This document shows, piece by piece, positions 1-64,000 of a stretch of 64,000 nucleotides of DNA. Below the pieces are notes generated by a model that saw only the letters and a program-made list of their open reading frames with translations, did no database searches and was not told the origin of the DNA. Within the stretch, counting starts at the first letter, position 1; the number at the start of each line of letters is the position of its first letter. Origin of the DNA: Xanthomarina sp. F2636L (lineage in GTDB: Bacteria; Bacteroidota; Bacteroidia; Flavobacteriales; Flavobacteriaceae); NCBI RefSeq assembly GCF_026410195.1, contig NZ_JAPMLM010000068.1, positions 687,001 to 751,000 on the forward strand, read 5' to 3'. The position numbers and the translations under genes were made by a program.

Positions 1-418
1 GTGAAAATACAGTTGGTGTTTTTACTGACTTTGTTTCTATTTTTGGCTTTTTGATTAAATGCGTTCTAAACACTGGTACATACGTCCCTTTAACTACTTC
101 AATTTTTATAACATCTGCAACCCCAGAAGTGGTATAATATTCGTTTAGTAATCTTCTAAGTCGCCCAGCGTGTATCCTTACAATGGCATCAATTTGTGGA
201 TTAAAATCTACCGATTTACCCAAAGCATTCACAGCAATGGTATATTCTTTTAAACCTTCGGTATTGCCTTTTAACGTTTCTTCAACAATAAACTTTAAAA
301 AACTCGATAAAACAGAAGAACGCGAAAATAAATCACTTGATAAAATCGTATCCAATTCCTGCAATATTTCCTTCTTCGAGAATTCTAATTTCGCACTATT
401 GTCTGGCAGTTTGGTCAT
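1..418 (-). CDS. N-terminal part of a DNA-binding/TolB-TPR type regulator (cut by window edge)
   Basis: The reading frame starts at ATG 418 and runs off the left edge, so only the first 139 residues are visible. Residues about 40-120 carry the pattern FIVEETL, LKEYTIAV, a phenylalanine-asparagine-proline step, then IDAIVRIHAGRLRRLL and GTYVPVF. I recognise this as the N-terminal segment of proteins often annotated as adenylate cyclase or TolB/TPR-containing regulators, which usually continue into a longer C-terminal sensor or repeat part. The gene is divergent from a sulfatase, with a 248-base shared intergenic region, so it may regulate that neighbour; this is inference. The missing C-terminus prevents a firmer call. 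Confidence 0.6.
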   Translation of the reverse strand, partial: MTKLPDNSAKLEFSKKEILQELDTILSSDLFSRSSVLSSFLKFIVEETLKGNTEGLKEYTIAVNALGKSVDFNPQIDAIVRIHAGRLRRLLNEYYTTSGVADVIKIEVVKGTYVPVFRTHLIKKPKIETKSVKTPTVFS

Positions 419-575
419 GATATAAAATTAACAAAAAAAAGTAATGAATGTAATACAATTACATTAAAAAATTAACATGCTTTTTTCGTTAATCAAAAAC
501 AGAAAAAAACATTCCCTATTATCTTGTTTTCATCAAAAAAACAAGTTCTTTTATAACCTTATTTTATTTTACCAT

Positions 576-601
576 GTAACCGTTAAGTAACGGTATGTAA
601 C
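576..601. promoter_or_regulatory. Phased GTAAC repeats with an inverted repeat, operator candidate
   Basis: GTAAC occurs at 576-580, 587-591 and 597-601, spaced 11 and 10 bases, about one helical turn each. Within this stretch ACCGTT (579-584) and AACGGT (589-594) form a perfect inverted repeat with a 4-base spacer. The block ends about 23 bases before the -7 candidate of the sulfatase at 625-632, where the -33 element would lie. Such placement fits a regulator binding site, but the binding protein is unknown. Confidence 0.4.
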
Positions 602-624
602 TTATATAATATATGGATTCTGCT

Positions 625-632
625 TATTTTTG
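625..632 (+). promoter_or_regulatory. -7 promoter element TAnnTTTG before the sulfatase
   Basis: TATTTTTG matches the Bacteroidota -7 consensus and lies 34 bases before the sulfatase ATG. No clear -33 TTTG is visible; the phased GTAAC repeats occupy that region. Confidence 0.4.
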
Positions 633-666
633 GTTTATGATACTAATTTTCTAAAAGGCTAATCCT

Positions 667-3045
667 ATGAAAACTCAAATTACACTATTAAAAACTCTAG
701 CAGTAGTAGTTCTATTTATCTACCCCATTTTCATTAATGGACAAGAGGTATTACCATTTCCCCCAACACCTTCAGCAAGTCAAGCTGGGCTTACCATGCA
801 GACCTCCACTTATAATAAACGGGTGGATCCAGACCGTCTAACAAAAGACGCACCAAATATCCTTATAATACTAATTGACGATGCTGGACCTGCCACACCT
901 TCTACTTATGGTGGGGAAATAAACACACCTAATCTAAGCCGAGTAGCCGATATGGGTATTTCATATAATCGTTTTCATTCCACAGCTATGTGTTCTCCAA
1001 CACGTGCATCCATATTAACAGGACGAAATCATACGGTTGTTGGTAATGGTCAGATAGCAGAACTAGCGAACGATTGGGACGGTTTTAGTGGTACCATTCC
1101 AAAAACTTCAGCAACCGTTGCCGAAGTTTTAAAAGCTTATGGTTATAACACCAGTGCATTTGGAAAATGGCATAATACCCCTGCCGAATTAACAACATCT
1201 AAAGGACCCTTTGATTACTGGCCAACTGGCTATGGCTTTGAATATTTTTATGGCTTTTTAGCAGGTGAAGCTTCACAATATGAGCCACATATGGTTAGAA
1301 ACACGACTGTAGTTGAACATCCGCATACCACACAAGGCCACGATTACTATCACCTTACAGAAGATATTACTGAAGATGCCATCAAGTGGTTAAGAGAACA
1401 ACAAGCTTTTTCTCCAGACAAACCTTTCTTGATGTATTGGGCTCCTGGTGCAGTACATGGACCTCACCATGTTGCCAAAGAATGGGCAGATAAGTATAAG
1501 GGTAAATTTGATGATGGCTGGGACGAATACCGAAAGAGAGCCTTTAAAAGACAAAAAGACTTGGGTTGGATTCCACAAGATGCCCAGCTTACAGAACGCA
1601 ATGAAACCATGAAAGGTTGGAATGAAATACCTGAGTCTGAAAGAGCATTTCAAAGCAGGTTAATGGAGGTATATGCCGGATTTGCGGAGCACACAGATCA
1701 TAATGTAGGTTTACTTATAGACGAAATTGAAAAACAAGACAAACTAGACAACACCCTTATATTTTACATCTGGGGAGATAATGGTTCTTCAGCCGAAGGG
1801 CAAAACGGAAGTATCAGTGAACTCTTGGCACAAAATGGCATTCCAACAACCATACAACAACATATTGATGCTTTAGATGAACTTGGAGGTTTGGATGTAT
1901 TAGGTTCGCCAAAAACAGACAATATGTACAATGCTGGATGGGCTTGGGCTGGTTCTACACCCTACAAATCCACAAAATTAGTGGCAGCTCATTTTGGAGG
2001 CACTAGACAGCCAATGGCAGTTTCTTGGCCTAATAAAATTAAACAAGACAAGACACCAAGACCACAATTCCACCATGTAATCGACATTGTACCTACCATA
2101 TATGAAGTAGTGGATATTGAAGAACCGATGGTGGTAAACGGTTTCTCTCAAGACCCAATTGATGGCGTTAGCATGGATTACACCTTTGCCGACCCAACAG
2201 CTGACGGAACGCGTAAAATACAATTCTTTGATATTATGGGAAGTCGTGGACTTTATTATGACGGTTGGTTTGCTTCTGCCTTCGGATTGAGAAATCCTTG
2301 GGTTCCTGGTCTTCCAGAAGGTGCAGCCACTTGGAATCCTGAAGAAGACACATGGGAACTATACAATATTGAAGAAGATTGGAGCCAGGCGAATGATTTA
2401 GCAAAAAAGAATCCAGAAAAGTTGGCGGAAATGAAGAATATGTTCTTAGTTGAATCTGCTAAATACAAAAATCTGCCTATTGGTGGAGGTTTATGGTCTG
2501 TTATCTATCACCCAGAAGATGCACCCGCAACGCCTTATACAGATTGGACCTTTACAGGACGTATAGAACGCATGCCTGAATTTACAGCCCCTAAATTAGG
2601 TAAGTTTGATAATAATGTAAGTATGGAAATAACTGTTCCAGAAAATGCCAACGGAGTTCTATATGCGCTTGGCGGTTTTTCTGGAGGTTTATCTTGTTAT
2701 GTAAAAGACGGTTATTTATGTTACGAATACAACCTATTCGAAATCAATAGAACGCAAATTAAATCCAAAACAAAATTACCAAAAGGAGACGTTAAAATTG
2801 ACGTGGTTTCGAGATTGGTTTCTCCAAAACCAGGTTCTCCAATGAATGTGTCTCTTAAAGTAAATGGAAAAGAGGTGGCACAAGGCCAGGTTCCTATTAC
2901 TGCACCTTTGGTATTTACCGCAAATGACTGTCTCGATTTTGGGAGCGATTTAGGGTCTCCTGTATCCATAGATTATTATGACAAGGCTCCGTTTAAGTAT
3001 AATGGAACCCTTGGAACTTCAAAGGTTTCCTATCCAAAAAAGTAA
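667..3045 (+). CDS. Secreted arylsulfatase, sulfatase family S1
   Basis: A 792-residue type I sulfatase, predicted to hydrolyse sulfate esters outside the cytoplasm. Residues 1-25 look like a signal peptide. Metal ligands Asp71-Asp72 in NILIILIDD are followed by Cys109 in CSPTRASILTGR, the C-x-P/S-x-R signature whose cysteine is converted to formylglycine by a maturase. GDNG around Asp371-Asn372 supplies the remaining metal ligands. The KPFLMYWAPGAVHGPH segment resembles Pseudomonas-type arylsulfatases. The C-terminal part after residue 600 looks like a beta-rich accessory domain. No SusC/D pair or sulfatase-maturing enzyme is adjacent. It stands alone between a divergent regulator and a bidirectional terminator. 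Substrate is not deducible. Confidence 0.9.
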   Translation: MKTQITLLKTLAVVVLFIYPIFINGQEVLPFPPTPSASQAGLTMQTSTYNKRVDPDRLTKDAPNILIILIDDAGPATPSTYGGEINTPNLSRVADMGISYNRFHSTAMCSPTRASILTGRNHTVVGNGQIAELANDWDGFSGTIPKTSATVAEVLKAYGYNTSAFGKWHNTPAELTTSKGPFDYWPTGYGFEYFYGFLAGEASQYEPHMVRNTTVVEHPHTTQGHDYYHLTEDITEDAIKWLREQQAFSPDKPFLMYWAPGAVHGPHHVAKEWADKYKGKFDDGWDEYRKRAFKRQKDLGWIPQDAQLTERNETMKGWNEIPESERAFQSRLMEVYAGFAEHTDHNVGLLIDEIEKQDKLDNTLIFYIWGDNGSSAEGQNGSISELLAQNGIPTTIQQHIDALDELGGLDVLGSPKTDNMYNAGWAWAGSTPYKSTKLVAAHFGGTRQPMAVSWPNKIKQDKTPRPQFHHVIDIVPTIYEVVDIEEPMVVNGFSQDPIDGVSMDYTFADPTADGTRKIQFFDIMGSRGLYYDGWFASAFGLRNPWVPGLPEGAATWNPEEDTWELYNIEEDWSQANDLAKKNPEKLAEMKNMFLVESAKYKNLPIGGGLWSVIYHPEDAPATPYTDWTFTGRIERMPEFTAPKLGKFDNNVSMEITVPENANGVLYALGGFSGGLSCYVKDGYLCYEYNLFEINRTQIKSKTKLPKGDVKIDVVSRLVSPKPGSPMNVSLKVNGKEVAQGQVPITAPLVFTANDCLDFGSDLGSPVSIDYYDKAPFKYNGTLGTSKVSYPKK

Positions 3046-3078
3046 TATGTAACATTTAATACGGATGATCTGTAAATA

Positions 3079-3108
3079 AAAACCCATCTTTAAAAAGATG
3101 GGTTTTTA
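3079..3108. terminator. Bidirectional terminator between sulfatase and nrdA
   Basis: AACCCATCTTT pairs with AAAGATGGGTT around a two-base loop, flanked by A and T runs, so it can end both convergent genes. Confidence 0.85.
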
Positions 3109-3137
3109 CTATAGTTTTAAAACGTACTTGTTAGTAA

Positions 3138-4934
3138 TTAAGCTTCACAACTAGTACATTCCTTTTTCTGTTTAAATTTCTGTGCAGCATTCATGCTGTG
3201 CTGATAATACAAAGATTTTAAACCTAATTTCCATGCAGTAACATGAATTTTGTTTATCTCTTTAACAGGCATATCTGGATGCACAATAATGTTTACAGAT
3301 TGACCTTGGTCTATATGATTCTGACGATTTGCAGCTTGATAAATAATATCCATCTGGTCGATTTCAGAATAGGTTTTAAATACGTCTTTTTCTAAATCTG
3401 TTAAGAAATCCAGATGTTGAACAGAACCATCAAAATCTCTAATGCTATGCCATACTTCTGGTGTGTTTTGTCCTTTTTCTTCTAATAAATCTTCTAAATA
3501 TGAGTTTTTTATCGTGGTTTTAATTTTAGCGATATCTTTCACATAAATGTTAGACCAGATTGGCTCAATTCCTTGAGATACTTGCCCAAGAATAAACGCC
3601 GAAGAGGTTGTTGGAGCAATAGCATTTAAGGTGGCATTACGTCTGCCATATCCTTTAAGTACTTTTGGCTCTCCAAATACTTCAGCTAATTCCCCTGAAG
3701 CTTTATATGACTTTTCTTTAATAAGTTTAAAAATCTCACTGTTTAAATTATAAGCTTCTTGGCTGTTAAATGGTAACATTTTAGATTGTAATAAGGAGTG
3801 CCAACCTAAAACACCTAAACCTAAGGCTCTATTTTCTTTTGCAAAATTATAAGCACGTTCCATAAATAAGAAGGTTTGACGGTCTTCTCTATCTTCAGAA
3901 TCTCTATAAACTTCTAATTTATCGATAAATTCGGTAATAACGGCATCTAGAAAATATACCATAGTTTCTACTGCATCTGTATTTTTCCATTTATCGTAAT
4001 GCAATACATTTACAGAAGATAGTACGCAAACAAAAGACCAGTCGTCGCTTGATGGTAACATGATTTCCGTACATAAATTGCTGGCATAAATGGTATGCTT
4101 TTCATTTCTATATACATCGGCTGCAGCATTGTTAGCATTATCTTTAAAGAAGATATACGGATATCCCATTTCTCCTCTTCTCTGTAAAACTTTTGCCCAA
4201 ATGGTTCTCTTTTCGTTATCTCCATCAACCATTTCTTGCATCCATTGATTGGTTACTGTAACTCCATGGGTTAATTCTTGAATAGGGTTTCCTTCTGTAC
4301 CAATTTCTAAGAATTCCATAATGTCTGGATGCTCCACAGGTAAATATGGTGAAAAACGACCACGTCTTACAGAACCTTGGCTTACTACATCTACCATAGA
4401 TTCGAAAAGTTGCATGATATGAACAGCTCCAGAGGCTTGACCATTATTTTTTACTTCGGCACCACGATGACGAATTTTACCAAAGTATCCAGATGTTCCT
4501 CCACCTAATTTAGACATCATTCCAACTTCTGATTGGGTGTATAAAATATTCCCCATATCGTCAGACACATGAGATCCAAAACAGCTAATAGGAAGACCTC
4601 TTTTCTTTCCAAAGTTAGACCACACCGGAGATGCTAAAGAATAAAACCCTTCAGACATATAACCATAAAACTTATCAGAATATCCTGGAATTTGAAGTAT
4701 TTCTTCTGCACGATCCGCAATTTCACGAATGCGTTGTTCGGCAGTCATTCCATTAGAAATATAGCCCATAGACAAAAAATTTCGGCTATGATCTGTTAAC
4801 CATTCAAAACCTTGATTGGTTTGTTGTTGATTGTTTTTAAGTGCTTCTTTTCTTGATTTTACAAGTAGGTCGTTGACGTTTGAGGTTTTAACTTCTGAAT
4901 TTTCTGTATTGAGGGTAAGTTTTTCGTTGTTCAT
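3138..4934 (-). CDS. nrdA: Class I ribonucleoside-diphosphate reductase, catalytic subunit alpha
   Basis: Reduces ribonucleoside diphosphates to deoxyribonucleotides with NrdB as radical source. The start at 4934 (MNNEKLTL) gives 598 residues and lies one base after the nrdB stop; an upstream in-frame ATG at 4952 would overlap nrdB. Visible residues: Cys118 (PISCFGS) and Cys303 as the redox pair, the Asn286-Cys288-Glu290 active site in SNLCTEI, the Tyr576-Tyr577 radical path (LYYQH), and the C-terminal CTSC shuttle at 593-596. The protein is shorter than the 761-residue E. coli NrdA because the N-terminal ATP-cone is absent; the cone is on NrdB instead. Transcribed leftward after nrdB. Confidence 0.95.
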   Translation of the reverse strand: MNNEKLTLNTENSEVKTSNVNDLLVKSRKEALKNNQQQTNQGFEWLTDHSRNFLSMGYISNGMTAEQRIREIADRAEEILQIPGYSDKFYGYMSEGFYSLASPVWSNFGKKRGLPISCFGSHVSDDMGNILYTQSEVGMMSKLGGGTSGYFGKIRHRGAEVKNNGQASGAVHIMQLFESMVDVVSQGSVRRGRFSPYLPVEHPDIMEFLEIGTEGNPIQELTHGVTVTNQWMQEMVDGDNEKRTIWAKVLQRRGEMGYPYIFFKDNANNAAADVYRNEKHTIYASNLCTEIMLPSSDDWSFVCVLSSVNVLHYDKWKNTDAVETMVYFLDAVITEFIDKLEVYRDSEDREDRQTFLFMERAYNFAKENRALGLGVLGWHSLLQSKMLPFNSQEAYNLNSEIFKLIKEKSYKASGELAEVFGEPKVLKGYGRRNATLNAIAPTTSSAFILGQVSQGIEPIWSNIYVKDIAKIKTTIKNSYLEDLLEEKGQNTPEVWHSIRDFDGSVQHLDFLTDLEKDVFKTYSEIDQMDIIYQAANRQNHIDQGQSVNIIVHPDMPVKEINKIHVTAWKLGLKSLYYQHSMNAAQKFKQKKECTSCEA

Positions 4935-4935
4935 A

Positions 4936-6210
4936 TTAAAAAAGGTCATCACTGGTTATACTTTGTGTTCTTTTACTGTAGTTGATTGAGCGTTTTACGA
5001 AGAAATCGCCGTGTTTGGTGCCTATAATTTCATCGTCAAACCATTCTGTTTCTGCCAGAAGTTTTTTATCGATGTCAAATATTTTATCAATTCCTATGCT
5101 TTCTAGAGAAGCGTTAAATCGGTGTTTTATAAATTCGTTAATCACATTTATTGGTAAGAAATCTAATTCGCCATCTTCAAAAATCCAATCTATAATTTTG
5201 CTTTCAGCATCAAAAGCTTCACGACACATGTCTTGAATCATTACTTTGTAATCTTCATCAAACCATTCTGGATTTTCAGCTTTAATAATTTTTATGACAT
5301 CAATACCAAAATCGCCATGAATTTGCTCTTCTTTAGAAGTTGCTTCCACCACATTGGAAATTCCTTTTAGCATATTTTTATGCTTATTAAATGCCATGAT
5401 GATTAAAAACTGAGAAAACAGCGACACGTGTTCGATAAAAAGTGAAAAAAGTAAAACAGATTCTGCATATTCTTTGTTGTCTTCACTTTTTGCATTTTTT
5501 AAAGCAGTTTCTAAATACTGCACACGCTTCATGATAACAGGTTTCTTTTTAAGATTTTTAAACTCTTCGTTTAATCCTAAAATTTCAAGTAAATGTGAGT
5601 AAGCATCATGATGACGCACTTCACTTTCGGCAAATGTAGCACCTACAGAACCTATTTCTGGCTTTGGCATTCTATGGTAAATTTCGCCCCAGAAATTTTT
5701 TACTGCTACTTCAATTTGAGAAATAGCAAGCATAGTATTTTTTATAGCCGTGCGTTCTTGACTTGTAAGTAATGTTTTAAAATCCTGAATATCGCTTGTA
5801 AAGTTGAACTCGGTATGAATCCAATACGAATGTCTAATGGCTGGCACATATTCGTATAATTCTGGATACTCGTAAGGCTTTAAATTTATACGTTTTTCAA
5901 AAATATTGGATTTACGTTTTTTAGACTGTTCATTTCGATATAAAATATATGCTTTAGCAACATCAAAAAAACCAGTTTCCATCAGTTTTGTTTCTACAAA
6001 GTCTTGTACTTCTTCGACAGTAGGAATATAATCTGGATCCAGTTTTTTTCGCTCTAACAACGAGTCAAAAACCATGTTAGAAATACGTTCAGCATCTACT
6101 AATTCTCCGTGTTGAACGGCTGTCATTGCCTTTAAAATAGCGTTGGTAATCTTGTTTAAGTCAAAGGGTTCCGTTAGGAAGTCTCTTTTTAAAACCGAAA
6201 TGATTTTCAT
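4936..6210 (-). CDS. nrdB: Class I ribonucleotide reductase beta subunit with N-terminal ATP-cone
   Basis: Radical-generating subunit of ribonucleotide reductase. Residues about 1-95 form an ATP-cone (KRDFLTEPFDLNKITNAIL through VAKAYILYRNEQ), the allosteric module normally carried by NrdA. The ferritin-like part follows with metal ligands Glu167, Glu197, His200, Glu260, Glu295 and His298, and Tyr204 at the tyrosyl-radical position (EVRHHDAYSH). This arrangement is established for Leeuwenhoekiella blandensis NrdB, also a flavobacterium, where dATP acts through the beta-subunit cone. I chose ATG 6210 (MKIISVLKRDF) because the cone begins there; ATG 6249 adds 13 unconserved residues. nrdB is first in the operon with nrdA. 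Confidence 0.94.
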   Translation of the reverse strand: MKIISVLKRDFLTEPFDLNKITNAILKAMTAVQHGELVDAERISNMVFDSLLERKKLDPDYIPTVEEVQDFVETKLMETGFFDVAKAYILYRNEQSKKRKSNIFEKRINLKPYEYPELYEYVPAIRHSYWIHTEFNFTSDIQDFKTLLTSQERTAIKNTMLAISQIEVAVKNFWGEIYHRMPKPEIGSVGATFAESEVRHHDAYSHLLEILGLNEEFKNLKKKPVIMKRVQYLETALKNAKSEDNKEYAESVLLFSLFIEHVSLFSQFLIIMAFNKHKNMLKGISNVVEATSKEEQIHGDFGIDVIKIIKAENPEWFDEDYKVMIQDMCREAFDAESKIIDWIFEDGELDFLPINVINEFIKHRFNASLESIGIDKIFDIDKKLLAETEWFDDEIIGTKHGDFFVKRSINYSKRTQSITSDDLF

Positions 6211-6294
6211 GTGATTTTTGGTTTGAGGGTTTAGAAATTTCGCGATCATAAAGGTCTACTTTTATTCTTATGTTTATTTGAAATCTCTGTTTGG

Positions 6295-6315
6295 TTTTCC
6301 ACATTTTTATCAACA
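6295..6315. promoter_or_regulatory. Two DnaA-box-like 9-mers upstream of nrdB
   Basis: TTTTCCACA at 6295-6303 and TTATCAACA at 6307-6315 each differ by one base from TTATCCACA, in the same orientation, three bases apart, about 85-105 bases before the nrdB start. DnaA control of nrdAB is known in E. coli; here it is inference. The rest of the 6211-6512 gap holds a short inverted repeat (TGAATGA at 6445-6451 with TCATTCA at 6463-6469) and no gene that I can see. Confidence 0.4.
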
Positions 6316-6512
6316 TTTATAAATTTTAGGATGAATTATAAATCTTAAAATTTGATCATATTAGAGAATGCCTAGGGTTTACACGAAGCTTGATTTAAAA
6401 ATATTTTTTATGATATGTTAATATGTCTTATGAAAAATAAAAAATGAATGAGATTTGGACGTTCATTCAGTAAATAATGAAGGAATAGAATTTACGTTAA
6501 AAGCCTAGAAAT

Positions 6513-6546
6513 AAAAAAGCCTCTACATTTCTGTAAAGGCTTTTTT
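6513..6546. terminator. Terminator downstream of tRNA-Ile2
   Basis: GCCTCTACA and TGTAAAGGC pair around TTTC with one mismatch, flanked by A and T runs. It lies just after the leftward tRNA. Confidence 0.8.
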
Positions 6547-6552
6547 TACCTG

Positions 6553-6626
6553 TGGTCCCACCTGGGCTCGAACCAGGGACTTTCTGATTATGAGTCAGAT
6601 ACTCTAACCAGCTGAGTTATAGGACC
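6553..6626 (-). tRNA. tRNA with anticodon CAT, probably tRNA-Ile2 (lysidine type)
   Basis: A 74-base cloverleaf read leftward: acceptor GGTCCTA/TGGGACC, D stem ACTC/GAGT, anticodon stem TCTGA/TCAGA around loop CTCATAA, T stem CCTGG/CCAGG around TTCGAGC, discriminator A, CCA not encoded. CAT could mean elongator Met or Ile2. The C4-G69 and C5-G68 acceptor pairs are those recognised by TilS in E. coli tRNA-Ile2, so Ile2 is preferred; initiator tRNA is unlikely because the first base pair is G-C. Confidence 0.93.
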
Positions 6627-6713
6627 CATTAGCATTGAAGCTAACTCGACACTTCTCTTTTTTTATAAAGAGAGTGCAATATTACTACATATTTTAATAC
6701 TCTCAAAGTATTT

Positions 6714-7118
6714 TTATTCCTTTATCTCTTGACACAACTCAATTAATACACCGTTTGTGGATTTTGGATGTAAAAATGCCACTAATTTATTGTCTGCTCC
6801 TTTTTTTGGAGTTTCATTTAAAACAATAAACCCTTCCCCATTCAATCTAGCTATTTCAGCTTCAATATCAGTCACATCAAACGCAATGTGGTGGATGCCT
6901 TCCCCTTTTTTTTCTATAAATTTTGCTATGGGACTATCGGCTTTAGTGGCTTCAAGTAATTCAATTTTATTTTCACCTACTTGGAAAAAAGAGGTGTTTA
7001 CACCTTCGCTAGCAACTTCTTCAATTTTATAATGGGGTTTTCCAAAAAGTTTTGCAAACAAATTGTTTGATTCGTCTAAGTTTTTAACAGCAATACCAAT
7101 ATGTTCAATCTTATTCAT
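6714..7118 (-). CDS. mce: Methylmalonyl-CoA epimerase
   Basis: A 134-residue vicinal-oxygen-chelate protein that interconverts (2R)- and (2S)-methylmalonyl-CoA, linking succinyl-CoA and propionyl-CoA metabolism. Two beta-alpha-beta-beta-beta modules are visible: MNKIEHIGIAV at the start and GEGIHHIAFDV at 72-82. His6, Glu53, the GIHHIA histidines and Glu127 (VLIELC) are at positions expected for metal ligands. The length matches the family. It stands alone between a tRNA and the divergent rbfA; methylmalonyl-CoA mutase is not in the window. The close relationship with other VOC proteins leaves slight doubt about substrate. Confidence 0.88.
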   Translation of the reverse strand: MNKIEHIGIAVKNLDESNNLFAKLFGKPHYKIEEVASEGVNTSFFQVGENKIELLEATKADSPIAKFIEKKGEGIHHIAFDVTDIEAEIARLNGEGFIVLNETPKKGADNKLVAFLHPKSTNGVLIELCQEIKE

Positions 7119-7184
7119 TTTCTAATACTTTTATAGTAAGTTACGAATTTTCACTTCAAAAGTAATATAATCTTTAAATATGGT

Positions 7185-7192
7185 TATTTTTG
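7185..7192 (+). promoter_or_regulatory. -7 promoter element TAnnTTTG before rbfA
   Basis: TATTTTTG, 93 bases before the rbfA ATG. Spacing is long but no closer match is seen. Confidence 0.3.
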
Positions 7193-7285
7193 CATTATAA
7201 AAATCCCTTATGGGCTTTTACAATAAATGTCAAGATTCTTAATTTAAAGAAATTAGAATTTAAATGACTTTAAAAATGTATTATT

Positions 7286-7681
7286 ATGGAAGAGAGTCAA
7301 AGACAAAAAAAAATAGGATCGGTTTTACAACGCGATTTGGTAGATGTGCTTCAAAAAGCAGCTACGCAAGGTGGAATGAAAGGTATTTTAATCTCAGTTT
7401 CTAAGGTAAAAGTGACTGTAGATTTATCTGTTGCCAAGGTTTATTTAAGTATTTTTCCTAACGATAAAGGCAAAGAACTTATAGAAGGTATTAAGTCTAA
7501 TGCACCTTTAATTAAGCATGAATTAGCACAACGTACCAAGCACCAATTGAGACGGATGCCTGCACTTCAGTTTTATTTAGACGATTCCTTAGAGTATATC
7601 GATAAAATAGACCAATCTTTAAAAGGAGAGGATAATCCAATAAAAAAAGTAGACCTTTTAGATAAACGTAAAAAATCGTAG
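7286..7681 (+). CDS. rbfA: 30S ribosome-binding factor A
   Basis: A 131-residue KH-fold protein that binds the 30S subunit during 16S rRNA 5-prime end maturation and cold adaptation. The N-terminal SQRQKKIGSVLQRDLVDVL, the central VSKVKVTVDLSVAKVYLSIF and RMPALQFYLDDSLEY near residues 92-106 are typical for the family; length is normal. The stop codon TAG at 7679-7681 is followed with no gap by the TTG start of the permease, so both are probably cotranscribed. In other bacteria rbfA often neighbours infB or truB; here it does not. Confidence 0.93.
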   Translation: MEESQRQKKIGSVLQRDLVDVLQKAATQGGMKGILISVSKVKVTVDLSVAKVYLSIFPNDKGKELIEGIKSNAPLIKHELAQRTKHQLRRMPALQFYLDDSLEYIDKIDQSLKGEDNPIKKVDLLDKRKKS

Positions 7682-8887
7682 TTGAATTTTTCGTTATACA
7701 TAGCCAAACGTTATCTGCTTTCTAAAAGCTCTAACAATGCTATTAATTTTATTACCATTATTGCTGCTATAGGTGTTATTCTAGGTTCGGCATCTCTATT
7801 TATTGTGCTTTCTGGTTTTGCCGGTTTAAAAGATTTTACACTTCAATTTACTTCCATAATTGATCCAGATTTAAAAGCTGAAGCTTCGGTTGGAAAATCT
7901 TTTTTAATTTCTGAAGATGAATTTTCAAAGTTAAACAACTTAGAAAGTGTCGCATCCTATTCCAAAATAATCGAAGAGCGCGTGTTTGTTACGTTTGAAG
8001 ATAAAAGCTACCTAAATGCTTATATTAAAGGAGTTGATGAGAATTTTGAAATTGTAAACTCCATCGACTCTGTGGTTGTTTTAGGAAGTTGGCTCAACCA
8101 GAAAACCAATCAAATAGTTTCCGGATGGGGAATTGCTAACAGCTTATCCTTTGGAGTTTTAAATTATGGAAAACGTATCAATCTATATGTTCCTAAACCT
8201 GGAAAAGGACAAATTACTTCTGTAAACCAAGCTTTCAATACTTTTGATGCTGTAAATGTTGGGGTATTTGATGTGAATGAAAACTTAAACGATAAATATA
8301 TTTATGCGCCAATTGAAATGGCGAGAGCCCTACTTAACTACAAGGAAAATGAAGTGACTGCTCTTGAATTTAAACTAAAAGATAATGTTACTGAAGAACA
8401 AGCCAGAAAAGACATTTCTTTGGTTTTAGGTGATAAAATACGTTTAAAAAATAGCACGCAATTAAACGATGCACTTTATAAAATGCTAAATACAGAAAAT
8501 TTAGCTGTGTACTTAATTTTTACTCTCGTGCTAATTATTGCACTTTTTAATGTAATTGGCTCCATTATTATGATGATTTTGGATAAAAAGAACACTTTAA
8601 AGACTTTATTCAGTTTGGGAGCTACTATTTCAAATATTCGGAATATCTTTTTCCTCCAAGGTAGTTTAATGAGTATTGTTGGAGGATTAATTGGCTTGAT
8701 TTTAGGCTGCTTGATTGTTTGGCTACAAAAAACTTTTTCACTTATAATGATTACGCAAAGTTTGCCTTATCCAGTGACTTTAAAAGCAGAAAATGTACTG
8801 ATTGTATTTGTTACTATTTCTGTTTTAGGCGTTATAGCTTCGAAAATAGCATCGGTAAGGATTTCTAAAAATCTGGTTGAAAGTTAA
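7682..8887 (+). CDS. LolC/LolE-like ABC transporter permease (FtsX family)
   Basis: A 401-residue inner-membrane permease with MacB/FtsX topology: one membrane segment near residues 20-45, a periplasmic domain of about 220 residues, then three membrane segments near 272-300, 328-350 and 370-390. This is the architecture of lipoprotein-releasing permeases that extract lipoproteins for the outer membrane. The start is TTG, directly abutting the rbfA stop; the first in-frame residues MNFSLYIAKRYLLSKSS match the usual N-terminus of the family, which supports the unusual codon. No LolD-like ATPase gene is adjacent, so the partner must lie elsewhere. Confidence 0.88.
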   Translation: MNFSLYIAKRYLLSKSSNNAINFITIIAAIGVILGSASLFIVLSGFAGLKDFTLQFTSIIDPDLKAEASVGKSFLISEDEFSKLNNLESVASYSKIIEERVFVTFEDKSYLNAYIKGVDENFEIVNSIDSVVVLGSWLNQKTNQIVSGWGIANSLSFGVLNYGKRINLYVPKPGKGQITSVNQAFNTFDAVNVGVFDVNENLNDKYIYAPIEMARALLNYKENEVTALEFKLKDNVTEEQARKDISLVLGDKIRLKNSTQLNDALYKMLNTENLAVYLIFTLVLIIALFNVIGSIIMMILDKKNTLKTLFSLGATISNIRNIFFLQGSLMSIVGGLIGLILGCLIVWLQKTFSLIMITQSLPYPVTLKAENVLIVFVTISVLGVIASKIASVRISKNLVES

Positions 8888-8936
8888 ATTAAAATCTGAT
8901 ATGTTATTTTAAAATTTAAAGGAATTAATTTAGAAG

Positions 8937-9929
8937 TTACACAAATTGGTAGTCCGAAAACACATCTAAAACCTCATCAAAAGCTGCAAACACATCCTTC
9001 GATTCGTCGCTAGTAACCATTTTCATTCTATATTCTTTAAAATTTGGAATCCCTTTAAAATAATTGGTGTAATGACGTCTGGTTTCAAAGACTCCAAGAG
9101 TTTCACCTTTCCAGTCAATAGCCATTTGTAAGTGTCGTCTAGCAGCTTCTACACGTGCTTCTAAGGTTACCGGACTTAAATGTTCTCCAGTATTAAAAAA
9201 GTGTTTTACCTGCTTAAAGAACCAAGGGTTTCCAATGGTGGCACGTCCAATCATGCAACCATCTAAACCGTAAACATCTCGCATTTCCATAGCCCGTTCT
9301 GGTGTATCCACATCGCCATTCCCAAATACAGGAATATGCATTCTTGGATTGTTTTTTACCTCTGCAATAGGTCTCCAATCGGCATTGCCTTTATACATTT
9401 GGGCTCTTGTTCTACCGTGAATAGCTATGGCTTTACAGCCCACATCCTGAAGTCTTTCGGCAACCTCAACAATTCGAATAGAATCGTGGTCCCATCCTAG
9501 TCTGGTTTTTACAGTAATTGGAATGTTGGTGCGTTTTACCATTTCGGCTGTAAGTTGTTCCATGAGGCACACATCTTTTAAAATACCTGCTCCTGCTCCT
9601 TTACTAACTACTTTTTTAACAGGACAACCAAAATTAATATCGATAATATCTGGATTTGATTTTTCTACAATATCTATGGTTTGCAACATGCTTTCTAAAT
9701 TGGCACCAAAAATCTGAATCCCAACAGGGCGTTCCTTTTCATAAATATCTAGTTTCATGACGCTTTTAGCAGCATCACGAATCAAGCCTTCACTAGAAAT
9801 AAATTCGGTATAAACAACGTCTGCTCCTTGCTCCTTACATAACGCACGAAAGGGAGGATCGCTAACATCTTCCATTGGAGCTAATAGCAAAGGAAAATCT
9901 GGAAGTTCTATGTTACCTATTTTTACCAC
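8937..9929 (-). CDS. dusB: tRNA-dihydrouridine synthase DusB
   Basis: A 330-residue FMN-dependent enzyme that reduces uridine to dihydrouridine in tRNA D-loops. The TIM barrel begins with LLLAPMEDVSDPPFR (14-28). Catalytic Cys102 lies in DINFGCPVKKVVSKGAGAG, and the FMN-binding segments TVKTRLGWD, AIHGRTRAQMYKG and VFGNGDVD are all present. The helical C-terminal domain is complete. The gene runs leftward and is separated by 28 bases from the M28 peptidase stop, so readthrough from that gene is possible. Confidence 0.94.
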   Translation of the reverse strand: MVKIGNIELPDFPLLLAPMEDVSDPPFRALCKEQGADVVYTEFISSEGLIRDAAKSVMKLDIYEKERPVGIQIFGANLESMLQTIDIVEKSNPDIIDINFGCPVKKVVSKGAGAGILKDVCLMEQLTAEMVKRTNIPITVKTRLGWDHDSIRIVEVAERLQDVGCKAIAIHGRTRAQMYKGNADWRPIAEVKNNPRMHIPVFGNGDVDTPERAMEMRDVYGLDGCMIGRATIGNPWFFKQVKHFFNTGEHLSPVTLEARVEAARRHLQMAIDWKGETLGVFETRRHYTNYFKGIPNFKEYRMKMVTSDESKDVFAAFDEVLDVFSDYQFV

Positions 9930-9957
9930 CTGTATTTATTTTATTAGTCTAATTTAT

Positions 9958-11181
9958 TTAAAACTGAATATTTGCTTCTACGTTTTCGCCATTTCTCTTA
10001 ACAACTACTTGCGTAGAATCTCCAGCTTGAAAAACCGATAAAGCCCTCATATAACTCATCATATCGACAATAGTACTATCGCCAAGTTTTACAACAACAT
10101 CACCCTTTTGTAAACCTGCTTTTTGTGCTGGTTTATCTTCACTTATACCATCTACTCGCATACCTTCACCATCATATAAATAATCTGGAACTACACCTAA
10201 ACCAACTTTAAAACGAGGCGTTTCTTCACTTTCATTTTTTGTTTTTCTAAAGGCTAGTTTTCCACTTTTATCCAATTCAGTAATGATATCAAAAATATAG
10301 TTTGAGATGGCATCCATCCCTTCATAATTTAGCTTTTCAGCATCGTCTCCAGGTTTGTGGTAATCGTCATGCTGCCCAGTAAAAAAATGTAACACAGGAA
10401 TATCTTGTAAATAAAAAGAGGTATGGTCACTTGGTCCTACCCCAGATTCATTTTCAATAAGTTTAAATCCAGGATTGGTTGCAGATAAAGTTTGTTTCCA
10501 ACGAGGAGAGGTGCCTACCCCATAAACTGCCAAGGTGCTATCTTGTTTTAAGCGACCAACCATATCCATGTTTATCATGTAATTGGCTTTGCTTAAATCT
10601 AACGTGGAATTTTTAGTAAAATAGTTGGAGCCTAGTAAGCCCATTTCTTCACCAGAAAAAGCCATAAACAAGTAGTTATTTGAGGTGTTTGCTTGTTTTA
10701 ACTTTGCTGCTAAATCTATCATAACTGCAACACCACTAGCATTATCGTCTGCGCCATTATGGATTTCTCTTTCTCCTCTATGAAGGGAACCATCACTGCC
10801 ATAGCCTAAATGATCGTAATGCGCGCCAATAATGATTGTGTTTTCTGCTTGATTGTCTATATACCCTAAAACATTTGTACCTGTGACTGTAGAATCTTCA
10901 GGATTTACCGTATAACTTACTTCGCTATGTGGATCTGTTTTTGGCTTAAAAGTAAAGGCTTGGTAAAACCCATCTGTTCCTTTGCCTTCAAGGCCTAATT
11001 GATTAAATCTTTCAACAATATAAGCAGCTGCTTCTTGCTCTCCCTTAGTACCAGTTTCTCTACCTTCTAGCTTATCGTCTGATAGAAATATAACATCTTC
11101 TTTTATTTTATTTTCATATTTGTATTCTTGTTTACAACCTAAAAGCGTTATAAAAAAAACGAGTAACGATATTTTCTTCAT
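9958..11181 (-). CDS. M28 family metallopeptidase with C-terminal PDZ domain, lipoprotein
   Basis: A 407-residue predicted lipoprotein with lipobox cysteine Cys16 (FFITLLGCKQ). The M28 aminopeptidase core has GAHYDHLGYG, GADDNASG, the Glu-Glu pair in SGEEMGLLGS, NMDMVGR and a final His in DYHKPGDD, which give the five ligands of a two-zinc site. A PDZ domain fills about residues 325-407 (DYLYDGEGMRVDGISEDKPA, then GLQKGDVVVKLG). It probably trims peptides in the periplasm or at the outer membrane. The zinc ligands are all intact. It has its own -7 element and runs leftward before dusB. Confidence 0.92.
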   Translation of the reverse strand: MKKISLLVFFITLLGCKQEYKYENKIKEDVIFLSDDKLEGRETGTKGEQEAAAYIVERFNQLGLEGKGTDGFYQAFTFKPKTDPHSEVSYTVNPEDSTVTGTNVLGYIDNQAENTIIIGAHYDHLGYGSDGSLHRGEREIHNGADDNASGVAVMIDLAAKLKQANTSNNYLFMAFSGEEMGLLGSNYFTKNSTLDLSKANYMINMDMVGRLKQDSTLAVYGVGTSPRWKQTLSATNPGFKLIENESGVGPSDHTSFYLQDIPVLHFFTGQHDDYHKPGDDAEKLNYEGMDAISNYIFDIITELDKSGKLAFRKTKNESEETPRFKVGLGVVPDYLYDGEGMRVDGISEDKPAQKAGLQKGDVVVKLGDSTIVDMMSYMRALSVFQAGDSTQVVVKRNGENVEANIQF

Positions 11182-11201
11182 ATTATAAATCTTATTTTTG
11201 A

Positions 11202-11209
11202 CAAAATTA
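11202..11209 (-). promoter_or_regulatory. -7 promoter element TAnnTTTG before the M28 peptidase
   Basis: On the minus strand TAATTTTG, 20 bases before the ATG at 11181. Confidence 0.5.
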
Positions 11210-11242
11210 TGGAATAATTGCCATTTATTTAAACTTTAATCA

Positions 11243-12352
11243 ATGTCTATGTATTTAAGATTTTTTTATTGTATTTTATTTTTAGCCTTAATAACTTCAT
11301 GTAAAAATGATAAATCTCAATCTGCTGATGCCAAATCTGGTGCCACAAAATGGGTTGACACTCTAATTTATGCAGATGAAGTTCATTTTAAGTCTCTAAA
11401 ACAAATTACTTTTGGCGGTGATAATGCTGAAGCTTATTGGAGTTTCGACGATAAACAATTAGTGTTTCAGTCCAACCACAAAGGGTGGAATGTAAACTGC
11501 GATCAAATGTTTTTGATGAATGTGGACGAAACGTTTGAAGATAACATACCCCCTATGGTTAGTACAGGAAGAGGAAGGACTACATGTGCTTATTTCTTAC
11601 CAGATAACAAACATATTATTTATGCATCCACACATTTAGGAGGGGAAGATTGTCCAGAAGCTCCTTTACGTAAAAATGGTAAATACATTTGGCCAATATA
11701 TGATACCTATGATATTTTTGTGGCTGATTTAAATGGCAACATTATTAAGCAACTTACTAACGAACCTGGTTATGATGCTGAACCAACAGTGTCTCCAAAA
11801 GGGGATAAAATTGTATTTACTTCGGATAGAAGTGGCGATTTAGAGCTATATACAATGAATATTGATGGAACCGACGTGAAGCAAATTACCTTCGAATTAG
11901 GTTATGATGGTGGTGCTTTCTTTTCACCAGATGGAACACAACTAATATTCCGTTCTTCAAGACCTAAAACTGAAGAAGACATTAAAGAATATAAAGATTT
12001 ATTAGCTGAAGGCTTGGTACAACCAACCGAAATGGAGTTATACATCTGTAATGCAGATGGAAGCGAATTACGCCAATTAACCAACCTAGGAAATGCCAAT
12101 TGGAGTCCGTTTTTCCATCCTTCTGGAGAAAAGATTTTATTCTCTTCGAATTTTGAATCTGAACGTGGATTTCCTTTTAATCTATATATGATAGACTTAG
12201 ATGGTAAAAATCTAGAACGTATTACACATAGCGATACGTTTGATGCCTTTCCAGTGTTTTCAAACGATGGGAAAAAACTAATTTTCTCTTCCAATAGAAA
12301 TAATGGAGGTGGACATGATACCAATTTGTTTATTGCAGAATGGCAAGACTAA
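11243..12352 (+). CDS. TolB/PD40 beta-propeller lipoprotein
   Basis: A 369-residue lipoprotein (Cys20 in LALITSCKN) made mostly of PD40-type propeller blades. Repeated cores are visible as SFDDKQLVFQSN, SPKGDKIVFTSDRSGDLELY, SPDGTQLIFRSSRP, HPSGEKILFSSNFE and SNDGKKLIFSSNRN, each followed by an IDG/LDGK turn and a QLT or RIT strand. It resembles the propeller of TolB and of DPP-IV type peptidases, but no hydrolase domain or Tol-Pal context is present. It is divergent from the M28 peptidase (61 bases apart). Function beyond binding or scaffolding cannot be stated. Confidence 0.8.
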   Translation: MSMYLRFFYCILFLALITSCKNDKSQSADAKSGATKWVDTLIYADEVHFKSLKQITFGGDNAEAYWSFDDKQLVFQSNHKGWNVNCDQMFLMNVDETFEDNIPPMVSTGRGRTTCAYFLPDNKHIIYASTHLGGEDCPEAPLRKNGKYIWPIYDTYDIFVADLNGNIIKQLTNEPGYDAEPTVSPKGDKIVFTSDRSGDLELYTMNIDGTDVKQITFELGYDGGAFFSPDGTQLIFRSSRPKTEEDIKEYKDLLAEGLVQPTEMELYICNADGSELRQLTNLGNANWSPFFHPSGEKILFSSNFESERGFPFNLYMIDLDGKNLERITHSDTFDAFPVFSNDGKKLIFSSNRNNGGGHDTNLFIAEWQD

Positions 12353-12389
12353 TACTCTTTATCTTTTAAGATTTTACACCAAAAGTTTA

Positions 12390-12435
12390 GCCACGAATAC
12401 ACGAATTATTTCTAAAATATTTGTGTATTCGTGGC
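12390..12435. repeat. Long inverted repeat, terminator or dispersed palindromic element
   Basis: GCCACGAATACAC at 12390-12402 and GTGTATTCGTGGC at 12423-12435 form a perfect 13-bp stem with a 20-base loop, between two convergent genes. A strong U tract is lacking on either side. The sequence type resembles a short intergenic palindrome that recurs in many flavobacterial genomes; whether it recurs in this genome cannot be seen here. Confidence 0.65.
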
Positions 12436-12485
12436 TTGTTTTTAAGCAAGAATTTTGCTTTTTATAAACCGTTTAAAAAGCTTGA

Positions 12486-14915
12486 TTAATCACGTTCCTT
12501 AATACGTTCTCTTTCCTTAACTTCTTTCTGGCGTTCGTTAGTTTGTAATTTAGTATTTCCAAACTTGTACCTAAATCCAAGTTTTACATATCTATTATCC
12601 ATATTGGTATTATAATAGTTACGCTGATTTAAATACTGTGTTGTTGTATCATAATCTCCTGAATTAAATAAATCTGCAGCACTTAAGGAAATAACAGCTC
12701 TTTTCTTTAAAATCGTTTTAGAGATGGATAGCTCGGAATCTAAAACGCCTGCAACCTCCATAAAACCATGTAAATTGGGGGATAAATATATTAACGTAAA
12801 ATTCACAGATAAACTATGGTCTTCCAAAAACGTAAAATCATTACTTAACACACTATAATTAGTCCATTTATCAGCTTTTATAAAACCATTAGGCGTGTTG
12901 GTTTCTTCTTTGGAATTATAAAAAGATGTAACCGCATAAACAAACCAACGATCTGTAATATTAAAATAAGAAATAAAATCGAAGCCAAACTCTACAGATT
13001 TATCAACATTAAATGGAGAATAAACGATTTGTTCATTTATATTATCCTGAAATGGTAGCTCTAAGATATTGTCTTTTTTATAAATATAATAAGCCTCTAA
13101 AGTTAAAAATGACGTGACGGTAGACCCTATAACATAATGATCCTTATAGGTTGGATTTAAATTGGGGTTACCAACCACTAAAGTATTATCGCTTAAGAAA
13201 AAGGTAAACGGATTTAAATCTGTATAACTAGGTCTTTCAATACTTCGTTTAAAGTTAGTATAAAAGCTTAGAACGTCTCCTGCTTGATATTTAATACTTG
13301 CTGTTGGAAACCAATCCAAATAGTTTCGTTTATCTGTCTGATTATTGGTTATAGATACACCTTTAACATTTGTTTGCTCCATTCTTAAACCTGCATTTAT
13401 ACTCCATTTATCCCATACCTTATCATAGTTTGCATAGGCAGCAAAAACATTTTCTTTATAATGGAATGCACTAGAATTTGCTGTATTTAATATTTGCTGG
13501 TTGGTATTAAAATCATAATCATAACGAGTGATATCACTTTCAGTGGTAATATTTGAATATTTTGAACCAACATCAAAGTTTGACGTTTCATTAATTGAAT
13601 GCTTATAATCCAATTGAGCTGTAAAAATCTGTGTTTCTTGATTAGAATCAGTATTAAAAGCTGTTGGTTCAACAAAGTTATTGTTTTGGTCGTAATAATT
13701 ACTAGAAGATTCTTGAAATCTATTGTAATCATAAATGGTAAAATGACTATTAAAAGCTAAACTACTGTTGGAAAATTTATGGACATAATCTAAGTCGAAT
13801 CCTAAATTATACTTATCATCGTTAGACAAATTATCAGCTTCAAATCTGGATTGGAACACATTATTAGCATCAAAAACACTGGTATTATTATCTATTTTAT
13901 ATTTAAAATATGGTGTCCATAACATGTTTGAAGATACACTTAAGGTATTTTTTTCATCTAATAGGAAATCTAAATTAAAGTTAAGATTATGAGATTTAGT
14001 CCAAGTGTTTCTGTTTACAGAAGATCTCCAAATATTTTCAATTTGATTATTAGAATCTAAGTAAAATACGCCATCATCATTATCTCTATTAATTTTCTCA
14101 TCAGTATAACTATAATTAGCAAATAAATTAATCTTATCGGTTTTAAAATAATTAGTCATCCCAAAGTTATACCTTGGAAAAACACCTTGAGTATAATTGG
14201 CAAACACACTACCTCTATAACCTATTACCAAGTTTTTACTCATAATAATATTTAAAACAACTCCACTTTCAGCATCGTAACTTGCTGATGGGTTAGTAAT
14301 AACCTCAACAGATTTTATGGCATTTGCAGGAGACCCCTCTAGAAGTTGGAATAATTCATCGGATGATAATTGTACTTTTCTGTTATTAATATAAACTGTT
14401 GGAGAAGAACCTTTAACCATTATTTGTCCATCCATGACCAAAACTCCAGGTGTGCTTTTAACTACTTGAAGCAGACTTCCTTCAGATAAAGCTGTATTTT
14501 CAACACCAAAAACCAATCTATCAGCCTCTTTTTTAATAGTTGGTTTGTTTACCACAATATTAACTTCGTCTAAAGCTTCGTTATTTTCATGCAATGTAAT
14601 CTCACCAAGATTGATATCTTTAGAAGACACTTGAATAGATTTATCAAAATCTTTAAAACCAATAAAACTTATTTTAATAAAATAATTACCTTCCTTAATA
14701 TTTTTTAATTCAAAAAAACCTTGTTCGTTGGTAGAAGTTCCTTTAATTGCTGAAGAATCTTTAGCAGAAAATAAAACCATATTTGCGAAATAAACTGGGT
14801 TTTTATCTATATCTTTAACAGTCCCCATTATAGATATATCCTGACTTAATACTGAAAAAGGCAGTAAAAAGACAAGAAAAATACAACAGAAATTTCGTTT
14901 AAAATTCATAAACAA
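12486..14915 (-). CDS. Outer-membrane beta-barrel receptor (TonB-dependent receptor-like, OMP_b-brl_3)
   Basis: An 809-residue outer-membrane protein. A signal peptide ends near residue 24. Residues about 27-112 form a carboxypeptidase-regulatory-like domain (MGTVKDIDKNPVYFANMVLF), followed by a plug-like domain about 125-225 (VVKSTPGVLVMDG, IMVKGSSPTVYINNRKV, VEVITNPSASYDAESG) and a long barrel of alternating aromatic strands. The last strand YVKLGFRYKFG is followed by a charged 24-residue tail. No SusD partner is adjacent, so uptake of a specific glycan is not implied. The start could be the second ATG (MNFKRN, two residues later). Ligand unknown. Confidence 0.85.
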   Translation of the reverse strand: MFMNFKRNFCCIFLVFLLPFSVLSQDISIMGTVKDIDKNPVYFANMVLFSAKDSSAIKGTSTNEQGFFELKNIKEGNYFIKISFIGFKDFDKSIQVSSKDINLGEITLHENNEALDEVNIVVNKPTIKKEADRLVFGVENTALSEGSLLQVVKSTPGVLVMDGQIMVKGSSPTVYINNRKVQLSSDELFQLLEGSPANAIKSVEVITNPSASYDAESGVVLNIIMSKNLVIGYRGSVFANYTQGVFPRYNFGMTNYFKTDKINLFANYSYTDEKINRDNDDGVFYLDSNNQIENIWRSSVNRNTWTKSHNLNFNLDFLLDEKNTLSVSSNMLWTPYFKYKIDNNTSVFDANNVFQSRFEADNLSNDDKYNLGFDLDYVHKFSNSSLAFNSHFTIYDYNRFQESSSNYYDQNNNFVEPTAFNTDSNQETQIFTAQLDYKHSINETSNFDVGSKYSNITTESDITRYDYDFNTNQQILNTANSSAFHYKENVFAAYANYDKVWDKWSINAGLRMEQTNVKGVSITNNQTDKRNYLDWFPTASIKYQAGDVLSFYTNFKRSIERPSYTDLNPFTFFLSDNTLVVGNPNLNPTYKDHYVIGSTVTSFLTLEAYYIYKKDNILELPFQDNINEQIVYSPFNVDKSVEFGFDFISYFNITDRWFVYAVTSFYNSKEETNTPNGFIKADKWTNYSVLSNDFTFLEDHSLSVNFTLIYLSPNLHGFMEVAGVLDSELSISKTILKKRAVISLSAADLFNSGDYDTTTQYLNQRNYYNTNMDNRYVKLGFRYKFGNTKLQTNERQKEVKERERIKERD

Positions 14916-15024
14916 GTTTGGGGCTACAATATAAAGATTGTTTTGAATATATTTTTACGGAAATCCTTAAATAAATTATTTTCATTTAGTTAGTCTTTAA
15001 TATTTAAAGCTATTTTAAAACAAT

Positions 15025-15032
15025 TATATTTG
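15025..15032 (+). promoter_or_regulatory. -7 promoter element TAnnTTTG before lepA
   Basis: TATATTTG, 32 bases before the lepA ATG. Confidence 0.5.
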
Positions 15033-15064
15033 CAAATTAGTTTTTTAGCTAGGATTTAGATTTT

Positions 15065-16861
15065 ATGAAGCACATTAGAAACTTTTGTATTATAGCACAT
15101 ATTGACCATGGTAAAAGCACCTTGGCAGATAGATTATTGGATTATACTGGTACTGTTACAGAACGTGAGAAAAAAGAACAGCTATTGGACAGTATGGATT
15201 TAGAGCGTGAACGTGGTATAACTATTAAATCTCATGCTATACAAATGGAATATACTTATAAAGGTGAAGAGTATATTTTAAATTTAATTGATACGCCTGG
15301 CCACGTAGATTTTAGCTACGAAGTATCTCGCTCTATTGCTGCATGTGAAGGGGCTTTATTAATTGTTGATGCTGCGCAAAGTATTCAAGCACAAACTATT
15401 TCTAACCTATATCTTGCTTTAGAAAACGATTTAGAGATTATTCCAATACTTAATAAAGTAGATTTACCAAGTGCTAACCCAGAAGAAGTTACTGATGATA
15501 TTGTCGATTTGTTGGGTTGTGAACCAGAAGAAGTTATTCATGCAAGTGGGAAAACAGGATTTGGTGTAGATAATATTTTAGCAGCCATTATAGAGCGTGT
15601 ACCAGCTCCAATAGGTGATCCAAACGAGCCTTTACAAGCTTTAATTTTCGATTCGGTTTACAACCCGTTTCGTGGAGTAGAAACCTATTTTAGAGTTCTA
15701 AATGGTACTATAAAAAAAGGGCAAAATATTAAGTTTATAGCTACTGGTAAAAGTTATTTCGCTGATGAAATAGGAACTTTAAAGCTCAAGCAATACCCTA
15801 GAAAAGAAATAAAAGCAGGAGATGTAGGATATGTGATTACTGGAATAAAAGAAGCAAAAGAAGTAAAAGTTGGAGATACATTAACAGATGCTAAAAATCC
15901 AACAACCAATATTATTGAAGGTTTTGAAGATGTAAAACCAATGGTTTTTGCAGGTATTTATCCTGTAGATACAGAAGATTACGAAGAGTTAAGAAACTCC
16001 ATGGAAAAACTACAACTTAATGATGCTTCCTTAGTGTTTGCTCCAGAGAGTTCTGCCGCTTTAGGTTTTGGGTTTAGATGTGGTTTCCTTGGAATGCTTC
16101 ATATGGAAATTATACAAGAACGTTTAGAGCGTGAATTTGATATGACTGTTATTACAACAGTTCCTAACGTTAGCTACCATGCGTATACTAGAAAACATCC
16201 AGATGTTCCTGTTATTGTTAATAATCCAACCGATTTACCAGATCCTTCAGGTTTAGATCGTGTTGAAGAACCATATATTAAGGCTACCATTATTACTAAG
16301 TCAGATTTTGTTGGAAACGTCATGTCTTTATGTATTGAAAAAAGAGGTATGGTTCTCAATCAAACCTATTTAACTACAGAACGAGTTGAAATGACTTTTG
16401 ATATGCCTTTAGCTGAAATTGTTTTCGATTTCTACGATAGATTAAAAACAGTTTCAAAAGGATATGCGTCTTTTGACTACCATCCAATTGGTATGAAAAC
16501 ATCCAAACTAGTTCGTGTAGATATATTATTAAATGCACAACCTGTTGATGCTCTTTCCGCATTAATTCATGCAGATAACGCGCATAATATTGGGAAGAAA
16601 ATGTGTGAAAAGTTAAAAGAATTAATTCCAAGACAGCAGTTTGATATTCCAATTCAAGCAGCCATTGGAGCAAAAATTATTGCTAGAGAAACTATAAAAG
16701 CTTTACGTAAAGATGTAACGGCTAAATGTTATGGTGGTGATATATCTAGAAAACGTAAACTTCTTGAAAAACAGAAAAAAGGTAAAAAACGTATGAGACA
16801 GGTAGGAAATGTTGAAATACCTCAGCAAGCATTTATGGCTGTTTTAAAACTGAACGATTAG
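15065..16861 (+). CDS. lepA: Elongation factor 4 (LepA)
   Basis: A 598-residue translational GTPase of normal length that acts on stalled or initiating ribosomes. G1 is AHIDHGKST (11-19), G2 lies in RERGITI near 48-54, G3 is DTPGH (76-80) and G4 is NKVD near 130. The LepA-specific C-terminal domain is complete, ending with [16 protein letters not shown] and the AFMAVL motif. Transcribed alone from its own -7 element and closed by a strong terminator shared with the convergent antiporter gene. Confidence 0.97.
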
Positions 16862-16890
16862 GTACTAGCTTGTACTTAAAACATAAACTA

Positions 16891-16945
16891 AGAAGCTTAA
16901 AAATCATAAAACAACTAGGTTTGTTTTATGATTTTTTGCTTCTTT
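16891..16945. terminator. Strong bidirectional terminator between lepA and the antiporter
   Basis: AAATCATAAAACA (16901-16913) pairs with TGTTTTATGATTT (16922-16934), with an outer AGAAGC/GCTTCT extension and T tracts. Confidence 0.9.
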
Positions 16946-16962
16946 TTATTTAATTATAATAA

Positions 16963-18843
16963 CTAATTACTTTCGCGATTTTTCACGCCATTGGTTTCTT
17001 TCTTTACATCTTCTACATCAAAAGGCTTACCAATATAAACCAGTTTCCAACCAGGCTCTAAATTCTCAAGAGTTTCTTCTTTATCTGCTTTTACCACAAA
17101 CAAATCGTTTTCATGATCTTTTATAAACAGAGGAATTATGTCTTCGTCTTTACTTGTAATTTCAATTAAATCATAATAATGTTCTTTATCTTTCAATTCA
17201 ATCTCTTGAATGGAAGGATATTTATTTATAACATTAGTTAGAGAATTAAAATCGTCTGTATAAGAGAAAATACCTTCTGAAGGAATATTATCTTTTGATT
17301 CTAACATTTCTGTAGATGTTAACAACCTATAAGAACCATTTTCACCAAATTTATCTCCAAACTGTTTAATAGCATACTTATTAATATCTGTATTTCCTGT
17401 TAAGGCCATTAAAAAGCCCATATCGTTAAGTTCAATATTATCTAATAATTTATCTGAATAAATATTGGTGTTCATGGCCTCTAAACCAAGCTCATCAGCT
17501 TTGGCGATATTGTTCTGATTGCTATCAATCAAGACTACATGCCTGCCATTTTTCTCCAAATAATGTGCTAATAACCTTGGGAGTTTAGAAGCACCTACAA
17601 TTAAAATTCCTCTAGATTCTGTTAAAAATACGCCAACTATCTTAGCAAACATTCTAGCCGTTGTAGCATTGAGGATAACGGTTCCTAATACTATCATAAA
17701 TACTAAAGGGGTAATATATTCGGCTCCAGGAACACCTTCTTCAGCCAGCTTTAATCCAAATAAAGAAGCAATACCAGCCGCAACAATCCCTCGAGGACCT
17801 ACCCAGCTAATAAATAATTTTTCTTTTAGTTTTAAACTAGAACCTTGAGTACTTAAAAATACACCTATTGGTCTTAAAACAAATACAACTACGGCAAATA
17901 AGATGACTGTGTTCCAATTGTAGATTAACATTAAATCTTCAAAATTAATATCTGCTGCCAGAAGAATAAACAGAATGGATATTAACAAAACACTTAAAGA
18001 TTCCTTGAAATACAATAATTCTTTTAAGTAAGGCGACTTGGAGTTTCCTAAAACCATTCCCATAACCACTACGGCAAGTAAACCAGATTCGTGGGCAAAC
18101 TCATCGGCAAGAATAAAAACTCCTAATACAGCTGCTAAAGAAAACACATTCATTAAATAATGTGGTACCCATTTCTTGTTGAGAATTAAATTTAACCCAT
18201 GAGCGAAAGTAAATCCAAACGTGGTACCAAATAACACAATTTTTCCAAACTCTATAAAGGCTGTTTTGGTAAATTCTCCTCCAGCATCCACACTAATAAA
18301 TTCGAATACTAATACAGCAACTAAGGCTCCTATAGGATCTATAAGAATACCTTCCCATTTTAAAACGGCCGAGACATCTTTTTTAAGAGGAATATTCCTT
18401 AAAATAGGCGTAATTACCGTAGGTCCGGTTACAATAATCAAAGCTGAAAATAAAAAAGAAATCTCCCAACTTAAGTAAAAGATGTAATGTGCTGCAATGG
18501 CAGCCCCAAAAAAGGTTACAATAGATCCCACTGTAATTAACTTGGTAATAACTGGACCTACATTTTTTATTTCACCTTTTTTAAGAGTTAAACCGCCTTC
18601 AAATAAAATAATACTAATTGCTAAAGACACAAAGTAAAACAAGCTTCCACCTGGGAAAAGTCCTTCTTCCCCATTCCATCTAGGTTCAATCCACTTGGTG
18701 CCATCTTCACTTAAAAACTCTGCCGCAATAGGTCCAACAAACAAACCTATAAGGATTAAAGGTAAAATAGCTGGTATTTTAAGTTTCCATGCTACCCATT
18801 GTGCTAATATGCCAAGTATAATAATGCCTGCTAATTCAATCAT
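16963..18843 (-). CDS. Sodium:proton antiporter with C-terminal NAD-binding (RCK/TrkA-N) domain
   Basis: A 626-residue inner-membrane cation:proton antiporter. About twelve hydrophobic segments cover residues 1-400, including GPTVITPILRN and WVGPRGIVAAGIASLFGLKLA, which is typical of CPA1/NhaP-type exchangers. A Rossmann domain follows from about 410 (RGILIVGASKLPRLLAHYLE, then VVLIDSNQNNIAKADELG), as in TrkA-N/RCK regulatory domains that sense nucleotide. The transported cation (Na+ or K+) cannot be fixed from sequence. Monocistronic, running leftward toward the lepA terminator. The 180 bases to the next gene hold no other feature. Confidence 0.88.
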   Translation of the reverse strand: MIELAGIIILGILAQWVAWKLKIPAILPLILIGLFVGPIAAEFLSEDGTKWIEPRWNGEEGLFPGGSLFYFVSLAISIILFEGGLTLKKGEIKNVGPVITKLITVGSIVTFFGAAIAAHYIFYLSWEISFLFSALIIVTGPTVITPILRNIPLKKDVSAVLKWEGILIDPIGALVAVLVFEFISVDAGGEFTKTAFIEFGKIVLFGTTFGFTFAHGLNLILNKKWVPHYLMNVFSLAAVLGVFILADEFAHESGLLAVVVMGMVLGNSKSPYLKELLYFKESLSVLLISILFILLAADINFEDLMLIYNWNTVILFAVVVFVLRPIGVFLSTQGSSLKLKEKLFISWVGPRGIVAAGIASLFGLKLAEEGVPGAEYITPLVFMIVLGTVILNATTARMFAKIVGVFLTESRGILIVGASKLPRLLAHYLEKNGRHVVLIDSNQNNIAKADELGLEAMNTNIYSDKLLDNIELNDMGFLMALTGNTDINKYAIKQFGDKFGENGSYRLLTSTEMLESKDNIPSEGIFSYTDDFNSLTNVINKYPSIQEIELKDKEHYYDLIEITSKDEDIIPLFIKDHENDLFVVKADKEETLENLEPGWKLVYIGKPFDVEDVKKETNGVKNRESN

Positions 18844-19023
18844 ATATAAGTTCTAAGGTGACACCTTTTTTATAAAGTTCTTAAAAGAGATGTTCATTTT
18901 AAATAAAAAAACCATGGCAAAATAATGTTTTTTTATTTTAAAGCTATAAATTTCATACTATTAATACGTAAAAAAGCTTCAATAAATAAGTTTAAAAAGG
19001 ATGTAAGGAAAAATATGAAAATT

Positions 19024-19374
19024 TTAATCCTCATTTTTGGATTCAGACATATAATACAAGCGTTTTAAGCTCTTTTTAAGTAAAACAAACCTGTATAAGC
19101 CAATAATAAAAAAGAGAGCTGAAAATACTAAGGACAATAGTCCTAAAAACTTGAAATTAGGAAAATCTTTAAGCTGAAAAAATGCAATACCTCCAAGCAA
19201 TAAATATAAAGACGACCTAATATAAGACAGCAAAGTACGTTCGTTAGCTAGTCTAGTACGCTCAATGGCTAAGTAGTCTCTTAAAATCACTTCTTCATCT
19301 GGTTTAAAATCTCTCCCAAACCGAAGTAATTTCATTTTCTTAATTTTTAAAGGTCCTGGGGTTAGTGTTTTCAT
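19024..19374 (-). CDS. DUF202 family small membrane protein (YidH-like)
   Basis: A 116-residue protein with the DUF202 signature DYLAIERTRLANERTLLSYIRSS at 29-51, followed by two hydrophobic segments near 52-66 and 70-96. Family members such as YidH and YidG are inner-membrane proteins of unknown function. The N-terminal 28 residues are basic and probably cytoplasmic. It stands alone, divergent from the MBL hydrolase. The final residues SMSESKNED type tail is charged. Function unknown. Confidence 0.82.
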   Translation of the reverse strand: MKTLTPGPLKIKKMKLLRFGRDFKPDEEVILRDYLAIERTRLANERTLLSYIRSSLYLLLGGIAFFQLKDFPNFKFLGLLSLVFSALFFIIGLYRFVLLKKSLKRLYYMSESKNED

Positions 19375-19519
19375 AAATGATTTTTTATAAAATTAGGACT
19401 AATATTTAATAGCAACAAATTAATTATTCTTTAGAGAACCTAATTCAAATGTTAAAAAACAACTAATATCCATGTATAATTTTCACTTATATAAGGTGTT
19501 TTAGTAATTTGCAGACATT

Positions 19520-20380
19520 ATGAAATTATATCCAATTGAATCCGGAAATTTTAAATTAGATGGTGGCGCCATGTTTGGAGTTGTTCCTAAATCTTTATGG
19601 CAAAGAACCAATCCTGCCGACAGCAATAATATGATTGATATTGCTGCACGTTGCTTGTTAATTGAGAATGGTAATAAACTTATTTTAGTTGACACAGGGA
19701 TGGGTAACAAACAAAGCGATAAGTTTTTTGGCTACTATTATCTTTGGGGGAATAACAACATTGATAATTCCTTAAAACAATTTGGCTTTCATAGAGACGA
19801 TATTACAGATGTTTTTATGACACATCTTCATTTTGATCATTGTGGTGGCTCTGTTCAATGGAATAAAAATAAGACAGGTTACGAACCAGCTTTTAAAAAT
19901 GCTCATTTTTGGAGCAATAAAGACCATTGGAAATGGGCAACTCAACCTAATAATAGGGAAAAAGCCTCTTTTCTGAAAGAAAACATTCTACCTATGGAAG
20001 AAAGTGGTCAATTAAAATTTACCTCGCTACCAGATACAGATATCCTAAAAAACTCAGAACTAGGTTTCGATCTATTTTTCGCAAACGGACATACAGACAA
20101 ACAAATGATCCCAATGATTAACTACAAAGGAAAAACCATTTGTTTTATGGCAGATTTATTACCTACTGCTGGACATATACCTTTGCCTTTTGTAATGGGC
20201 TATGATACAAGGCCTTTGTTAACTCTAGACGAAAAAGAAAAATTCCTGAATTTAGCGGCAAATAATAATTATTACTTATTTTTGGAGCACGATGCACATA
20301 ACGAGATTATTACAGTAAAACATACAGATAAAGGCGTGCGACTTAATAATGTTTATACTTGTGATGAAATATTTAACTAA
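19520..20380 (+). CDS. MBL-fold metallo-hydrolase
   Basis: A 286-residue metallo-beta-lactamase fold protein. The metal motif HLHFDH is at residues 102-107, preceded by LILVDTGMGN (54-63) and followed by FANGHTDKQMIPMI, CFMADLLPTAGH and LEHDAH, giving a complete two-metal site. No signal peptide is present, so it is cytoplasmic. The overall form is that of lactonase/AttM-like or N-acyl hydrolase members, but the substrate is not defined by sequence. The subtilase gene follows after 15 bases in the same direction, which suggests cotranscription without proving a shared role. Confidence 0.85.
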   Translation: MKLYPIESGNFKLDGGAMFGVVPKSLWQRTNPADSNNMIDIAARCLLIENGNKLILVDTGMGNKQSDKFFGYYYLWGNNNIDNSLKQFGFHRDDITDVFMTHLHFDHCGGSVQWNKNKTGYEPAFKNAHFWSNKDHWKWATQPNNREKASFLKENILPMEESGQLKFTSLPDTDILKNSELGFDLFFANGHTDKQMIPMINYKGKTICFMADLLPTAGHIPLPFVMGYDTRPLLTLDEKEKFLNLAANNNYYLFLEHDAHNEIITVKHTDKGVRLNNVYTCDEIFN

Positions 20381-20395
20381 TACACATAAATTAAA

Positions 20396-22006
20396 ATGAA
20401 ATTAATGAAACCTTTTATGCTTTCAGTACTTGTTGCTGCCACATTATCTAGTTGTGGTGGAGGTGCTGATATTGTATCAACACCTGTTGAAAACATAGAT
20501 TCTGTTGCTTTAAAAGTATCAGAATTAACTGAAAACGAAAAACAAACTTGGGGGCATTTAGATCTTGTAAAAGATACTATTCCAGGTATGAGCGTTGAAA
20601 AAACTTATGCTGAAATTATAAAGAATAAAAAAGGTCAATCAGTTATTGTTGCAGTTATAGATTCTGGTATTGATATTGAACATGAAGACCTAAATGGTGT
20701 TTTGTGGACTAACAAAAAAGAAATACCTGGAAACGGTATTGACGATGATAAAAATGGTTATGTAGACGATATTTATGGATGGAACTTTTTAGGAGATGCC
20801 TACGATGAACAATTAGAATATGTACGTATTCTTGCAAAAGGTGACACTACAGATCCTCAATATGCTGAAGCTCAAGCTGAATACGACAAGGAATACCAAG
20901 AAACTGTTGGAAGAAAAGCACAGTACGATCAAATTTATGAACAAGTAAAAAGTGCTGATGATGTGATTGCAAAATTCATAGGTAAAGAAGATTACACTAA
21001 AGAAGATGTTCAAGCTATTGAAACAGAAGACGAGAGTGTAACCAAGGCTATGGGAGTATTAAACTTTATGTACGGAAATGGTTTTGATGACACGAAAGTA
21101 GCGTTAAAATCAATTAAAGAAGGTGTAGATTATTTTACAGACAAATTAAACTACAACCTAAATAAAGACTTTAATGGAAGAACAACTGGAGATAATCCAG
21201 ACGATTTATCTGATGTTGGATACGGTAACAATAACGTGATGCCTTCTGAAAAAGGAGAAAGTCATGGAACTCATGTTGCTGGTATTATTGCTGCAGAACG
21301 TGGGAATGGAAAAGGTGCAGATGGTGTTGCAAATAATGTGCAAATTATGAGCTTAAGAGCTGTTCCAAATGGCGATGAGTACGATAAAGATATTGCTTTA
21401 GCCATTAGATATGCTGTAGATAATGGAGCTAGTATTATCAATGGAAGTTTTGGTAAATATTATTCTACCCATAGCGACTGGGTAAGAGATGCCATTAAAT
21501 ACGCTAGTGATAATGATGTTATATTTGTAAATGCTGCAGGAAACGAGGGGATTGATTTAGACCAAAAAGAATGCTATCCTAACGATCAAGTAAACAATGG
21601 TCCAGAAGTATCAACCACCTTTATTACAGTTGGTGCCTTAGAACCTAAGTATGGAGCTAATATGGTTGCAGGTTTTTCTAATTACGGAAAAATTAATGTA
21701 GATGTTTTAGCTCCAGGAGCTAAAATATACTCAACAACTCCAGAAAATGAATACGACACTAAAGGAGGAACTTCTATGGCTGCCCCTGCTGTTGCTGGGG
21801 TAGCTGCTTTAATTCGTTCTTACTATCCAAAATTATCTGGAGCTCAAGTAAAACAAATTATTATGGATTCTGGATTAGCTTTATCTACTAAAGTAGTGGT
21901 TGGAGGAGATACAGAAGATGTTAGACCTATTGGAGAATTATCTAAATCTAGCAAAATAGTAAATGCATATAACGCATTAATTATGGCAGATCAATTATCT
22001 AAATAA
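20396..22006 (+). CDS. S8 family subtilisin-like peptidase, lipoprotein
   Basis: A 536-residue predicted lipoprotein (Cys20 in ATLSSCGGG) with a complete subtilase triad: Asp89 in VIDSGID, His290 in SHGTHVAG and Ser460 in GGTSMAAP. About 200 residues separate Asp and His, much more than in subtilisin, because of an acidic, helical insertion with repeated Asp/Glu-Lys and Tyr between residues about 130 and 260. That is where substrate recognition or inhibition could lie (inference). The oxyanion Asn is in NAAGNEG. Likely periplasmic or surface-anchored. A second start is possible at 20405 (MKPFML). It is followed closely by a terminator-like hairpin. Confidence 0.92.
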   Translation: MKLMKPFMLSVLVAATLSSCGGGADIVSTPVENIDSVALKVSELTENEKQTWGHLDLVKDTIPGMSVEKTYAEIIKNKKGQSVIVAVIDSGIDIEHEDLNGVLWTNKKEIPGNGIDDDKNGYVDDIYGWNFLGDAYDEQLEYVRILAKGDTTDPQYAEAQAEYDKEYQETVGRKAQYDQIYEQVKSADDVIAKFIGKEDYTKEDVQAIETEDESVTKAMGVLNFMYGNGFDDTKVALKSIKEGVDYFTDKLNYNLNKDFNGRTTGDNPDDLSDVGYGNNNVMPSEKGESHGTHVAGIIAAERGNGKGADGVANNVQIMSLRAVPNGDEYDKDIALAIRYAVDNGASIINGSFGKYYSTHSDWVRDAIKYASDNDVIFVNAAGNEGIDLDQKECYPNDQVNNGPEVSTTFITVGALEPKYGANMVAGFSNYGKINVDVLAPGAKIYSTTPENEYDTKGGTSMAAPAVAGVAALIRSYYPKLSGAQVKQIIMDSGLALSTKVVVGGDTEDVRPIGELSKSSKIVNAYNALIMADQLSK

Positions 22007-22020
22007 TATTATATTAAACC

Positions 22021-22052
22021 AAAACCTCACCTTTTAAAAGGTGAGGTTTTTT
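22021..22052. terminator. Perfect hairpin after the subtilase, directly before the M1 peptidase
   Basis: AAACCTCACCTTTTAAAAGGTGAGGTTT is a continuous palindrome followed by T residues. It ends only 12 bases before the M1 ATG. Confidence 0.85.
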
Positions 22053-22064
22053 AATTCATTTAAA

Positions 22065-23891
22065 ATGAAAAATTCCTTTTTATTACTTTTTAGTTTAGGC
22101 TTTCTTATTTCAACTGCAAATACCAAAGAAATAGAGCCAAATAAAAAAGCAAACAATACTGGATATTGGCAACAGCATGTAGATTACAAAATGGATATTA
22201 CCATGGATGTAACCAATTACAGATACACTGGAACCCAACAGTTGGTTTATACCAATAACTCTCCTGATGTATTAACTAAAGTATATTATCATTTATATTT
22301 TAATGCTTTCCAACCAGGAAGTGAAATGGATATAAGATCTCAAACTATCGCAGATCCAGATGGACGTGTTGGTGATAGAATTGGAAAATTAACACCAGAC
22401 GAAATTGGTTATATAAATGTAACCTCATTAAAGCAAGATGGGATTATTTTAAATTACGATGTTGTTGGAACTGTTTTACAGGTACAATTACACAAACCTA
22501 TCCAACCAGGCGAAATAATAACTTTCGATATGATTTTTGATGGTCAAGTACCAGTTCAAGTTCGTCGTTCTGGAAGAAATAGTTCTGAAGGTGTAGCTCT
22601 ATCAATGACACAATGGTATCCAAAATTAGCAGAATACGATTTTGAAGGTTGGCATGCTGATCCATACATTGGAAGAGAGTTTCATGGGGTATGGGGAGAC
22701 TTTGATGTCACCATAAACATCGATAAAAACTATGTCGTTGGAGGTACTGGTTACCTACAAAACCCTAACGAGATTGGTCATGGTTACGAAACTGGAGAAG
22801 TAAAACAACCTGAAGGAGATATGCTGTCTTGGCATTTTAAAGCTCCTAAAGTACATGATTTTACTTGGGCTGCAGATCCAGAATATATTCATGAAACCAT
22901 GCAAGTTCCTGATGGTCCAATGCTACATTTCTTTTATAAAAAAACATTAGAAGCTGAGTATTTAGAAAACTGGAAGAAATTACAGCCTAAAACAGTTGAG
23001 TTAATGGAATATTTTAGTGAACATATTGGTGAATATCCTTACGAACAATACTCTGTTATTCAAGGTGGAGATGGAGGTATGGAATACGCTATGAGTACTT
23101 TAATTACTGGAAAACGTAAATTAGGTAGTTTAGTTGGCGTTACAGCTCATGAATTAGCTCATAAATGGTTTCAGTTTTTACTAGCTACTAACGAGCTTAA
23201 ATACTATTGGATGGACGAAGGTTTTACAAGCTATATTAGCGATTATGCTATGGATGTCGTAATGGGAACCAAAGACACAAATCCTGTTGCAAGTGCTTAT
23301 AGAAATTATTTATACTTAGCAACTTCTGGGAAAGAACAACCTTTAACTACGCATGCAGATAGATTTGAATACAACCAATCCTATGGGATTTCAGCTTATA
23401 GTAAAGGAGCCGTATTTTTACAGCAATTAGCTTATGTTATTGGAGAGGAAAATTTAAAAACTACGATTAAAAAGTATTATGAAGATTTTAAATTTACTCA
23501 CCCAACCTCTAATGATTTTATACGTACGGCTGAAAAAGTTTCAAATTTAGAATTACAATGGTACTTAACAGATTTTACCAAAACTACTAACACTATTGAT
23601 TATGGTGTAAAAGCTGTTAGTGGCAATGCCATTACTTTAGAGCGTATTGGAATCATGCCAATGCCAATAGATTTAACCATTACTTATATTGATGGAACAA
23701 CCGAAGATTATTATATTCCTTTACGCATGATGAGAGGTAAAAAACCAACCACAGCTACTCCTTTATCAGACTGGGCTTGGGCATATCCTACCTATACGTT
23801 TGAAGCATCTAAAACTATTAAATCAGTTCAAATAGATCCAAAAGAATGGATGGCAGATGTTAATAAAGTGAATAACAAATTTGAGTTTTAA
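22065..23891 (+). CDS. M1 family zinc aminopeptidase, secreted
   Basis: A 608-residue gluzincin aminopeptidase. HELAH at 362-366 and Glu385 in WMDEGF give the HEXXH-x18-E zinc site, and GGMEYAMSTLIT at about 343-354 is the substrate N-terminus motif. The N-terminal beta domain and signal peptide (about 20 residues) are visible. I chose ATG 22065 (MKNSFLLL) because the in-frame ATG at 22041 lies inside the preceding terminator hairpin and would place eight residues before the signal peptide. The C-terminal ERAP1-like helical domain seen in longer members is missing, as in other short bacterial forms. Probably periplasmic or outer-membrane peptide degradation. Confidence 0.92.
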   Translation: MKNSFLLLFSLGFLISTANTKEIEPNKKANNTGYWQQHVDYKMDITMDVTNYRYTGTQQLVYTNNSPDVLTKVYYHLYFNAFQPGSEMDIRSQTIADPDGRVGDRIGKLTPDEIGYINVTSLKQDGIILNYDVVGTVLQVQLHKPIQPGEIITFDMIFDGQVPVQVRRSGRNSSEGVALSMTQWYPKLAEYDFEGWHADPYIGREFHGVWGDFDVTINIDKNYVVGGTGYLQNPNEIGHGYETGEVKQPEGDMLSWHFKAPKVHDFTWAADPEYIHETMQVPDGPMLHFFYKKTLEAEYLENWKKLQPKTVELMEYFSEHIGEYPYEQYSVIQGGDGGMEYAMSTLITGKRKLGSLVGVTAHELAHKWFQFLLATNELKYYWMDEGFTSYISDYAMDVVMGTKDTNPVASAYRNYLYLATSGKEQPLTTHADRFEYNQSYGISAYSKGAVFLQQLAYVIGEENLKTTIKKYYEDFKFTHPTSNDFIRTAEKVSNLELQWYLTDFTKTTNTIDYGVKAVSGNAITLERIGIMPMPIDLTITYIDGTTEDYYIPLRMMRGKKPTTATPLSDWAWAYPTYTFEASKTIKSVQIDPKEWMADVNKVNNKFEF

Positions 23892-23916
23892 ATATTATAA
23901 AGCTTAGAATAAACAT

Positions 23917-23957
23917 AAAAAAACCTGCTAGTTAAAAAAATTAGCAGGTTTTTTTAT
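23917..23957. terminator. Bidirectional terminator after the M1 peptidase
   Basis: AAACCTGCTAA pairs with TTAGCAGGTTT around an A-rich loop, with T tracts on both strands. It overlaps the stop of the convergent hydrolase gene. Confidence 0.88.
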
Positions 23958-25153
23958 TGCTTAAACCAAGTTTCATTTTTATACAATTCAAGCTTAGAAA
24001 CCCGTTCTCTATTATAGAGTAACATACGAGTTTTATCTATTTGCTGGTTTCTAAATCCAAAGATGTGAAAAATTTGTTTGGCTAAAAATTTGGTTACTTT
24101 TAAATTTACTGATAAAATACCTTGAGTTCTATCATACCAAGAAATTCCTGGAAGAAAAATCAATAGATTATCCAGTTTATATTTACGTAAAAACTCAGAA
24201 ATTTTAAGAAAAATAGGAGAAATACTTCTAATAATAAAAAAGCCTTCTGCTCCTTGATTTTGGTATAATGGCATAAAAATTCTGGCATTATATTTAGAGT
24301 AAATAGCTTGCTTATTACTTTCGGCTAAATGGATGCCTTTGGAAATGGTTTGAAAACTTTTAAAACCTTCACGCATTTTAAAAATTTCTTTAGACTTAAT
24401 TTTATAGAGATAGGTTATTTCAAAAATATCAGCCATGTTATTAGATTGATGTTTCAATCTGTTCCAATGAAATTCAAAATCTGTAAGTACATTTTTATCC
24501 ATGGCATGAGTAAAAAACAAGCTTAAATTAATAAAAGATTCGCAATTTAAAACGGCATCTATGTCATCATGTTGACCAGATTCAAATCCTAAAGACACAT
24601 AACCTAATTGATTGATGTAACTTAGTAAAGGACCATTTAAATACTCTTCAATGCCCAAAACAACAGGAACAGGATATAGTTGCGAAAATTTTCTGTTGAT
24701 TAAAGCATCGTTTATGGTAATAAATGGTAAAGTTTTACTAGAAGTTGTATGAAAATCTATAAAATAAATAGGTCCGGAATGTTTTTCTTTTATATCATTT
24801 AGTAACTTATATATTTCATGTTGTTCCTTTTCTTCCAAAGTTAATTTTTCCTTATAAGTTAAGACATCTAAATTTTCCTGAGTCCACAATCTGTTTAAAT
24901 CCTGTTCAAGATATCTTTTGTTTTCAGAAAGGGCTTTTAAATTTCCGGAAATAGCATATACTGTACCTTTTAAATTAGTACTTGAAATGTTTTTAATAAC
25001 ATTGTTTAAGGCAAATACTCCAGCTGTTTCATTGCCATGAATACCTGCAAAAAAAACAAGTGTAGGTCCATCTTTATCACCAGAAACTTTAGCCAATAGT
25101 CTCTCTATCTGGATTTCTTTTTCTAAAGCGTTGCTTCTAACTTGTGTTATCAA
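23954..25153 (-). CDS. AstE/AspA-like M14 family zinc hydrolase
   Basis: A 399-residue protein of the succinylglutamate desuccinylase/aspartoacylase family, which cleaves amide bonds of N-acyl amino acids or related ligands. Zinc ligands are His and Glu in FFAGIHGNETAG and the later His in YFIDFHTTSS. The DLNRLW segment supplies the Asn-Arg pair for carboxylate binding. There is no signal peptide. Its ATG overlaps the stop of the upstream GCS2-CBS gene by four bases, a tight coupling that suggests opposing or sequential action on the same amide product; this is inference. Substrate unknown. Confidence 0.85.
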   Translation of the reverse strand: MITQVRSNALEKEIQIERLLAKVSGDKDGPTLVFFAGIHGNETAGVFALNNVIKNISSTNLKGTVYAISGNLKALSENKRYLEQDLNRLWTQENLDVLTYKEKLTLEEKEQHEIYKLLNDIKEKHSGPIYFIDFHTTSSKTLPFITINDALINRKFSQLYPVPVVLGIEEYLNGPLLSYINQLGYVSLGFESGQHDDIDAVLNCESFINLSLFFTHAMDKNVLTDFEFHWNRLKHQSNNMADIFEITYLYKIKSKEIFKMREGFKSFQTISKGIHLAESNKQAIYSKYNARIFMPLYQNQGAEGFFIIRSISPIFLKISEFLRKYKLDNLLIFLPGISWYDRTQGILSVNLKVTKFLAKQIFHIFGFRNQQIDKTRMLLYNRERVSKLELYKNETWFKQ

Positions 25154-27006
25154 TTAATAAAATCTTTTGAAGTAATTAAACCTACTAATTTCCCCTTTTC
25201 CAAAACAGGTAAACAATTAATTTGATGACTTTTCATTAATATTTTTGCAGTTTCTAAAGCGTCATATTGAGAAATGGTAATCAGGTCTTTCGTCATGACT
25301 TCTTCAACTGAAATACCTTTATCTATAATTAGTTTTGAAAGTTCTTTAACATCGGTGTCAGTTATTAGTCCCACCAATTTTTTAGTCTCATCAATAACTG
25401 GCATATGCCTAATTTTCTTCCAAGTCATCATATTCTTAACCAATTGTAAACTATCGTCTTTATGAACAGAAAAAATATCTGTACTCATGGTGTGTTTTAC
25501 AAAAAAAGTACTTCTGTCCAGTTCAATTTCATTTTCTTTAATCATATTCCAAGATCCAATTGGATAGTTGTGCTCTTGTTTTTCATATAATTCTGAAGTT
25601 ATTATTTGAGCCGTTTCAAACTTACTTTTTGTTTTAGATAACTGTCTGTGATTTTTAATAAGCCATTGCGATCCATTATAAGATTTTACACGATTTTCAA
25701 TAATAGTTAGATACTTTTCAACATCAGCAGGATCTACCCCTACGCTATATAAGCCTTTATAGGCCATTGGTAATAAGTGGTCTAAAATTAATTGCTGACT
25801 GGACATATAATTACCATCCCAAAAAAATTGGGTTCCCATGCCATAACGAGCTGCGCTAAAAAAGTTAGATTTAACATCTTTAAAATCCCATTTCTCATGG
25901 ATATTTTCAAAATTTGCAGGTTTTCCATGCATAAGTCCAACCCAAAACATCATGTTTGCAATTTCGTCTGTAGTTGTTGGTCCTGAAGGAATGTATCTAT
26001 TTTCAATTCTTAAATGAGGTTTGCCTTCTCCAACACCATAACAGACTCTATTCCACCTATAAACGGTACCATTATGTAAACCCAAAGCTTTAAGTTTTGG
26101 TATTTCGCCACGTTCTATCATGTCGACACTATCTGTAATATACTCTGAAGTAACCAAACTTCTAAATCTAGAAATATTATCTCTAAAAATATCTGTAACG
26201 GTTCCTGTTTCCCAATTGTTTCCAAAGCTAACTCGCGACTGATTTTCATTCAGTAAAAAAGAATTTGCTCGGGTATCTACACTTTGTGTAAATAAAGCTA
26301 TTCGGGTTTCTGCCCACAATTCTTTTCCAAAAAGCATAGGAGAATTGGTACAAATACTCAATACAGGTCCTGCAATGGCTTGTGCCCAATTATAGCTATC
26401 TATAAACGTATCTGGATGAATTTGTAAATGCATTTGAAAACTGGTATTGCAACCTTCTAACATAACTGAATCATGTATTAAACTAAGTTCGTCAACACCT
26501 TTTATATGAATATGAAAATCTTGGTTCCTAGATTCCTTTACAGCATCGTTTAATACAAAATATCGCTGAATAGGAGTCATATTATCTACAGTAATATGTT
26601 TTAAAGATAGTGTAGGAAGTATTCCAGTTAATAAAATTTTAGAATCGTGCTTTTTTGCTACTTGTTTTGCTTTTTCTAAAAGTGTGGTTAGTTGATGTTC
26701 TAACTTGGAAAAACAATCACTTTTAAGTTCTACTGGATCTAAATTAATTTCTAAATTAAAGTTTCCTATTTCAGTAGTAAAATGGGCATCGTTGATATCT
26801 TCTAAAATATCAAGAGCATTATTGTTTGGAAAAAAAGCCTTATCCACAATAAAAAACTCTTGCTCTGCTCCTATTCTTAAGGGTTCTTTTTCAATTAAAT
26901 TGCCTTCAAGCATTAAATCTAAAGCTTCTAGATCGTTCATTAAATGATGAATATAATTTGCGTGTTCTTTTTTATTTTGAAGTTTTGTAACATGTAAATT
27001 TCCCAT
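25150..27006 (-). CDS. GCS2-type carboxylate-amine ligase fused to two CBS domains
   Basis: A 618-residue fusion. Residues about 30-470 form a glutamate-cysteine-ligase family 2 domain (IGAEQEFFIVD with the metal-binding glutamates, then TTEIGNFNLEINLDPVEL, FQMHLQIHPDTFIDSYN and LRIENRYIPSGP). Residues about 495-618 form a CBS pair, with MTKDLITISQYDALETAKIL and a repeat ending LVGLITSKDFIN; CBS pairs usually sense adenine nucleotides. Family members make gamma-glutamyl or related amide bonds using ATP, but this branch is not the classic GshA, so glutathione synthesis should not be assumed. First gene of an overlapping pair with the AstE/AspA-like hydrolase. Confidence 0.85.
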   Translation of the reverse strand: MGNLHVTKLQNKKEHANYIHHLMNDLEALDLMLEGNLIEKEPLRIGAEQEFFIVDKAFFPNNNALDILEDINDAHFTTEIGNFNLEINLDPVELKSDCFSKLEHQLTTLLEKAKQVAKKHDSKILLTGILPTLSLKHITVDNMTPIQRYFVLNDAVKESRNQDFHIHIKGVDELSLIHDSVMLEGCNTSFQMHLQIHPDTFIDSYNWAQAIAGPVLSICTNSPMLFGKELWAETRIALFTQSVDTRANSFLLNENQSRVSFGNNWETGTVTDIFRDNISRFRSLVTSEYITDSVDMIERGEIPKLKALGLHNGTVYRWNRVCYGVGEGKPHLRIENRYIPSGPTTTDEIANMMFWVGLMHGKPANFENIHEKWDFKDVKSNFFSAARYGMGTQFFWDGNYMSSQQLILDHLLPMAYKGLYSVGVDPADVEKYLTIIENRVKSYNGSQWLIKNHRQLSKTKSKFETAQIITSELYEKQEHNYPIGSWNMIKENEIELDRSTFFVKHTMSTDIFSVHKDDSLQLVKNMMTWKKIRHMPVIDETKKLVGLITDTDVKELSKLIIDKGISVEEVMTKDLITISQYDALETAKILMKSHQINCLPVLEKGKLVGLITSKDFIN

Positions 27007-27112
27007 CTTTAAAGTATATTGATTTTAAAGATTTAAGTTACAGGAAATCTGTAAAATAAAATATGACTTATATCATATTAAAAAAGGAGGCTTAAAGCTT
27101 ATTTGTATTTAT

Positions 27113-27120
27113 TACATTTG
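27113..27120 (+). promoter_or_regulatory. -7 promoter element TAnnTTTG before rnpA
   Basis: TACATTTG, 17 bases before ATG 27138. This supports the ATG over the TTG at 27126. Confidence 0.5.
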
Positions 27121-27137
27121 TTTTATTGTTAAAATTT

Positions 27138-27515
27138 ATGAACGCATCCTATCCAAAAAAAGAAAAGCTTAAAAGCGAAACCCTTATTTCGAAATTATTT
27201 CTAGAAGGAAAATCGGTTTCAGCTTATCCTTTAAGGATGATTTATCTTAAAACTAATTTTGATGAGACTGTCTTAGTAAAAGCTGGAGTCTCCGTTTCTA
27301 AACGAAATTTTAAAAAAGCTGTCGACAGAATTCGTATAAAACGTCTATTACGTGAAGCATATAGATTAAATAAAGCGTCTTACTTTAACAACTTAACAAC
27401 ACAATATGCGTTTATGATTTTGTACATTGGGAAAGAAAAACCAACTTTCGTTGAAGTTGAAGCTAAAATGAAACTATTACTTCAAAAATTTGTAGACAAA
27501 AGCACTAAAGAATAA
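27138..27515 (+). CDS. rnpA: Ribonuclease P protein component
   Basis: A 125-residue basic protein that binds RNase P RNA and aids 5-prime tRNA maturation. The family signature lies in GVSVSKRNFKKAVDRIRIKR and LLREAYRLNK. The start at 27138 (MNASYPKKEKL) matches the usual N-terminus KxERL; TTG 27126 would add four residues and sits only five bases after the -7 element. Unlike in many bacteria, rpmH is not adjacent. The S41 peptidase follows after seven bases in the same direction. Confidence 0.94.
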   Translation: MNASYPKKEKLKSETLISKLFLEGKSVSAYPLRMIYLKTNFDETVLVKAGVSVSKRNFKKAVDRIRIKRLLREAYRLNKASYFNNLTTQYAFMILYIGKEKPTFVEVEAKMKLLLQKFVDKSTKE

Positions 27516-27522
27516 ATTTCTT

Positions 27523-29160
27523 ATGAAGAACAGATTTAAGAGACTCATTGTCATTCCGGTATTTACTATTACTATCTTTTTTACAGGCTCTGCCTTTCAA
27601 AATGATTTCTTTGAAATTGCTAAGCAAATAGAGATTTTTACCACCTTATTCAAAGAAATTAATATGAATTATGTGGATGAAACCAATCCTGCCGATTTAA
27701 TGGATACGGCCATAAAAAGCATGCTAAAAGATTTAGATCCGTACACAAATTTCTATAACGAACAGGATGTTGAAGCAGAACGCATAAGGCGAACAGGAGA
27801 TTATACGGGAATTGGAGCTAAAGTTAGAACTCTACAAGACAGGTTGGTTATTGTAGAACCCTATAAAGAATATCCTGCAGATAAAGCTGGCTTAAAAGCT
27901 GGTGACGAAATTATTAAAGTGGGAGACCTGGTTATTTCTAACTATAAAGACGATGCAGGCGATTTACTTAAAGGCACACAAAACTCTTCTGTAGAAGTTA
28001 CCTATTTACGTCAAGGAAAAGAATATGAAGCAACTATAAAACGCTCTGAAATAGAAATTGATGCTGTGCCTCATTTTTCTATGATAGACGAAAAAACAGG
28101 CTATATTGTGTTAAGTACTTTTAATAATAAAGCCTCTTCGCAAACGGGTTATGCTCTAAAAGATTTAAAAGCTCAAGGTGCAGAACGTATTATTTTAGAC
28201 TTACGTAGTAATCCAGGTGGTTTGCTTCACGAAGCTGTAAATGTGGTCAATTTATTTGTGCCTAAAGGACAATTGGTAGTTACTACAAAATCGAAAGTAA
28301 AAAAGTATAATAGAACCTATTACACACAAAAAGATCCGTTAGACATAGAAATTCCGCTAGTGGTTTTAATTAACGGAAGTAGTGCCTCTGCCAGCGAAAT
28401 TGTTTCGGGTTCATTACAAGATTTAGATAGAGCTGTTATTCTCGGTTCTAGAAGTTTTGGTAAAGGGCTGGTGCAGCGACCTAAACCATTAACCTATGGC
28501 ACACAAATTAAAATTACCATTTCAAGATATTACACACCTTCTGGACGTTGCATTCAAGCTTTAGATTATCTAAATAGAGATGACGAAGGAAACGCTGTAA
28601 GAATTGATAGTAAAGAATATCATGAATTTAAAACTAAAAATGGTCGCCCTGTATTTGATGGAGGAGGTGTCCTTCCAGATGAAACCTTTGAAATATCTAA
28701 TAATTCAGCTATTACTGATGCCATTATAAACGATTATTTGATTTTCGATTACGCAACAGATTACTATTATAAGCATTCAGATTTAGATGAAATAGACGAT
28801 TTTAAATTAAAAGATTCAGATTTTAAAGACTTTAAAAACTATTTAAGCACCAATAACTTCTCGTTTATAACAGAAACCGAAAAATCTTTAAAAACTGTTT
28901 ACGACAATGCTATAAAAGAAGAATTAGACGATAATATAAAAGCAGATTATAACAACTTATTATCCAATTTACAAAACTCGAAAGAGTTGGCTATCAACGA
29001 AAATAAAGAACAGATTTTATCCTTATTAACAGACGAAATTGTAAAACGTTATGCGTATAGAGAAGGCTTGTATGATTATTATAAAACTCATAATTTAGAA
29101 ATTCAAAAAGCCACAAATATCCTCTCAAACCCTATAAAATATAAAGACTATTTAAGGTAA
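27523..29160 (+). CDS. S41 family carboxy-terminal processing peptidase with PDZ domain
   Basis: A 545-residue periplasmic CtpA/Prc-like serine peptidase with an N-terminal membrane or signal segment (IPVFTITIFFTGSAF). A PDZ domain occupies about residues 92-175 (YTGIGAKVR, GLKAGDEIIKVGD). The catalytic serine is in SASASEI at about 287-293 and the lysine is Lys314 in SRSFGKGLVQ. A C-terminal helical domain of about 150 residues follows, ending IKYKDYLR, as seen in Bacteroidota members. It probably degrades or trims envelope proteins. It shares a transcript with rnpA judging by spacing. Confidence 0.92.
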   Translation: MKNRFKRLIVIPVFTITIFFTGSAFQNDFFEIAKQIEIFTTLFKEINMNYVDETNPADLMDTAIKSMLKDLDPYTNFYNEQDVEAERIRRTGDYTGIGAKVRTLQDRLVIVEPYKEYPADKAGLKAGDEIIKVGDLVISNYKDDAGDLLKGTQNSSVEVTYLRQGKEYEATIKRSEIEIDAVPHFSMIDEKTGYIVLSTFNNKASSQTGYALKDLKAQGAERIILDLRSNPGGLLHEAVNVVNLFVPKGQLVVTTKSKVKKYNRTYYTQKDPLDIEIPLVVLINGSSASASEIVSGSLQDLDRAVILGSRSFGKGLVQRPKPLTYGTQIKITISRYYTPSGRCIQALDYLNRDDEGNAVRIDSKEYHEFKTKNGRPVFDGGGVLPDETFEISNNSAITDAIINDYLIFDYATDYYYKHSDLDEIDDFKLKDSDFKDFKNYLSTNNFSFITETEKSLKTVYDNAIKEELDDNIKADYNNLLSNLQNSKELAINENKEQILSLLTDEIVKRYAYREGLYDYYKTHNLEIQKATNILSNPIKYKDYLR

Positions 29161-29224
29161 TCTTAGTTCCATTGAAATATTCAATGTAAATACTTATATT
29201 TACTTGAAACTTCATGTGCCTCTT

Positions 29225-30073
29225 ATGAAAAAAATATTAGTATTAACATTATTATTTATTGGTTTTAGTGTCACTGCTCAAACAGAGCTAACACATGAGG
29301 TCTATTTTGAAACTGATGAATATGAAGTCCCTCCAACAGAGCATAATAGATTACTTATGTTTCTATCTGAAATTGAAGGACTTGACATAGAAAAAATATC
29401 TATTTACGGGTTTACAGACGATAGAGGAAGTGATTCTTACAATCTAGTGCTTTCTCAAGAGCGGGCCAATGCTATTAAAACCATTTTCTCCAATAACGAA
29501 TTCGATGAAACCATTATTACGAATGTAGATGGAAAAGGTAAAATTCTAGTTAAACTTATAAAAGAAGAAGATCTTAATAAAATAAGAGGCTTAAATAGAA
29601 AAGTTGAAATTATAGTCCAACCATACAATCCTCCAAGAGAACTTGTACAACCAAAAAAGAAGGATGTTGCCGAATCTTTACAAGACGAAAATTTAAAAGC
29701 TGGTGATAAAATTCTATTAAATAATATTTTATTTAAAACCGGTTATAGTGTCTTGCTACCTGAATCTAAAAAAACTTTGGAAGACATAGCAGATGTTTTG
29801 GTTGAAAGAAAAGATATCTACTTTACCATTCAAGGACATGTTTGCTGTACACAATACAGTAGAGATGCTATTGATAGAAAGACCAAACAACGAAATCTAT
29901 CTGTGGCTAGAGCTAAATATATTTACGATTACCTAGCCAAAAAAGGTGTGGATAAAAGACGTATGAAATATGTTGGAATGCGTAGAAAATTTCCTCTTGG
30001 TGGCGAACCTAAATTCGATAGACGTGTAGAAATTTTAATCACATATGTAGGAGAAACAAGACAAAGAAATTAG
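29225..30073 (+). CDS. Secreted protein with two tandem OmpA-like domains
   Basis: A 282-residue protein with signal peptide (MKKILVLTLLFIGFSVTAQ) and no barrel. Two OmpA_C-like peptidoglycan-binding units are visible. The first, about 22-130, has VYFETDEYEVPP, IYGFTDDRGSDSYNLVLSQERANAI and LNRKVEIIV. The second, about 155-282, has ILFKTGYSVLLPESKKTLEDIA, IQGHVCCTQYSRDAID, LSVARAKYIYDYL and FDRRVEILI. Each keeps the Asp and Arg that contact diaminopimelate in OmpA domains. I chose ATG 29225 since the signal peptide begins there. The ends of this gene and the convergent acetyltransferase overlap by four bases. Confidence 0.82.
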   Translation: MKKILVLTLLFIGFSVTAQTELTHEVYFETDEYEVPPTEHNRLLMFLSEIEGLDIEKISIYGFTDDRGSDSYNLVLSQERANAIKTIFSNNEFDETIITNVDGKGKILVKLIKEEDLNKIRGLNRKVEIIVQPYNPPRELVQPKKKDVAESLQDENLKAGDKILLNNILFKTGYSVLLPESKKTLEDIADVLVERKDIYFTIQGHVCCTQYSRDAIDRKTKQRNLSVARAKYIYDYLAKKGVDKRRMKYVGMRRKFPLGGEPKFDRRVEILITYVGETRQRN

Positions 30074-30513
30074 TTTTTTATCATAGCCATATGTGGAATA
30101 CCATCTTCTAAGTATTCTTGGCCAGTTTCTATAAAACCTAAATTATTATAAAACCTTTTTAAGTAACATTGCGCTGATATTTTAATGGTTGTTTCATTAA
30201 AATACGCTTTAATTGCATCAACAGATGCTTGCATAATATCATAACCATATTTATGTTGTCTTTCGTTTTCTGACACAACAACTCTTCCAATACTAGCTTC
30301 CTTAAAATAAAAGCCAGGTTTAAAAATACGTGTATATGCCACTAATTTATTGTCTTTAAAACCAAGAACATGAAGCGCTTTATTATCTTTTCCATCCACA
30401 TCCTGATAAGCACATTCTTGTTCAACTACAAAAACTTCTGCTCGTAATTGAAGCAGCTGATAGAGTTCTTGTTTGCTTAATTCCTCAAAAGATTTGGTTA
30501 TAATATGAAGCAT
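30070..30513 (-). CDS. GNAT family N-acetyltransferase, ElaA type
   Basis: A 147-residue GCN5-related acetyltransferase. The N-terminal LYQLLQLRAEVFVVEQECAYQD segment is characteristic of the ElaA branch, and IGRVVVSENERQHKYGYDIM provides the acetyl-CoA pyrophosphate-binding turn, although the usual Q/RxxGxG/A pattern reads RQHKYG here. Substrate is unknown for the family. Last gene of the leftward rpiB operon, one base after the preceding lipoprotein gene. Confidence 0.85.
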   Translation of the reverse strand: MLHIITKSFEELSKQELYQLLQLRAEVFVVEQECAYQDVDGKDNKALHVLGFKDNKLVAYTRIFKPGFYFKEASIGRVVVSENERQHKYGYDIMQASVDAIKAYFNETTIKISAQCYLKRFYNNLGFIETGQEYLEDGIPHMAMIKN

Positions 30514-30514
30514 C

Positions 30515-30907
30515 TTAAAAAGTTTTTCTGGTTATTGAAATCGTTTGGTTGGAATTCATATTAATTTCAAAATAATACAAACCATTAGTTACTTTAGTAT
30601 CTTCATTAAAATGAGAAGGTGAAAAAGAAAAATAAGCATCTGCTGTTTGAATTCTAATCTCAGCTTCAGAATAAATTTGATACATTTCTAAAAACTCAGA
30701 AAACTCGCCAGGTTCTAAAATTTGATAGACAAAGGTACTATTATCAGCAATAATTTCAGATCTAATAAATCTGAAATCTGTATTATTTTTAATACCAACT
30801 TCCAAATTTTTTGGAACAGGAACATTGTTTTCTATAATGTTATCTGTAACTTCTGAACAGGAAAAAACCAGTATTAAAGCAAGAAATAAGAATGTTTTAA
30901 ATTTCAT
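30515..30907 (-). CDS. Hypothetical lipoprotein
   Basis: A 130-residue protein with a clear lipobox (LILVFSCSE, Cys17). The mature part is beta-rich, with alternating polar and aromatic residues (DFRFIRSEIIADN, FVYQILEPGEFSEFLEMYQIYS, GLYYFEINMNSNQTISITRKTF), consistent with a small beta-sandwich. I do not recognise the family. It lies nine bases after the CDF transporter and one base before the acetyltransferase, so it belongs to the same transcript, but nothing indicates a shared function. Confidence 0.7.
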   Translation of the reverse strand: MKFKTFLFLALILVFSCSEVTDNIIENNVPVPKNLEVGIKNNTDFRFIRSEIIADNSTFVYQILEPGEFSEFLEMYQIYSEAEIRIQTADAYFSFSPSHFNEDTKVTNGLYYFEINMNSNQTISITRKTF

Positions 30908-30916
30908 AACGAGGTA

Positions 30917-31831
30917 TTAATCTTGAACAATAACTTCTTTTGGGTCTTCCTTTTTATATTCAGGTTGAATGGTTACATGATTGATATTAAACTCGTCGTG
31001 TAAGACTTGTTCAATCTCCAATAACAACTCATTAAACTCTTTAGTGCTAATATTTTCTTCTAAATCTAAATGTGCTTCTAGATGCAGCTCGTCATCACTT
31101 AAGTTCCAAATATGTACATGATGTATTTTTTTTACTTTTGGTAACTTATTAACAAGCCTAACCACCTCTTTAATATTTATATGATCTGGTGTAAACAACA
31201 TGAGCATTTTTGTAGAAGTTTTCAATAAATCCAGTCCTACATAAATCAGGTATAAAGCTATTAAAAAAGTTAAGAAACTATCTACCCAGAACATCTGGTA
31301 GTATTTCATGAGTAAACCTCCAATAAGCACAGCCACACTTGCTAACATATCTGTTAATAAATGGAGATAAGCAGAACGAATATTAATATTATTTTTTGAC
31401 TCTTTTTTTAGTAATAATACGCTAAAACCATTAGCAAAAATAGCAATTAAGGCTAACCAAATAACAAGATTAGATTCAATCTCTTGAGGATTTTTAAATC
31501 GTTTTACAGCCTCAATAATCAATAACACAGCTACAATTACCAAAGTAGCAGCATTTACAAAAGCGGCTAAAATTTCAGCACGTTTATAACCAAAAGTTCT
31601 ATTTATAGAGGCTTTTTGTTTAGATAATTTAGAAGCAATATAACTAACTATTAAAGTAATAACATCGCTAAAATTATGTAAGGCATCACTTAATAAAGCT
31701 AAACTTCCAGAGACTAATCCACCAATAATTTGTGCAGCCGTAATTAAAATGTTAAGAAAAATAGCTAGTAATAGCTTTCTATCTTTTATATCTTTATAAG
31801 ATTGTACATGATGGTGATGTGTCTGACTCAT
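30917..31831 (-). CDS. Cation diffusion facilitator family metal transporter
   Basis: A 304-residue CzcD/ZitB-like efflux protein for divalent metals, most likely zinc. It begins with a histidine-rich SQTHHHHVQ. Six membrane segments are visible; the metal site is in LLSDALHNFSDVI (HxxxD, segment II) and HLLTDMLASVAVL (segment V, with the Asp). The C-terminal cytoplasmic domain from about residue 210 has KKIHHVHIWNLSDDELHLEAHL, the metal-binding ferredoxin-like dimerisation fold. Its start codon directly abuts the rpiB stop. Confidence 0.92.
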   Translation of the reverse strand: MSQTHHHHVQSYKDIKDRKLLLAIFLNILITAAQIIGGLVSGSLALLSDALHNFSDVITLIVSYIASKLSKQKASINRTFGYKRAEILAAFVNAATLVIVAVLLIIEAVKRFKNPQEIESNLVIWLALIAIFANGFSVLLLKKESKNNINIRSAYLHLLTDMLASVAVLIGGLLMKYYQMFWVDSFLTFLIALYLIYVGLDLLKTSTKMLMLFTPDHINIKEVVRLVNKLPKVKKIHHVHIWNLSDDELHLEAHLDLEENISTKEFNELLLEIEQVLHDEFNINHVTIQPEYKKEDPKEVIVQD

Positions 31832-32266
31832 TTAACAGGACACAGGAATTTTATTCACCCTATTTTCATGTCGCCCTCCTTCAAATTCAGTTTCTAAAAA
31901 GGTATCGACCATTTCTAGTGCTTGCGGTAATGCAGTAAAACGTGCAGGAATACTCAATACATTGGCATTATTATGTTGTCTTGCAAGTGCTACAATTTCT
32001 TTGGTCCAGCATAAAGCAGAACGAACTCCCTGGTGCTTGTTAGCCGTCATATTTGCGCCATTTCCACTCCCACAAATAATAATACCTAAATCGGCTTTTT
32101 TAGTTTCAATATCTTTTGCAACTGGATGTACATAATCTGGATAATCCACACTCTCATTAGAATCTGTTCCATAATTTGTAACTGTAAAACCTTTAGCTTC
32201 TAAATGTTTAATTACAGTAAATTTGTATTCTGTTCCAGCATGATCGTTACCAATAGAAATTTTCAT
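31832..32266 (-). CDS. rpiB: Ribose 5-phosphate isomerase B
   Basis: A 144-residue enzyme interconverting ribulose 5-phosphate and ribose 5-phosphate. GNDHAG (6-11) carries the catalytic-base region, Cys65 in GIIICGSGNGANM is the catalytic cysteine with its phosphate-binding loop, and LCWTKEIVALARQHNNANVLSIPA follows. The length is normal. First gene of the four-gene leftward operon, next to the large AT-rich gap. I see no good TAnnTTTG upstream. Confidence 0.95.
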   Translation of the reverse strand: MKISIGNDHAGTEYKFTVIKHLEAKGFTVTNYGTDSNESVDYPDYVHPVAKDIETKKADLGIIICGSGNGANMTANKHQGVRSALCWTKEIVALARQHNNANVLSIPARFTALPQALEMVDTFLETEFEGGRHENRVNKIPVSC

Positions 32267-33037
32267 AAACTTATTTTTTAATTTATTTCCGACAGCTCGG
32301 AAAAATCATTTCTTTTAAGACTATAAAGTTACTAAATTTTAAAATGACATTTATTTCTTTAGTATATCTATAAACAGATTCTTTTTAATTTATTTATTCA
32401 ATTTGAAGAGCTATTTTTATATAAAATTTTATAATTAAGATACATTCAAAATTAATTCTTAGAATAAATAGTCTTTATAAATAACTATAATAAGCTAAGT
32501 AATTTATAATCATATCTATTAGATGTATTTCTATGAAGCCTTGTTAATAAAGGGATAGATTGTTAATAGCTTTATGAAATAAAACTCACAACCTGTTAAT
32601 AACTGTTTATAATTTTTTAAAAATAAAATATGGTTTATCCAGAAATTTTTCCAATCAAAAACTGACTTCTAATAACCTAAATATAACTCAGCTATTTTTG
32701 GACAACTTTTCAGCTATAAATTTAGTTTTATAAACACAGATTTTAGGAATACTTATAACAAGTTAACATATAAAAACAGTTATCAACAGTTGTTAATAGC
32801 TTTCAAAATTAACCTATAAATGAAGCTTTTAAATGTAAATCTATTGTTAACTACATATTAATAGAACGTCAATAAGCACATTTCAAAATAAAACTTAATA
32901 AAGTTATACCTGCTATTAACAAGCTATAATCATCATTAATATTTTTTTAAATTTTAAAAGAAAAAGATGATTATCTATATATATGTGGATAACTATTTTT
33001 TAAAAATTAAAATTTTAGTTTTGTAAAAAATAATACT
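32267..33037. other. Gene-free AT-rich region with DnaA boxes and repeats, replication-origin candidate
   Basis: No reading frame in these 771 bases looks like a gene. A perfect DnaA box (TGTGGATAA) is at 32984-32992; one-mismatch boxes are TTATCAACA at 32780-32788 and TTATCCAGA at 32635-32643. TTGTTAATAGC occurs at 32560-32570 and 32790-32800 and inverted at 32912-32922; the first two copies extend to the identical 14-mer TTGTTAATAGCTTT. TGTTAATAA occurs at 32542-32550 and 32594-32602. An extremely AT-rich tract around 32940-33015 could unwind. Gene orientation tends to diverge from here. The origin call is inference; the promoter of the next gene lies at its right end. Confidence 0.5.
33016..33023 (+). 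promoter_or_regulatory. -7 promoter element TAnnTTTG before the T9SS repeat protein
   Basis: TAGTTTTG, 14 bases before ATG 33038. The 13-mer TAGTTTTGTAAAA is shared with the rnr promoter at 34615. Confidence 0.5.
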
Positions 33038-34513
33038 ATGAAAAAATTTATATTGGTTTTATTATTCATTCCATGTTTATTATTTAGCCAAGTTCAAATA
33101 GGAGATGATATAGATGGAGAAGGAGCTGGTGATGAAAGTGGTTATAGTGTTTCTATATCCAGTGATGGAACTATAATAGCTATTGGAGGTCGTTATAATA
33201 GAATTAGTGGTGGTATATTTCAAGCACCTGGTCATGTTAGAATTTATGAAAATATTGGTGGAATTTGGACTCAAATTGGACAAGATTTAGATGGTGAATC
33301 TTCTAGTGATCTTAGTGGTAGTAGTGTCTCTACATCTAGCGATGGTACAATAGTTGCTATTGGTGCACCTAATAATGAAGGAGTAAATGGGTTTGCTTCT
33401 GGACATGTAAGAATCTATGAATATAATGGAACATCTTGGACTCAATTAGGCAACGATATAGATGGTGAACGTAGTGGTGATCGAAGTGGAAGAAGAGTCT
33501 CCTTATCCAGTGATGGTACTATAGTTGCTATTAGTGCTCTTGGTAATAATGAAAATGGATCTAATTCTGGCCATGTAAGAGTTTATGAATATAATGGTAC
33601 ATCTTGGACTCAAATAGGAGAGGATATCGATGGCGAATCTACTTATTATCAAACAGGTAATAGTATCTCTTTATCTAACGATGGCACTAGAATAGCTATT
33701 GAAACTATTGGAAATAACGATAATTCTGGACAAATAAGTGTTTATGAAAACCAAGTAGGATCTTGGACTCAAATAGGTGCTGATATTGTTCGTGAAGATA
33801 CTGATGAAGATAGTGATGGTAGTGTCTCCTTATCTGGTGATGGTAGTATACTAGCTATTGGTGTTAAATATAATGATGGAAATGGTATTAATTCTGGCCA
33901 TGTAAGAGTGTATGAATATAATGGAACAGCTTGGACTCAAATAGGTGAAGATATTGATGGCGAAGCTGTAGGTGATCTTAGTGGCAATAGTGTTTCTTTA
34001 TCTAATGATGGTACTTTAGTATCTATTGGTGCTTATTTTAATGATGGTGTAAATGGTACTAATTCTGGACATGTTAGAATATATAAAAATCAAGGAGGAT
34101 CATGGATTCAAATAGGTGATGATATCGATGGTGAAGCTTCTAGTGATCTTAGTGGTTTTAGTGTCTCCTTATCCAATGATGGTAGTATAGTAGCTATTGG
34201 AGCTATCCATAATGCTGGAAATGGTTCTGATTCTGGACACGTTAGAGTTTTTGATTTAACTGAAGCTTTATCAATTAAAGAAAATAATTCAATAGATTTT
34301 AATTTATACCCAAATCCAGCACAAAACCAAGTAACTATTAAATTACAAGAAGCCATAATTTTAGAAAAAGTAAACATTTATAATATTTTAGGTCAGTTAA
34401 TTAGTACATCAAAAGAAAAGATAATTAATACCACACATTTATCTCCAGGTATGTATTTAATAGAAATAGAAACTAATCAAGGTAAAGCTACTAAGCAACT
34501 TGTTATTGAGTAA
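33038..34513 (+). CDS. Secreted seven-repeat propeller-like protein with type IX sorting domain
   Basis: A 491-residue protein with signal peptide (LVLLFIPCLLFSQ). Seven repeats of about 53-59 residues cover roughly 19-410; each has the pattern IGxDIDGE, SGxSVSLSxDGTIVAIG, then SGHVRVYEYNGTSWTQ, which suggests one propeller blade per repeat and a seven-bladed ring. Residues about 425-491 are a type IX secretion C-terminal domain (FNLYPNPAQNQVTI, VNIYNILGQLI, LSPGMYLIEI, TKQLVIE). The protein is therefore exported by the Por/T9SS system to the surface or medium. Repeat 4 is shorter and diverged. Ligand or activity unknown. Confidence 0.88.
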   Translation: MKKFILVLLFIPCLLFSQVQIGDDIDGEGAGDESGYSVSISSDGTIIAIGGRYNRISGGIFQAPGHVRIYENIGGIWTQIGQDLDGESSSDLSGSSVSTSSDGTIVAIGAPNNEGVNGFASGHVRIYEYNGTSWTQLGNDIDGERSGDRSGRRVSLSSDGTIVAISALGNNENGSNSGHVRVYEYNGTSWTQIGEDIDGESTYYQTGNSISLSNDGTRIAIETIGNNDNSGQISVYENQVGSWTQIGADIVREDTDEDSDGSVSLSGDGSILAIGVKYNDGNGINSGHVRVYEYNGTAWTQIGEDIDGEAVGDLSGNSVSLSNDGTLVSIGAYFNDGVNGTNSGHVRIYKNQGGSWIQIGDDIDGEASSDLSGFSVSLSNDGSIVAIGAIHNAGNGSDSGHVRVFDLTEALSIKENNSIDFNLYPNPAQNQVTIKLQEAIILEKVNIYNILGQLISTSKEKIINTTHLSPGMYLIEIETNQGKATKQLVIE

Positions 34514-34540
34514 GTAACTAAATATTATTCATAAAAATTA

Positions 34541-34569
34541 AAGGTTTACATTAATTTGTAAGCCTTTTT
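34541..34569 (+). terminator. Terminator after the T9SS repeat protein
   Basis: AAGGTTTACA pairs with TGTAAGCCTT (one G-T pair) around TTAATT, followed by T residues. Confidence 0.75.
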
Positions 34570-34614
34570 ACGTTAACTTAATATTAAAGAAATAAGTATT
34601 TAATATTAAAAACG

Positions 34615-34622
34615 TAGTTTTG
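34615..34622 (+). promoter_or_regulatory. -7 promoter element TAnnTTTG before rnr
   Basis: TAGTTTTG, 94 bases before the rnr ATG, implying a leader of about 85 bases. Confidence 0.45.
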
Positions 34623-34716
34623 TAAAAATAATTAGCGAAACTTCTCCACTTAAATCGCTATATAATAACCGAATTTCGATTAACTTTATGAAATTCAATA
34701 TGATTACATTTAATAC

Positions 34717-36951
34717 ATGACAAAAAAGAAAAAAAGGAAACCTTCACACAACAAGATTTCCAACCTTACAAATACCATTCTAAGTATTTTAAAAAAAGAT
34801 AGAAACAATTCCTTCAACTATAAACAAATTGCTGCTAAAATTGGTGTCAACGATGCAAGTAGTAGAAATCAAATTATAAAAAAACTTCAAGAACTTAAAG
34901 TTAAAAAAGAAATTGAAGAAGTAGAACGTGGTAAATATAAAGCCATTGTAAATACGGAATATCACACTGGTATAGTAGATATGGCTTCCAGAGGTTCTGG
35001 ATATATTATTAGCGATGATTTTGAAGATGATATTTATATTGCTTCAAATAATATAAACAAAGCGCTTCATGGAGATGAAGTTGAATTTTACGCCTACAAA
35101 CGTCTTAAACGTGGTAAACGTGAAGGAGAAATTACCAATATTATTAAACGTGCTAAAAGCGAATATGTTGGTGTAATCCAAATTCATAAAAACTATGCTT
35201 TTGTAGTTGTAGATGGTAACAAAATGTATACAGATATTTTTGTTCCTATTAATAAAATTAATAAGGCAGAAGATGGTGATAAAGTACTTGTTACTCTAGA
35301 AGATTGGCCAGAAAAAGCCGATTCTCCTTCAGGAAAAATTATTAAAGTTCTTGGAAAACCTGGAGAACATAATACCGAAATACATGCTATTTTAGCCGAA
35401 TATGGTTTGCCATACGATTTCCCTCATGAAGTAGAAGATTATGCTAATAAATTAGATACCTCAATTAACAAAGAAGAAATAGCTAAACGTCGCGATATGC
35501 GTGATGTTTTAACTTATACCATAGATCCAAAAGACGCTAAGGATTTTGACGATGCTTTATCTTTTAGAGTTTTAGATAACGGGTTGTTTGAAATAGGAAT
35601 TCATATTGCAGATGTTTCTCATTATGTGCAACCAGATACTATTTTGGACGATGAAGCTTACGAACGTGCTACTTCAGTTTATTTAGTAGATCGTGTGGTA
35701 CCAATGTTACCAGAAGTTTTATCAAATAATGCCTGTTCTTTAAGACCAAACGAAGAGAAATATACCTTTTCGGCAGTCTTTCAAATGAACCAAAAAGGCG
35801 AAGTAAAAAACGAATGGTTTGGTAGAACAGTCACTTATAGCGATGCTCGATTTGCTTATGAAGAAGCTCAGGCTATTATTGAAAATAATCCAACATTAAC
35901 ATCACCCAATGCTTCTCAATTAGATAAAATAGATATTAATATTCCAGCTGAAGTTGCTATTAGCGGAAAAGCATATAAAACAACCCCAGAAATAGCTTTT
36001 GCTACTTTAAAGCTAAACGAACTTTCAAAAATTATGCGTTCTCAACGTATGCGTTCTGGAGCAATTTCATTTGATAAAGTAGAAGTAAAATTTAATTTAG
36101 ATGAACAAGCTAATCCCGTTGGTGTGTTCTTTAAAACCAGTAAAGATGCTAACAAACTAATTGAAGAATTCATGTTGTTAGCCAATAGAAAAGTAGCTGA
36201 ATTTATTGGAAAACAAGCTCCCAAAAAGACATTTATTTATAGAGTTCATGACGAACCAGACGAAAGTAAATTGGCGGCACTTCAAAATGTAGTAGGACGT
36301 TTTGGTTACAAACTAGATTTTAAGGATAGTAAGAGTATTTCTTCATCTTTAAACAATTTATTAAAAAATGTTCAAGGAAAAAAAGAACAGAATTTAGTAG
36401 ATACATTAACCATTAGAACCATGAGTAAAGCCGAATATTCCACACATAATATAGGACATTACGGTTTAGCTTTCAATTATTACAGTCATTTTACATCACC
36501 AATTAGAAGGTATCCAGATATTATGGCGCACAGATTATTACAACATTATTTAGATGGAGGAAAATCTGTAAACGAAGAGGTTTACGAAGATAAATGCAAC
36601 CATTTAAGTAATATGGAAAACCTTTCAACAAAAGCAGAAAGAGATTCTATAAAATACATGCAAATTAGGTTTATGGAAGACCATAAAGACGAAGAATTTG
36701 TAGGTGTTATTTCTGGTGTTACAGATTGGGGACTTTATGTAGAAATTATTGAAAATAAATGTGAAGGGATGGTTAGTGTTCGAAACATGAAAGACGACCA
36801 TTATGTATTTGATGAAGATTATTATGCCTTAATAGGAAAGAGTAATAAAATTATGTATCAACTTGGTGATGAAGTTATTGTGAAGGTAAAAGATACCGAT
36901 TTAGTTAAAAAACATTTAGATTTTTCTTTAATAGGAAAACATGAGGAATAG
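34717..36951 (+). CDS. rnr: Ribonuclease R
   Basis: A 744-residue 3-prime to 5-prime exoribonuclease of the RNB family that degrades structured RNA. An N-terminal winged-helix segment (residues 10-70) is followed by cold-shock domains, then the catalytic RNB domain with TIDPKDAKDFDDALSF near 265-280, which holds the metal-binding aspartates, and a C-terminal S1 domain (FVGVISGVTDWGLYVEI, near 660-676). The start MTKKKKRKPSH is basic. No neighbour is functionally linked; ends 53 bases before the next gene. Confidence 0.96.
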   Translation: MTKKKKRKPSHNKISNLTNTILSILKKDRNNSFNYKQIAAKIGVNDASSRNQIIKKLQELKVKKEIEEVERGKYKAIVNTEYHTGIVDMASRGSGYIISDDFEDDIYIASNNINKALHGDEVEFYAYKRLKRGKREGEITNIIKRAKSEYVGVIQIHKNYAFVVVDGNKMYTDIFVPINKINKAEDGDKVLVTLEDWPEKADSPSGKIIKVLGKPGEHNTEIHAILAEYGLPYDFPHEVEDYANKLDTSINKEEIAKRRDMRDVLTYTIDPKDAKDFDDALSFRVLDNGLFEIGIHIADVSHYVQPDTILDDEAYERATSVYLVDRVVPMLPEVLSNNACSLRPNEEKYTFSAVFQMNQKGEVKNEWFGRTVTYSDARFAYEEAQAIIENNPTLTSPNASQLDKIDINIPAEVAISGKAYKTTPEIAFATLKLNELSKIMRSQRMRSGAISFDKVEVKFNLDEQANPVGVFFKTSKDANKLIEEFMLLANRKVAEFIGKQAPKKTFIYRVHDEPDESKLAALQNVVGRFGYKLDFKDSKSISSSLNNLLKNVQGKKEQNLVDTLTIRTMSKAEYSTHNIGHYGLAFNYYSHFTSPIRRYPDIMAHRLLQHYLDGGKSVNEEVYEDKCNHLSNMENLSTKAERDSIKYMQIRFMEDHKDEEFVGVISGVTDWGLYVEIIENKCEGMVSVRNMKDDHYVFDEDYYALIGKSNKIMYQLGDEVIVKVKDTDLVKKHLDFSLIGKHEE

Positions 36952-37010
36952 TTTTTGATACCTTAATTTTAGAACATTTAATTTAAATGTTATAAAAATT
37001 AATTATGCAA

Positions 37011-37682
37011 ATGAAACATATAATTTTTGCAAGTCTATTATTTGCAATCACTAGTATAAATGCACAAGTAGAGAAAAATTTAGGAGATTTTAAAGAGCTT
37101 AAAGTATACGATAGAATTGAGGTTGAGCTTATAAAATCAGATACCAATAAAGTGATTATTACGGGAAAAAATACAAGCGATGTTGTTCTTGTTAATAAAA
37201 ATGGAACTTTAAAAATAAAAATGTCTCTTGCAAAAACCTTTAATGGAGATGAAACTACAGTTCAATTATATTATACAAAGTTAGATGTTATTGATGCTAA
37301 TGAAGGTACTTTTATTAGTTCTAACGATGTTATGAAACAGTTTGAGATAGATGTAAGAGCTCAAGAAGGAGGAAGCATCAAACTTATGATTGAAGATGTC
37401 ACTTTTGTAGAAGCTAAAGCCATTACGGGAGGTGTAATTCGTATTTCAGGACAAGCTAAAAGTCAAAATATAGATTTAACAACTGGTGGTTCTTTTTTAG
37501 GGAAAGAACTAGAAACTGAAACAGCAAAAATAAATATTAGAGCTGCAGGTGAAGCTCATGTAAAAGCTACTAAAGAAGTAGATGTTAAAGTAAAAGCGGG
37601 TGGAACAGCTTATATTTATGGTACCCCAGAAACAGTTAAAGAAAATATTTTATTTGGTGGTAAACTAATCCGTAAAGATTAA
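37011..37682 (+). CDS. Secreted head-GIN domain protein (DUF2807)
   Basis: A 223-residue exported protein with signal peptide (MKHIIFASLLFAITSINAQ). The rest is a DUF2807 right-handed beta-helix-like fold: FKELKVYDRIEVELIKSD, the repeated short strands in LKIKMSLAKTF and TTVQLYYTKLDVIDANEGTF, then regular VKVKAGGTAYIYGTPETV turns. The family is common in Bacteroidota and putatively adhesin-like, but no function is established. I prefer ATG 37011 over 37005 because it begins the signal peptide. Independent short transcription unit or rnr readthrough. Confidence 0.8.
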   Translation: MKHIIFASLLFAITSINAQVEKNLGDFKELKVYDRIEVELIKSDTNKVIITGKNTSDVVLVNKNGTLKIKMSLAKTFNGDETTVQLYYTKLDVIDANEGTFISSNDVMKQFEIDVRAQEGGSIKLMIEDVTFVEAKAITGGVIRISGQAKSQNIDLTTGGSFLGKELETETAKINIRAAGEAHVKATKEVDVKVKAGGTAYIYGTPETVKENILFGGKLIRKD

Positions 37683-37762
37683 TCCTTAGTATTATTTCTT
37701 TGTTTTATTATTGTGAATTAACCTACAAGTAACTTTATCTTTAAATCGCTAAAAAAATTATG

Positions 37763-37770
37763 TAATTTTG
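37763..37770 (+). promoter_or_regulatory. -7 promoter element TAnnTTTG before the LysE-family gene
   Basis: TAATTTTG, 18 bases before ATG 37789. Confidence 0.5.
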
Positions 37771-37788
37771 TAGAAACACCTCTTTTGT

Positions 37789-38475
37789 ATGCAAGATGCT
37801 ATTCTTACAGCAATTCCTTTCGGTATTATTTTGTCCTTTACTATTGGACCTGTTTTTTTTGTGCTTTTAGAAACCAGCGCAACAAAAGGGTTTAAAAGTG
37901 CTTTAATATTTGATTTAGGGGTTATTCTTGCAGACATATTCTTCATTATTGTTGCCTTTTATAGTACCACCAAGCTTTTACATAAAATAAAGGATGATCC
38001 AAGTTTCTTGATTTTTGGAGGAGTGCTTCTAGCTGTTTATGGCTTTATTTCTTTTATAAAAACCTCCAAATCTTTTCGCGAAATTGTTAGAGAATATCAT
38101 ACCGTTGAAATTAAAAAGAAATTTGGAATGCTCTTTATTAAAGGCTTTTTATTAAACTTTATTAATGTTGGCGTGCTTTTGGGTTGGTTAGGTTTTATAG
38201 TTATTGGAAGCTCTTTAACAAAAACCAATCAAGAACTTTTTGTTTTTTTAGGAACTATTTTAGCAGTTTATTTTGTAGTAGATTTATTAAAAATGATAGC
38301 AGCTAAAACTCTTAAAAATAAACTAACTCCTAGACGTATTTTTAAAACAAAAAAAATAGTCTCATTAGTTATTTTAGGATTCGGAATTCTATTATTGATT
38401 CAGGGCTTTTTTCCGAAAGAAAAAGAACGAATTAAAGATAAGCTAGAGCAAATAAATATTATTAAAAAGGACTAA
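37789..38475 (+). CDS. LysE family translocator
   Basis: A 228-residue inner-membrane protein of the LysE/RhtB superfamily, exporters of amino acids. Six hydrophobic segments are visible. The family motif G-P-V-F in IILSFTIGPVFFVLLETSATKGFKSAL is at residues 12-40. A basic C-terminal tail follows. Substrate is not predictable; many members in Bacteroidota are uncharacterised. It is monocistronic by spacing; the GIY-YIG-like gene starts 69 bases later. Confidence 0.85.
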   Translation: MQDAILTAIPFGIILSFTIGPVFFVLLETSATKGFKSALIFDLGVILADIFFIIVAFYSTTKLLHKIKDDPSFLIFGGVLLAVYGFISFIKTSKSFREIVREYHTVEIKKKFGMLFIKGFLLNFINVGVLLGWLGFIVIGSSLTKTNQELFVFLGTILAVYFVVDLLKMIAAKTLKNKLTPRRIFKTKKIVSLVILGFGILLLIQGFFPKEKERIKDKLEQINIIKKD

Positions 38476-38544
38476 TTTTTATATCTACACCTGTCTAATT
38501 GTTTAATAATTGGCTTGTAATAGTTCAACTTTTTAATTATAAAA

Positions 38545-38895
38545 ATGGCAAAGATTCAATATCGTATTTATGTTGTAGAATTATCCAAGCGGGTTTTTAC
38601 TGAAAACAGAAAATTTCGGGAAGTCAACCCACAATTCAATGGTGTTTTAGAATGTTTATATGTTGGAATGACAAGTAAAACCCCTAAAGAACGTTTTGAA
38701 CAACACAAAACAGGATATAGAAATAAAAAAGGCCATAAACTTTCCTCGAATATTGTAGAAAAATACGGTTCCTATTTAAGGCCAAGTCTATTCAATCATA
38801 TCGGTCCTATAAGCTCCAGAACAGAGGCTCTTAAAATGGAAGAACAATTGGCCTTGGAATTAAGAAGACAGCGTTATGCTGTTTGGTTTAATTAA
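38545..38895 (+). CDS. GIY-YIG nuclease-like protein
   Basis: A 116-residue protein whose first half matches a GIY-YIG core: RIYVVELSK in place of the GIY strand, CLYVGMTSKTPKERFEQHKTG with YVG in place of YIG, an Arg on the following helix, and a Glu in ALKMEEQLALELRRQRYAVW. These are the residues expected for catalysis. No other domain is attached. Stand-alone members have been linked to DNA repair or are uncharacterised. The 195 bases to the tRNA hold a short inverted repeat (CAATATTT at 38998-39005, AAATATTG at 39009-39016) and nothing else that I recognise. Confidence 0.65.
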   Translation: MAKIQYRIYVVELSKRVFTENRKFREVNPQFNGVLECLYVGMTSKTPKERFEQHKTGYRNKKGHKLSSNIVEKYGSYLRPSLFNHIGPISSRTEALKMEEQLALELRRQRYAVWFN

Positions 38896-39052
38896 CATAG
38901 CTAATTATAAAAGAGTCAATCAGATTAGAGTCTAAAATTTTATTTTGAGATTGTCTCGTCACATATTCCTTGTAGTAAATTAAACTAAATTTAGGTTCAA
39001 TATTTTCGAAATATTGTAAATATATTACTCTAAATTTTCTTAAAATTTAAAA

Positions 39053-39084
39053 TAAAAAAAAGAGCTACTTAAATAAGTAACTCT
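39053..39084 (-). terminator. Terminator downstream of tRNA-Cys
   Basis: AGAG-TACTT pairs with AAGTA-CTCT with one mismatch; on the minus strand a T tract follows. Confidence 0.75.
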
Positions 39085-39090
39085 TTCTAG

Positions 39091-39161
39091 AGGTGTCGAG
39101 CGGATTCGAACCGCTGTAGATGGTGTTGCAGACCACTGCCTAGCCACTCGGCCACGACACC
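39091..39161 (-). tRNA. tRNA-Cys (GCA)
   Basis: A 71-base cloverleaf read leftward: acceptor GGTGTCG/CGACACC, anticodon stem GTGGT/ACCAT around CTGCAAC with anticodon GCA, T stem and loop around GGTTCGAATCC, discriminator T, CCA not encoded. The U73 discriminator is the main CysRS identity element. Confidence 0.96.
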
Positions 39162-39266
39162 TTATAATACCTATATTTTAGCGTCTTAATAGCAACACTT
39201 AAACAAAGGGCTTATTTTTGATGACTGCAAATGTAAAAAATTTTAGGGTCATTCGCTATTTACAAG

Positions 39267-39629
39267 CTATTTTTTACGCTTTTCAGTTATTTTTATTGTA
39301 ACCATTTCAACATCACCACCAATAGGAGGGTTTAATTTACTAACACAAATAGTTACTTTTTTTACTAATTTGTCTTCAGCAAAAATTCTATTTAAAATGC
39401 GTTTAGCTACTGTTTCCAGTAGTTTAGATGGTTTTAACATCTCTTCTCTAACAATTCGGTTTAAAAAAACATAATCAACCGTATCCATTAAATCATCAGT
39501 TTTAGCAGATGTTTTTAAATTTGCTTTTACCTCTAAATCCACTCTATAATCGCAACCTATGGCTGTTTCTTCTTTTAAACAACCATGATGTGCAAAAACT
39601 CTTATATTTTCAACTTTAATTATTCCCAT
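39267..39629 (-). CDS. folB: Dihydroneopterin aldolase
   Basis: A 120-residue enzyme of folate biosynthesis that converts dihydroneopterin to 6-hydroxymethyl-dihydropterin and glycolaldehyde. The N-terminal IKVENIRVFAHHGCLKEETAIGCDYRVDLEV contains the HHG-x5-E signature, MDTVDYVFLNRIV follows, and the catalytic Lys is in VTICVSKLNPP. Length is normal for the tunnelling fold. It has its own -7 element and lies alone; other fol genes are not in the window. Confidence 0.93.
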   Translation of the reverse strand: MGIIKVENIRVFAHHGCLKEETAIGCDYRVDLEVKANLKTSAKTDDLMDTVDYVFLNRIVREEMLKPSKLLETVAKRILNRIFAEDKLVKKVTICVSKLNPPIGGDVEMVTIKITEKRKK

Positions 39630-39633
39630 AATA

Positions 39634-39641
39634 CAAAAGTA
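39634..39641 (-). promoter_or_regulatory. -7 promoter element TAnnTTTG before folB
   Basis: On the minus strand TACTTTTG, only four bases before the folB ATG, so a nearly leaderless transcript is implied if it is used. Confidence 0.4.
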
Positions 39642-39694
39642 CTATTCAAAATGTCAGTTTGAATAAATTTCTAAAATAAATTTGTTGCACATAA

Positions 39695-39904
39695 TTAATT
39701 TGTGAAGAAATCAAAAACATTACTAATGGCACTTGTTTTCGATTTATAGAATTCTGTATATGTACATTTTTTGCAAGTTACAGATGTAAACTTTTTATTT
39801 TGAATATTAAAAAGTTTCGTAAATAATCCACCGGTTGCTTGCATTTGATCCATTTCGTAGCTGCGATTATGGCATTTTGGACATTCGTAATTTCTGTGTT
39901 GCAT
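39695..39904 (-). CDS. Zinc-ribbon nucleic-acid-binding protein (DUF2082-like)
   Basis: A 69-residue protein with two CxxC pairs, ECPKCHNR at 8-15 and TCKKCTY at 43-49, forming one zinc ribbon. The intervening GGLFTKLFNIQNKKFTSVTC matches the pattern of the small zinc_ribbon family formerly called DUF2082. No partner is evident. Divergent from glnS, whose true ATG is at 40004, so the two genes do not overlap. Confidence 0.75.
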   Translation of the reverse strand: MQHRNYECPKCHNRSYEMDQMQATGGLFTKLFNIQNKKFTSVTCKKCTYTEFYKSKTSAISNVFDFFTN

Positions 39905-39966
39905 GATTTATGTTTAATTATAGGTATGAAAAACGCTTCAGATGTTACATTTAGTCTAAAATTACT

Positions 39967-39974
39967 TAATTTTG
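39967..39974 (+). promoter_or_regulatory. -7 promoter element TAnnTTTG before glnS
   Basis: TAATTTTG, 29 bases before ATG 40004. It shows that the in-frame extension back to 39839 is not translated. Confidence 0.55.
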
Positions 39975-40003
39975 TGCTTCATATTTTGAATAAAGAATAT
40001 CTT

Positions 40004-42007
40004 ATGTCTGAAGAATCAAAATCACTCAATTTTATTGAGCATATCATAGAAGAAGATTTAGCTAATGGCTTAAAAAAAGAAGCCTTACGTTTTCGCTTTC
40101 CACCAGAACCAAATGGCTATTTACATATTGGGCATACCAAAGCTATTGGAATAAGTTTTGGTTTGGGTGAAAAATATAACGCTCCTGTAAACCTCCGTTT
40201 TGACGATACCAATCCAGCAAAAGAAGAGCAAGAATATGTAGATGCTATTAAAGAAGACATATCATGGTTAGGCTATACTTGGGCTAACGAACTTTATTCA
40301 TCAGATTATTTTCAGCAGTTATACGATTGGGCTGTAGCTCTTATCAAAGAAGGTAAAGCTTATGTCGATTCGCAATCCAGCGAAGTCATGGCCGAACAAA
40401 AAGGAACACCAACGCAACCAGGAGTCGATGGACCTTATAGAAACAGAAGTATTGAAGAGAATTTAGATTTGTTTCAAGGTATGAAGGATGGTAAATTTAA
40501 TGAAGGTTCACATGTACTCCGTGCAAAAATAGACATGCAACATCCAAATATGTTGATGCGTGATCCGTTAATGTATCGTATTTTAAAGAAAGCGCATCAC
40601 AGAACTGGAACAGATTGGTGTATTTATCCCATGTACGATTGGACGCATGGGGAAAGTGATTATATAGAACAGATTTCGCATTCCCTTTGTTCCCTTGAAT
40701 TTAAACCTCATAGAGAGCTTTACGATTGGTTTAAGGAACAAGTGTACAAATATCAACCAGAAACTCTTCCAATGCTTCCAAAACAACGAGAGTTTGCACG
40801 TTTAAACTTAAGCTATACTATTATGAGTAAACGTAAGTTGCTTAAATTGGTAGAAGAGCAGATTGTATCAGGTTGGGATGATCCAAGAATGCCTACAATT
40901 TCTGGTCTTCGTCGTCGTGGTTATACACCAAATTCCATTAGAAAATTTGTGGAAACCGTTGGAGTTGCTAAACGGGATAATGTCATTGATGTGGCTTTAT
41001 TAGAGTTTTGCATTCGCGAAGATTTAAATAAAACAGCACCAAGAGTTATGGCTGTTTTAGATCCGGTTAAAGTAGTTATCACTAATTATCCTGAAGGAAA
41101 AGTTGAATGGTTTGAAGCAGAAAATAACCAGGAAGATGATTCTGCAGGCTTTAGAAAAGTACCTTTTTCCCGTGAGATTTATTTAGAAAAAGAAGATTTT
41201 AAAGAACAAGCAAATAATAAATATTTTAGGCTGACTCTAGGAAAAGAAGTGCGTTTAAAAAATGCGTATATCATAAAGGGAGAAAGCGTTATAAAAGATT
41301 CTAACGGAAATATTACCGAAATTCATTGTACATATACAGAAGATTCAAGCATAAAAGTAAAAGGTACTCTGCATTGGGTCTCTATTCCACATGCTATAAA
41401 AGCAGAAGTTAGAGAATATGATAGATTGTTTTTAAACGAAGCTCCAGATGCACATCCAGATAAAGATTTTATGGAGTTTATAAATCCTGAATCCTTAAAA
41501 ATTATTGAAGCTTATGTAGAGCCTAGCTTGCTTGAAGCAAAAGCAGGAGACAGGTTCCAATTTCAGCGTCTTGGTTATTTTAATGTGGATAACGATTCCT
41601 GTTCAGATAAACTAGTTTTTAATAAAACAGTTGGATTAAAAGATTCTTGGGCCAAACAACAACCCTCAAACAATAAGAATCAAAATCAACCAAAACAAAA
41701 TCAGCCACAGAGAAAAGCTATTGATGTCATTCAGAAATTTGGAAAAAAATATACGAATCTTCCTGAGGACAAGCAACAAAAGGTGAAAGCTGAAATCTTA
41801 GAATTAGCTAAGAATGTTAATTATGATGAGCTTCAACCCTTGTTCAATACAGCTTTAAAAAAGGTTGGAACACGTATTGTAACGATGTTAACTTTAGGTG
41901 TTTTAATTAAAAACGGTCAAGATAAAAATGCAGATATCAACGAATTTATTGAGAAAGCATTAGAAGATAAAAATGAGCTTTTGGTAGCAGAAGCTAAAGC
42001 TCTTTAA
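40004..42007 (+). CDS. glnS: Glutaminyl-tRNA synthetase with C-terminal extension
   Basis: A 667-residue class I synthetase charging tRNA-Gln directly. HIGH is at 41-44 (YLHIGHTKAIG) and MSKR at 274-277. The two-barrel anticodon-binding part ends with LVFNKTVGLKDSWAK near residue 552, where E. coli GlnRS also ends. Residues 556-571 are an Asn/Gln/Lys-rich linker and 572-667 an additional, mainly helical domain that I do not recognise; it is not obviously the YqeY domain found in Deinococcus GlnRS. I chose ATG 40004 because the family N-terminus begins there and a -7 element lies upstream. Confidence 0.95.
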   Translation: MSEESKSLNFIEHIIEEDLANGLKKEALRFRFPPEPNGYLHIGHTKAIGISFGLGEKYNAPVNLRFDDTNPAKEEQEYVDAIKEDISWLGYTWANELYSSDYFQQLYDWAVALIKEGKAYVDSQSSEVMAEQKGTPTQPGVDGPYRNRSIEENLDLFQGMKDGKFNEGSHVLRAKIDMQHPNMLMRDPLMYRILKKAHHRTGTDWCIYPMYDWTHGESDYIEQISHSLCSLEFKPHRELYDWFKEQVYKYQPETLPMLPKQREFARLNLSYTIMSKRKLLKLVEEQIVSGWDDPRMPTISGLRRRGYTPNSIRKFVETVGVAKRDNVIDVALLEFCIREDLNKTAPRVMAVLDPVKVVITNYPEGKVEWFEAENNQEDDSAGFRKVPFSREIYLEKEDFKEQANNKYFRLTLGKEVRLKNAYIIKGESVIKDSNGNITEIHCTYTEDSSIKVKGTLHWVSIPHAIKAEVREYDRLFLNEAPDAHPDKDFMEFINPESLKIIEAYVEPSLLEAKAGDRFQFQRLGYFNVDNDSCSDKLVFNKTVGLKDSWAKQQPSNNKNQNQPKQNQPQRKAIDVIQKFGKKYTNLPEDKQQKVKAEILELAKNVNYDELQPLFNTALKKVGTRIVTMLTLGVLIKNGQDKNADINEFIEKALEDKNELLVAEAKAL

Positions 42008-42030
42008 ATAATTACAAACTATTATGAAAG

Positions 42031-42060
42031 CCTCGAAATCAAGATGTTCGAGGTTTTTTT
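42031..42060 (+). terminator. Terminator after glnS
   Basis: CCTCGAA pairs with TTCGAGG, followed by a seven-T tract. Confidence 0.85.
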
Positions 42061-42119
42061 ATATCTATTATTTCGGTTATTTTAAGTACCTTTCGCAAAC
42101 AAACTAACAAACTATCTTT

Positions 42120-42602
42120 ATGGATTATAATTTTTTAGCTATTGCGGTTGCTGCCTTAGTACCTTTAGTTATGGGTTTTATTTGGTATCATCCAAAAACA
42201 TTTGGTAAAGCTTGGATGCAAGAATCTGGTTTAACGACTAACGATTTAAAAGGAGGAAATATGGCTCTTATTTTTGGGTTGACTTTTATATTCTCCTTCC
42301 TATTAGCATTTGCTTTACAATTTTTAACCAATCATCAAACAGGTGCTTTAGGCATGGTTGGAGGAGATGCTTCCAATGCATTACCATCTTACAAAGCTTT
42401 TATGGCAGATTATGGCATGGCTTTCAGAACTTTTAAACATGGTGCATTACATGGTTTTATAGCTGGCATTTTATTATTATTTCCTGTGATGGCAATTAAT
42501 GCTATGTTTGAACGTAAAAGATGGAAATACATCTTCATTAATAGCTCTTATTGGTTAATATGTGTTACCATTATGGGTGGTATTGTCTGTGGCTGGATTT
42601 AA
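42120..42602 (+). CDS. DUF1761 family membrane protein
   Basis: A 160-residue membrane protein. Four hydrophobic segments lie near residues 3-22, 47-68, 112-134 and 140-160. The N-terminal FIWYHPKTFGKAWMQESGL signature after the first segment is diagnostic for DUF1761. Function is unknown. It is a single-gene unit, bounded by the glnS terminator and its own terminator. Confidence 0.82.
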   Translation: MDYNFLAIAVAALVPLVMGFIWYHPKTFGKAWMQESGLTTNDLKGGNMALIFGLTFIFSFLLAFALQFLTNHQTGALGMVGGDASNALPSYKAFMADYGMAFRTFKHGALHGFIAGILLLFPVMAINAMFERKRWKYIFINSSYWLICVTIMGGIVCGWI

Positions 42603-42624
42603 TTATGTAATGAATTAATTTATT

Positions 42625-42658
42625 AAAAGACTGAAAGATGATATTTTCAGTCTTTTTT
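42625..42658 (+). terminator. Terminator after the DUF1761 gene
   Basis: AAAAGACTGAAA pairs with TTTCAGTCTTTT, followed by T residues. Confidence 0.88.
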
Positions 42659-42668
42659 AATTTTCACT

Positions 42669-43826
42669 TTGATATATTTTAAAATTTTTAATTCTTATAA
42701 GCAATTACCACTTGAGTGGAATAGCTTTGCCACGCACGATATTTTTCTTCAAACAGATTATTTTCAAGCCTTAGAAACAGCGTCACCAAATAATATGTCT
42801 ACGTTTTATGTAGGTGTTTTTAAAGGTGAAACTTTAGTTGGAATCGCTATTATTCAACGTGTAGCATTATATTTAAAAGATATGTTTAGAAATGAAACGG
42901 ATACACATTTAATTGAAATTTATAAAAACACTGTTTCAAAACTATTAAAAGGAAACTTGCTTGTTGCTGGAAATTTAACACATACCGGACAACATGGTTT
43001 GTATTTTAATGCTGAAAGTATTTCTCAAAAGGAGTTTTTGCTTCAATTATATCAAGCCATTATTCAGCTTAAAAAAGATATAAAAATTAGCCATAAGAAA
43101 CGTATTAGAATGATTATGCTGAAAGATTTCTTTTACGATGATGCTTTTCATCAAGAATCAAGTTTATTTAATAAGCATCTTATCCATAAAGTATCGGTTC
43201 AGCCTAACATGATTATGGAAATTAAAAGTCATTGGAACCATTTTGATGATTATATATCCGATTTAAATAAAAAGTATCGAGATAGATATAAATCAGCAAG
43301 AAAAAAGGCTATAAACATAGAAAAGCGTGAATTGCTGCTAGAAGACATAAAAGAACATTCTAAATTGCTTCATACGCTTTATAGAAACGTTTCAGACCAT
43401 GCAAAAATAAACACGTTTATACTTCCGGAAAATCATTTTTACAGCTTTAAAAAGCATCTAAAAGCTAATTTCAAAGTGTATGGTTATTATTTAGATAATC
43501 AGTTGATTGGTTTTTATACTTTAGTTTTAAATAAAACACATTTAGAAACCTATTTCTTGGGTTATGATAGCGAACATCAATATCAAAATCAGTTGTATTT
43601 AAACATGCTTTATGATATGGTTTCTTTTGGAATAGAAAACAATTTTTCTTCCATAGTTTATGCCAGAACAGCTATGGCAATTAAAAGTTCAGTTGGTGCA
43701 AAACCCAAAAAAATGGTTATTTATATGAAACATACTAACTGGATTATGAACACTCTTTTAAAATATGTTTTTAAACTCATGAATCCCAAACAAGATTGGG
43801 AAGAAAGACATCCGTTTAAAAACTAA
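42669..43826 (+). CDS. GNAT/FemAB-like (BioF2-type) acetyltransferase
   Basis: A 385-residue protein with two GNAT-like halves, as in FemAB and BioF2 acyl- or aminoacyltransferases: an N-terminal half with NMSTFYVGVFKGETLVGIAIIQ, a Lys/Arg-rich connection (SDLNKKYRDRYKSARKKAI) and a C-terminal half with GYYLDNQLIGFYTLVLN and FSSIVYARTAMAIKSSVGAKP. The acceptor is unknown. The start is probably TTG 42669, ten bases after the preceding terminator, since the first in-frame ATG would delete about 42 conserved-looking residues; this start is uncertain. Confidence 0.7.
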   Translation: MIYFKIFNSYKQLPLEWNSFATHDIFLQTDYFQALETASPNNMSTFYVGVFKGETLVGIAIIQRVALYLKDMFRNETDTHLIEIYKNTVSKLLKGNLLVAGNLTHTGQHGLYFNAESISQKEFLLQLYQAIIQLKKDIKISHKKRIRMIMLKDFFYDDAFHQESSLFNKHLIHKVSVQPNMIMEIKSHWNHFDDYISDLNKKYRDRYKSARKKAINIEKRELLLEDIKEHSKLLHTLYRNVSDHAKINTFILPENHFYSFKKHLKANFKVYGYYLDNQLIGFYTLVLNKTHLETYFLGYDSEHQYQNQLYLNMLYDMVSFGIENNFSSIVYARTAMAIKSSVGAKPKKMVIYMKHTNWIMNTLLKYVFKLMNPKQDWEERHPFKN

Positions 43827-43908
43827 GTTGCTTAAAATTAGCTGTTTTAGCTTTGAAAACATAGGTATTATTACTATCTTTTAGTTTTATCTTAATAGGA
43901 ATTTTATT

Positions 43909-44106
43909 ATGAAAACTGTGAAAGAATTACTAACAGAAATATCAGAATTATTACTTTATATCAAGAAGAAGTACCCTGTCAGTTATAAGTATTTAGACGA
44001 AAACCCGATTACCATACCCAATATGGAACATCCTAACATTTCAATTGAAGAATTGGAAAAATACTTAGCCATTTTAAAAGATTTAATTGCAAAGAAAGAA
44101 TCATAA
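43909..44106 (+). CDS. Small conserved-looking protein, function unknown
   Basis: A 65-residue acidic-basic protein with no signal peptide. The N-terminal half is a predicted amphipathic helix (KELLTEISELLLYIKKKY), the middle has two prolines in NPITIPNMEHPN, and a second helix ends the protein (IEELEKYLAILKDLIAKK). Normal codon use, an ATG after a short AT-rich leader and an immediately following terminator support a real gene. I do not recognise the family. Confidence 0.65.
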   Translation: MKTVKELLTEISELLLYIKKKYPVSYKYLDENPITIPNMEHPNISIEELEKYLAILKDLIAKKES

Positions 44107-44112
44107 AAATTA

Positions 44113-44147
44113 AAACCACCAATTTTTAAAAGTTGGTGGTTTTTTTA
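44113..44147. terminator. Bidirectional terminator before the SPFH gene end
   Basis: AAACCACCAA pairs with TTGGTGGTTT, with A and T runs on both sides. Confidence 0.88.
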
Positions 44148-44173
44148 TGGGTAAATGTATTAAATACGTTTAA

Positions 44174-45097
44174 TTACTCTTCCTTTTTCTTTTTAGAATT
44201 CTTCATGGCTTCGCCAATTTGGTTACTGGCTGTAAAACTAGCTACCATATCGTTTAACATATTACTTCCTGCTTGCGGCGAGTTTGGTAATAATATTAAG
44301 TTGGTATTAGTTTCTCCTCCTATAGCTTGTAAGGTATCGTAATGCTGTGTAACAACAATTAGGGCAGACGCTTCCTGACTATTAATACCTACACGATTTA
44401 AAACATCAACAGACTCCTCTAAACCTCTTGCAATTTCCCGACGTTGATCTGCAATACCTTGACCTTGTAAACGCTTACTTTCTGCTTCGGCTTTTGCTTT
44501 TTCAACAATTAAGATTCTTGCTGCATCCCCTTCAAACTGAGCTGCAATTTTTTCACGTTCGGAAGCATTAATACGGTTCATAGCTTGCTTTACTTGAGCA
44601 TCTGGGTCTATATCTGTTACTAAGGTTTTAATAATATCAAACCCATAATCGGACATAGCATCGTTTAATTCTGCTTTTACAGCTAAAGCAATATCGTCTT
44701 TCTTAACAAAGACATCATCCAATTTCATTTTTGGTACTTCTGCACGAACCACATCAAAAACATAACTGGTTATTTGTTCATGAGGATAATCTAATTTATA
44801 AAAAGCATCATATACTTTTTCTTTTATTACCTTGTATTGAACAGAAACTTTTAACCTCACAAATACATCGTCTAAAGTTTTTGTTTCAATTATAACATCT
44901 AATTGCTGAATTTTTAAACTTAATCTTCCAGCAATTCTATCGACTAAAGGAATTTTTAATTGCAGACCAGAATGCCGAATACTTTGAAATTTACCAAAAC
45001 GCTCAACAATAACAGCTGTTTGTTGTTTTACAATGAAAAACAAAGAGATAAAAATGAATAAACAAATTATTATAATAGGTATAGATAAAATGGACAT
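44174..45097 (-). CDS. SPFH/Band 7 (stomatin-like) membrane protein
   Basis: A 307-residue protein with one N-terminal membrane segment (IPIIIICLFIFISLFFIV) and a Band 7 domain from about residue 28 (AVIVERFGKFQSIRHSGLQLKIP, then DVIIETKTLDDVFVRLKVSVQYKV). A helical region follows (EREKIAAQFEGDAARILIVEKAKAEAESKRLQGQGIADQR), which builds oligomeric membrane scaffolds. It lacks a flotillin-length C-terminus, so it is stomatin/QmcA-like. No NfeD partner is adjacent. Single-gene leftward unit. Confidence 0.9.
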   Translation of the reverse strand: MSILSIPIIIICLFIFISLFFIVKQQTAVIVERFGKFQSIRHSGLQLKIPLVDRIAGRLSLKIQQLDVIIETKTLDDVFVRLKVSVQYKVIKEKVYDAFYKLDYPHEQITSYVFDVVRAEVPKMKLDDVFVKKDDIALAVKAELNDAMSDYGFDIIKTLVTDIDPDAQVKQAMNRINASEREKIAAQFEGDAARILIVEKAKAEAESKRLQGQGIADQRREIARGLEESVDVLNRVGINSQEASALIVVTQHYDTLQAIGGETNTNLILLPNSPQAGSNMLNDMVASFTASNQIGEAMKNSKKKKEE

Positions 45098-45145
45098 AAT
45101 AGGTTTTTTTTTAAGGTGTTAAAATATATGACTACTAATTTAAGT

Positions 45146-45153
45146 TATATTTG
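45146..45153 (+). promoter_or_regulatory. -7 promoter element TAnnTTTG before the beta-barrel gene
   Basis: TATATTTG, 22 bases before ATG 45176, which excludes the in-frame upstream start at 45116. Confidence 0.5.
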
Positions 45154-45175
45154 TTACAATTACACAAGAACAATC

Positions 45176-45859
45176 ATGCAAAAAAAACAACTTATAGTAT
45201 TAGTAGTATTCTGTATCTGTTTTGTTACAGTTTCCTTTGGACAGCATAAAAATTATAATATAAAAAACGGTTTTGGAATTTATGGAGGAATCACTCAATA
45301 TGATATTTTAACAGATAATTTTACAACCAAAAAAGGTAATGGTTGGCAAGCAGGAGCTTCGGCAACGGTTGATATTCCTCACAAATGGTACAATGTAAGT
45401 TATACCATTCAATTGTCTGAAAATAATGTTGGTATTGCAGCCAGACCACTTTTATTGAGTCCTACTGAAGAATTCGTGGACTATAAAGTATTTACAGCTC
45501 AAATTGCTTTATTAATGCATGTTAAACTCATCGAAAGTTTTTTAACTATTGATGTTGGACCAATGATTCAATACAATGGCGACTTGGAAATAAAAGACAA
45601 AGCTTACGAGAATTATATTGTTGACTCCTATACAAATTTAACAGCAAAAGATTTAAGAGATATTACCAATTTTAATGTAGATGGCGCTATTGGAGCATCG
45701 GCAGGATTTGGATTTTTAAGGTTGAAAGCACAGTATATTTATGGTTTTACCAATATGCTTAATAAATTAAACGATAGTAATTTAGACTTGACAGGAAATG
45801 ATAAAAAGATAAAAGGAAACCAATCTATGATGGCCTTTACAGCAATGATTACATTTTAA
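45176..45859 (+). CDS. Outer-membrane beta-barrel protein (PorT-like family)
   Basis: A 227-residue exported protein with signal peptide (LIVLVVFCICFVTVSFGQ). The mature part alternates hydrophobic and polar residues in about eight strands (GFGIYGGITQYDI, GWQAGASATVDI, WYNVSYTIQLS, FTAQIALLMHVKL, LTIDVGPMIQYNG, GAIGASAGFGFLRLKAQYIYGF) and ends in phenylalanine (FTAMITF), the usual signal for barrel insertion. It fits the general OMP_b-brl family rather than a defined transporter. Function unknown. Confidence 0.75.
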   Translation: MQKKQLIVLVVFCICFVTVSFGQHKNYNIKNGFGIYGGITQYDILTDNFTTKKGNGWQAGASATVDIPHKWYNVSYTIQLSENNVGIAARPLLLSPTEEFVDYKVFTAQIALLMHVKLIESFLTIDVGPMIQYNGDLEIKDKAYENYIVDSYTNLTAKDLRDITNFNVDGAIGASAGFGFLRLKAQYIYGFTNMLNKLNDSNLDLTGNDKKIKGNQSMMAFTAMITF

Positions 45860-45864
45860 GTAAT

Positions 45865-45931
45865 GTCATTCAGAGCAAAGCGAAGAATCTCAAAAAATGA
45901 CTTAATAGATTCCTCCTTTCGTCGGAATGAC
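45865..45931. repeat. REP-like palindromic intergenic element
   Basis: GTCATTC at 45865-45871 pairs with GAATGAC at 45925-45931, and GAATCT pairs with AGATTC inside; the sequence between also pairs imperfectly, giving a stem of about 25 bases. The motif GTCATTC...AAGCGAAGAATCT is of a kind dispersed in many Bacteroidota genomes. Only one copy is in the window. Confidence 0.7.
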
Positions 45932-45951
45932 AAAATGCTTTTAATCAACTT

Positions 45952-46149
45952 ATGAATATTTATAAATTCTTACTTGGATTATTTTTAATTATTTCTTGTG
46001 GTTCATATTTATTCTATTTATTAAAAAAAGAAATTAAACGCGAGAAAAAATTCGATTATATGTTATATTCTTTCAATATTAATATTGTCATCGGACTTGT
46101 AATTTTCTTAGTTATAGGTATAATATTAGTTTATCGTGAGGTTATTTAA
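45952..46149 (+). CDS. Small two-segment membrane protein, function unknown
   Basis: A 65-residue protein with two hydrophobic segments (FLLGLFLIISCGSYLFYLL and INIVIGLVIFLVIGIILVY) separated by a charged loop rich in Lys, Arg and Glu (KKEIKREKKFD). It lies between a REP-like element and the end of gltX, without its own clear promoter. The topology is plausible for a real small membrane protein, but there is no family match that I recognise, so I hold it with moderate confidence. Confidence 0.5.
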   Translation: MNIYKFLLGLFLIISCGSYLFYLLKKEIKREKKFDYMLYSFNINIVIGLVIFLVIGIILVYREVI

Positions 46150-46153
46150 TTAC

Positions 46154-47671
46154 TTATGATAATGTGTTGATTAGATTTTCTATTCGTCTCACACTTTCAT
46201 CTTTCCCAATTAAATACATAATATCAAAAACTTCAGGACCTTGTAAAGCTCCAACCAATGCCAAGCGTAATGGCATCATCACTTTGCCAAAACCAATTTC
46301 TTTTGAAGTAATCCAACCTTTAATTTCAGTTTGAATGTTTTCAACCGTATAATCTTCAACAGAAGAAATAATAGTTATTAATTCTTTCATAAGTTCTGGA
46401 GAATCTTCTTTCCAGGCCTTTTTTACAGCTTTTTCATCAAGATTTGATGGAGTTTCGAAGAAAAAATGCCCTAAATCCCAAAAATCTGTTACAAAAGTGG
46501 CTCTTTCTTTTATTAAGTTAATAACCATAGAAACGTAGTTCACATCGATATCTTTTAGCTCTTCTGGAAACAACAATTGAAATTGTTCTGCAAGTACATC
46601 GTTATTTTGTTCTTGCATATAATGATGGTTAAACCATTTTGTTTTATCTGGATCAAAACGTGCACCAGCTTTGTTTACACGACTTAAATCGAAAGCTTGA
46701 ACCAATTCTTCTAAGCTAAAAATTTCTTGTTCTGTACCAGGGTTCCAGCCTAAAAAGGCTAAAAAGTTTACAACAGCTTCTGGAAAATAGCCATCTTCTC
46801 TATAGCCACGGGAAATTTCTTCTGTTTTATGATCTTTATATGCCAAAGGGAATACAGGAAACCCTAACTTATCGCCATCGCGTTTACTTAATTTTCCTTT
46901 TCCAGTTGGTTTTAAGATAAGTGGTAAGTGTGCAAATTCAGGTGCTTCCCACCCAAAAGCATCATATAATTGGTAGTGTAAAGCTAAAGAAGGTAACCAT
47001 TCTTCTCCACGGATAACATGGGTAATTTCCATTAAATGGTCGTCCACAATATTTGCTAAATGGTAAGTAGGCATGCCATCGCTTTTAAATAAAACCTTAT
47101 CGTCTAAAACATTGGTATCAATGGTAATATTTCCACGAATAATATCTTTAAGATGAAGGGTTTGATCTTGAGGCGATTTAAAACGAACGACATAGTCTAC
47201 ACCTGCATCTAATTTACTTTTAGTTTCTTCGGCAGAAAGCGATAAAGAGTTATCTAATTTTAATCGATTATGCCAATTATAGATAAAGGTTTTCCCTTCT
47301 GATTCGTGATCTTTTCTATGTAAATCTAAAGCTTCAGCTGTATCAAATGCATAGTAAGCATGACCGGATGCAATCAATTTATCAGCAAACTTTTTGTATA
47401 AATGCTTGCGTTCACTTTGTCTGTAAGGACCAAACTTTTCGTTTTTCCTTGGACCTTCATCAAATGAAATACCACACCAATTTAAGGATTCAATAATATA
47501 ATTTTCTGCTCCTTCAACAAACCTGTTTTGGTCTGTATCTTCAATTCTAAGAATAAAGGTTCCATTGTGTTTTTTAGCAAAAAGATAGTTGAAAAGTGCT
47601 GTTCTTACACCTCCAATATGTAAAGGTCCTGTTGGACTTGGTGCAAAACGCACTCTAACTTGTTTTGACAT
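46154..47671 (-). CDS. gltX: Glutamyl-tRNA synthetase
   Basis: A 505-residue class I synthetase of normal bacterial length. The HIGH motif reads HIGG in FAPSPTGPLHIGGVRTALFNYL (residues 10-31), and KLSKR is in GKGKLSKRDGDKLGFP near 256-271. The C-terminal anticodon-binding domain is complete. With glnS in the same window, the organism charges Gln directly, so this enzyme is most likely discriminating for tRNA-Glu; residue-level proof needs comparison. It is leftward, with a -7 element upstream. Confidence 0.95.
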   Translation of the reverse strand: MSKQVRVRFAPSPTGPLHIGGVRTALFNYLFAKKHNGTFILRIEDTDQNRFVEGAENYIIESLNWCGISFDEGPRKNEKFGPYRQSERKHLYKKFADKLIASGHAYYAFDTAEALDLHRKDHESEGKTFIYNWHNRLKLDNSLSLSAEETKSKLDAGVDYVVRFKSPQDQTLHLKDIIRGNITIDTNVLDDKVLFKSDGMPTYHLANIVDDHLMEITHVIRGEEWLPSLALHYQLYDAFGWEAPEFAHLPLILKPTGKGKLSKRDGDKLGFPVFPLAYKDHKTEEISRGYREDGYFPEAVVNFLAFLGWNPGTEQEIFSLEELVQAFDLSRVNKAGARFDPDKTKWFNHHYMQEQNNDVLAEQFQLLFPEELKDIDVNYVSMVINLIKERATFVTDFWDLGHFFFETPSNLDEKAVKKAWKEDSPELMKELITIISSVEDYTVENIQTEIKGWITSKEIGFGKVMMPLRLALVGALQGPEVFDIMYLIGKDESVRRIENLINTLS

Positions 47672-47690
47672 GTTGTTTTGTTTGAAGATG

Positions 47691-47698
47691 CAAAGATA
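47691..47698 (-). promoter_or_regulatory. -7 promoter element TAnnTTTG before gltX
   Basis: On the minus strand TATCTTTG, 19 bases before the gltX ATG at 47671. Confidence 0.5.
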
Positions 47699-47885
47699 GA
47701 GCAGAGAAGCAGAAAGAGCAAAGAAAATAGAATAAAGACAATTTATTATTCATTATGAAAAATCATTAACCTGGCTTTTTTTTTAGCAATTATCCGAAAA
47801 TTAACTAAGTTTTACCAAATCTATATATTTCAGAGTAAAATTATTATTGTAGTTTTATTGGTTAAGAAAAAGATACTTGAAATAA

Positions 47886-50800
47886 ATGGCAAGATTTGAA
47901 GACATACAAGTAAAGTTAGAACAGTTTATTAAGCGATTTTATACCAACGAATTGCTAAAAGGGACTATCTTGTTTTTTGCTTTAGGATTTTTGTATTTCT
48001 TGTTTACTCTTTTTGTAGAATATGTGCTATGGTTAAACCCAACTGCTAGAACGGTTTTATTTTGGGCTTTTATTGGAGTAGAGTTGTCATTGTTTTTTAA
48101 GTTTATTGCTATTCCATTGGCAAAATTATTCAAGCTTAAAAAAGGCATTAATTATAAAGATGCTTCAAAAATAATAGGCAATCATTTCCCTGAAGTTAGC
48201 GATAAGCTTCTAAACGTTCTTCAATTAAAAGAAGATGCAACAGAGTCTGAATTACTACTAGCAAGTATCGATCAAAAATCGTCCGAATTACAACCCATCC
48301 CATTCAAATTAGCAGTTAATTTTAAGTCAAATCTAAAATATTTAAAATACGCTGCCATTCCAGTTGTAATTTTACTTCTAACATTTGTAACTGGACATAT
48401 TAATTGGTTTAGCGATAGTTATAATCGTGTAGTAAATTATAAAACAGCTTATGAGCCACCAGCCCCTTTTCAGTTTTTTATCCTTAATGAATCTTTAAAT
48501 ACCAACGAGAATAAGAATTTTAAACTATTAGTTTCAACAGCAGGAGATGTAGTCCCAAACAATGTAAATATTACGTTTAATAATGAGACTTATGTGTTAC
48601 AACAAATAAGTGCAGGAAATTTTGAATATGTTTTTTCCAAGCCTAAAACTAACGTTGAATTTCAATTATCAGCTAACAATGTTAACTCTAAACCGTATGT
48701 TTTAAATGTGGTGGAAGTGCCAAGTTTGCTTAATTTTGAAATGCACTTAGATTATCCTTCTTACACGAAAAGATCAGATGAGGTTTTAAAAAGTACTGGA
48801 AATGCCATTGTTCCACAAGGAACAAAAATTACATGGAAATTAGCTACCAAGGCAACAGAACAAGTTCAATTACTCTCTAAAGATACTCTTCAATTAACTA
48901 AAACAGGTTCGGATAAATTTGAAGCTACAAAGCAAGTATCAAGGCCATTAGATTACAGCTTAACAACAAGTAATTCGAAACTCAAGAACTACGAAACGTT
49001 ATCGTACAGCATTGATGTTATTTCAGACGAATATCCTGAATTAACCTTAAAAATGGCTGTGGATAGCTTAGACCAACAATCACTTTATTTTCATGGACAA
49101 GCTAGTGATGATTATGGTTTGAGAAAACTTCAATTAGTTTACTATCCTGTTGATAATAAGGAATATATAAGGTTCGAGCCTATTCCAATTTCAAATTCTA
49201 ATGTGGCAGATTTTATCAGTGCTTTTCCAAATCAATTACAACTTCAAGAAGGTGTAAGTTATAATTTGTTTTTTCAAGTGTTTGATAATGATGCTTTAAA
49301 TAATTTTAAAAGCACGAAAAGTACCGTTTATTCCTATAGAAAATTAACTCAAGAAGAGGAGGAAAAAAAGCAGTTGGAGCAACAAAGTGAAACCATTCAA
49401 AGTTTAGATAAATCACTTGAAAAATTTGAGGAACGTCAAAAAGAATTAGAAGCTCTCTCTAAAACCCAAAAAGAAAAAGCCGAACTAAATTTTAACGACA
49501 AACGTCAATTAGAAAACTTCTTAAAACGCCAAAAGCAGCAAGAGGAAATGATGCAGAATTTTAATAAGCATCTTAAAGAGAATTTAGAGAATTTTCAAAA
49601 GGAAAATAAAGAGCAAGACCAATTTAAAGAAGATTTAAAAGAGCGTTTAAAAGAGAATGAAGAGCAACTTAAAAAAGATGAGAAACTTCTTGAAGAATTA
49701 GAAAAGCTCCAAGAGAAAATAAATAAAGAAGAACTTTCTGAAAAGCTAGAGCAACTTGCTAAACAAAATAAAAATAAACAGCGAAGTTTAGAGCAATTGT
49801 TAGAATTAACAAAAAAATACTATGTGTCTAAAAAGCTTGAAAAGCTTCAAAAGGAGTTAGATGAATTAGCTAAAAAACAATTAGATCTTTCTAACGAAAC
49901 AAAGGAGGAAAATACTAAAGAAAAACAGGAAGAGTTAAATAAGGAGTTTGAAGATTTTCAAAAAGAGATGGAAAAACTTCAAAAGGAAAATGAAAGTTTA
50001 ATAGATCCATTGAAACTTCCCAATGATGAAAAGCATGAGGAAGCTATTAAAAAGGATCAAGAAGAAGCTACTGAGGAATTAGAAAAGAAAGAAGACAACG
50101 AAGCCCAGGAACAGGAGGAAGACGCTCAAGATAATCAGAAAAATGCTGCTAAAAAGCAAAAGCAAGCTGGAGAAAAAATGAAAAACCTTAGCAAGAAAAT
50201 GCAAGCAGGAATGCAAATGATGGGAGGAGGAGAGCAAATGCAAGAAGACATTGCTATGCTTCGTCAAATTTTAGACAATCTCATTTTGTTTTCTTTGGAT
50301 CAAGAAGTTTTAATGAATCAGTTTAAAACTATTGAAGTCAACCATAACAAATATGCTACCTATTTAAAAAAGCAATATACGTTAAAAGAGCACTTTTCGC
50401 ATATAGATGATAGTTTGTTTGCGTTGTCTCTAAGACAACCTAAACTATCTGAATTTGTAAATAAGGAAATTTCAGAAGTGTTTTATAATATCGATAAATC
50501 TTTAGACCAATTTTCTGAAAATAATATATTCCAAGGTGTTTCCAATCAGCAATACACCATTACATCAGCTAATAATTTGGCAGATTTTTTAAGTAACGTC
50601 ATGGATTCCATGCAAATGCAAGCTAGCGGACAGGGTACAGGCGGACAAGGCAAGCCTGAACAAGGTTTACCAGACATTATTATGAGTCAGGAAGAACTTA
50701 ATAAGCAAATGCAGGAGGGCATGAAAAAGAGTCAAGACGGTAAACCTAAAGATGAAGGAGAACAAGGAAAAGAAGGTGATAAAGGTAAGGATGGAGAGAA

Positions 50801-51311
50801 AGGTGAGACGGGTGATAAGGAAGGTCAGGATGGTAAAGATGGTAAGTCTGGGAGCGAAGGCCAAAATCAAGGTCAAGGTGAAGGCTCTATGTCTGAAGAA
50901 TTGAATGGAGAATTATTTCGAATTTATCAACAACAGCAAGAGTTAAGGCAAGCATTAGAAGATAAGTTAGCTAAGGAAGGAATAAATCCTGCAGGCAACA
51001 ATTTAATAAAGCAAATGGAAGAAGTGGAAATGGATTTACTAAATAAGGGCTTTACACATAGAACCCTTGAAAAAATGATGAATCTGCAACACCAATTACT
51101 AAAAATGGAAAATGCAACGTTTCAACAAGGCCAGGATACCAAACGTAAATCAGAAACAAATTCTAATGAATTTGATAATAATACCAATAATCAAATTCCA
51201 AAAGCGAAAGAATATTTTAATACAAATGAAATTTTAAACAGACAAAGTTTACCTTTGCAGCCAGTTTATAATAAAAAAGTTAAAGACTATTTTAAACAGG
51301 AAAATGATTAG
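47886..51311 (+). CDS. DUF4175 family large membrane protein with coiled coil and collagen-like segment
   Basis: An 1141-residue protein. Three hydrophobic segments are near residues 24-51, 57-81 and 150-171. The region to about 485 is beta-rich and probably periplasmic. A long Glu/Lys/Gln coiled coil covers about 490-790. A Gly-rich stretch about 955-1000 has repeated Gly-x-x steps (GEQGKEGDKGKDGEKGE). Another helical part precedes the C-terminus. DUF4175 proteins are found across Bacteroidota with unknown function; their size and shape suggest an envelope-spanning or structural role, which is inference. The end overlaps the ybeY start by eight bases. Confidence 0.85.
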   Translation: MARFEDIQVKLEQFIKRFYTNELLKGTILFFALGFLYFLFTLFVEYVLWLNPTARTVLFWAFIGVELSLFFKFIAIPLAKLFKLKKGINYKDASKIIGNHFPEVSDKLLNVLQLKEDATESELLLASIDQKSSELQPIPFKLAVNFKSNLKYLKYAAIPVVILLLTFVTGHINWFSDSYNRVVNYKTAYEPPAPFQFFILNESLNTNENKNFKLLVSTAGDVVPNNVNITFNNETYVLQQISAGNFEYVFSKPKTNVEFQLSANNVNSKPYVLNVVEVPSLLNFEMHLDYPSYTKRSDEVLKSTGNAIVPQGTKITWKLATKATEQVQLLSKDTLQLTKTGSDKFEATKQVSRPLDYSLTTSNSKLKNYETLSYSIDVISDEYPELTLKMAVDSLDQQSLYFHGQASDDYGLRKLQLVYYPVDNKEYIRFEPIPISNSNVADFISAFPNQLQLQEGVSYNLFFQVFDNDALNNFKSTKSTVYSYRKLTQEEEEKKQLEQQSETIQSLDKSLEKFEERQKELEALSKTQKEKAELNFNDKRQLENFLKRQKQQEEMMQNFNKHLKENLENFQKENKEQDQFKEDLKERLKENEEQLKKDEKLLEELEKLQEKINKEELSEKLEQLAKQNKNKQRSLEQLLELTKKYYVSKKLEKLQKELDELAKKQLDLSNETKEENTKEKQEELNKEFEDFQKEMEKLQKENESLIDPLKLPNDEKHEEAIKKDQEEATEELEKKEDNEAQEQEEDAQDNQKNAAKKQKQAGEKMKNLSKKMQAGMQMMGGGEQMQEDIAMLRQILDNLILFSLDQEVLMNQFKTIEVNHNKYATYLKKQYTLKEHFSHIDDSLFALSLRQPKLSEFVNKEISEVFYNIDKSLDQFSENNIFQGVSNQQYTITSANNLADFLSNVMDSMQMQASGQGTGGQGKPEQGLPDIIMSQEELNKQMQEGMKKSQDGKPKDEGEQGKEGDKGKDGEKGETGDKEGQDGKDGKSGSEGQNQGQGEGSMSEELNGELFRIYQQQQELRQALEDKLAKEGINPAGNNLIKQMEEVEMDLLNKGFTHRTLEKMMNLQHQLLKMENATFQQGQDTKRKSETNSNEFDNNTNNQIPKAKEYFNTNEILNRQSLPLQPVYNKKVKDYFKQEND

Positions 51312-51723
51312 CTACAATTCAGAAAACGCATTTCAACTTGAAAACGAATCTAAAATATCTACTTGGTTAGAAGGCGTTATTTTAAATGAAAACTATAATT
51401 TAGGAGAGATCAATTACATTTTTTGTAACGATGATTATTTGCACAAATTAAATGTTGAATTTTTACAACACGATACGTTAACAGATATTATTAGTTTTGA
51501 CTATACCATAGGAAAAATAATACAAGGAGATATTTATATTTCTACTGAAAGAGTGTCGGACAATGCTAAAGATTTTAATGTGTCCAATACTGATGAACTA
51601 CATCGCGTAATGGTTCACGGTGTATTACATTATTGCGGATACAAAGATAAAACAGCGGAAGAGGTAAAACTCATGCGTGAAAAGGAAAATCATTACCTCA
51701 AAGAACTTGCTAATATTCAGTAA
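51304..51723 (+). CDS. ybeY: Endoribonuclease YbeY (16S rRNA maturation)
   Basis: A 139-residue metal-dependent endoribonuclease involved in 16S rRNA 3-prime maturation and ribosome quality control. The core motif is VHGVLHYCGYKD, with His105, His109 and Asp115; most bacteria have a third His where Asp115 stands (H-x3-H-x5-H). The substitution appears to be usual in Bacteroidota members that I know, so activity is likely retained. ISFDY and GDIYIS strands are typical. Overlaps DUF4175 by eight bases, implying translational coupling. Confidence 0.92.
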   Translation: MISYNSENAFQLENESKISTWLEGVILNENYNLGEINYIFCNDDYLHKLNVEFLQHDTLTDIISFDYTIGKIIQGDIYISTERVSDNAKDFNVSNTDELHRVMVHGVLHYCGYKDKTAEEVKLMREKENHYLKELANIQ

Positions 51724-51730
51724 ATCAGCG

Positions 51731-51738
51731 TATATTTG
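51731..51738 (+). promoter_or_regulatory. -7 promoter element TAnnTTTG before mnmG
   Basis: TATATTTG, 108 bases before the mnmG ATG, seven bases after the ybeY stop. CTTG at 51706-51709 is 21 bases upstream, near the -33 position. A parS site lies in the leader. Confidence 0.55.
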
Positions 51739-51785
51739 CAAAATATTTCATTTGAAATCAGAAATTTCACAAATAACACTTTAAT

Positions 51786-51801
51786 TGTTCCACGTGGAAC
51801 A
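51786..51801. other. parS centromere site (left copy)
   Basis: TGTTCCACGTGGAACA matches the ParB-binding consensus TGTTnCACGTGnAACA exactly; the palindrome extends to 22 bases (51783-51804). It lies between the mnmG promoter candidate and its start codon. A second identical core is at 53739-53754. parA and parB are not in the window. Confidence 0.88.
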
Positions 51802-51846
51802 ATTGCTTTCTTCACCCGAAGGTTTTAAAAAAAATAGGAATAAATT

Positions 51847-53718
51847 ATGTTTAATACAGTATATGATGTTATAGTAGTTGGTGGTGGTCATGCAGGAAGT
51901 GAAGCTGCAGCAGCAGCTGCAAATATGGGTAGCAAGACTTTACTTATTACCATGAACCTACAAAATATTGCCCAAATGTCTTGCAATCCAGCTATGGGAG
52001 GAATTGCCAAAGGACAGATTGTAAGAGAGATCGATGCGTTAGGGGGTTATAGTGGAATTGTAAGTGATACGTCTGCCATTCAATTCAAAATGTTGAATAA
52101 ATCTAAAGGTCCTGCTATGTGGAGCCCTCGTGTGCAAAGTGATAGAATGCGTTTTGCAGAAGATTGGCGTTTGATGTTAGAGAATACTGCTAATTTAGAT
52201 TTTTATCAAGAAATGGTTTCTGGTCTTGTTGTGGAGAATCATAAAGTTACAGGAGTTAAAACCTCTCTAGGACTTGTTATAAAAACCAAATCTGTTGTAT
52301 TAACTAATGGAACTTTTTTAAATGGGTTAATACATATAGGGGATAAAAATTTTGGTGGTGGTAGAGCCGGTGAAAAATCAGCTATCGGAATTACTGAACA
52401 ATTAGTGAGTTTGGGTTTTGAATCTGGAAGAATGAAAACAGGAACACCTCCAAGAGTAGATGGTAGGTCTTTGGATTTTTCAAAAATGATAGAACAGCCA
52501 GGAGATGAGAATCCAGAAAAATTTTCATATTTAGATGTCACAAAATCGCTCTCAAAACAACGCTCTTGTTTTATGAGCTATACTAGTCCGGAAGTACATG
52601 ATTTGCTTCGTGAAGGTTTTGATAGATCACCAATGTTTAATGGGCGTATTAAAAGTTTAGGACCAAGATACTGTCCATCTATTGAGGATAAAATCAACCG
52701 ATTTGCAGATAAAGATAGGCATCAATTATTTATTGAACCAGAAGGATGGAATACGGTTGAAATGTATATTAATGGGTTCTCTACTTCTTTACCGGAAGAT
52801 GTTCAATTTAAAGCTCTAAGTTCTGTAGCAGGATTTAAAAATGTTAAGTTTTTCCGTCCTGGTTATGCTATTGAATACGATTATTTCCCACCAACACAAT
52901 TGCAACACACTTTAGAAACCAAGTTGGTTGAAGGTTTATACTTTGCGGGGCAAATTAATGGAACCACTGGATATGAAGAGGCAGCTTCTCAAGGTTTAAT
53001 GGCTGGAATTAATGCCTCCTTAAAAGTTCAAGAAAGAGAGCCTTTTACTCTAGGTAGAAGTGAAGCTTATATAGGTGTTTTAATAGACGATTTAATTACA
53101 AAAGGTACAGAAGAGCCTTATCGCATGTTTACTTCGCGTGCAGAATATAGAACGTTGTTGCGACAAGATAATGCAGATTTTAGATTGACTCCTAAATCTT
53201 TTGAGATTGGTTTAGCTTCAAATAAGCGTATGAAGCGAATGGAAGAAAAACAAAATAAAGCCGAGGCATTTGTTCAGTTTTTTGCAGAGACTAGTGTAAA
53301 ACATGAAGAGATAAATCCTATTTTAGAGAATAAAGATTCTGCTTTAATGAAGCAATCAGATAAAATGTTTAAAATATTTTCTCGTCCCAATATTACCATA
53401 GAAGATATGAAACAAGTTGAGGTTGTGGAAGCTTATATTCAAGAGCACGATTTGGATAATGAAATTATCGAACAAGCCGAAATTCAAATTAAATATTCAG
53501 GTTATATAGAGAAGGAAAAAAATAATGCTGACAAATTAAGTAGACTAGAAAATATTAAAATCCCAAAAAACTTCGATTATTCAAAACTAAAATCCATGAG
53601 TATGGAAGCTAGGGAGAAACTGAATAAAATACAACCAGTTACCATCTCTCAAGCTTCTCGAATTAGTGGTGTTTCACCTAGTGATGTATCTGTACTTTTA
53701 GTATATATGGGAAGATAA
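51847..53718 (+). CDS. mnmG: tRNA uridine 5-carboxymethylaminomethyl modification enzyme
   Basis: A 623-residue FAD enzyme (formerly GidA) that, with MnmE, modifies U34 of tRNAs for split-box codons. The FAD site is VIVVGGGHAGSEAAAAAANMG (9-29). The family signatures SCNPAMGGIAKGQIVREIDALGG and GLYFAGQINGTTGYEEAASQGLMAG follow, and the C-terminal helical MnmE-binding part (SQASRISGVSPSDVSVLLVYM) is complete. The gene is exactly framed by two parS sites. No rsmG, parA or parB follows, unlike in Bacillus-type origin regions. Confidence 0.97.
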   Translation: MFNTVYDVIVVGGGHAGSEAAAAAANMGSKTLLITMNLQNIAQMSCNPAMGGIAKGQIVREIDALGGYSGIVSDTSAIQFKMLNKSKGPAMWSPRVQSDRMRFAEDWRLMLENTANLDFYQEMVSGLVVENHKVTGVKTSLGLVIKTKSVVLTNGTFLNGLIHIGDKNFGGGRAGEKSAIGITEQLVSLGFESGRMKTGTPPRVDGRSLDFSKMIEQPGDENPEKFSYLDVTKSLSKQRSCFMSYTSPEVHDLLREGFDRSPMFNGRIKSLGPRYCPSIEDKINRFADKDRHQLFIEPEGWNTVEMYINGFSTSLPEDVQFKALSSVAGFKNVKFFRPGYAIEYDYFPPTQLQHTLETKLVEGLYFAGQINGTTGYEEAASQGLMAGINASLKVQEREPFTLGRSEAYIGVLIDDLITKGTEEPYRMFTSRAEYRTLLRQDNADFRLTPKSFEIGLASNKRMKRMEEKQNKAEAFVQFFAETSVKHEEINPILENKDSALMKQSDKMFKIFSRPNITIEDMKQVEVVEAYIQEHDLDNEIIEQAEIQIKYSGYIEKEKNNADKLSRLENIKIPKNFDYSKLKSMSMEAREKLNKIQPVTISQASRISGVSPSDVSVLLVYMGR

Positions 53719-53738
53719 AAAATGTTTAGTTTGAAACA

Positions 53739-53754
53739 TGTTCCACGTGGAACA
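53739..53754. other. parS centromere site (right copy)
   Basis: TGTTCCACGTGGAACA, identical in core to the copy at 51786-51801; the palindrome extends to 18 bases. It lies between the mnmG stop and the methyltransferase start. Confidence 0.88.
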
Positions 53755-53795
53755 TCATGTTAATTTTAATTTCTAAAGAGCAGGAGTTTGTTTTT

Positions 53796-54647
53796 ATGAA
53801 GAACAAAAAAATATACTTAAAAGTAAAAGATTATTCAGTTTCAGGTGAAGAATTTCAGATAATTGAAAATGAAACTTATGGCTTTTTAGAAACATATCCT
53901 CAGCCAAACGAAGAGCGTCTTCCAGAATATTATAAAACGGAAGACTATATTTCTCATACAGATTCAAAAAGAAATCTATTTGAAAAAGTGTATCATTTAG
54001 TTCGTGATATTTCTCTAAAGCGAAAATTAAAATTGATCAATTCTTTCTCTTCAAACAAAAAACACCTTTTAGATATTGGTTGTGGTACGGGAGATTTTTT
54101 ACAAGTAGCCCAACAAAATAATTGGACTGTTTATGGAATCGAACCAAATAGGCACGCAAGAGACATTGCTAATAAAAAAACCAATCATGCGGTTTTTGAA
54201 ATTGAGCAACTTTCAAAATTTGAGCCAAATAGTTTTGACGTTATTACTCTATGGCATGTGTTAGAACATTTGCCAAATCTAGAAAATCAACTTTCTATTT
54301 TTAAACAATTATTAAAACCAAATGGCACTTTAATAATTGCTGTTCCAAATTATAAAAGTTACGATGCATTATATTATAAAAGTTTTTGGGCAGCTTTTGA
54401 TGTACCTAGACACCTTTGGCATTTTTCTCAAGAATCTCTTTCGAGGATAATTTCATCAAAAAAGATGAAAGTAAAAAAAACACTGCCTATGATATTTGAT
54501 GCTTATTATGTAAGCATGCTATCAGAAAAATATAAAAAAAGCTCACTAGGTATTATTAATGCATTTCGAGTTGGATGGCTTTCAAATCTCAAGGCAAAAC
54601 GCTCTGGAGAGTATTCTTCTTTAATTTATGTGATTAAAAACAGCTAA
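53796..54647 (+). CDS. Class I SAM-dependent methyltransferase
   Basis: A 283-residue methyltransferase. Motif I is LLDIGCGTGDFLQVA (near 90-104), the acidic post-I residue lies in VYGIEPNRHA, and FDVITLWHVLEHLPN plus LLKPNGTLIIAVPN complete the fold. The N-terminal part has a GFLETYPQP segment and the C-terminal part a FWAAFDVPRHLWHFSQESL motif, typical of UbiG-like members in Bacteroidota that act on unknown lipid or glycan precursors. I chose ATG 53796; the ATG at 53757 starts only two bases after the parS palindrome and adds unconserved residues. Confidence 0.85.
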   Translation: MKNKKIYLKVKDYSVSGEEFQIIENETYGFLETYPQPNEERLPEYYKTEDYISHTDSKRNLFEKVYHLVRDISLKRKLKLINSFSSNKKHLLDIGCGTGDFLQVAQQNNWTVYGIEPNRHARDIANKKTNHAVFEIEQLSKFEPNSFDVITLWHVLEHLPNLENQLSIFKQLLKPNGTLIIAVPNYKSYDALYYKSFWAAFDVPRHLWHFSQESLSRIISSKKMKVKKTLPMIFDAYYVSMLSEKYKKSSLGIINAFRVGWLSNLKAKRSGEYSSLIYVIKNS

Positions 54648-54843
54648 TTCTTTATTTAAGCAGTTTATTTAAAGAATTTCACACATAAATGTGGTGTAAG
54701 GTGCGAAAATCTTGAAAGCAGCTTAAAACGCATCTGTTAAAGCTAATTTTAATTAGAATTATTTATAGTATAACAGATCTTCAATAGATTATCTTTATTT
54801 TTAAATTATCAGCTATTTTTTAAAACAATAGCTTTTACTTTTC

Positions 54844-54851
54844 TACATTTG
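54844..54851 (+). promoter_or_regulatory. -7 promoter element TAnnTTTG before the OmpH-like gene
   Basis: TACATTTG, 23 bases before ATG 54875. The remaining intergenic region 54648-54843 holds nothing else that I recognise. Confidence 0.5.
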
Positions 54852-54874
54852 CGACAAATTTTAAAAAACATAAA

Positions 54875-55390
54875 ATGAAAAACATATTTTTAATTGCTTT
54901 GGCAATTGTAACATTGGTTTCTTGTAATGAATCATTAAAAACTGGATTTATTGACAATAGTGAAGTTGTTAATAATTATCAGGAGAAAATTGATATTGAA
55001 GCAAAGTTTAAAACAAAAGTGGAAGCTTTCCAAAAAAGAACGGATAGTATAGGAAGAGCTTTTCAAATGGAAGCACAAGCATTTCAGGCAAAAGCAGAGA
55101 AAATGTCAGATGCAGATGCTCAAAAAGAATATCAAGTATTAGGTCAGAAGCAACAAATGCTTCAACAAGGTATTCAGGCTGAAGAACAACAAATTCAACA
55201 ACAAAGTCAAGCAGAAATTGATTCTTTGCTTAATAAGGTTAAAAAATATGTAAAAGAATATGGAGAGAAAAATGGATATACTTATATTTTTGGAAGTAAC
55301 GATGCCGGAAGTGTTATGTATGGAGCAGAAGCAAACGATTTAACAAAAAACGTTTTAGAAGCTTTAAATGCAGATTACAAAAAAGACTAA
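54875..55390 (+). CDS. OmpH/Skp-like lipoprotein
   Basis: A 171-residue exported protein with a lipobox (ATLVSC-like, IVTLVSCNES, Cys17), then a short beta strand (LKTGFIDNSEVVNNY), a long Gln/Glu/Lys helical region (residues about 45-130) and a C-terminal strand pair (YTYIFGSNDAGSVMYG). This is the Skp/OmpH chaperone pattern, trimeric with tentacle-like helices; the lipid anchor is unusual compared with the soluble E. coli Skp. It probably handles outer-membrane proteins in the periplasm. Single gene with its own terminator. Confidence 0.85.
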   Translation: MKNIFLIALAIVTLVSCNESLKTGFIDNSEVVNNYQEKIDIEAKFKTKVEAFQKRTDSIGRAFQMEAQAFQAKAEKMSDADAQKEYQVLGQKQQMLQQGIQAEEQQIQQQSQAEIDSLLNKVKKYVKEYGEKNGYTYIFGSNDAGSVMYGAEANDLTKNVLEALNADYKKD

Positions 55391-55413
55391 TTTTTAGATT
55401 CTTATAAATATAG

Positions 55414-55440
55414 CGCCAAACGAAAGTTTGGCGTTTTTTT
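55414..55440. terminator. Terminator after the OmpH-like gene
   Basis: CGCCAAAC pairs with GTTTGGCG around a GAAA tetraloop, followed by T residues; it touches the end of the convergent kinase gene. Confidence 0.9.
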
Positions 55441-56360
55441 TAACAATAAAATGAAAATGCTTTCGTATTTATTGAAATATGTAAGTTTCCAATGCCAACA
55501 ACCTCTCCATCTGCTTCAATAATTGGATTAGTATTATCTAAAACCTCTATTGAAATGGCGTTACTTTTAAACGTTTCTACTTTTTTATGATTGGTAATTT
55601 CACCAGTAAATAGCTTTAGTATATTTTTAATAATATCCCCTTTACTAATATTTTTCGCTATACTAACATCGAATAACCCATCAAATGGATTAGAATTATT
55701 AGTTAGTTGCATACCACCTCCAGAATATTTACATAATCCAACAACAATCATTAAGGTTTTAGATTCAATTAGTTGGGTATCTATAATTACTTTAGAATGA
55801 AAATTCTTAAATGAAAACAAACCTAAAATCGCTCCTGTAACATAGGCTAATGCTCCAAAATGCTTGTATTTATTCACTTTGCTAACTATGTAACCATCAA
55901 AACCAATGCCAGCAAGGTTTATAAAATATATGGGATTTCTATTTAAACCTATAAGTTCTATTTCTCCAACATCTTGTTGTTTTAAGTCTCCATTTTTAAT
56001 GGTTTGAATGGCTTTTTCTAAATGATTTGAAATATGATGAGTTTTAACCCAATCGTTTCCTGTTCCTATTGGAATAACACCAATATGAATATGGTTAGAA
56101 GGCACCTCTTTTTGAAGCATGATACCATTAACTATATTGTGTAAAGTTCCATCTCCACCAATACAAATAACACGTCTATACCCTTGTCTAATAGCTGTTT
56201 GTATTAGTTCTGTGCTATGATTGGCGTATTCTGTAAATACAAACTCAAACGTAAATTGGTAAGTAATAAGAAGTTTCTGTATCTCAGGCCACTTTTTCTT
56301 ACTTGAGCCATTTCCAGAAGTGGGATTTATAATAACAAACCAGGTTTTAGAGTCTGTCAT
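55440..56360 (-). CDS. Diacylglycerol kinase family lipid kinase
   Basis: A 306-residue DAGK-catalytic-domain protein (YegS/BmrU type) that phosphorylates a lipid or lipid-like alcohol. Phosphate-binding VIINPTSGNGSSKKKWPEI is at residues 9-27 and the nucleotide motif ICIGGDGTLHNIVNGI near 71-86; VIPIGTGNDWVKTHHI follows. The C-terminal beta-sandwich ends with ISIEVLDNTNPIIEADGEVVG. Substrate may be diacylglycerol, a sphingoid or undecaprenol; not decided by sequence. Its ATG directly follows the holB stop, so the two are cotranscribed. Confidence 0.88.
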   Translation of the reverse strand: MTDSKTWFVIINPTSGNGSSKKKWPEIQKLLITYQFTFEFVFTEYANHSTELIQTAIRQGYRRVICIGGDGTLHNIVNGIMLQKEVPSNHIHIGVIPIGTGNDWVKTHHISNHLEKAIQTIKNGDLKQQDVGEIELIGLNRNPIYFINLAGIGFDGYIVSKVNKYKHFGALAYVTGAILGLFSFKNFHSKVIIDTQLIESKTLMIVVGLCKYSGGGMQLTNNSNPFDGLFDVSIAKNISKGDIIKNILKLFTGEITNHKKVETFKSNAISIEVLDNTNPIIEADGEVVGIGNLHISINTKAFSFYC

Positions 56361-57515
56361 TTAATCGCCTTTTTTATGAAGTAATCTGGTTAACTTTATT
56401 GAGAGATCAGTAAGAATTATTTTAGAATTTCCATTACGTTCAATATGGTAAATGGCATCTTGTAAGGCTTGAGTAATTTCGAGAATATTGTTACCATGAA
56501 CAAAAGGTGCGAATTTTTTTAAATCGAAATTTTCTGTTTTAGTTTCTAAATATACCAAGTCTTCTGCTTGATAGTTTTGCAAAAGCGCTTGTCTAAAAAA
56601 TACCATACAAAATTGTAAAAACTGCTTTTGTGTTTCACGTCCTGTTTTAGAAATATCTTCACTCCAGGAAATTAAATCGTGAATAGCACTTTTATTTCCT
56701 TTCGCTTTAAAAGCAGATCTTATCCAAAAAATAAACCATGTTTCAAAAGGAGTATCTTCGCTATCATGATAGACTAAATCGCAGGCCTTATTATAGTTTC
56801 CATTGGCTTGATGTGCAATTTTTGTTGCAATTGCTACTTCTAAGTTATAGTTTTTAACAATGGCATCTTTAATAATATCTTCAGCTAAAGGAGGAAAATG
56901 TAAAACTTGACACCTGGACCTAATGGTGTTTATAATTTGCTCTTCGTCTTCAGCAATTAGAATAAATACGGTTTTATTTGGTGGCTCTTCAATAAGTTTT
57001 AAAAGCTTATTGGCTGCAGGTGTGTTCATTTTTTCAGCCATCCAAATCAGCATCACTTTATAACCACCTTCATAAGCTTTTAAGGACAAGGCTTTTACAA
57101 TTTCGGTTGCTTCATCTACACCAATTTGACCTTGTTTATTATCTATTCCAAGCTTTTTGTACCAATCGAATAAGTTACCATAAGGTTGTTCAGATAATAA
57201 TTCACGCCATTCCTCTAAAAACATATTAGAAACAGGATGTTTTTTAACCTTATCGTTTGTGGCAACTGGAAAAGCAAAATGTAAATCTGGATGAGATAAA
57301 TGACTGAATTTTAAATTACAAGCTTCATTACCACCTGTATTTTCACCTTCAATATTTTTACATAACAGATATTGCGCATAAGCAATAGCCATTGGTAGGG
57401 TGCCCGAACCTTCAGGACCAACAAAAAGTTGTGCATGTGGCACACGGCCATGTTCAGCACTTTGTGTTAAGTGGGTTTTTATATGTTCTTGACCTAGAAT
57501 TTCACTAAAAAGCAT
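56361..57515 (-). CDS. holB: DNA polymerase III subunit delta-prime
   Basis: A 384-residue clamp-loader subunit. The AAA+ N-terminus begins MLFSEILGQEHIKTHLTQS and includes PHAQLFVGPEGSGTLPMAIAYAQYLLC; the P-loop is degenerate (GPEGSGTLP) as expected for delta-prime, which does not bind ATP. The sensor segment is TIRSRCQVLHFPPL. No zinc-ribbon cysteines in the E. coli spacing are obvious. I chose ATG 57515 over the in-frame ATG at 57578, because the family N-terminus begins there and the -7 element lies between them. Confidence 0.9.
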   Translation of the reverse strand: MLFSEILGQEHIKTHLTQSAEHGRVPHAQLFVGPEGSGTLPMAIAYAQYLLCKNIEGENTGGNEACNLKFSHLSHPDLHFAFPVATNDKVKKHPVSNMFLEEWRELLSEQPYGNLFDWYKKLGIDNKQGQIGVDEATEIVKALSLKAYEGGYKVMLIWMAEKMNTPAANKLLKLIEEPPNKTVFILIAEDEEQIINTIRSRCQVLHFPPLAEDIIKDAIVKNYNLEVAIATKIAHQANGNYNKACDLVYHDSEDTPFETWFIFWIRSAFKAKGNKSAIHDLISWSEDISKTGRETQKQFLQFCMVFFRQALLQNYQAEDLVYLETKTENFDLKKFAPFVHGNNILEITQALQDAIYHIERNGNSKIILTDLSIKLTRLLHKKGD

Positions 57516-57519
57516 AAAG

Positions 57520-57527
57520 CAAAGATA
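57520..57527 (-). promoter_or_regulatory. -7 promoter element TAnnTTTG at the holB start
   Basis: On the minus strand TATCTTTG, only four bases before ATG 57515. If used, the transcript would be almost or fully leaderless. Confidence 0.35.
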
Positions 57528-57562
57528 ACAGAATTCATCTCTTTTTTTTGAAATGAAAAAAT

Positions 57563-57570
57563 TATATTTG
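57563..57570 (+). promoter_or_regulatory. -7 promoter element TAnnTTTG before pgk
   Basis: TATATTTG, 19 bases before ATG 57590 and 35 bases from the divergent holB element. Confidence 0.5.
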
Positions 57571-57589
57571 TCACACAAAATCTAATCTT

Positions 57590-58777
57590 ATGAAAACTCT
57601 CAACGACTTTAATTTTAAAAATAAAAAAGCGCTAATTCGCGTAGATTTTAATGTGCCTTTAAACGATGACTTTAAAGTAATGGACAACACGAGAATCCAG
57701 TCTGCTAAAGCAACTATTATTAAAATTTTAGAAGATGGAGGAAGTTGTATTTTAATGTCGCATTTAGGAAGACCAAAAGGGGAAGAAGATAAGTATTCAT
57801 TAAAACATATTGTAGATGCTGTAGAAGATGTTTTAGGTGTTGAAGTTGCTTTTGCTTCTAACAGTATAGGTGAAGAAGCTACAAATGCTGCTAATAAATT
57901 ACAACCAGGTCAGATTCTATTGTTAGAGAATTTGCGTTTTCACGAAGAGGAAGTAGCTGGAGATAAATTATTTGCAGAACAACTTGCTAGTTTAGGAGAT
58001 GTTTATGTAAACGATGCGTTTGGAACAGCACATAGAGCACATGCTTCAACAACAGTGATTGCACAATTTTTTCCAGAAAAAAAATGTTTTGGTTATTTAT
58101 TAGAACAAGAAATAAAAAGTATCGATAAGGTAATGAAAACAGGAGAAAAACCTGTTTGTGCTGTTCTTGGTGGAGCTAAGGTGTCTTCAAAAATCACCAT
58201 TATAGACAATATTTTAGATAAAATAGATCACTTAATCATTGGTGGAGGCATGACTTTTACCTTTATAAAAGCTCAAGGAGGAGCTATTGGAAACTCATTA
58301 GTTGAAGATGATAAATTAAAGTTAGCTCTTGAAATTTTAGAAAAAGCTAAAACTAAAAATGTGCAAGTGCATTTACCAGTTGATGCTATAATTGCTGATG
58401 CTTTTAGTAATGATGCACATACTAACACTTGCGAGGTTAACAATATTCCAAACGGTTGGATGGGACTAGATATTGGTCCAAATACCGAAGCGCTTTTCTC
58501 TAAAGTTATATTAGAGTCTAAGACCATATTATGGAATGGACCTCTTGGAGTTTTCGAAATGCCAAACTTTGCTAAAGGTACTATTGCTTTAGGCTATGCT
58601 ATTGCTGAAGCTACTAAAAATGGCGCTTTCTCTCTAGTTGGAGGAGGAGACTCTGTTGCTGCAGTAAAACAATTTGGTTTCGAAGATCAAGTAAGTTATG
58701 TAAGTACAGGTGGTGGTGCCATGCTTGAAAGTCTAGAAGGGAAAACACTTCCTGGGATTGCGGCTATTTTAGATTAA
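57590..58777 (+). CDS. pgk: Phosphoglycerate kinase
   Basis: A 395-residue glycolytic kinase converting 1,3-bisphosphoglycerate and ADP to 3-phosphoglycerate and ATP. The N-terminal signature [13 protein letters not shown] (11-23) and SHLGRPKG (62-69) bind the sugar phosphate; GGAKVSSKI and the C-terminal [15 protein letters not shown] loop with [11 protein letters not shown] bind nucleotide. Full length. It has its own promoter and a single-gene appearance; other glycolytic genes are absent from the window. Confidence 0.97.
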
Positions 58778-58864
58778 CATTCAAAATAGTGTATCTTTAT
58801 AATTGTTTTTAAAGCAAGAAATTAACAGCAACCACGTTTACTATAGTTAAACAAGTAAATAAAC

Positions 58865-60457
58865 ATGAATTTAAATAGAATCTGTAGCTTTTTTATCTTT
58901 TTAAGTATAAGTATGACTTATGCTCAAGATACCTTAGAAGTTAAAAAATTAAATGAAAAACTTTCTAAAGCAGACTTGATTGAAGGTGAGAACTTTGTGA
59001 TTGATACTATTATTGATGGAAAAACTATTTATAAGAAAAAGATAGAGGCCATTCCAAAAATTTCAGAACTGGATTCACTACACGATTTAGAACTAGCTTC
59101 AGAATTTGATAAAAAATGGTTAGAAGAACTTTATAATAATACCCTTTATGACACCATTTATAAAACGGTTTCAGAGTTAGATTATAAAACTGTTGAATAC
59201 CCAGAATTAACAACAGATACTTTAAAAGCTAGACTTGCCAGATTAAATGCCAAAACCCCTTTTAATGTGGAGTATAATCCTTCTTTAGAAAGTGTTATCA
59301 AAAACTTCTTAAAAAATAGAAGAAATTATTTTGAGCGTATCATGGGTTTAGGTGCTTATTATTTTCCAATGTTTGAGAGAGAATTGGATGCATACAACAT
59401 TCCCTTGGAAATGAAATATTTGGCCATTGTAGAATCTGCTTTAAATCCAAGAGCTAAATCACGTGTTGGAGCAACTGGTTTATGGCAATTTATGTTTGCA
59501 ACAGGAAAACAATACGGGCTAGAAGTAAGTAGTTATGTAGACGAACGAAGTGATCCAATAAAATCTACAACAACAGCTGCTGTATATTTATCTAAACTTT
59601 ATGAAATTTTTGGAGATTGGGATTTGGCTTTAGCAGCCTATAATTCTGGTCCTGGAAATGTATCAAAAGCGATTAGACGTTCTGGAGGTTACGAAAACTA
59701 TTGGAATATTCGTCATAACTTACCAAGAGAAACAGCTGGATATGTTCCTGCTTTTCTAGCAACTATGTATATTTTTGAATATGCTAACGAACATGGGTTT
59801 GTTTCTGAAAAACCTAAGTTTCATGGTTTTGAAACAGACACCATTCGAGTAAAGCAAATGATCACGCTCGATCAGGTTTCTGAAGCAACAGAAATTCCAA
59901 TCGAAGAGCTTCAATTTTTAAATCCATCTTATAAACTAGATATTATTCCTTTTATAGAAAATAAAAACTATTACTTAAGACTACCAAGAACATCTATTGG
60001 AAAGTTTGTAACCCATGAATCTACTATTTATGCTTCAGCAAAAGCAGAAATAGAGGAACGAGAAAAACCTTTACCACAATTTTTTGAAGCGAAATCTAAA
60101 ATGACCTATCGGGTAAAAAGTGGCGATAATTTAGGATTTATTGCAAGAAAATATCGGGTAAGAGTAAGTGATATTAAAAGATGGAATGGCTTGCGTAGTA
60201 ATAATATTAGGATTGGGCAACGATTAACTATTTATCCAAAAAATCCAGTAACAACACAACAAACAAGTACATCAAAATCAGAAACAAAAACAACAACTTC
60301 TGGTGGCCAAAAAATTTATACTGTAAAGAGTGGAGACTCACTTTGGAGCATTTCTCAAAAATTCCCAGGAGTTTCTGTTCAAAATATTCGAGATTGGAAC
60401 GATATTAGTGGTAGTAATTTAAAGCCTGGAATGAAACTTAAAGTTTCTAAAGGATAA
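58865..60457 (+). CDS. Membrane-bound lytic murein transglycosylase with two LysM domains (MltD-like)
   Basis: A 530-residue exported protein with signal peptide (ICSFFIFLSISMTYAQ). A goose-lysozyme-like SLT domain lies at about 175-300: MKYLAIVESALNPRAKSRVGATGLWQFM with the catalytic Glu in VESA, then LAAYNSGPGNVSKAI. Two LysM domains follow: about 415-460 (YRVKSGDNLGFIARKYRV) and about 480-528 (YTVKSGDSLWSISQKF), joined by a Thr/Ser/Gln linker. This is the MltD layout. No lipobox is obvious, so it may be soluble in the periplasm. Cleaves glycan strands with 1,6-anhydro ends. Confidence 0.92.
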   Translation: MNLNRICSFFIFLSISMTYAQDTLEVKKLNEKLSKADLIEGENFVIDTIIDGKTIYKKKIEAIPKISELDSLHDLELASEFDKKWLEELYNNTLYDTIYKTVSELDYKTVEYPELTTDTLKARLARLNAKTPFNVEYNPSLESVIKNFLKNRRNYFERIMGLGAYYFPMFERELDAYNIPLEMKYLAIVESALNPRAKSRVGATGLWQFMFATGKQYGLEVSSYVDERSDPIKSTTTAAVYLSKLYEIFGDWDLALAAYNSGPGNVSKAIRRSGGYENYWNIRHNLPRETAGYVPAFLATMYIFEYANEHGFVSEKPKFHGFETDTIRVKQMITLDQVSEATEIPIEELQFLNPSYKLDIIPFIENKNYYLRLPRTSIGKFVTHESTIYASAKAEIEEREKPLPQFFEAKSKMTYRVKSGDNLGFIARKYRVRVSDIKRWNGLRSNNIRIGQRLTIYPKNPVTTQQTSTSKSETKTTTSGGQKIYTVKSGDSLWSISQKFPGVSVQNIRDWNDISGSNLKPGMKLKVSKG

Positions 60458-60545
60458 ACTTTAAATAACTTATACAAATGCGCTAATTTATGAAAACGAA
60501 GACTTGTTATTTTCTTTATTTTCAAAACATTAAAAAATGATACAG

Positions 60546-61523
60546 ATGAAACAAACACTATTTTTATTTTCACTTTTGTTCGTGATTAGTTGTGGCAAAA
60601 AAAACTCTTCAAATCAAAAAATCCTTTCAAATTCCTCTGGAAATATTAATAATTTATCAGTTGTCATAGAAAATGATCTTTGGGAAGGTAATATTGGCGA
60701 AGCTATTAGGGATGTGCTTGCAGCTCCTGTAGACGGACTACCTCAAGATGAGCCTTTATTTAATATGAGTCAGATTCCTCCAGCAGTTTTTACTGGATTT
60801 GTTACTAAAAATAGAACCGTTTTTAAAGTTGAAAAAGGAGGCGAAGCTTCTATAAAAATAGCTTCAGATGTGTATGCAAAACCTCAAAAATTAGTACTTA
60901 TAACTGGAAAAACAGATAGTGAAATCATTCAGCAGATAGAAGAAAATAAGCAAAAAATAGTTACAGCATTTAAAACCGAAGAGGTAAAAGAGAAACAAAG
61001 ACGTATTAAATTATCGCTTCATAGTAACGAGAGCTTAAAAGAAAAACTAGGCATTACTTTAAATTTTCCAACGGCTTATAGAATAGCAAAAGAAGAAGAT
61101 AAATTTTTCTGGATTCGTAAAGATATAACCACTGGAACAACTAATTTAATGATTTTCGAATTACCCTACAACGCCATAAAAAAAGATGATAGTTTAGTGG
61201 ACCAGATTATAAAATTAAGAGATTCTATAGGGAAAGCACATATACCTGGGCCTACAGAAGGAACTTATATGATTACCGAAGAAGCTTATGCTCCAGCTGT
61301 TTTCGAAACCATTATAGATAACAAACAAGCTATTGAAACTAAAGGACTTTGGGATGTTAAAGATGCGTTTATGTCTGGCCCGTTTATTAATTATATTATT
61401 GATGATAAAATTAATAATAGATTATTGGTAATAGAAGGGTTTGCCTTTGCACCTTCGGTAGAAAAACGTGATTATATGTTTGAGCTAGAAGCTATTATAA
61501 GATCTCTAAAAATAGAAGATTAA
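60546..61523 (+). CDS. DUF4837 family lipoprotein
   Basis: A 325-residue lipoprotein (LFVISCGKKN, Cys16). The first part has VVIENDLWEGNIGEAIRDVL and a PQDEPLFNMSQIPP segment characteristic of DUF4837, a family restricted mainly to Bacteroidota; the second half repeats the fold with GITLNFPTAYRIAKEEDKFFWIRKD and LLVIEGFAFAPSVEKRDYMFELE. No function is established. ATG 60546 starts the signal peptide and is preferred to 60537. Preceded by the transglycosylase gene in the same direction with an 88-base gap. Confidence 0.82.
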   Translation: MKQTLFLFSLLFVISCGKKNSSNQKILSNSSGNINNLSVVIENDLWEGNIGEAIRDVLAAPVDGLPQDEPLFNMSQIPPAVFTGFVTKNRTVFKVEKGGEASIKIASDVYAKPQKLVLITGKTDSEIIQQIEENKQKIVTAFKTEEVKEKQRRIKLSLHSNESLKEKLGITLNFPTAYRIAKEEDKFFWIRKDITTGTTNLMIFELPYNAIKKDDSLVDQIIKLRDSIGKAHIPGPTEGTYMITEEAYAPAVFETIIDNKQAIETKGLWDVKDAFMSGPFINYIIDDKINNRLLVIEGFAFAPSVEKRDYMFELEAIIRSLKIED

Positions 61524-61546
61524 GGAGCTTATAAAGATTAAACATC

Positions 61547-61586
61547 AAAAAAGCCCAACAAATCTAAAGATTTGTTGGGCTTTTTT
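61547..61586. terminator. Strong bidirectional terminator between DUF4837 and tatA
   Basis: AAAAAAGCCCAACAAATC pairs perfectly with GATTTGTTGGGCTTTTTT around a TAAA loop. Confidence 0.95.
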
Positions 61587-61602
61587 ATGCTATAATAAAA
61601 GA

Positions 61603-61785
61603 CTATTCCTTTGTGTCTTTTGCTTTGTCTTCTTCTTTGCTAGCGTCTTTAAATTCTTTAATTCCACTACCTAAACCTCTCATTAATTCTGGAATCTTTT
61701 TTCCTCCAAATAATAATAACACAATAACAACAATAAGTGCTATTTGCCAAGGTCCAATTGCTAAGGGTAACATATATAAACTCAT
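61603..61785 (-). CDS. tatA: Sec-independent protein translocase TatA/E component
   Basis: A 60-residue protein with one hydrophobic N-terminal segment ([27 protein letters not shown]), the [14 protein letters not shown] hinge that defines TatA/E, and an amphipathic basic-acidic helix ([16 protein letters not shown]). It forms the twin-arginine translocation pore with TatC, which is not in the window. The length is at the short end for TatA, typical for Bacteroidota. Confidence 0.93.
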
Positions 61786-61887
61786 ATAGATTTATTTTAA
61801 AGTGCAAAGTTAATAATTAAAGTTTAATATTACCGTTTTAACAACAACTTTAGCATAAAGCACATCGACTAGTGAGATAATTTTATT

Positions 61888-61895
61888 TAATTTTG
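61888..61895 (+). promoter_or_regulatory. -7 promoter element TAnnTTTG before the M23 peptidase
   Basis: TAATTTTG, eight bases before ATG 61904, implying a very short leader. Confidence 0.4.
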
Positions 61896-61903
61896 TTAGC
61901 AGT

Positions 61904-62773
61904 ATGTCAGAGAACAAAAAGAAATCTAAAAAGTTTAAAAAGAAATTACTTCATAAGTATCGCTTGGTGATACTTAACGAAGACACTTTCGAAGAACGAT
62001 TATCGTTTAAGTTAACTCGCTTAAATGTGTTTGTGGTTATGTCTTTATCCTCAATTCTGTTAATTGCTGGAACCACTTTATTAATAGCATTTACGTCTTT
62101 AAGAGAATATATTCCTGGATACTCTTCTACTGCATTAAAAAAGCAAGCTGTACAATTAACGTATAGAACAGATTCTTTACAGCAGGCAATTGCTGTAAAT
62201 GAAAGATACTACGCCTCCATAAAGAAGGTACTTCAAGGAGAGATAAGTTCGGTAGATTTTAATAGAGATTCTATTTTAGAAGAAGCCAGAATAAATGTAT
62301 CTGAAATTAACTTAAGCCCATCTAGAGAGGACTCTCTTTTACGTGAAAAAATAGCTAAAGAAGATAAATATAATTTGTTTGAAACAGCAACTTCCAAAAT
62401 TAATTTTGTGTTATTTCCTCCAGTAACTGGAACCATTTCGGAATCTTATAACTTTGAAGAAAAACATTATGCTGTAGATATTATTGTTGAAAGAAATACT
62501 CCAGTAAAAGCTACTGCAGATGGAACAATTATTTTTGCTGAATGGACAGTTGAAACAGGAAATGTTATAATAATAGAACACAACAATGGATTAATTTCTG
62601 TTTATAAGCACAATGCAACACTAACGAAATCTCAGGGCGAATTGGTAAAATCTGGTGAAGTTATTGCAACCTCAGGTAATACAGGAGAGTTGTCTTCTGG
62701 GCCACATTTACATTTTGAACTCTGGAAAGATGGGTACCCAATTAATCCAACTAATTTTATAGACTTTAATTAA
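61904..62773 (+). CDS. M23 family metallopeptidase (peptidoglycan endopeptidase-like)
   Basis: A 289-residue inner-membrane-anchored protein: a basic cytoplasmic start (KKKSKKFKKKLLHKYRL), one membrane segment (VFVVMSLSSILLIAGTTLLIAF near 44-65), a helical linker, and a C-terminal LytM domain with KHYAVDIIV (HxxxD) and SGPHLHFELW (HxH), the complete zinc ligand set. Active members cleave peptide crosslinks; the linker suggests a divisome or elongation role, which is inference. Its stop overlaps the next ATG (TAATG), so the GH3-family gene is cotranslated. Confidence 0.9.
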   Translation: MSENKKKSKKFKKKLLHKYRLVILNEDTFEERLSFKLTRLNVFVVMSLSSILLIAGTTLLIAFTSLREYIPGYSSTALKKQAVQLTYRTDSLQQAIAVNERYYASIKKVLQGEISSVDFNRDSILEEARINVSEINLSPSREDSLLREKIAKEDKYNLFETATSKINFVLFPPVTGTISESYNFEEKHYAVDIIVERNTPVKATADGTIIFAEWTVETGNVIIIEHNNGLISVYKHNATLTKSQGELVKSGEVIATSGNTGELSSGPHLHFELWKDGYPINPTNFIDFN

Positions 62774-64000
62774 TGTTTTCAATAAAATCTGCTTTAGCCA
62801 AACCATTTGCAAAACGTATTTATAAAAATGTCCAAAAATGGGCAAATAACCCTATTGAAACTCAAGAAAACGTTTTTCAAGAATTAATAAGTTCTGCAGT
62901 AGCAACGCAATTTGGAAAAGATCATGATTTTATTAGTATCAATTCCCATGCAGATTTTGTAAAACGTATTCCTATAAGAGATTACGAAGACTTAAAGCCC
63001 TATGTAGAACGTGTAGTTGCTGGAGAAAAAGATGTGTTGTGGAAAGGGAAACCAATTTATTTTGCCAAAACCTCAGGAACTACTTCTGGAGCTAAGTATA
63101 TTCCTATTACTAAAGAAAGTATGCCAACTCATATTGAAGCTGCCAGAAATGCTATTTTAATGTATATAGCAGAAACAGGAAATAGCAAATTTGTAGATGG
63201 AAAAATGATTTTCCTTCAAGGCAGTCCAATTTTAGAAAAGAACAATGGCATTAAATTAGGAAGGCTATCAGGAATTGTTGCTCATTACGTACCAAAATAT
63301 CTTCAAAAAAACAGAATGCCATCTTGGGAAACCAACTGTATTGAAGATTGGGAAACTAAAGTAAGTGCAATAGTTAAAGAAACATTACCAGAAAACATGA
63401 CAGTTATTTCGGGAATCCCATCTTGGGTTCAAATGTATTTTGAAAAGATTCAGGAGGTATCAGGTAAGAAGGTTGGTGACGTTTTTAAGAACTTCAATCT
63501 TTTTATTTTTGGAGGCGTTAATTACGAACCCTACAGATCTAAATTTGAGAATTTAATTGGTAGGAAAGTAGACAGTATCGAGCTATTTCCAGCTAGTGAA
63601 GGGTTTTTTGCATTTCAAGATAAGCAAAACGAAAGAGGCATGTTGCTTCAGTTAAAATCAGGTATTTTTTATGAATTTATTAAAGCTGATGAATTTTTTA
63701 ATGAAAACCCCAAACGTCTTACCATAAAAGATGTTCAATTAGGTGTAAATTATGTGCTAATAGTTTCAACAAATGCTGGACTTTGGGCCTATAATGTTGG
63801 AGATACGGTAGAGTTTACATCATTAAAGCCTTATCGTGTTATTGTTTCCGGAAGAATTAAACATTTTATTTCTGCTTTTGGAGAACATGTTATTGGAAAG
63901 GAAGTAGAACAAGCATTGCAAGAAGCTATTAAAGGAAGTCAAATTCAAGTAACCGAATTTACAGTTGCCCCACAAATAAACCCTGAAGATGGTTTGCCTT
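62773..64000 (+). CDS. GH3 auxin-responsive promoter family protein (cut by window edge)
   Basis: The first 409 codons are visible; the frame is open to the window end. The family is adenylate-forming (ANL superfamily): FAKTSGTTSGAKYIPIT (residues about 97-113) is the ATP/Mg phosphate loop, then PASEGFFAFQD and WAYNVGDTVEFTS, which are GH3 signatures. Plant GH3 enzymes conjugate acyl acids to amino acids; the bacterial members in Bacteroidota have no defined substrate that I know. Start ATG 62773 overlaps the M23 stop by one base. Confidence 0.88.
   Translation, partial: MFSIKSALAKPFAKRIYKNVQKWANNPIETQENVFQELISSAVATQFGKDHDFISINSHADFVKRIPIRDYEDLKPYVERVVAGEKDVLWKGKPIYFAKTSGTTSGAKYIPITKESMPTHIEAARNAILMYIAETGNSKFVDGKMIFLQGSPILEKNNGIKLGRLSGIVAHYVPKYLQKNRMPSWETNCIEDWETKVSAIVKETLPENMTVISGIPSWVQMYFEKIQEVSGKKVGDVFKNFNLFIFGGVNYEPYRSKFENLIGRKVDSIELFPASEGFFAFQDKQNERGMLLQLKSGIFYEFIKADEFFNENPKRLTIKDVQLGVNYVLIVSTNAGLWAYNVGDTVEFTSLKPYRVIVSGRIKHFISAFGEHVIGKEVEQALQEAIKGSQIQVTEFTVAPQINPEDGLP

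Follow-up and report, generated by a model that had tools for sequence, protein, structure and literature searches.

Two perfect copies of the 16-mer TGTTCCACGTGGAACA flank the gene mnmG in the 64,000-nucleotide stretch of Xanthomarina sp. F2636L DNA analysed here (the window), and they are very probably the parS centromere sites of a chromosomal ParABS system, marking an origin region 12-20 kb upstream of mnmG that lies most likely at the rpiB/rnr spacer and not at dnaA. In general terms, such sites look like handles for the separation of newly copied chromosomes, and these would mark the presumed start of copying, which in relatives is far from dnaA. The argument is built from sequence, namely from the sites themselves and their number in the genome, the encoded ParB with its two residues, the recurrence of the site position, and the skew and the rRNA orientation in relatives.

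The first site (51786-51801) lies in the ybeY-mnmG intergenic region, within a 22-base palindrome (51783-51804), and ends 45 nt before the start codon of mnmG (gidA; 51847-53718, plus strand), the gene of a tRNA uridine-5-carboxymethylaminomethyl synthesis enzyme (TIGR00136, 848.6 bits; PF01134). The second site (53739-53754) starts 20 nt after the stop codon, and its palindrome, as read from the sequence, comprises 18 bases. The 5' neighbour of site 1 is ybeY (51304-51723, plus strand, profile match), and a methyltransferase-like gene adjoins mnmG on the side opposite ybeY. Both sites agree fully with the 16-bp consensus of chromosomal parS, TGTTNCACGTGNAACA, and they are the only perfect matches to it in the 3,367,842 bases (75 contigs) of their own genome (G000, a draft of 3.37 Mb, 99.99% complete). 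About 0.01 perfect sites would be expected by chance, taking the base composition from 400 kb of the same genome, so a chance origin was rejected. With up to two mismatches there are 22 sites genome-wide, the two perfect ones included, versus 10 for a reversed control pattern. The sequence-only reading had described two perfect parS-consensus sites framing mnmG, the left one as a 22-base palindrome, and its sites, coordinates and palindrome hold; the 16-mer, which it considered might prove to be scattered over the chromosome, has only these two copies, 1.95 kb apart, few and grouped near the predicted origin as is typical of chromosomal parS. A degenerate parS-like palindrome, TGTTCCACAAGGAACA, with two mismatches, is located 3 kb to the left of site 1 within a DUF4175 gene (48809-48824). 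It was set aside as a third parS, its counterpart being absent from the relative G198, where the interval 1.530-1.565 Mb holds no site with up to two mismatches besides the two perfect ones.

As the same reading had remarked, parA and parB are not adjacent to the sites, and a ParB gene, whose absence it named as a refuting result, is present: a single ParB gene, the cognate partner that chromosomal parS sites call for, is encoded on contig C54, immediately after the ParA gene. The domains PF02195 (ParB_N), PF17762 (HTH_ParB) and PF23552 (ParB_C) all score over their cut-offs, which is the domain composition of ParB as opposed to Noc, and TIGR00180 also matches; the Noc model TIGR04285 gives 236.9 bits, above the 161.1 of parB_part and below its own cut-off of 315. 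According to passages of PMC7383237, R173 and G201 are absolutely conserved in ParB and altered in Noc. The C54 protein reads GKKR and SMGHGR, giving R at 173 and G at 201 in Caulobacter numbering, the two positions having been placed by motif in alignments to solved chains of a ParB family protein/Spo0J and not to Caulobacter ParB or Noc. These residues, together with the ParB domains, indicate that a parS-type reader is encoded, though not in the vicinity of the sites. An additional ParB-domain protein, its frame spanning some 600 aa, was seen at each of G198:C1:1993962, G107:C111:61791 and G226:C1:253918.

The sites are widespread in the phylum Bacteroidota, and so is their position. At least one perfect site occurs in 226 of 296 genomes, with one to five copies in those, and the position was compared in 40 genomes with listed sites, taken from these 226 and all therefore carrying a perfect one. 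In 33 of the 40 a site precedes mnmG by at most 3 kb, and G025 in addition has a site that adjoins ybeY at a contig end; 69 of the 77 sites among the matches listed fall within 3 kb of mnmG, and 22 of the 30 loci read in relatives have a ybeY match next to the site. Framing of mnmG was found in eight of the 40 genomes: the window's own and seven others, counting G198, whose second site (1,555,011) is a downstream copy found on reading that locus. In these sequences the upstream site is the common state and the downstream copy the property of a subset. The exceptions are four genomes of family f5, with the site 118 kb off or on another contig, and two of family f9, with the site 25-27 kb off. 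At the f5 loci L012-L015, where parS is away from mnmG, the only match to window genes is a weak M1-peptidase one, in a single locus of the four. Sixteen relatives (f1-f11) lack a perfect site; inspected by eye, nine of them have a one-mismatch site beside mnmG (framing it in one genome and only downstream in two) and seven do not.

Such a stable association with one gene could have another cause, namely that the sites are indeed parS and their placement around mnmG is chiefly regulatory, with leader-bound ParB tuning mnmG expression to the cell cycle. This seems decidedly improbable, even though the layout of the window is suggestive: a Bacteroidetes-type promoter-like sequence, TTG-N21-TATATTTG (51707-51738, plus strand, read from the sequence), precedes site 1 and resembles the promoter consensus of the group, TTG-N21-TAnnTTTG, so that the site falls between it and the start codon, and the upstream position recurs in those 33 of 40 genomes. 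The sequence-only reading had suggested that spreading of ParB could influence mnmG expression, since it placed site 1 between the mnmG promoter and the start codon; this placement stands for the window as far as a promoter-like sequence goes, but does not extend to relatives as a conserved layout. Among 22 leaders, TAnnTTTG is found upstream of the mnmG-proximal site in five (the window included), between site and mnmG in another five, and is absent from 12; no TTG partner was found in any of the 22, the leaders having been taken from the end of ybeY onward, so that a TTG inside ybeY, as is the case here, would have been missed. For 10 of these leaders even the closest site begins over 100 nt ahead of mnmG, which, together with the variable position of TAnnTTTG, means that the order promoter-parS-start is not established as conserved. 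Across genomes, the spacing from parS to the start of the mnmG match ranges from 21 to 855 nt, and the two f9 genomes hold parS about 7 kb (6.7-7.5 kb) from the start of rnr, away from mnmG, all of which argues against regulation as the main cause. Passages of PMC7022226 point both ways: genes near parS are silenced on mild ParB overproduction in Pseudomonas, yet genes adjacent to parS are unaffected by the loss of Spo0J, and in S. pneumoniae the affected genes are not near parS.

The palindrome could also work at the RNA level, forming in the transcript of mnmG a hairpin that serves as an attenuator or a stability element, which is hardly credible and was rejected as its main role. The leader does fold with a 10-bp stem at the site, but modestly so (z of -2.07, with 6 of 200 shuffles as good), and 39 sites read in the mnmG sense would have a C-A mismatch in eight cases, a U-G pair in 14 and a full pair in 17. 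Moreover, the consensus is a DNA palindrome common to downstream and distant sites, and the matches of Rfam here at the gathering threshold are just two tRNAs. We thus return to the sites as parS and to the question of what they mark.

The gene dnaA is the usual marker of the origin, and genome annotations usually assume that the origin is there; in three of eight single-contig relatives the deposited sequence begins at dnaA. Could the origin then be at dnaA, and the parS studied here be a secondary site? Apart from custom, what speaks for it is the genome G057, where the rRNA orientation fits parS and dnaA alike (3/3). In the eight single-contig relatives the distance between dnaA and parS is 748-1912 kb, dnaA being up to 89% of the way toward the side opposite parS, and all 25 rRNA loci detected point away from parS/mnmG, as expected of an origin there, versus 10 of 25 for one at dnaA. 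This count scored up to 15 candidates per genome, so copies may be missing, and merged same-place fragments by hand; it used eight of 12 genomes (left out were the draft G000 and, for lack of a match, G007, G166 and G150), with the length of G226 taken as 4.5 Mb. Whole-chromosome skew likewise comes from relatives, the own genome being a draft: 20 stretches of 20 kb were sampled in each of G198, G170, G134 and G269, and in these four the point where the strand-corrected GC3 skew flips sign is 11-39 kb away from parS, resolved to ±84 to ±121 kb (fit R2 0.61-0.88; none of 300 permutations as good in any of the four). The fitted origin is 968-1740 kb away from dnaA, and the distance between dnaA and the fitted terminus is 174-386 kb in all but G170 (1694 kb there), with no minus-to-plus skew switch at dnaA in any of the four sampled genomes. 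The same mismatch of dnaA is reported for Mariniflexile in passages of PMC11278836. On the skew of the four genomes and the 10/25 rRNA orientation, an origin at dnaA was rejected, its probability being minimal. The expectation that the sites would be near oriC, already voiced from the sequence, has been borne out in relatives, in the sense that parS/mnmG is the place to which both the skew switch and the orientation of the rRNA loci point.

When mapped more finely, the switch comes to lie 12-20 kb upstream of mnmG, a range that includes the rpiB/rnr spacer. In the window, the candidate oriC (32267-33037, 18.7 kb from site 1) is an AT-rich spacer with DnaA-box-like repeats on the right of rpiB (31832-32266, minus strand, profile match), its right border gene in relatives being rnr (RNase R; 34717-36951 here, plus strand, profile match). 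It contains a perfect DnaA box, TTATCCACA (32984-32992, minus strand, motif match), and the further sequences TTATCCAGA at 32635 and TTATCAACA at 32780, both on the plus strand. Of 82 sequences, 68 have a divergent rpiB/rnr spacer, with a median length of 922 bp and a median GC content of 22.8% (range 16-32%; the window's is counted up to rnr, with the extra gene inside included), the other 14 having no rpiB in view (none within the flank in nine, too short in five). The 68 spacers hold 18 perfect TTATCCACA boxes versus 0.65 expected from base shuffles, and 91 versus 27 expected when one mismatch is allowed; TTATTAACA and TTATCAACA are enriched too in the 59 spacers shorter than 1500 bases, and nine relatives share conserved blocks with this window. 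In both 400-kb stretches that were scanned, TTAT[CT][CA]ACA, a motif picked after the enrichment test, clusters most densely in the rpiB/rnr spacer, which also ties for the densest cluster of one-mismatch E. coli DnaA boxes. No other 600-bp stretch of the own 400 kb is as rich in AT, which is not the case in G198. The spacer therefore has what is sought in an oriC, a cluster of DnaA boxes in AT-rich intergenic DNA. A gene for a T9SS-sorted FG-GAP protein (33038-34513) lies in the window between the conserved origin-like block and rnr; the spacers of the nine aligned relatives measure just 622-712 bp, and 10 of the 68, the window's included, exceed 1500 bp. The gene rnpA (27126-27515) is 5 kb to the left of the candidate origin, a position that presumably resembles the rnpA-oriC neighbourhoods of other bacteria.

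The strand-composition switch is less precise. In 400 kb of the own genome, the codon model leaves the window positions 32.3-39.8 kb (switch interval 32267-39838) no more than 4 log units below the best boundary, and the rpiB/rnr boundary at its left end is 2.0 log units below the best in this model and 6.6 in the GC3 model. For G198, over 400 contiguous kb, the top-scoring switch (1,534,317-1,534,371) falls between rpiB and a cation-efflux (CDF) gene, one gene from the spacer and 18.7 kb upstream of parS; in this relative the rpiB/rnr boundary itself is 7.5 (codon model) and 2.9 (GC3 model) log units below the best. The per-gene means across loci favour instead the boundary folB/glnS (39630-39838), and an origin there, or at another nearby spacer still close to mnmG, is rather unlikely. 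In its favour, third positions over up to 66 loci are G-rich in FolB (minus strand) and C-rich in LysE and DUF2807 (both plus strand), and in the own genome the corrected GC3, when cumulated, also reaches its minimum there. However, in G198 this boundary is worse than the best by 23.8 (codon model) and 6.2 (GC3 model) log units, and the folB/glnS spacer of the window, of 209 bp, has none of the DnaA-box hits. Also against rpiB/rnr, minus-strand frames to the right of rnr are G-rich on average over the same loci (up to 66); RpiB (minus strand) is C-rich at third positions, counter to both placements, and no clean switch emerged from these means by coding strand. A further point against the spacer is the raw GC skew of the own genome, which has its minimum at 19.3 kb of the window; raw skew in the window was given no weight, as it depends on gene orientation. 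The rpiB/rnr spacer is thus the best candidate for the predicted oriC, the evidence for the exact spot being mixed.

How far does this arrangement hold? In family f1, rnr and parS share a contig in 22 of 24 genomes, at a median distance of 16.5 kb over the 22; in 21 of these parS follows the rnr start by 10.8-38.8 kb, and in G053 it precedes that start by 11.6 kb. In the f9 genomes parS is near rnr and not mnmG, as described, and in f4 rnr is 0.9-2.2 Mb from parS in linear coordinates (three genomes with both on one contig), while in G269, of this family, parS is at the skew origin all the same; one f8 genome has rnr 70.6 kb from parS. Hence parS tracks the origin, and rnr marks it in some families only. 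Family f1 would correspond to the Flavobacteriaceae, as suggested by its named relatives (Xanthomarina with 89% and Formosa with 88% identity in RNase R).

Condensin differs between these families as well. Neither SMC (TIGR02168) over its cut-off nor ScpA (PF02616) was found in eight of eight f1 genomes (the own and seven others) and two of two from f9 (G166 and G072), whereas both are present in the six f4/f5 genomes tested; weak partial SMC matches under the cut-off occur in all 16. The search, which among condensins covered Smc and ScpA, suggests that canonical condensin is patchily distributed in the phylum. On balance, a picture for the Flavobacteriaceae is slightly favoured in which the origin is conserved at rpiB/rnr, the ParB centromere is about 16 kb off at ybeY-mnmG, both dnaA and parAB have moved elsewhere (dnaA, in some cases, nearly as far as the terminus), and the system works without Smc-ScpAB.

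Mechanistically, ParB would be made from the distant parAB operon, load on the two parS sites as a CTP-dependent clamp and spread across mnmG and its neighbours, and ParA would move the origin-proximal ParB-parS complexes apart after replication. Replication itself would begin some 12-20 kb ahead of mnmG, the likeliest place being the rpiB/rnr spacer (32267-33037) rather than dnaA. Loading, clamp spreading and ParA-driven movement are transferred here from established ParABS biology; ParB binding, the segregation function and the exact oriC are inferred.

Within the literature matches listed, the titles and abstracts (parS with Bacteroidetes, Flavobacterium or mnmG) contain nothing on parS beside mnmG; the general parS survey by Livny et al. 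2007 reportedly may list such sites. PMC13342612, in a word search of the portion available, contains Flavobacterium, ParB and parS but not mnmG. Passages of PMC10197239 place the origins of gut bacteria by parS clusters, GC skew and Hi-C, warn against dnaA as a marker, and report that known condensin was not found in two gut Bacteroidetes, Bacteroides caecimuris and Muribaculum. The present system is similar in that a parS cluster marks the origin, the origin is not systematically at dnaA and known condensin was not found, and it differs in its mnmG and rpiB/rnr spacer features, of which those passages have none. Closer relatives have also been described: in the available parts of PMC11278836, dnaA of Mariniflexile litorale does not fit the GC skew and the origin is predicted next to mnmG (a figure legend swaps origin and terminus), and in those of PMC12843772 mnmG is named as the origin in Algorimicrobium. 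Both predictions come from Ori-Finder, and since that server scores lineage-specific indicator genes (PMC10225481, in part), these mnmG origins may be partly built in. Both organisms are Flavobacteriaceae with the origin called at or beside mnmG, as here, although here the switch is 12-20 kb upstream of it, and a word search of the accessible text of the two papers found parS sites named in neither. The type of parS is therefore known and an origin near mnmG is already in print for two flavobacteria, the newer points being the framing of mnmG by parS and the lack of detectable Smc/ScpA.

If the reading is right, parS upstream of mnmG would be a simple marker by which the origin can be located in the sequence throughout a large bacterial family. 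The mismatch between origin and dnaA affects coverage-based estimates of replication rate, gene-dosage analyses and studies of strand bias, and a ParB-parS system in which Smc-ScpAB was not found is a setting for studying condensin-independent functions of ParB.

The chromosomal parS sites of the ParABS systems of B. subtilis, Caulobacter and Pseudomonas follow a 16-bp consensus and occur in few copies near the origin, with a canonical ParB that goes together with ParA. The sites described here are alike in their consensus, their low number, their predicted proximity to the origin and the single canonical ParB accompanied by ParA. Unlike in those systems, dnaA is distant in the single-contig relatives, the f1 genomes tested have no Smc over the cut-off or ScpA, parAB is not adjacent, and the sites frame mnmG.
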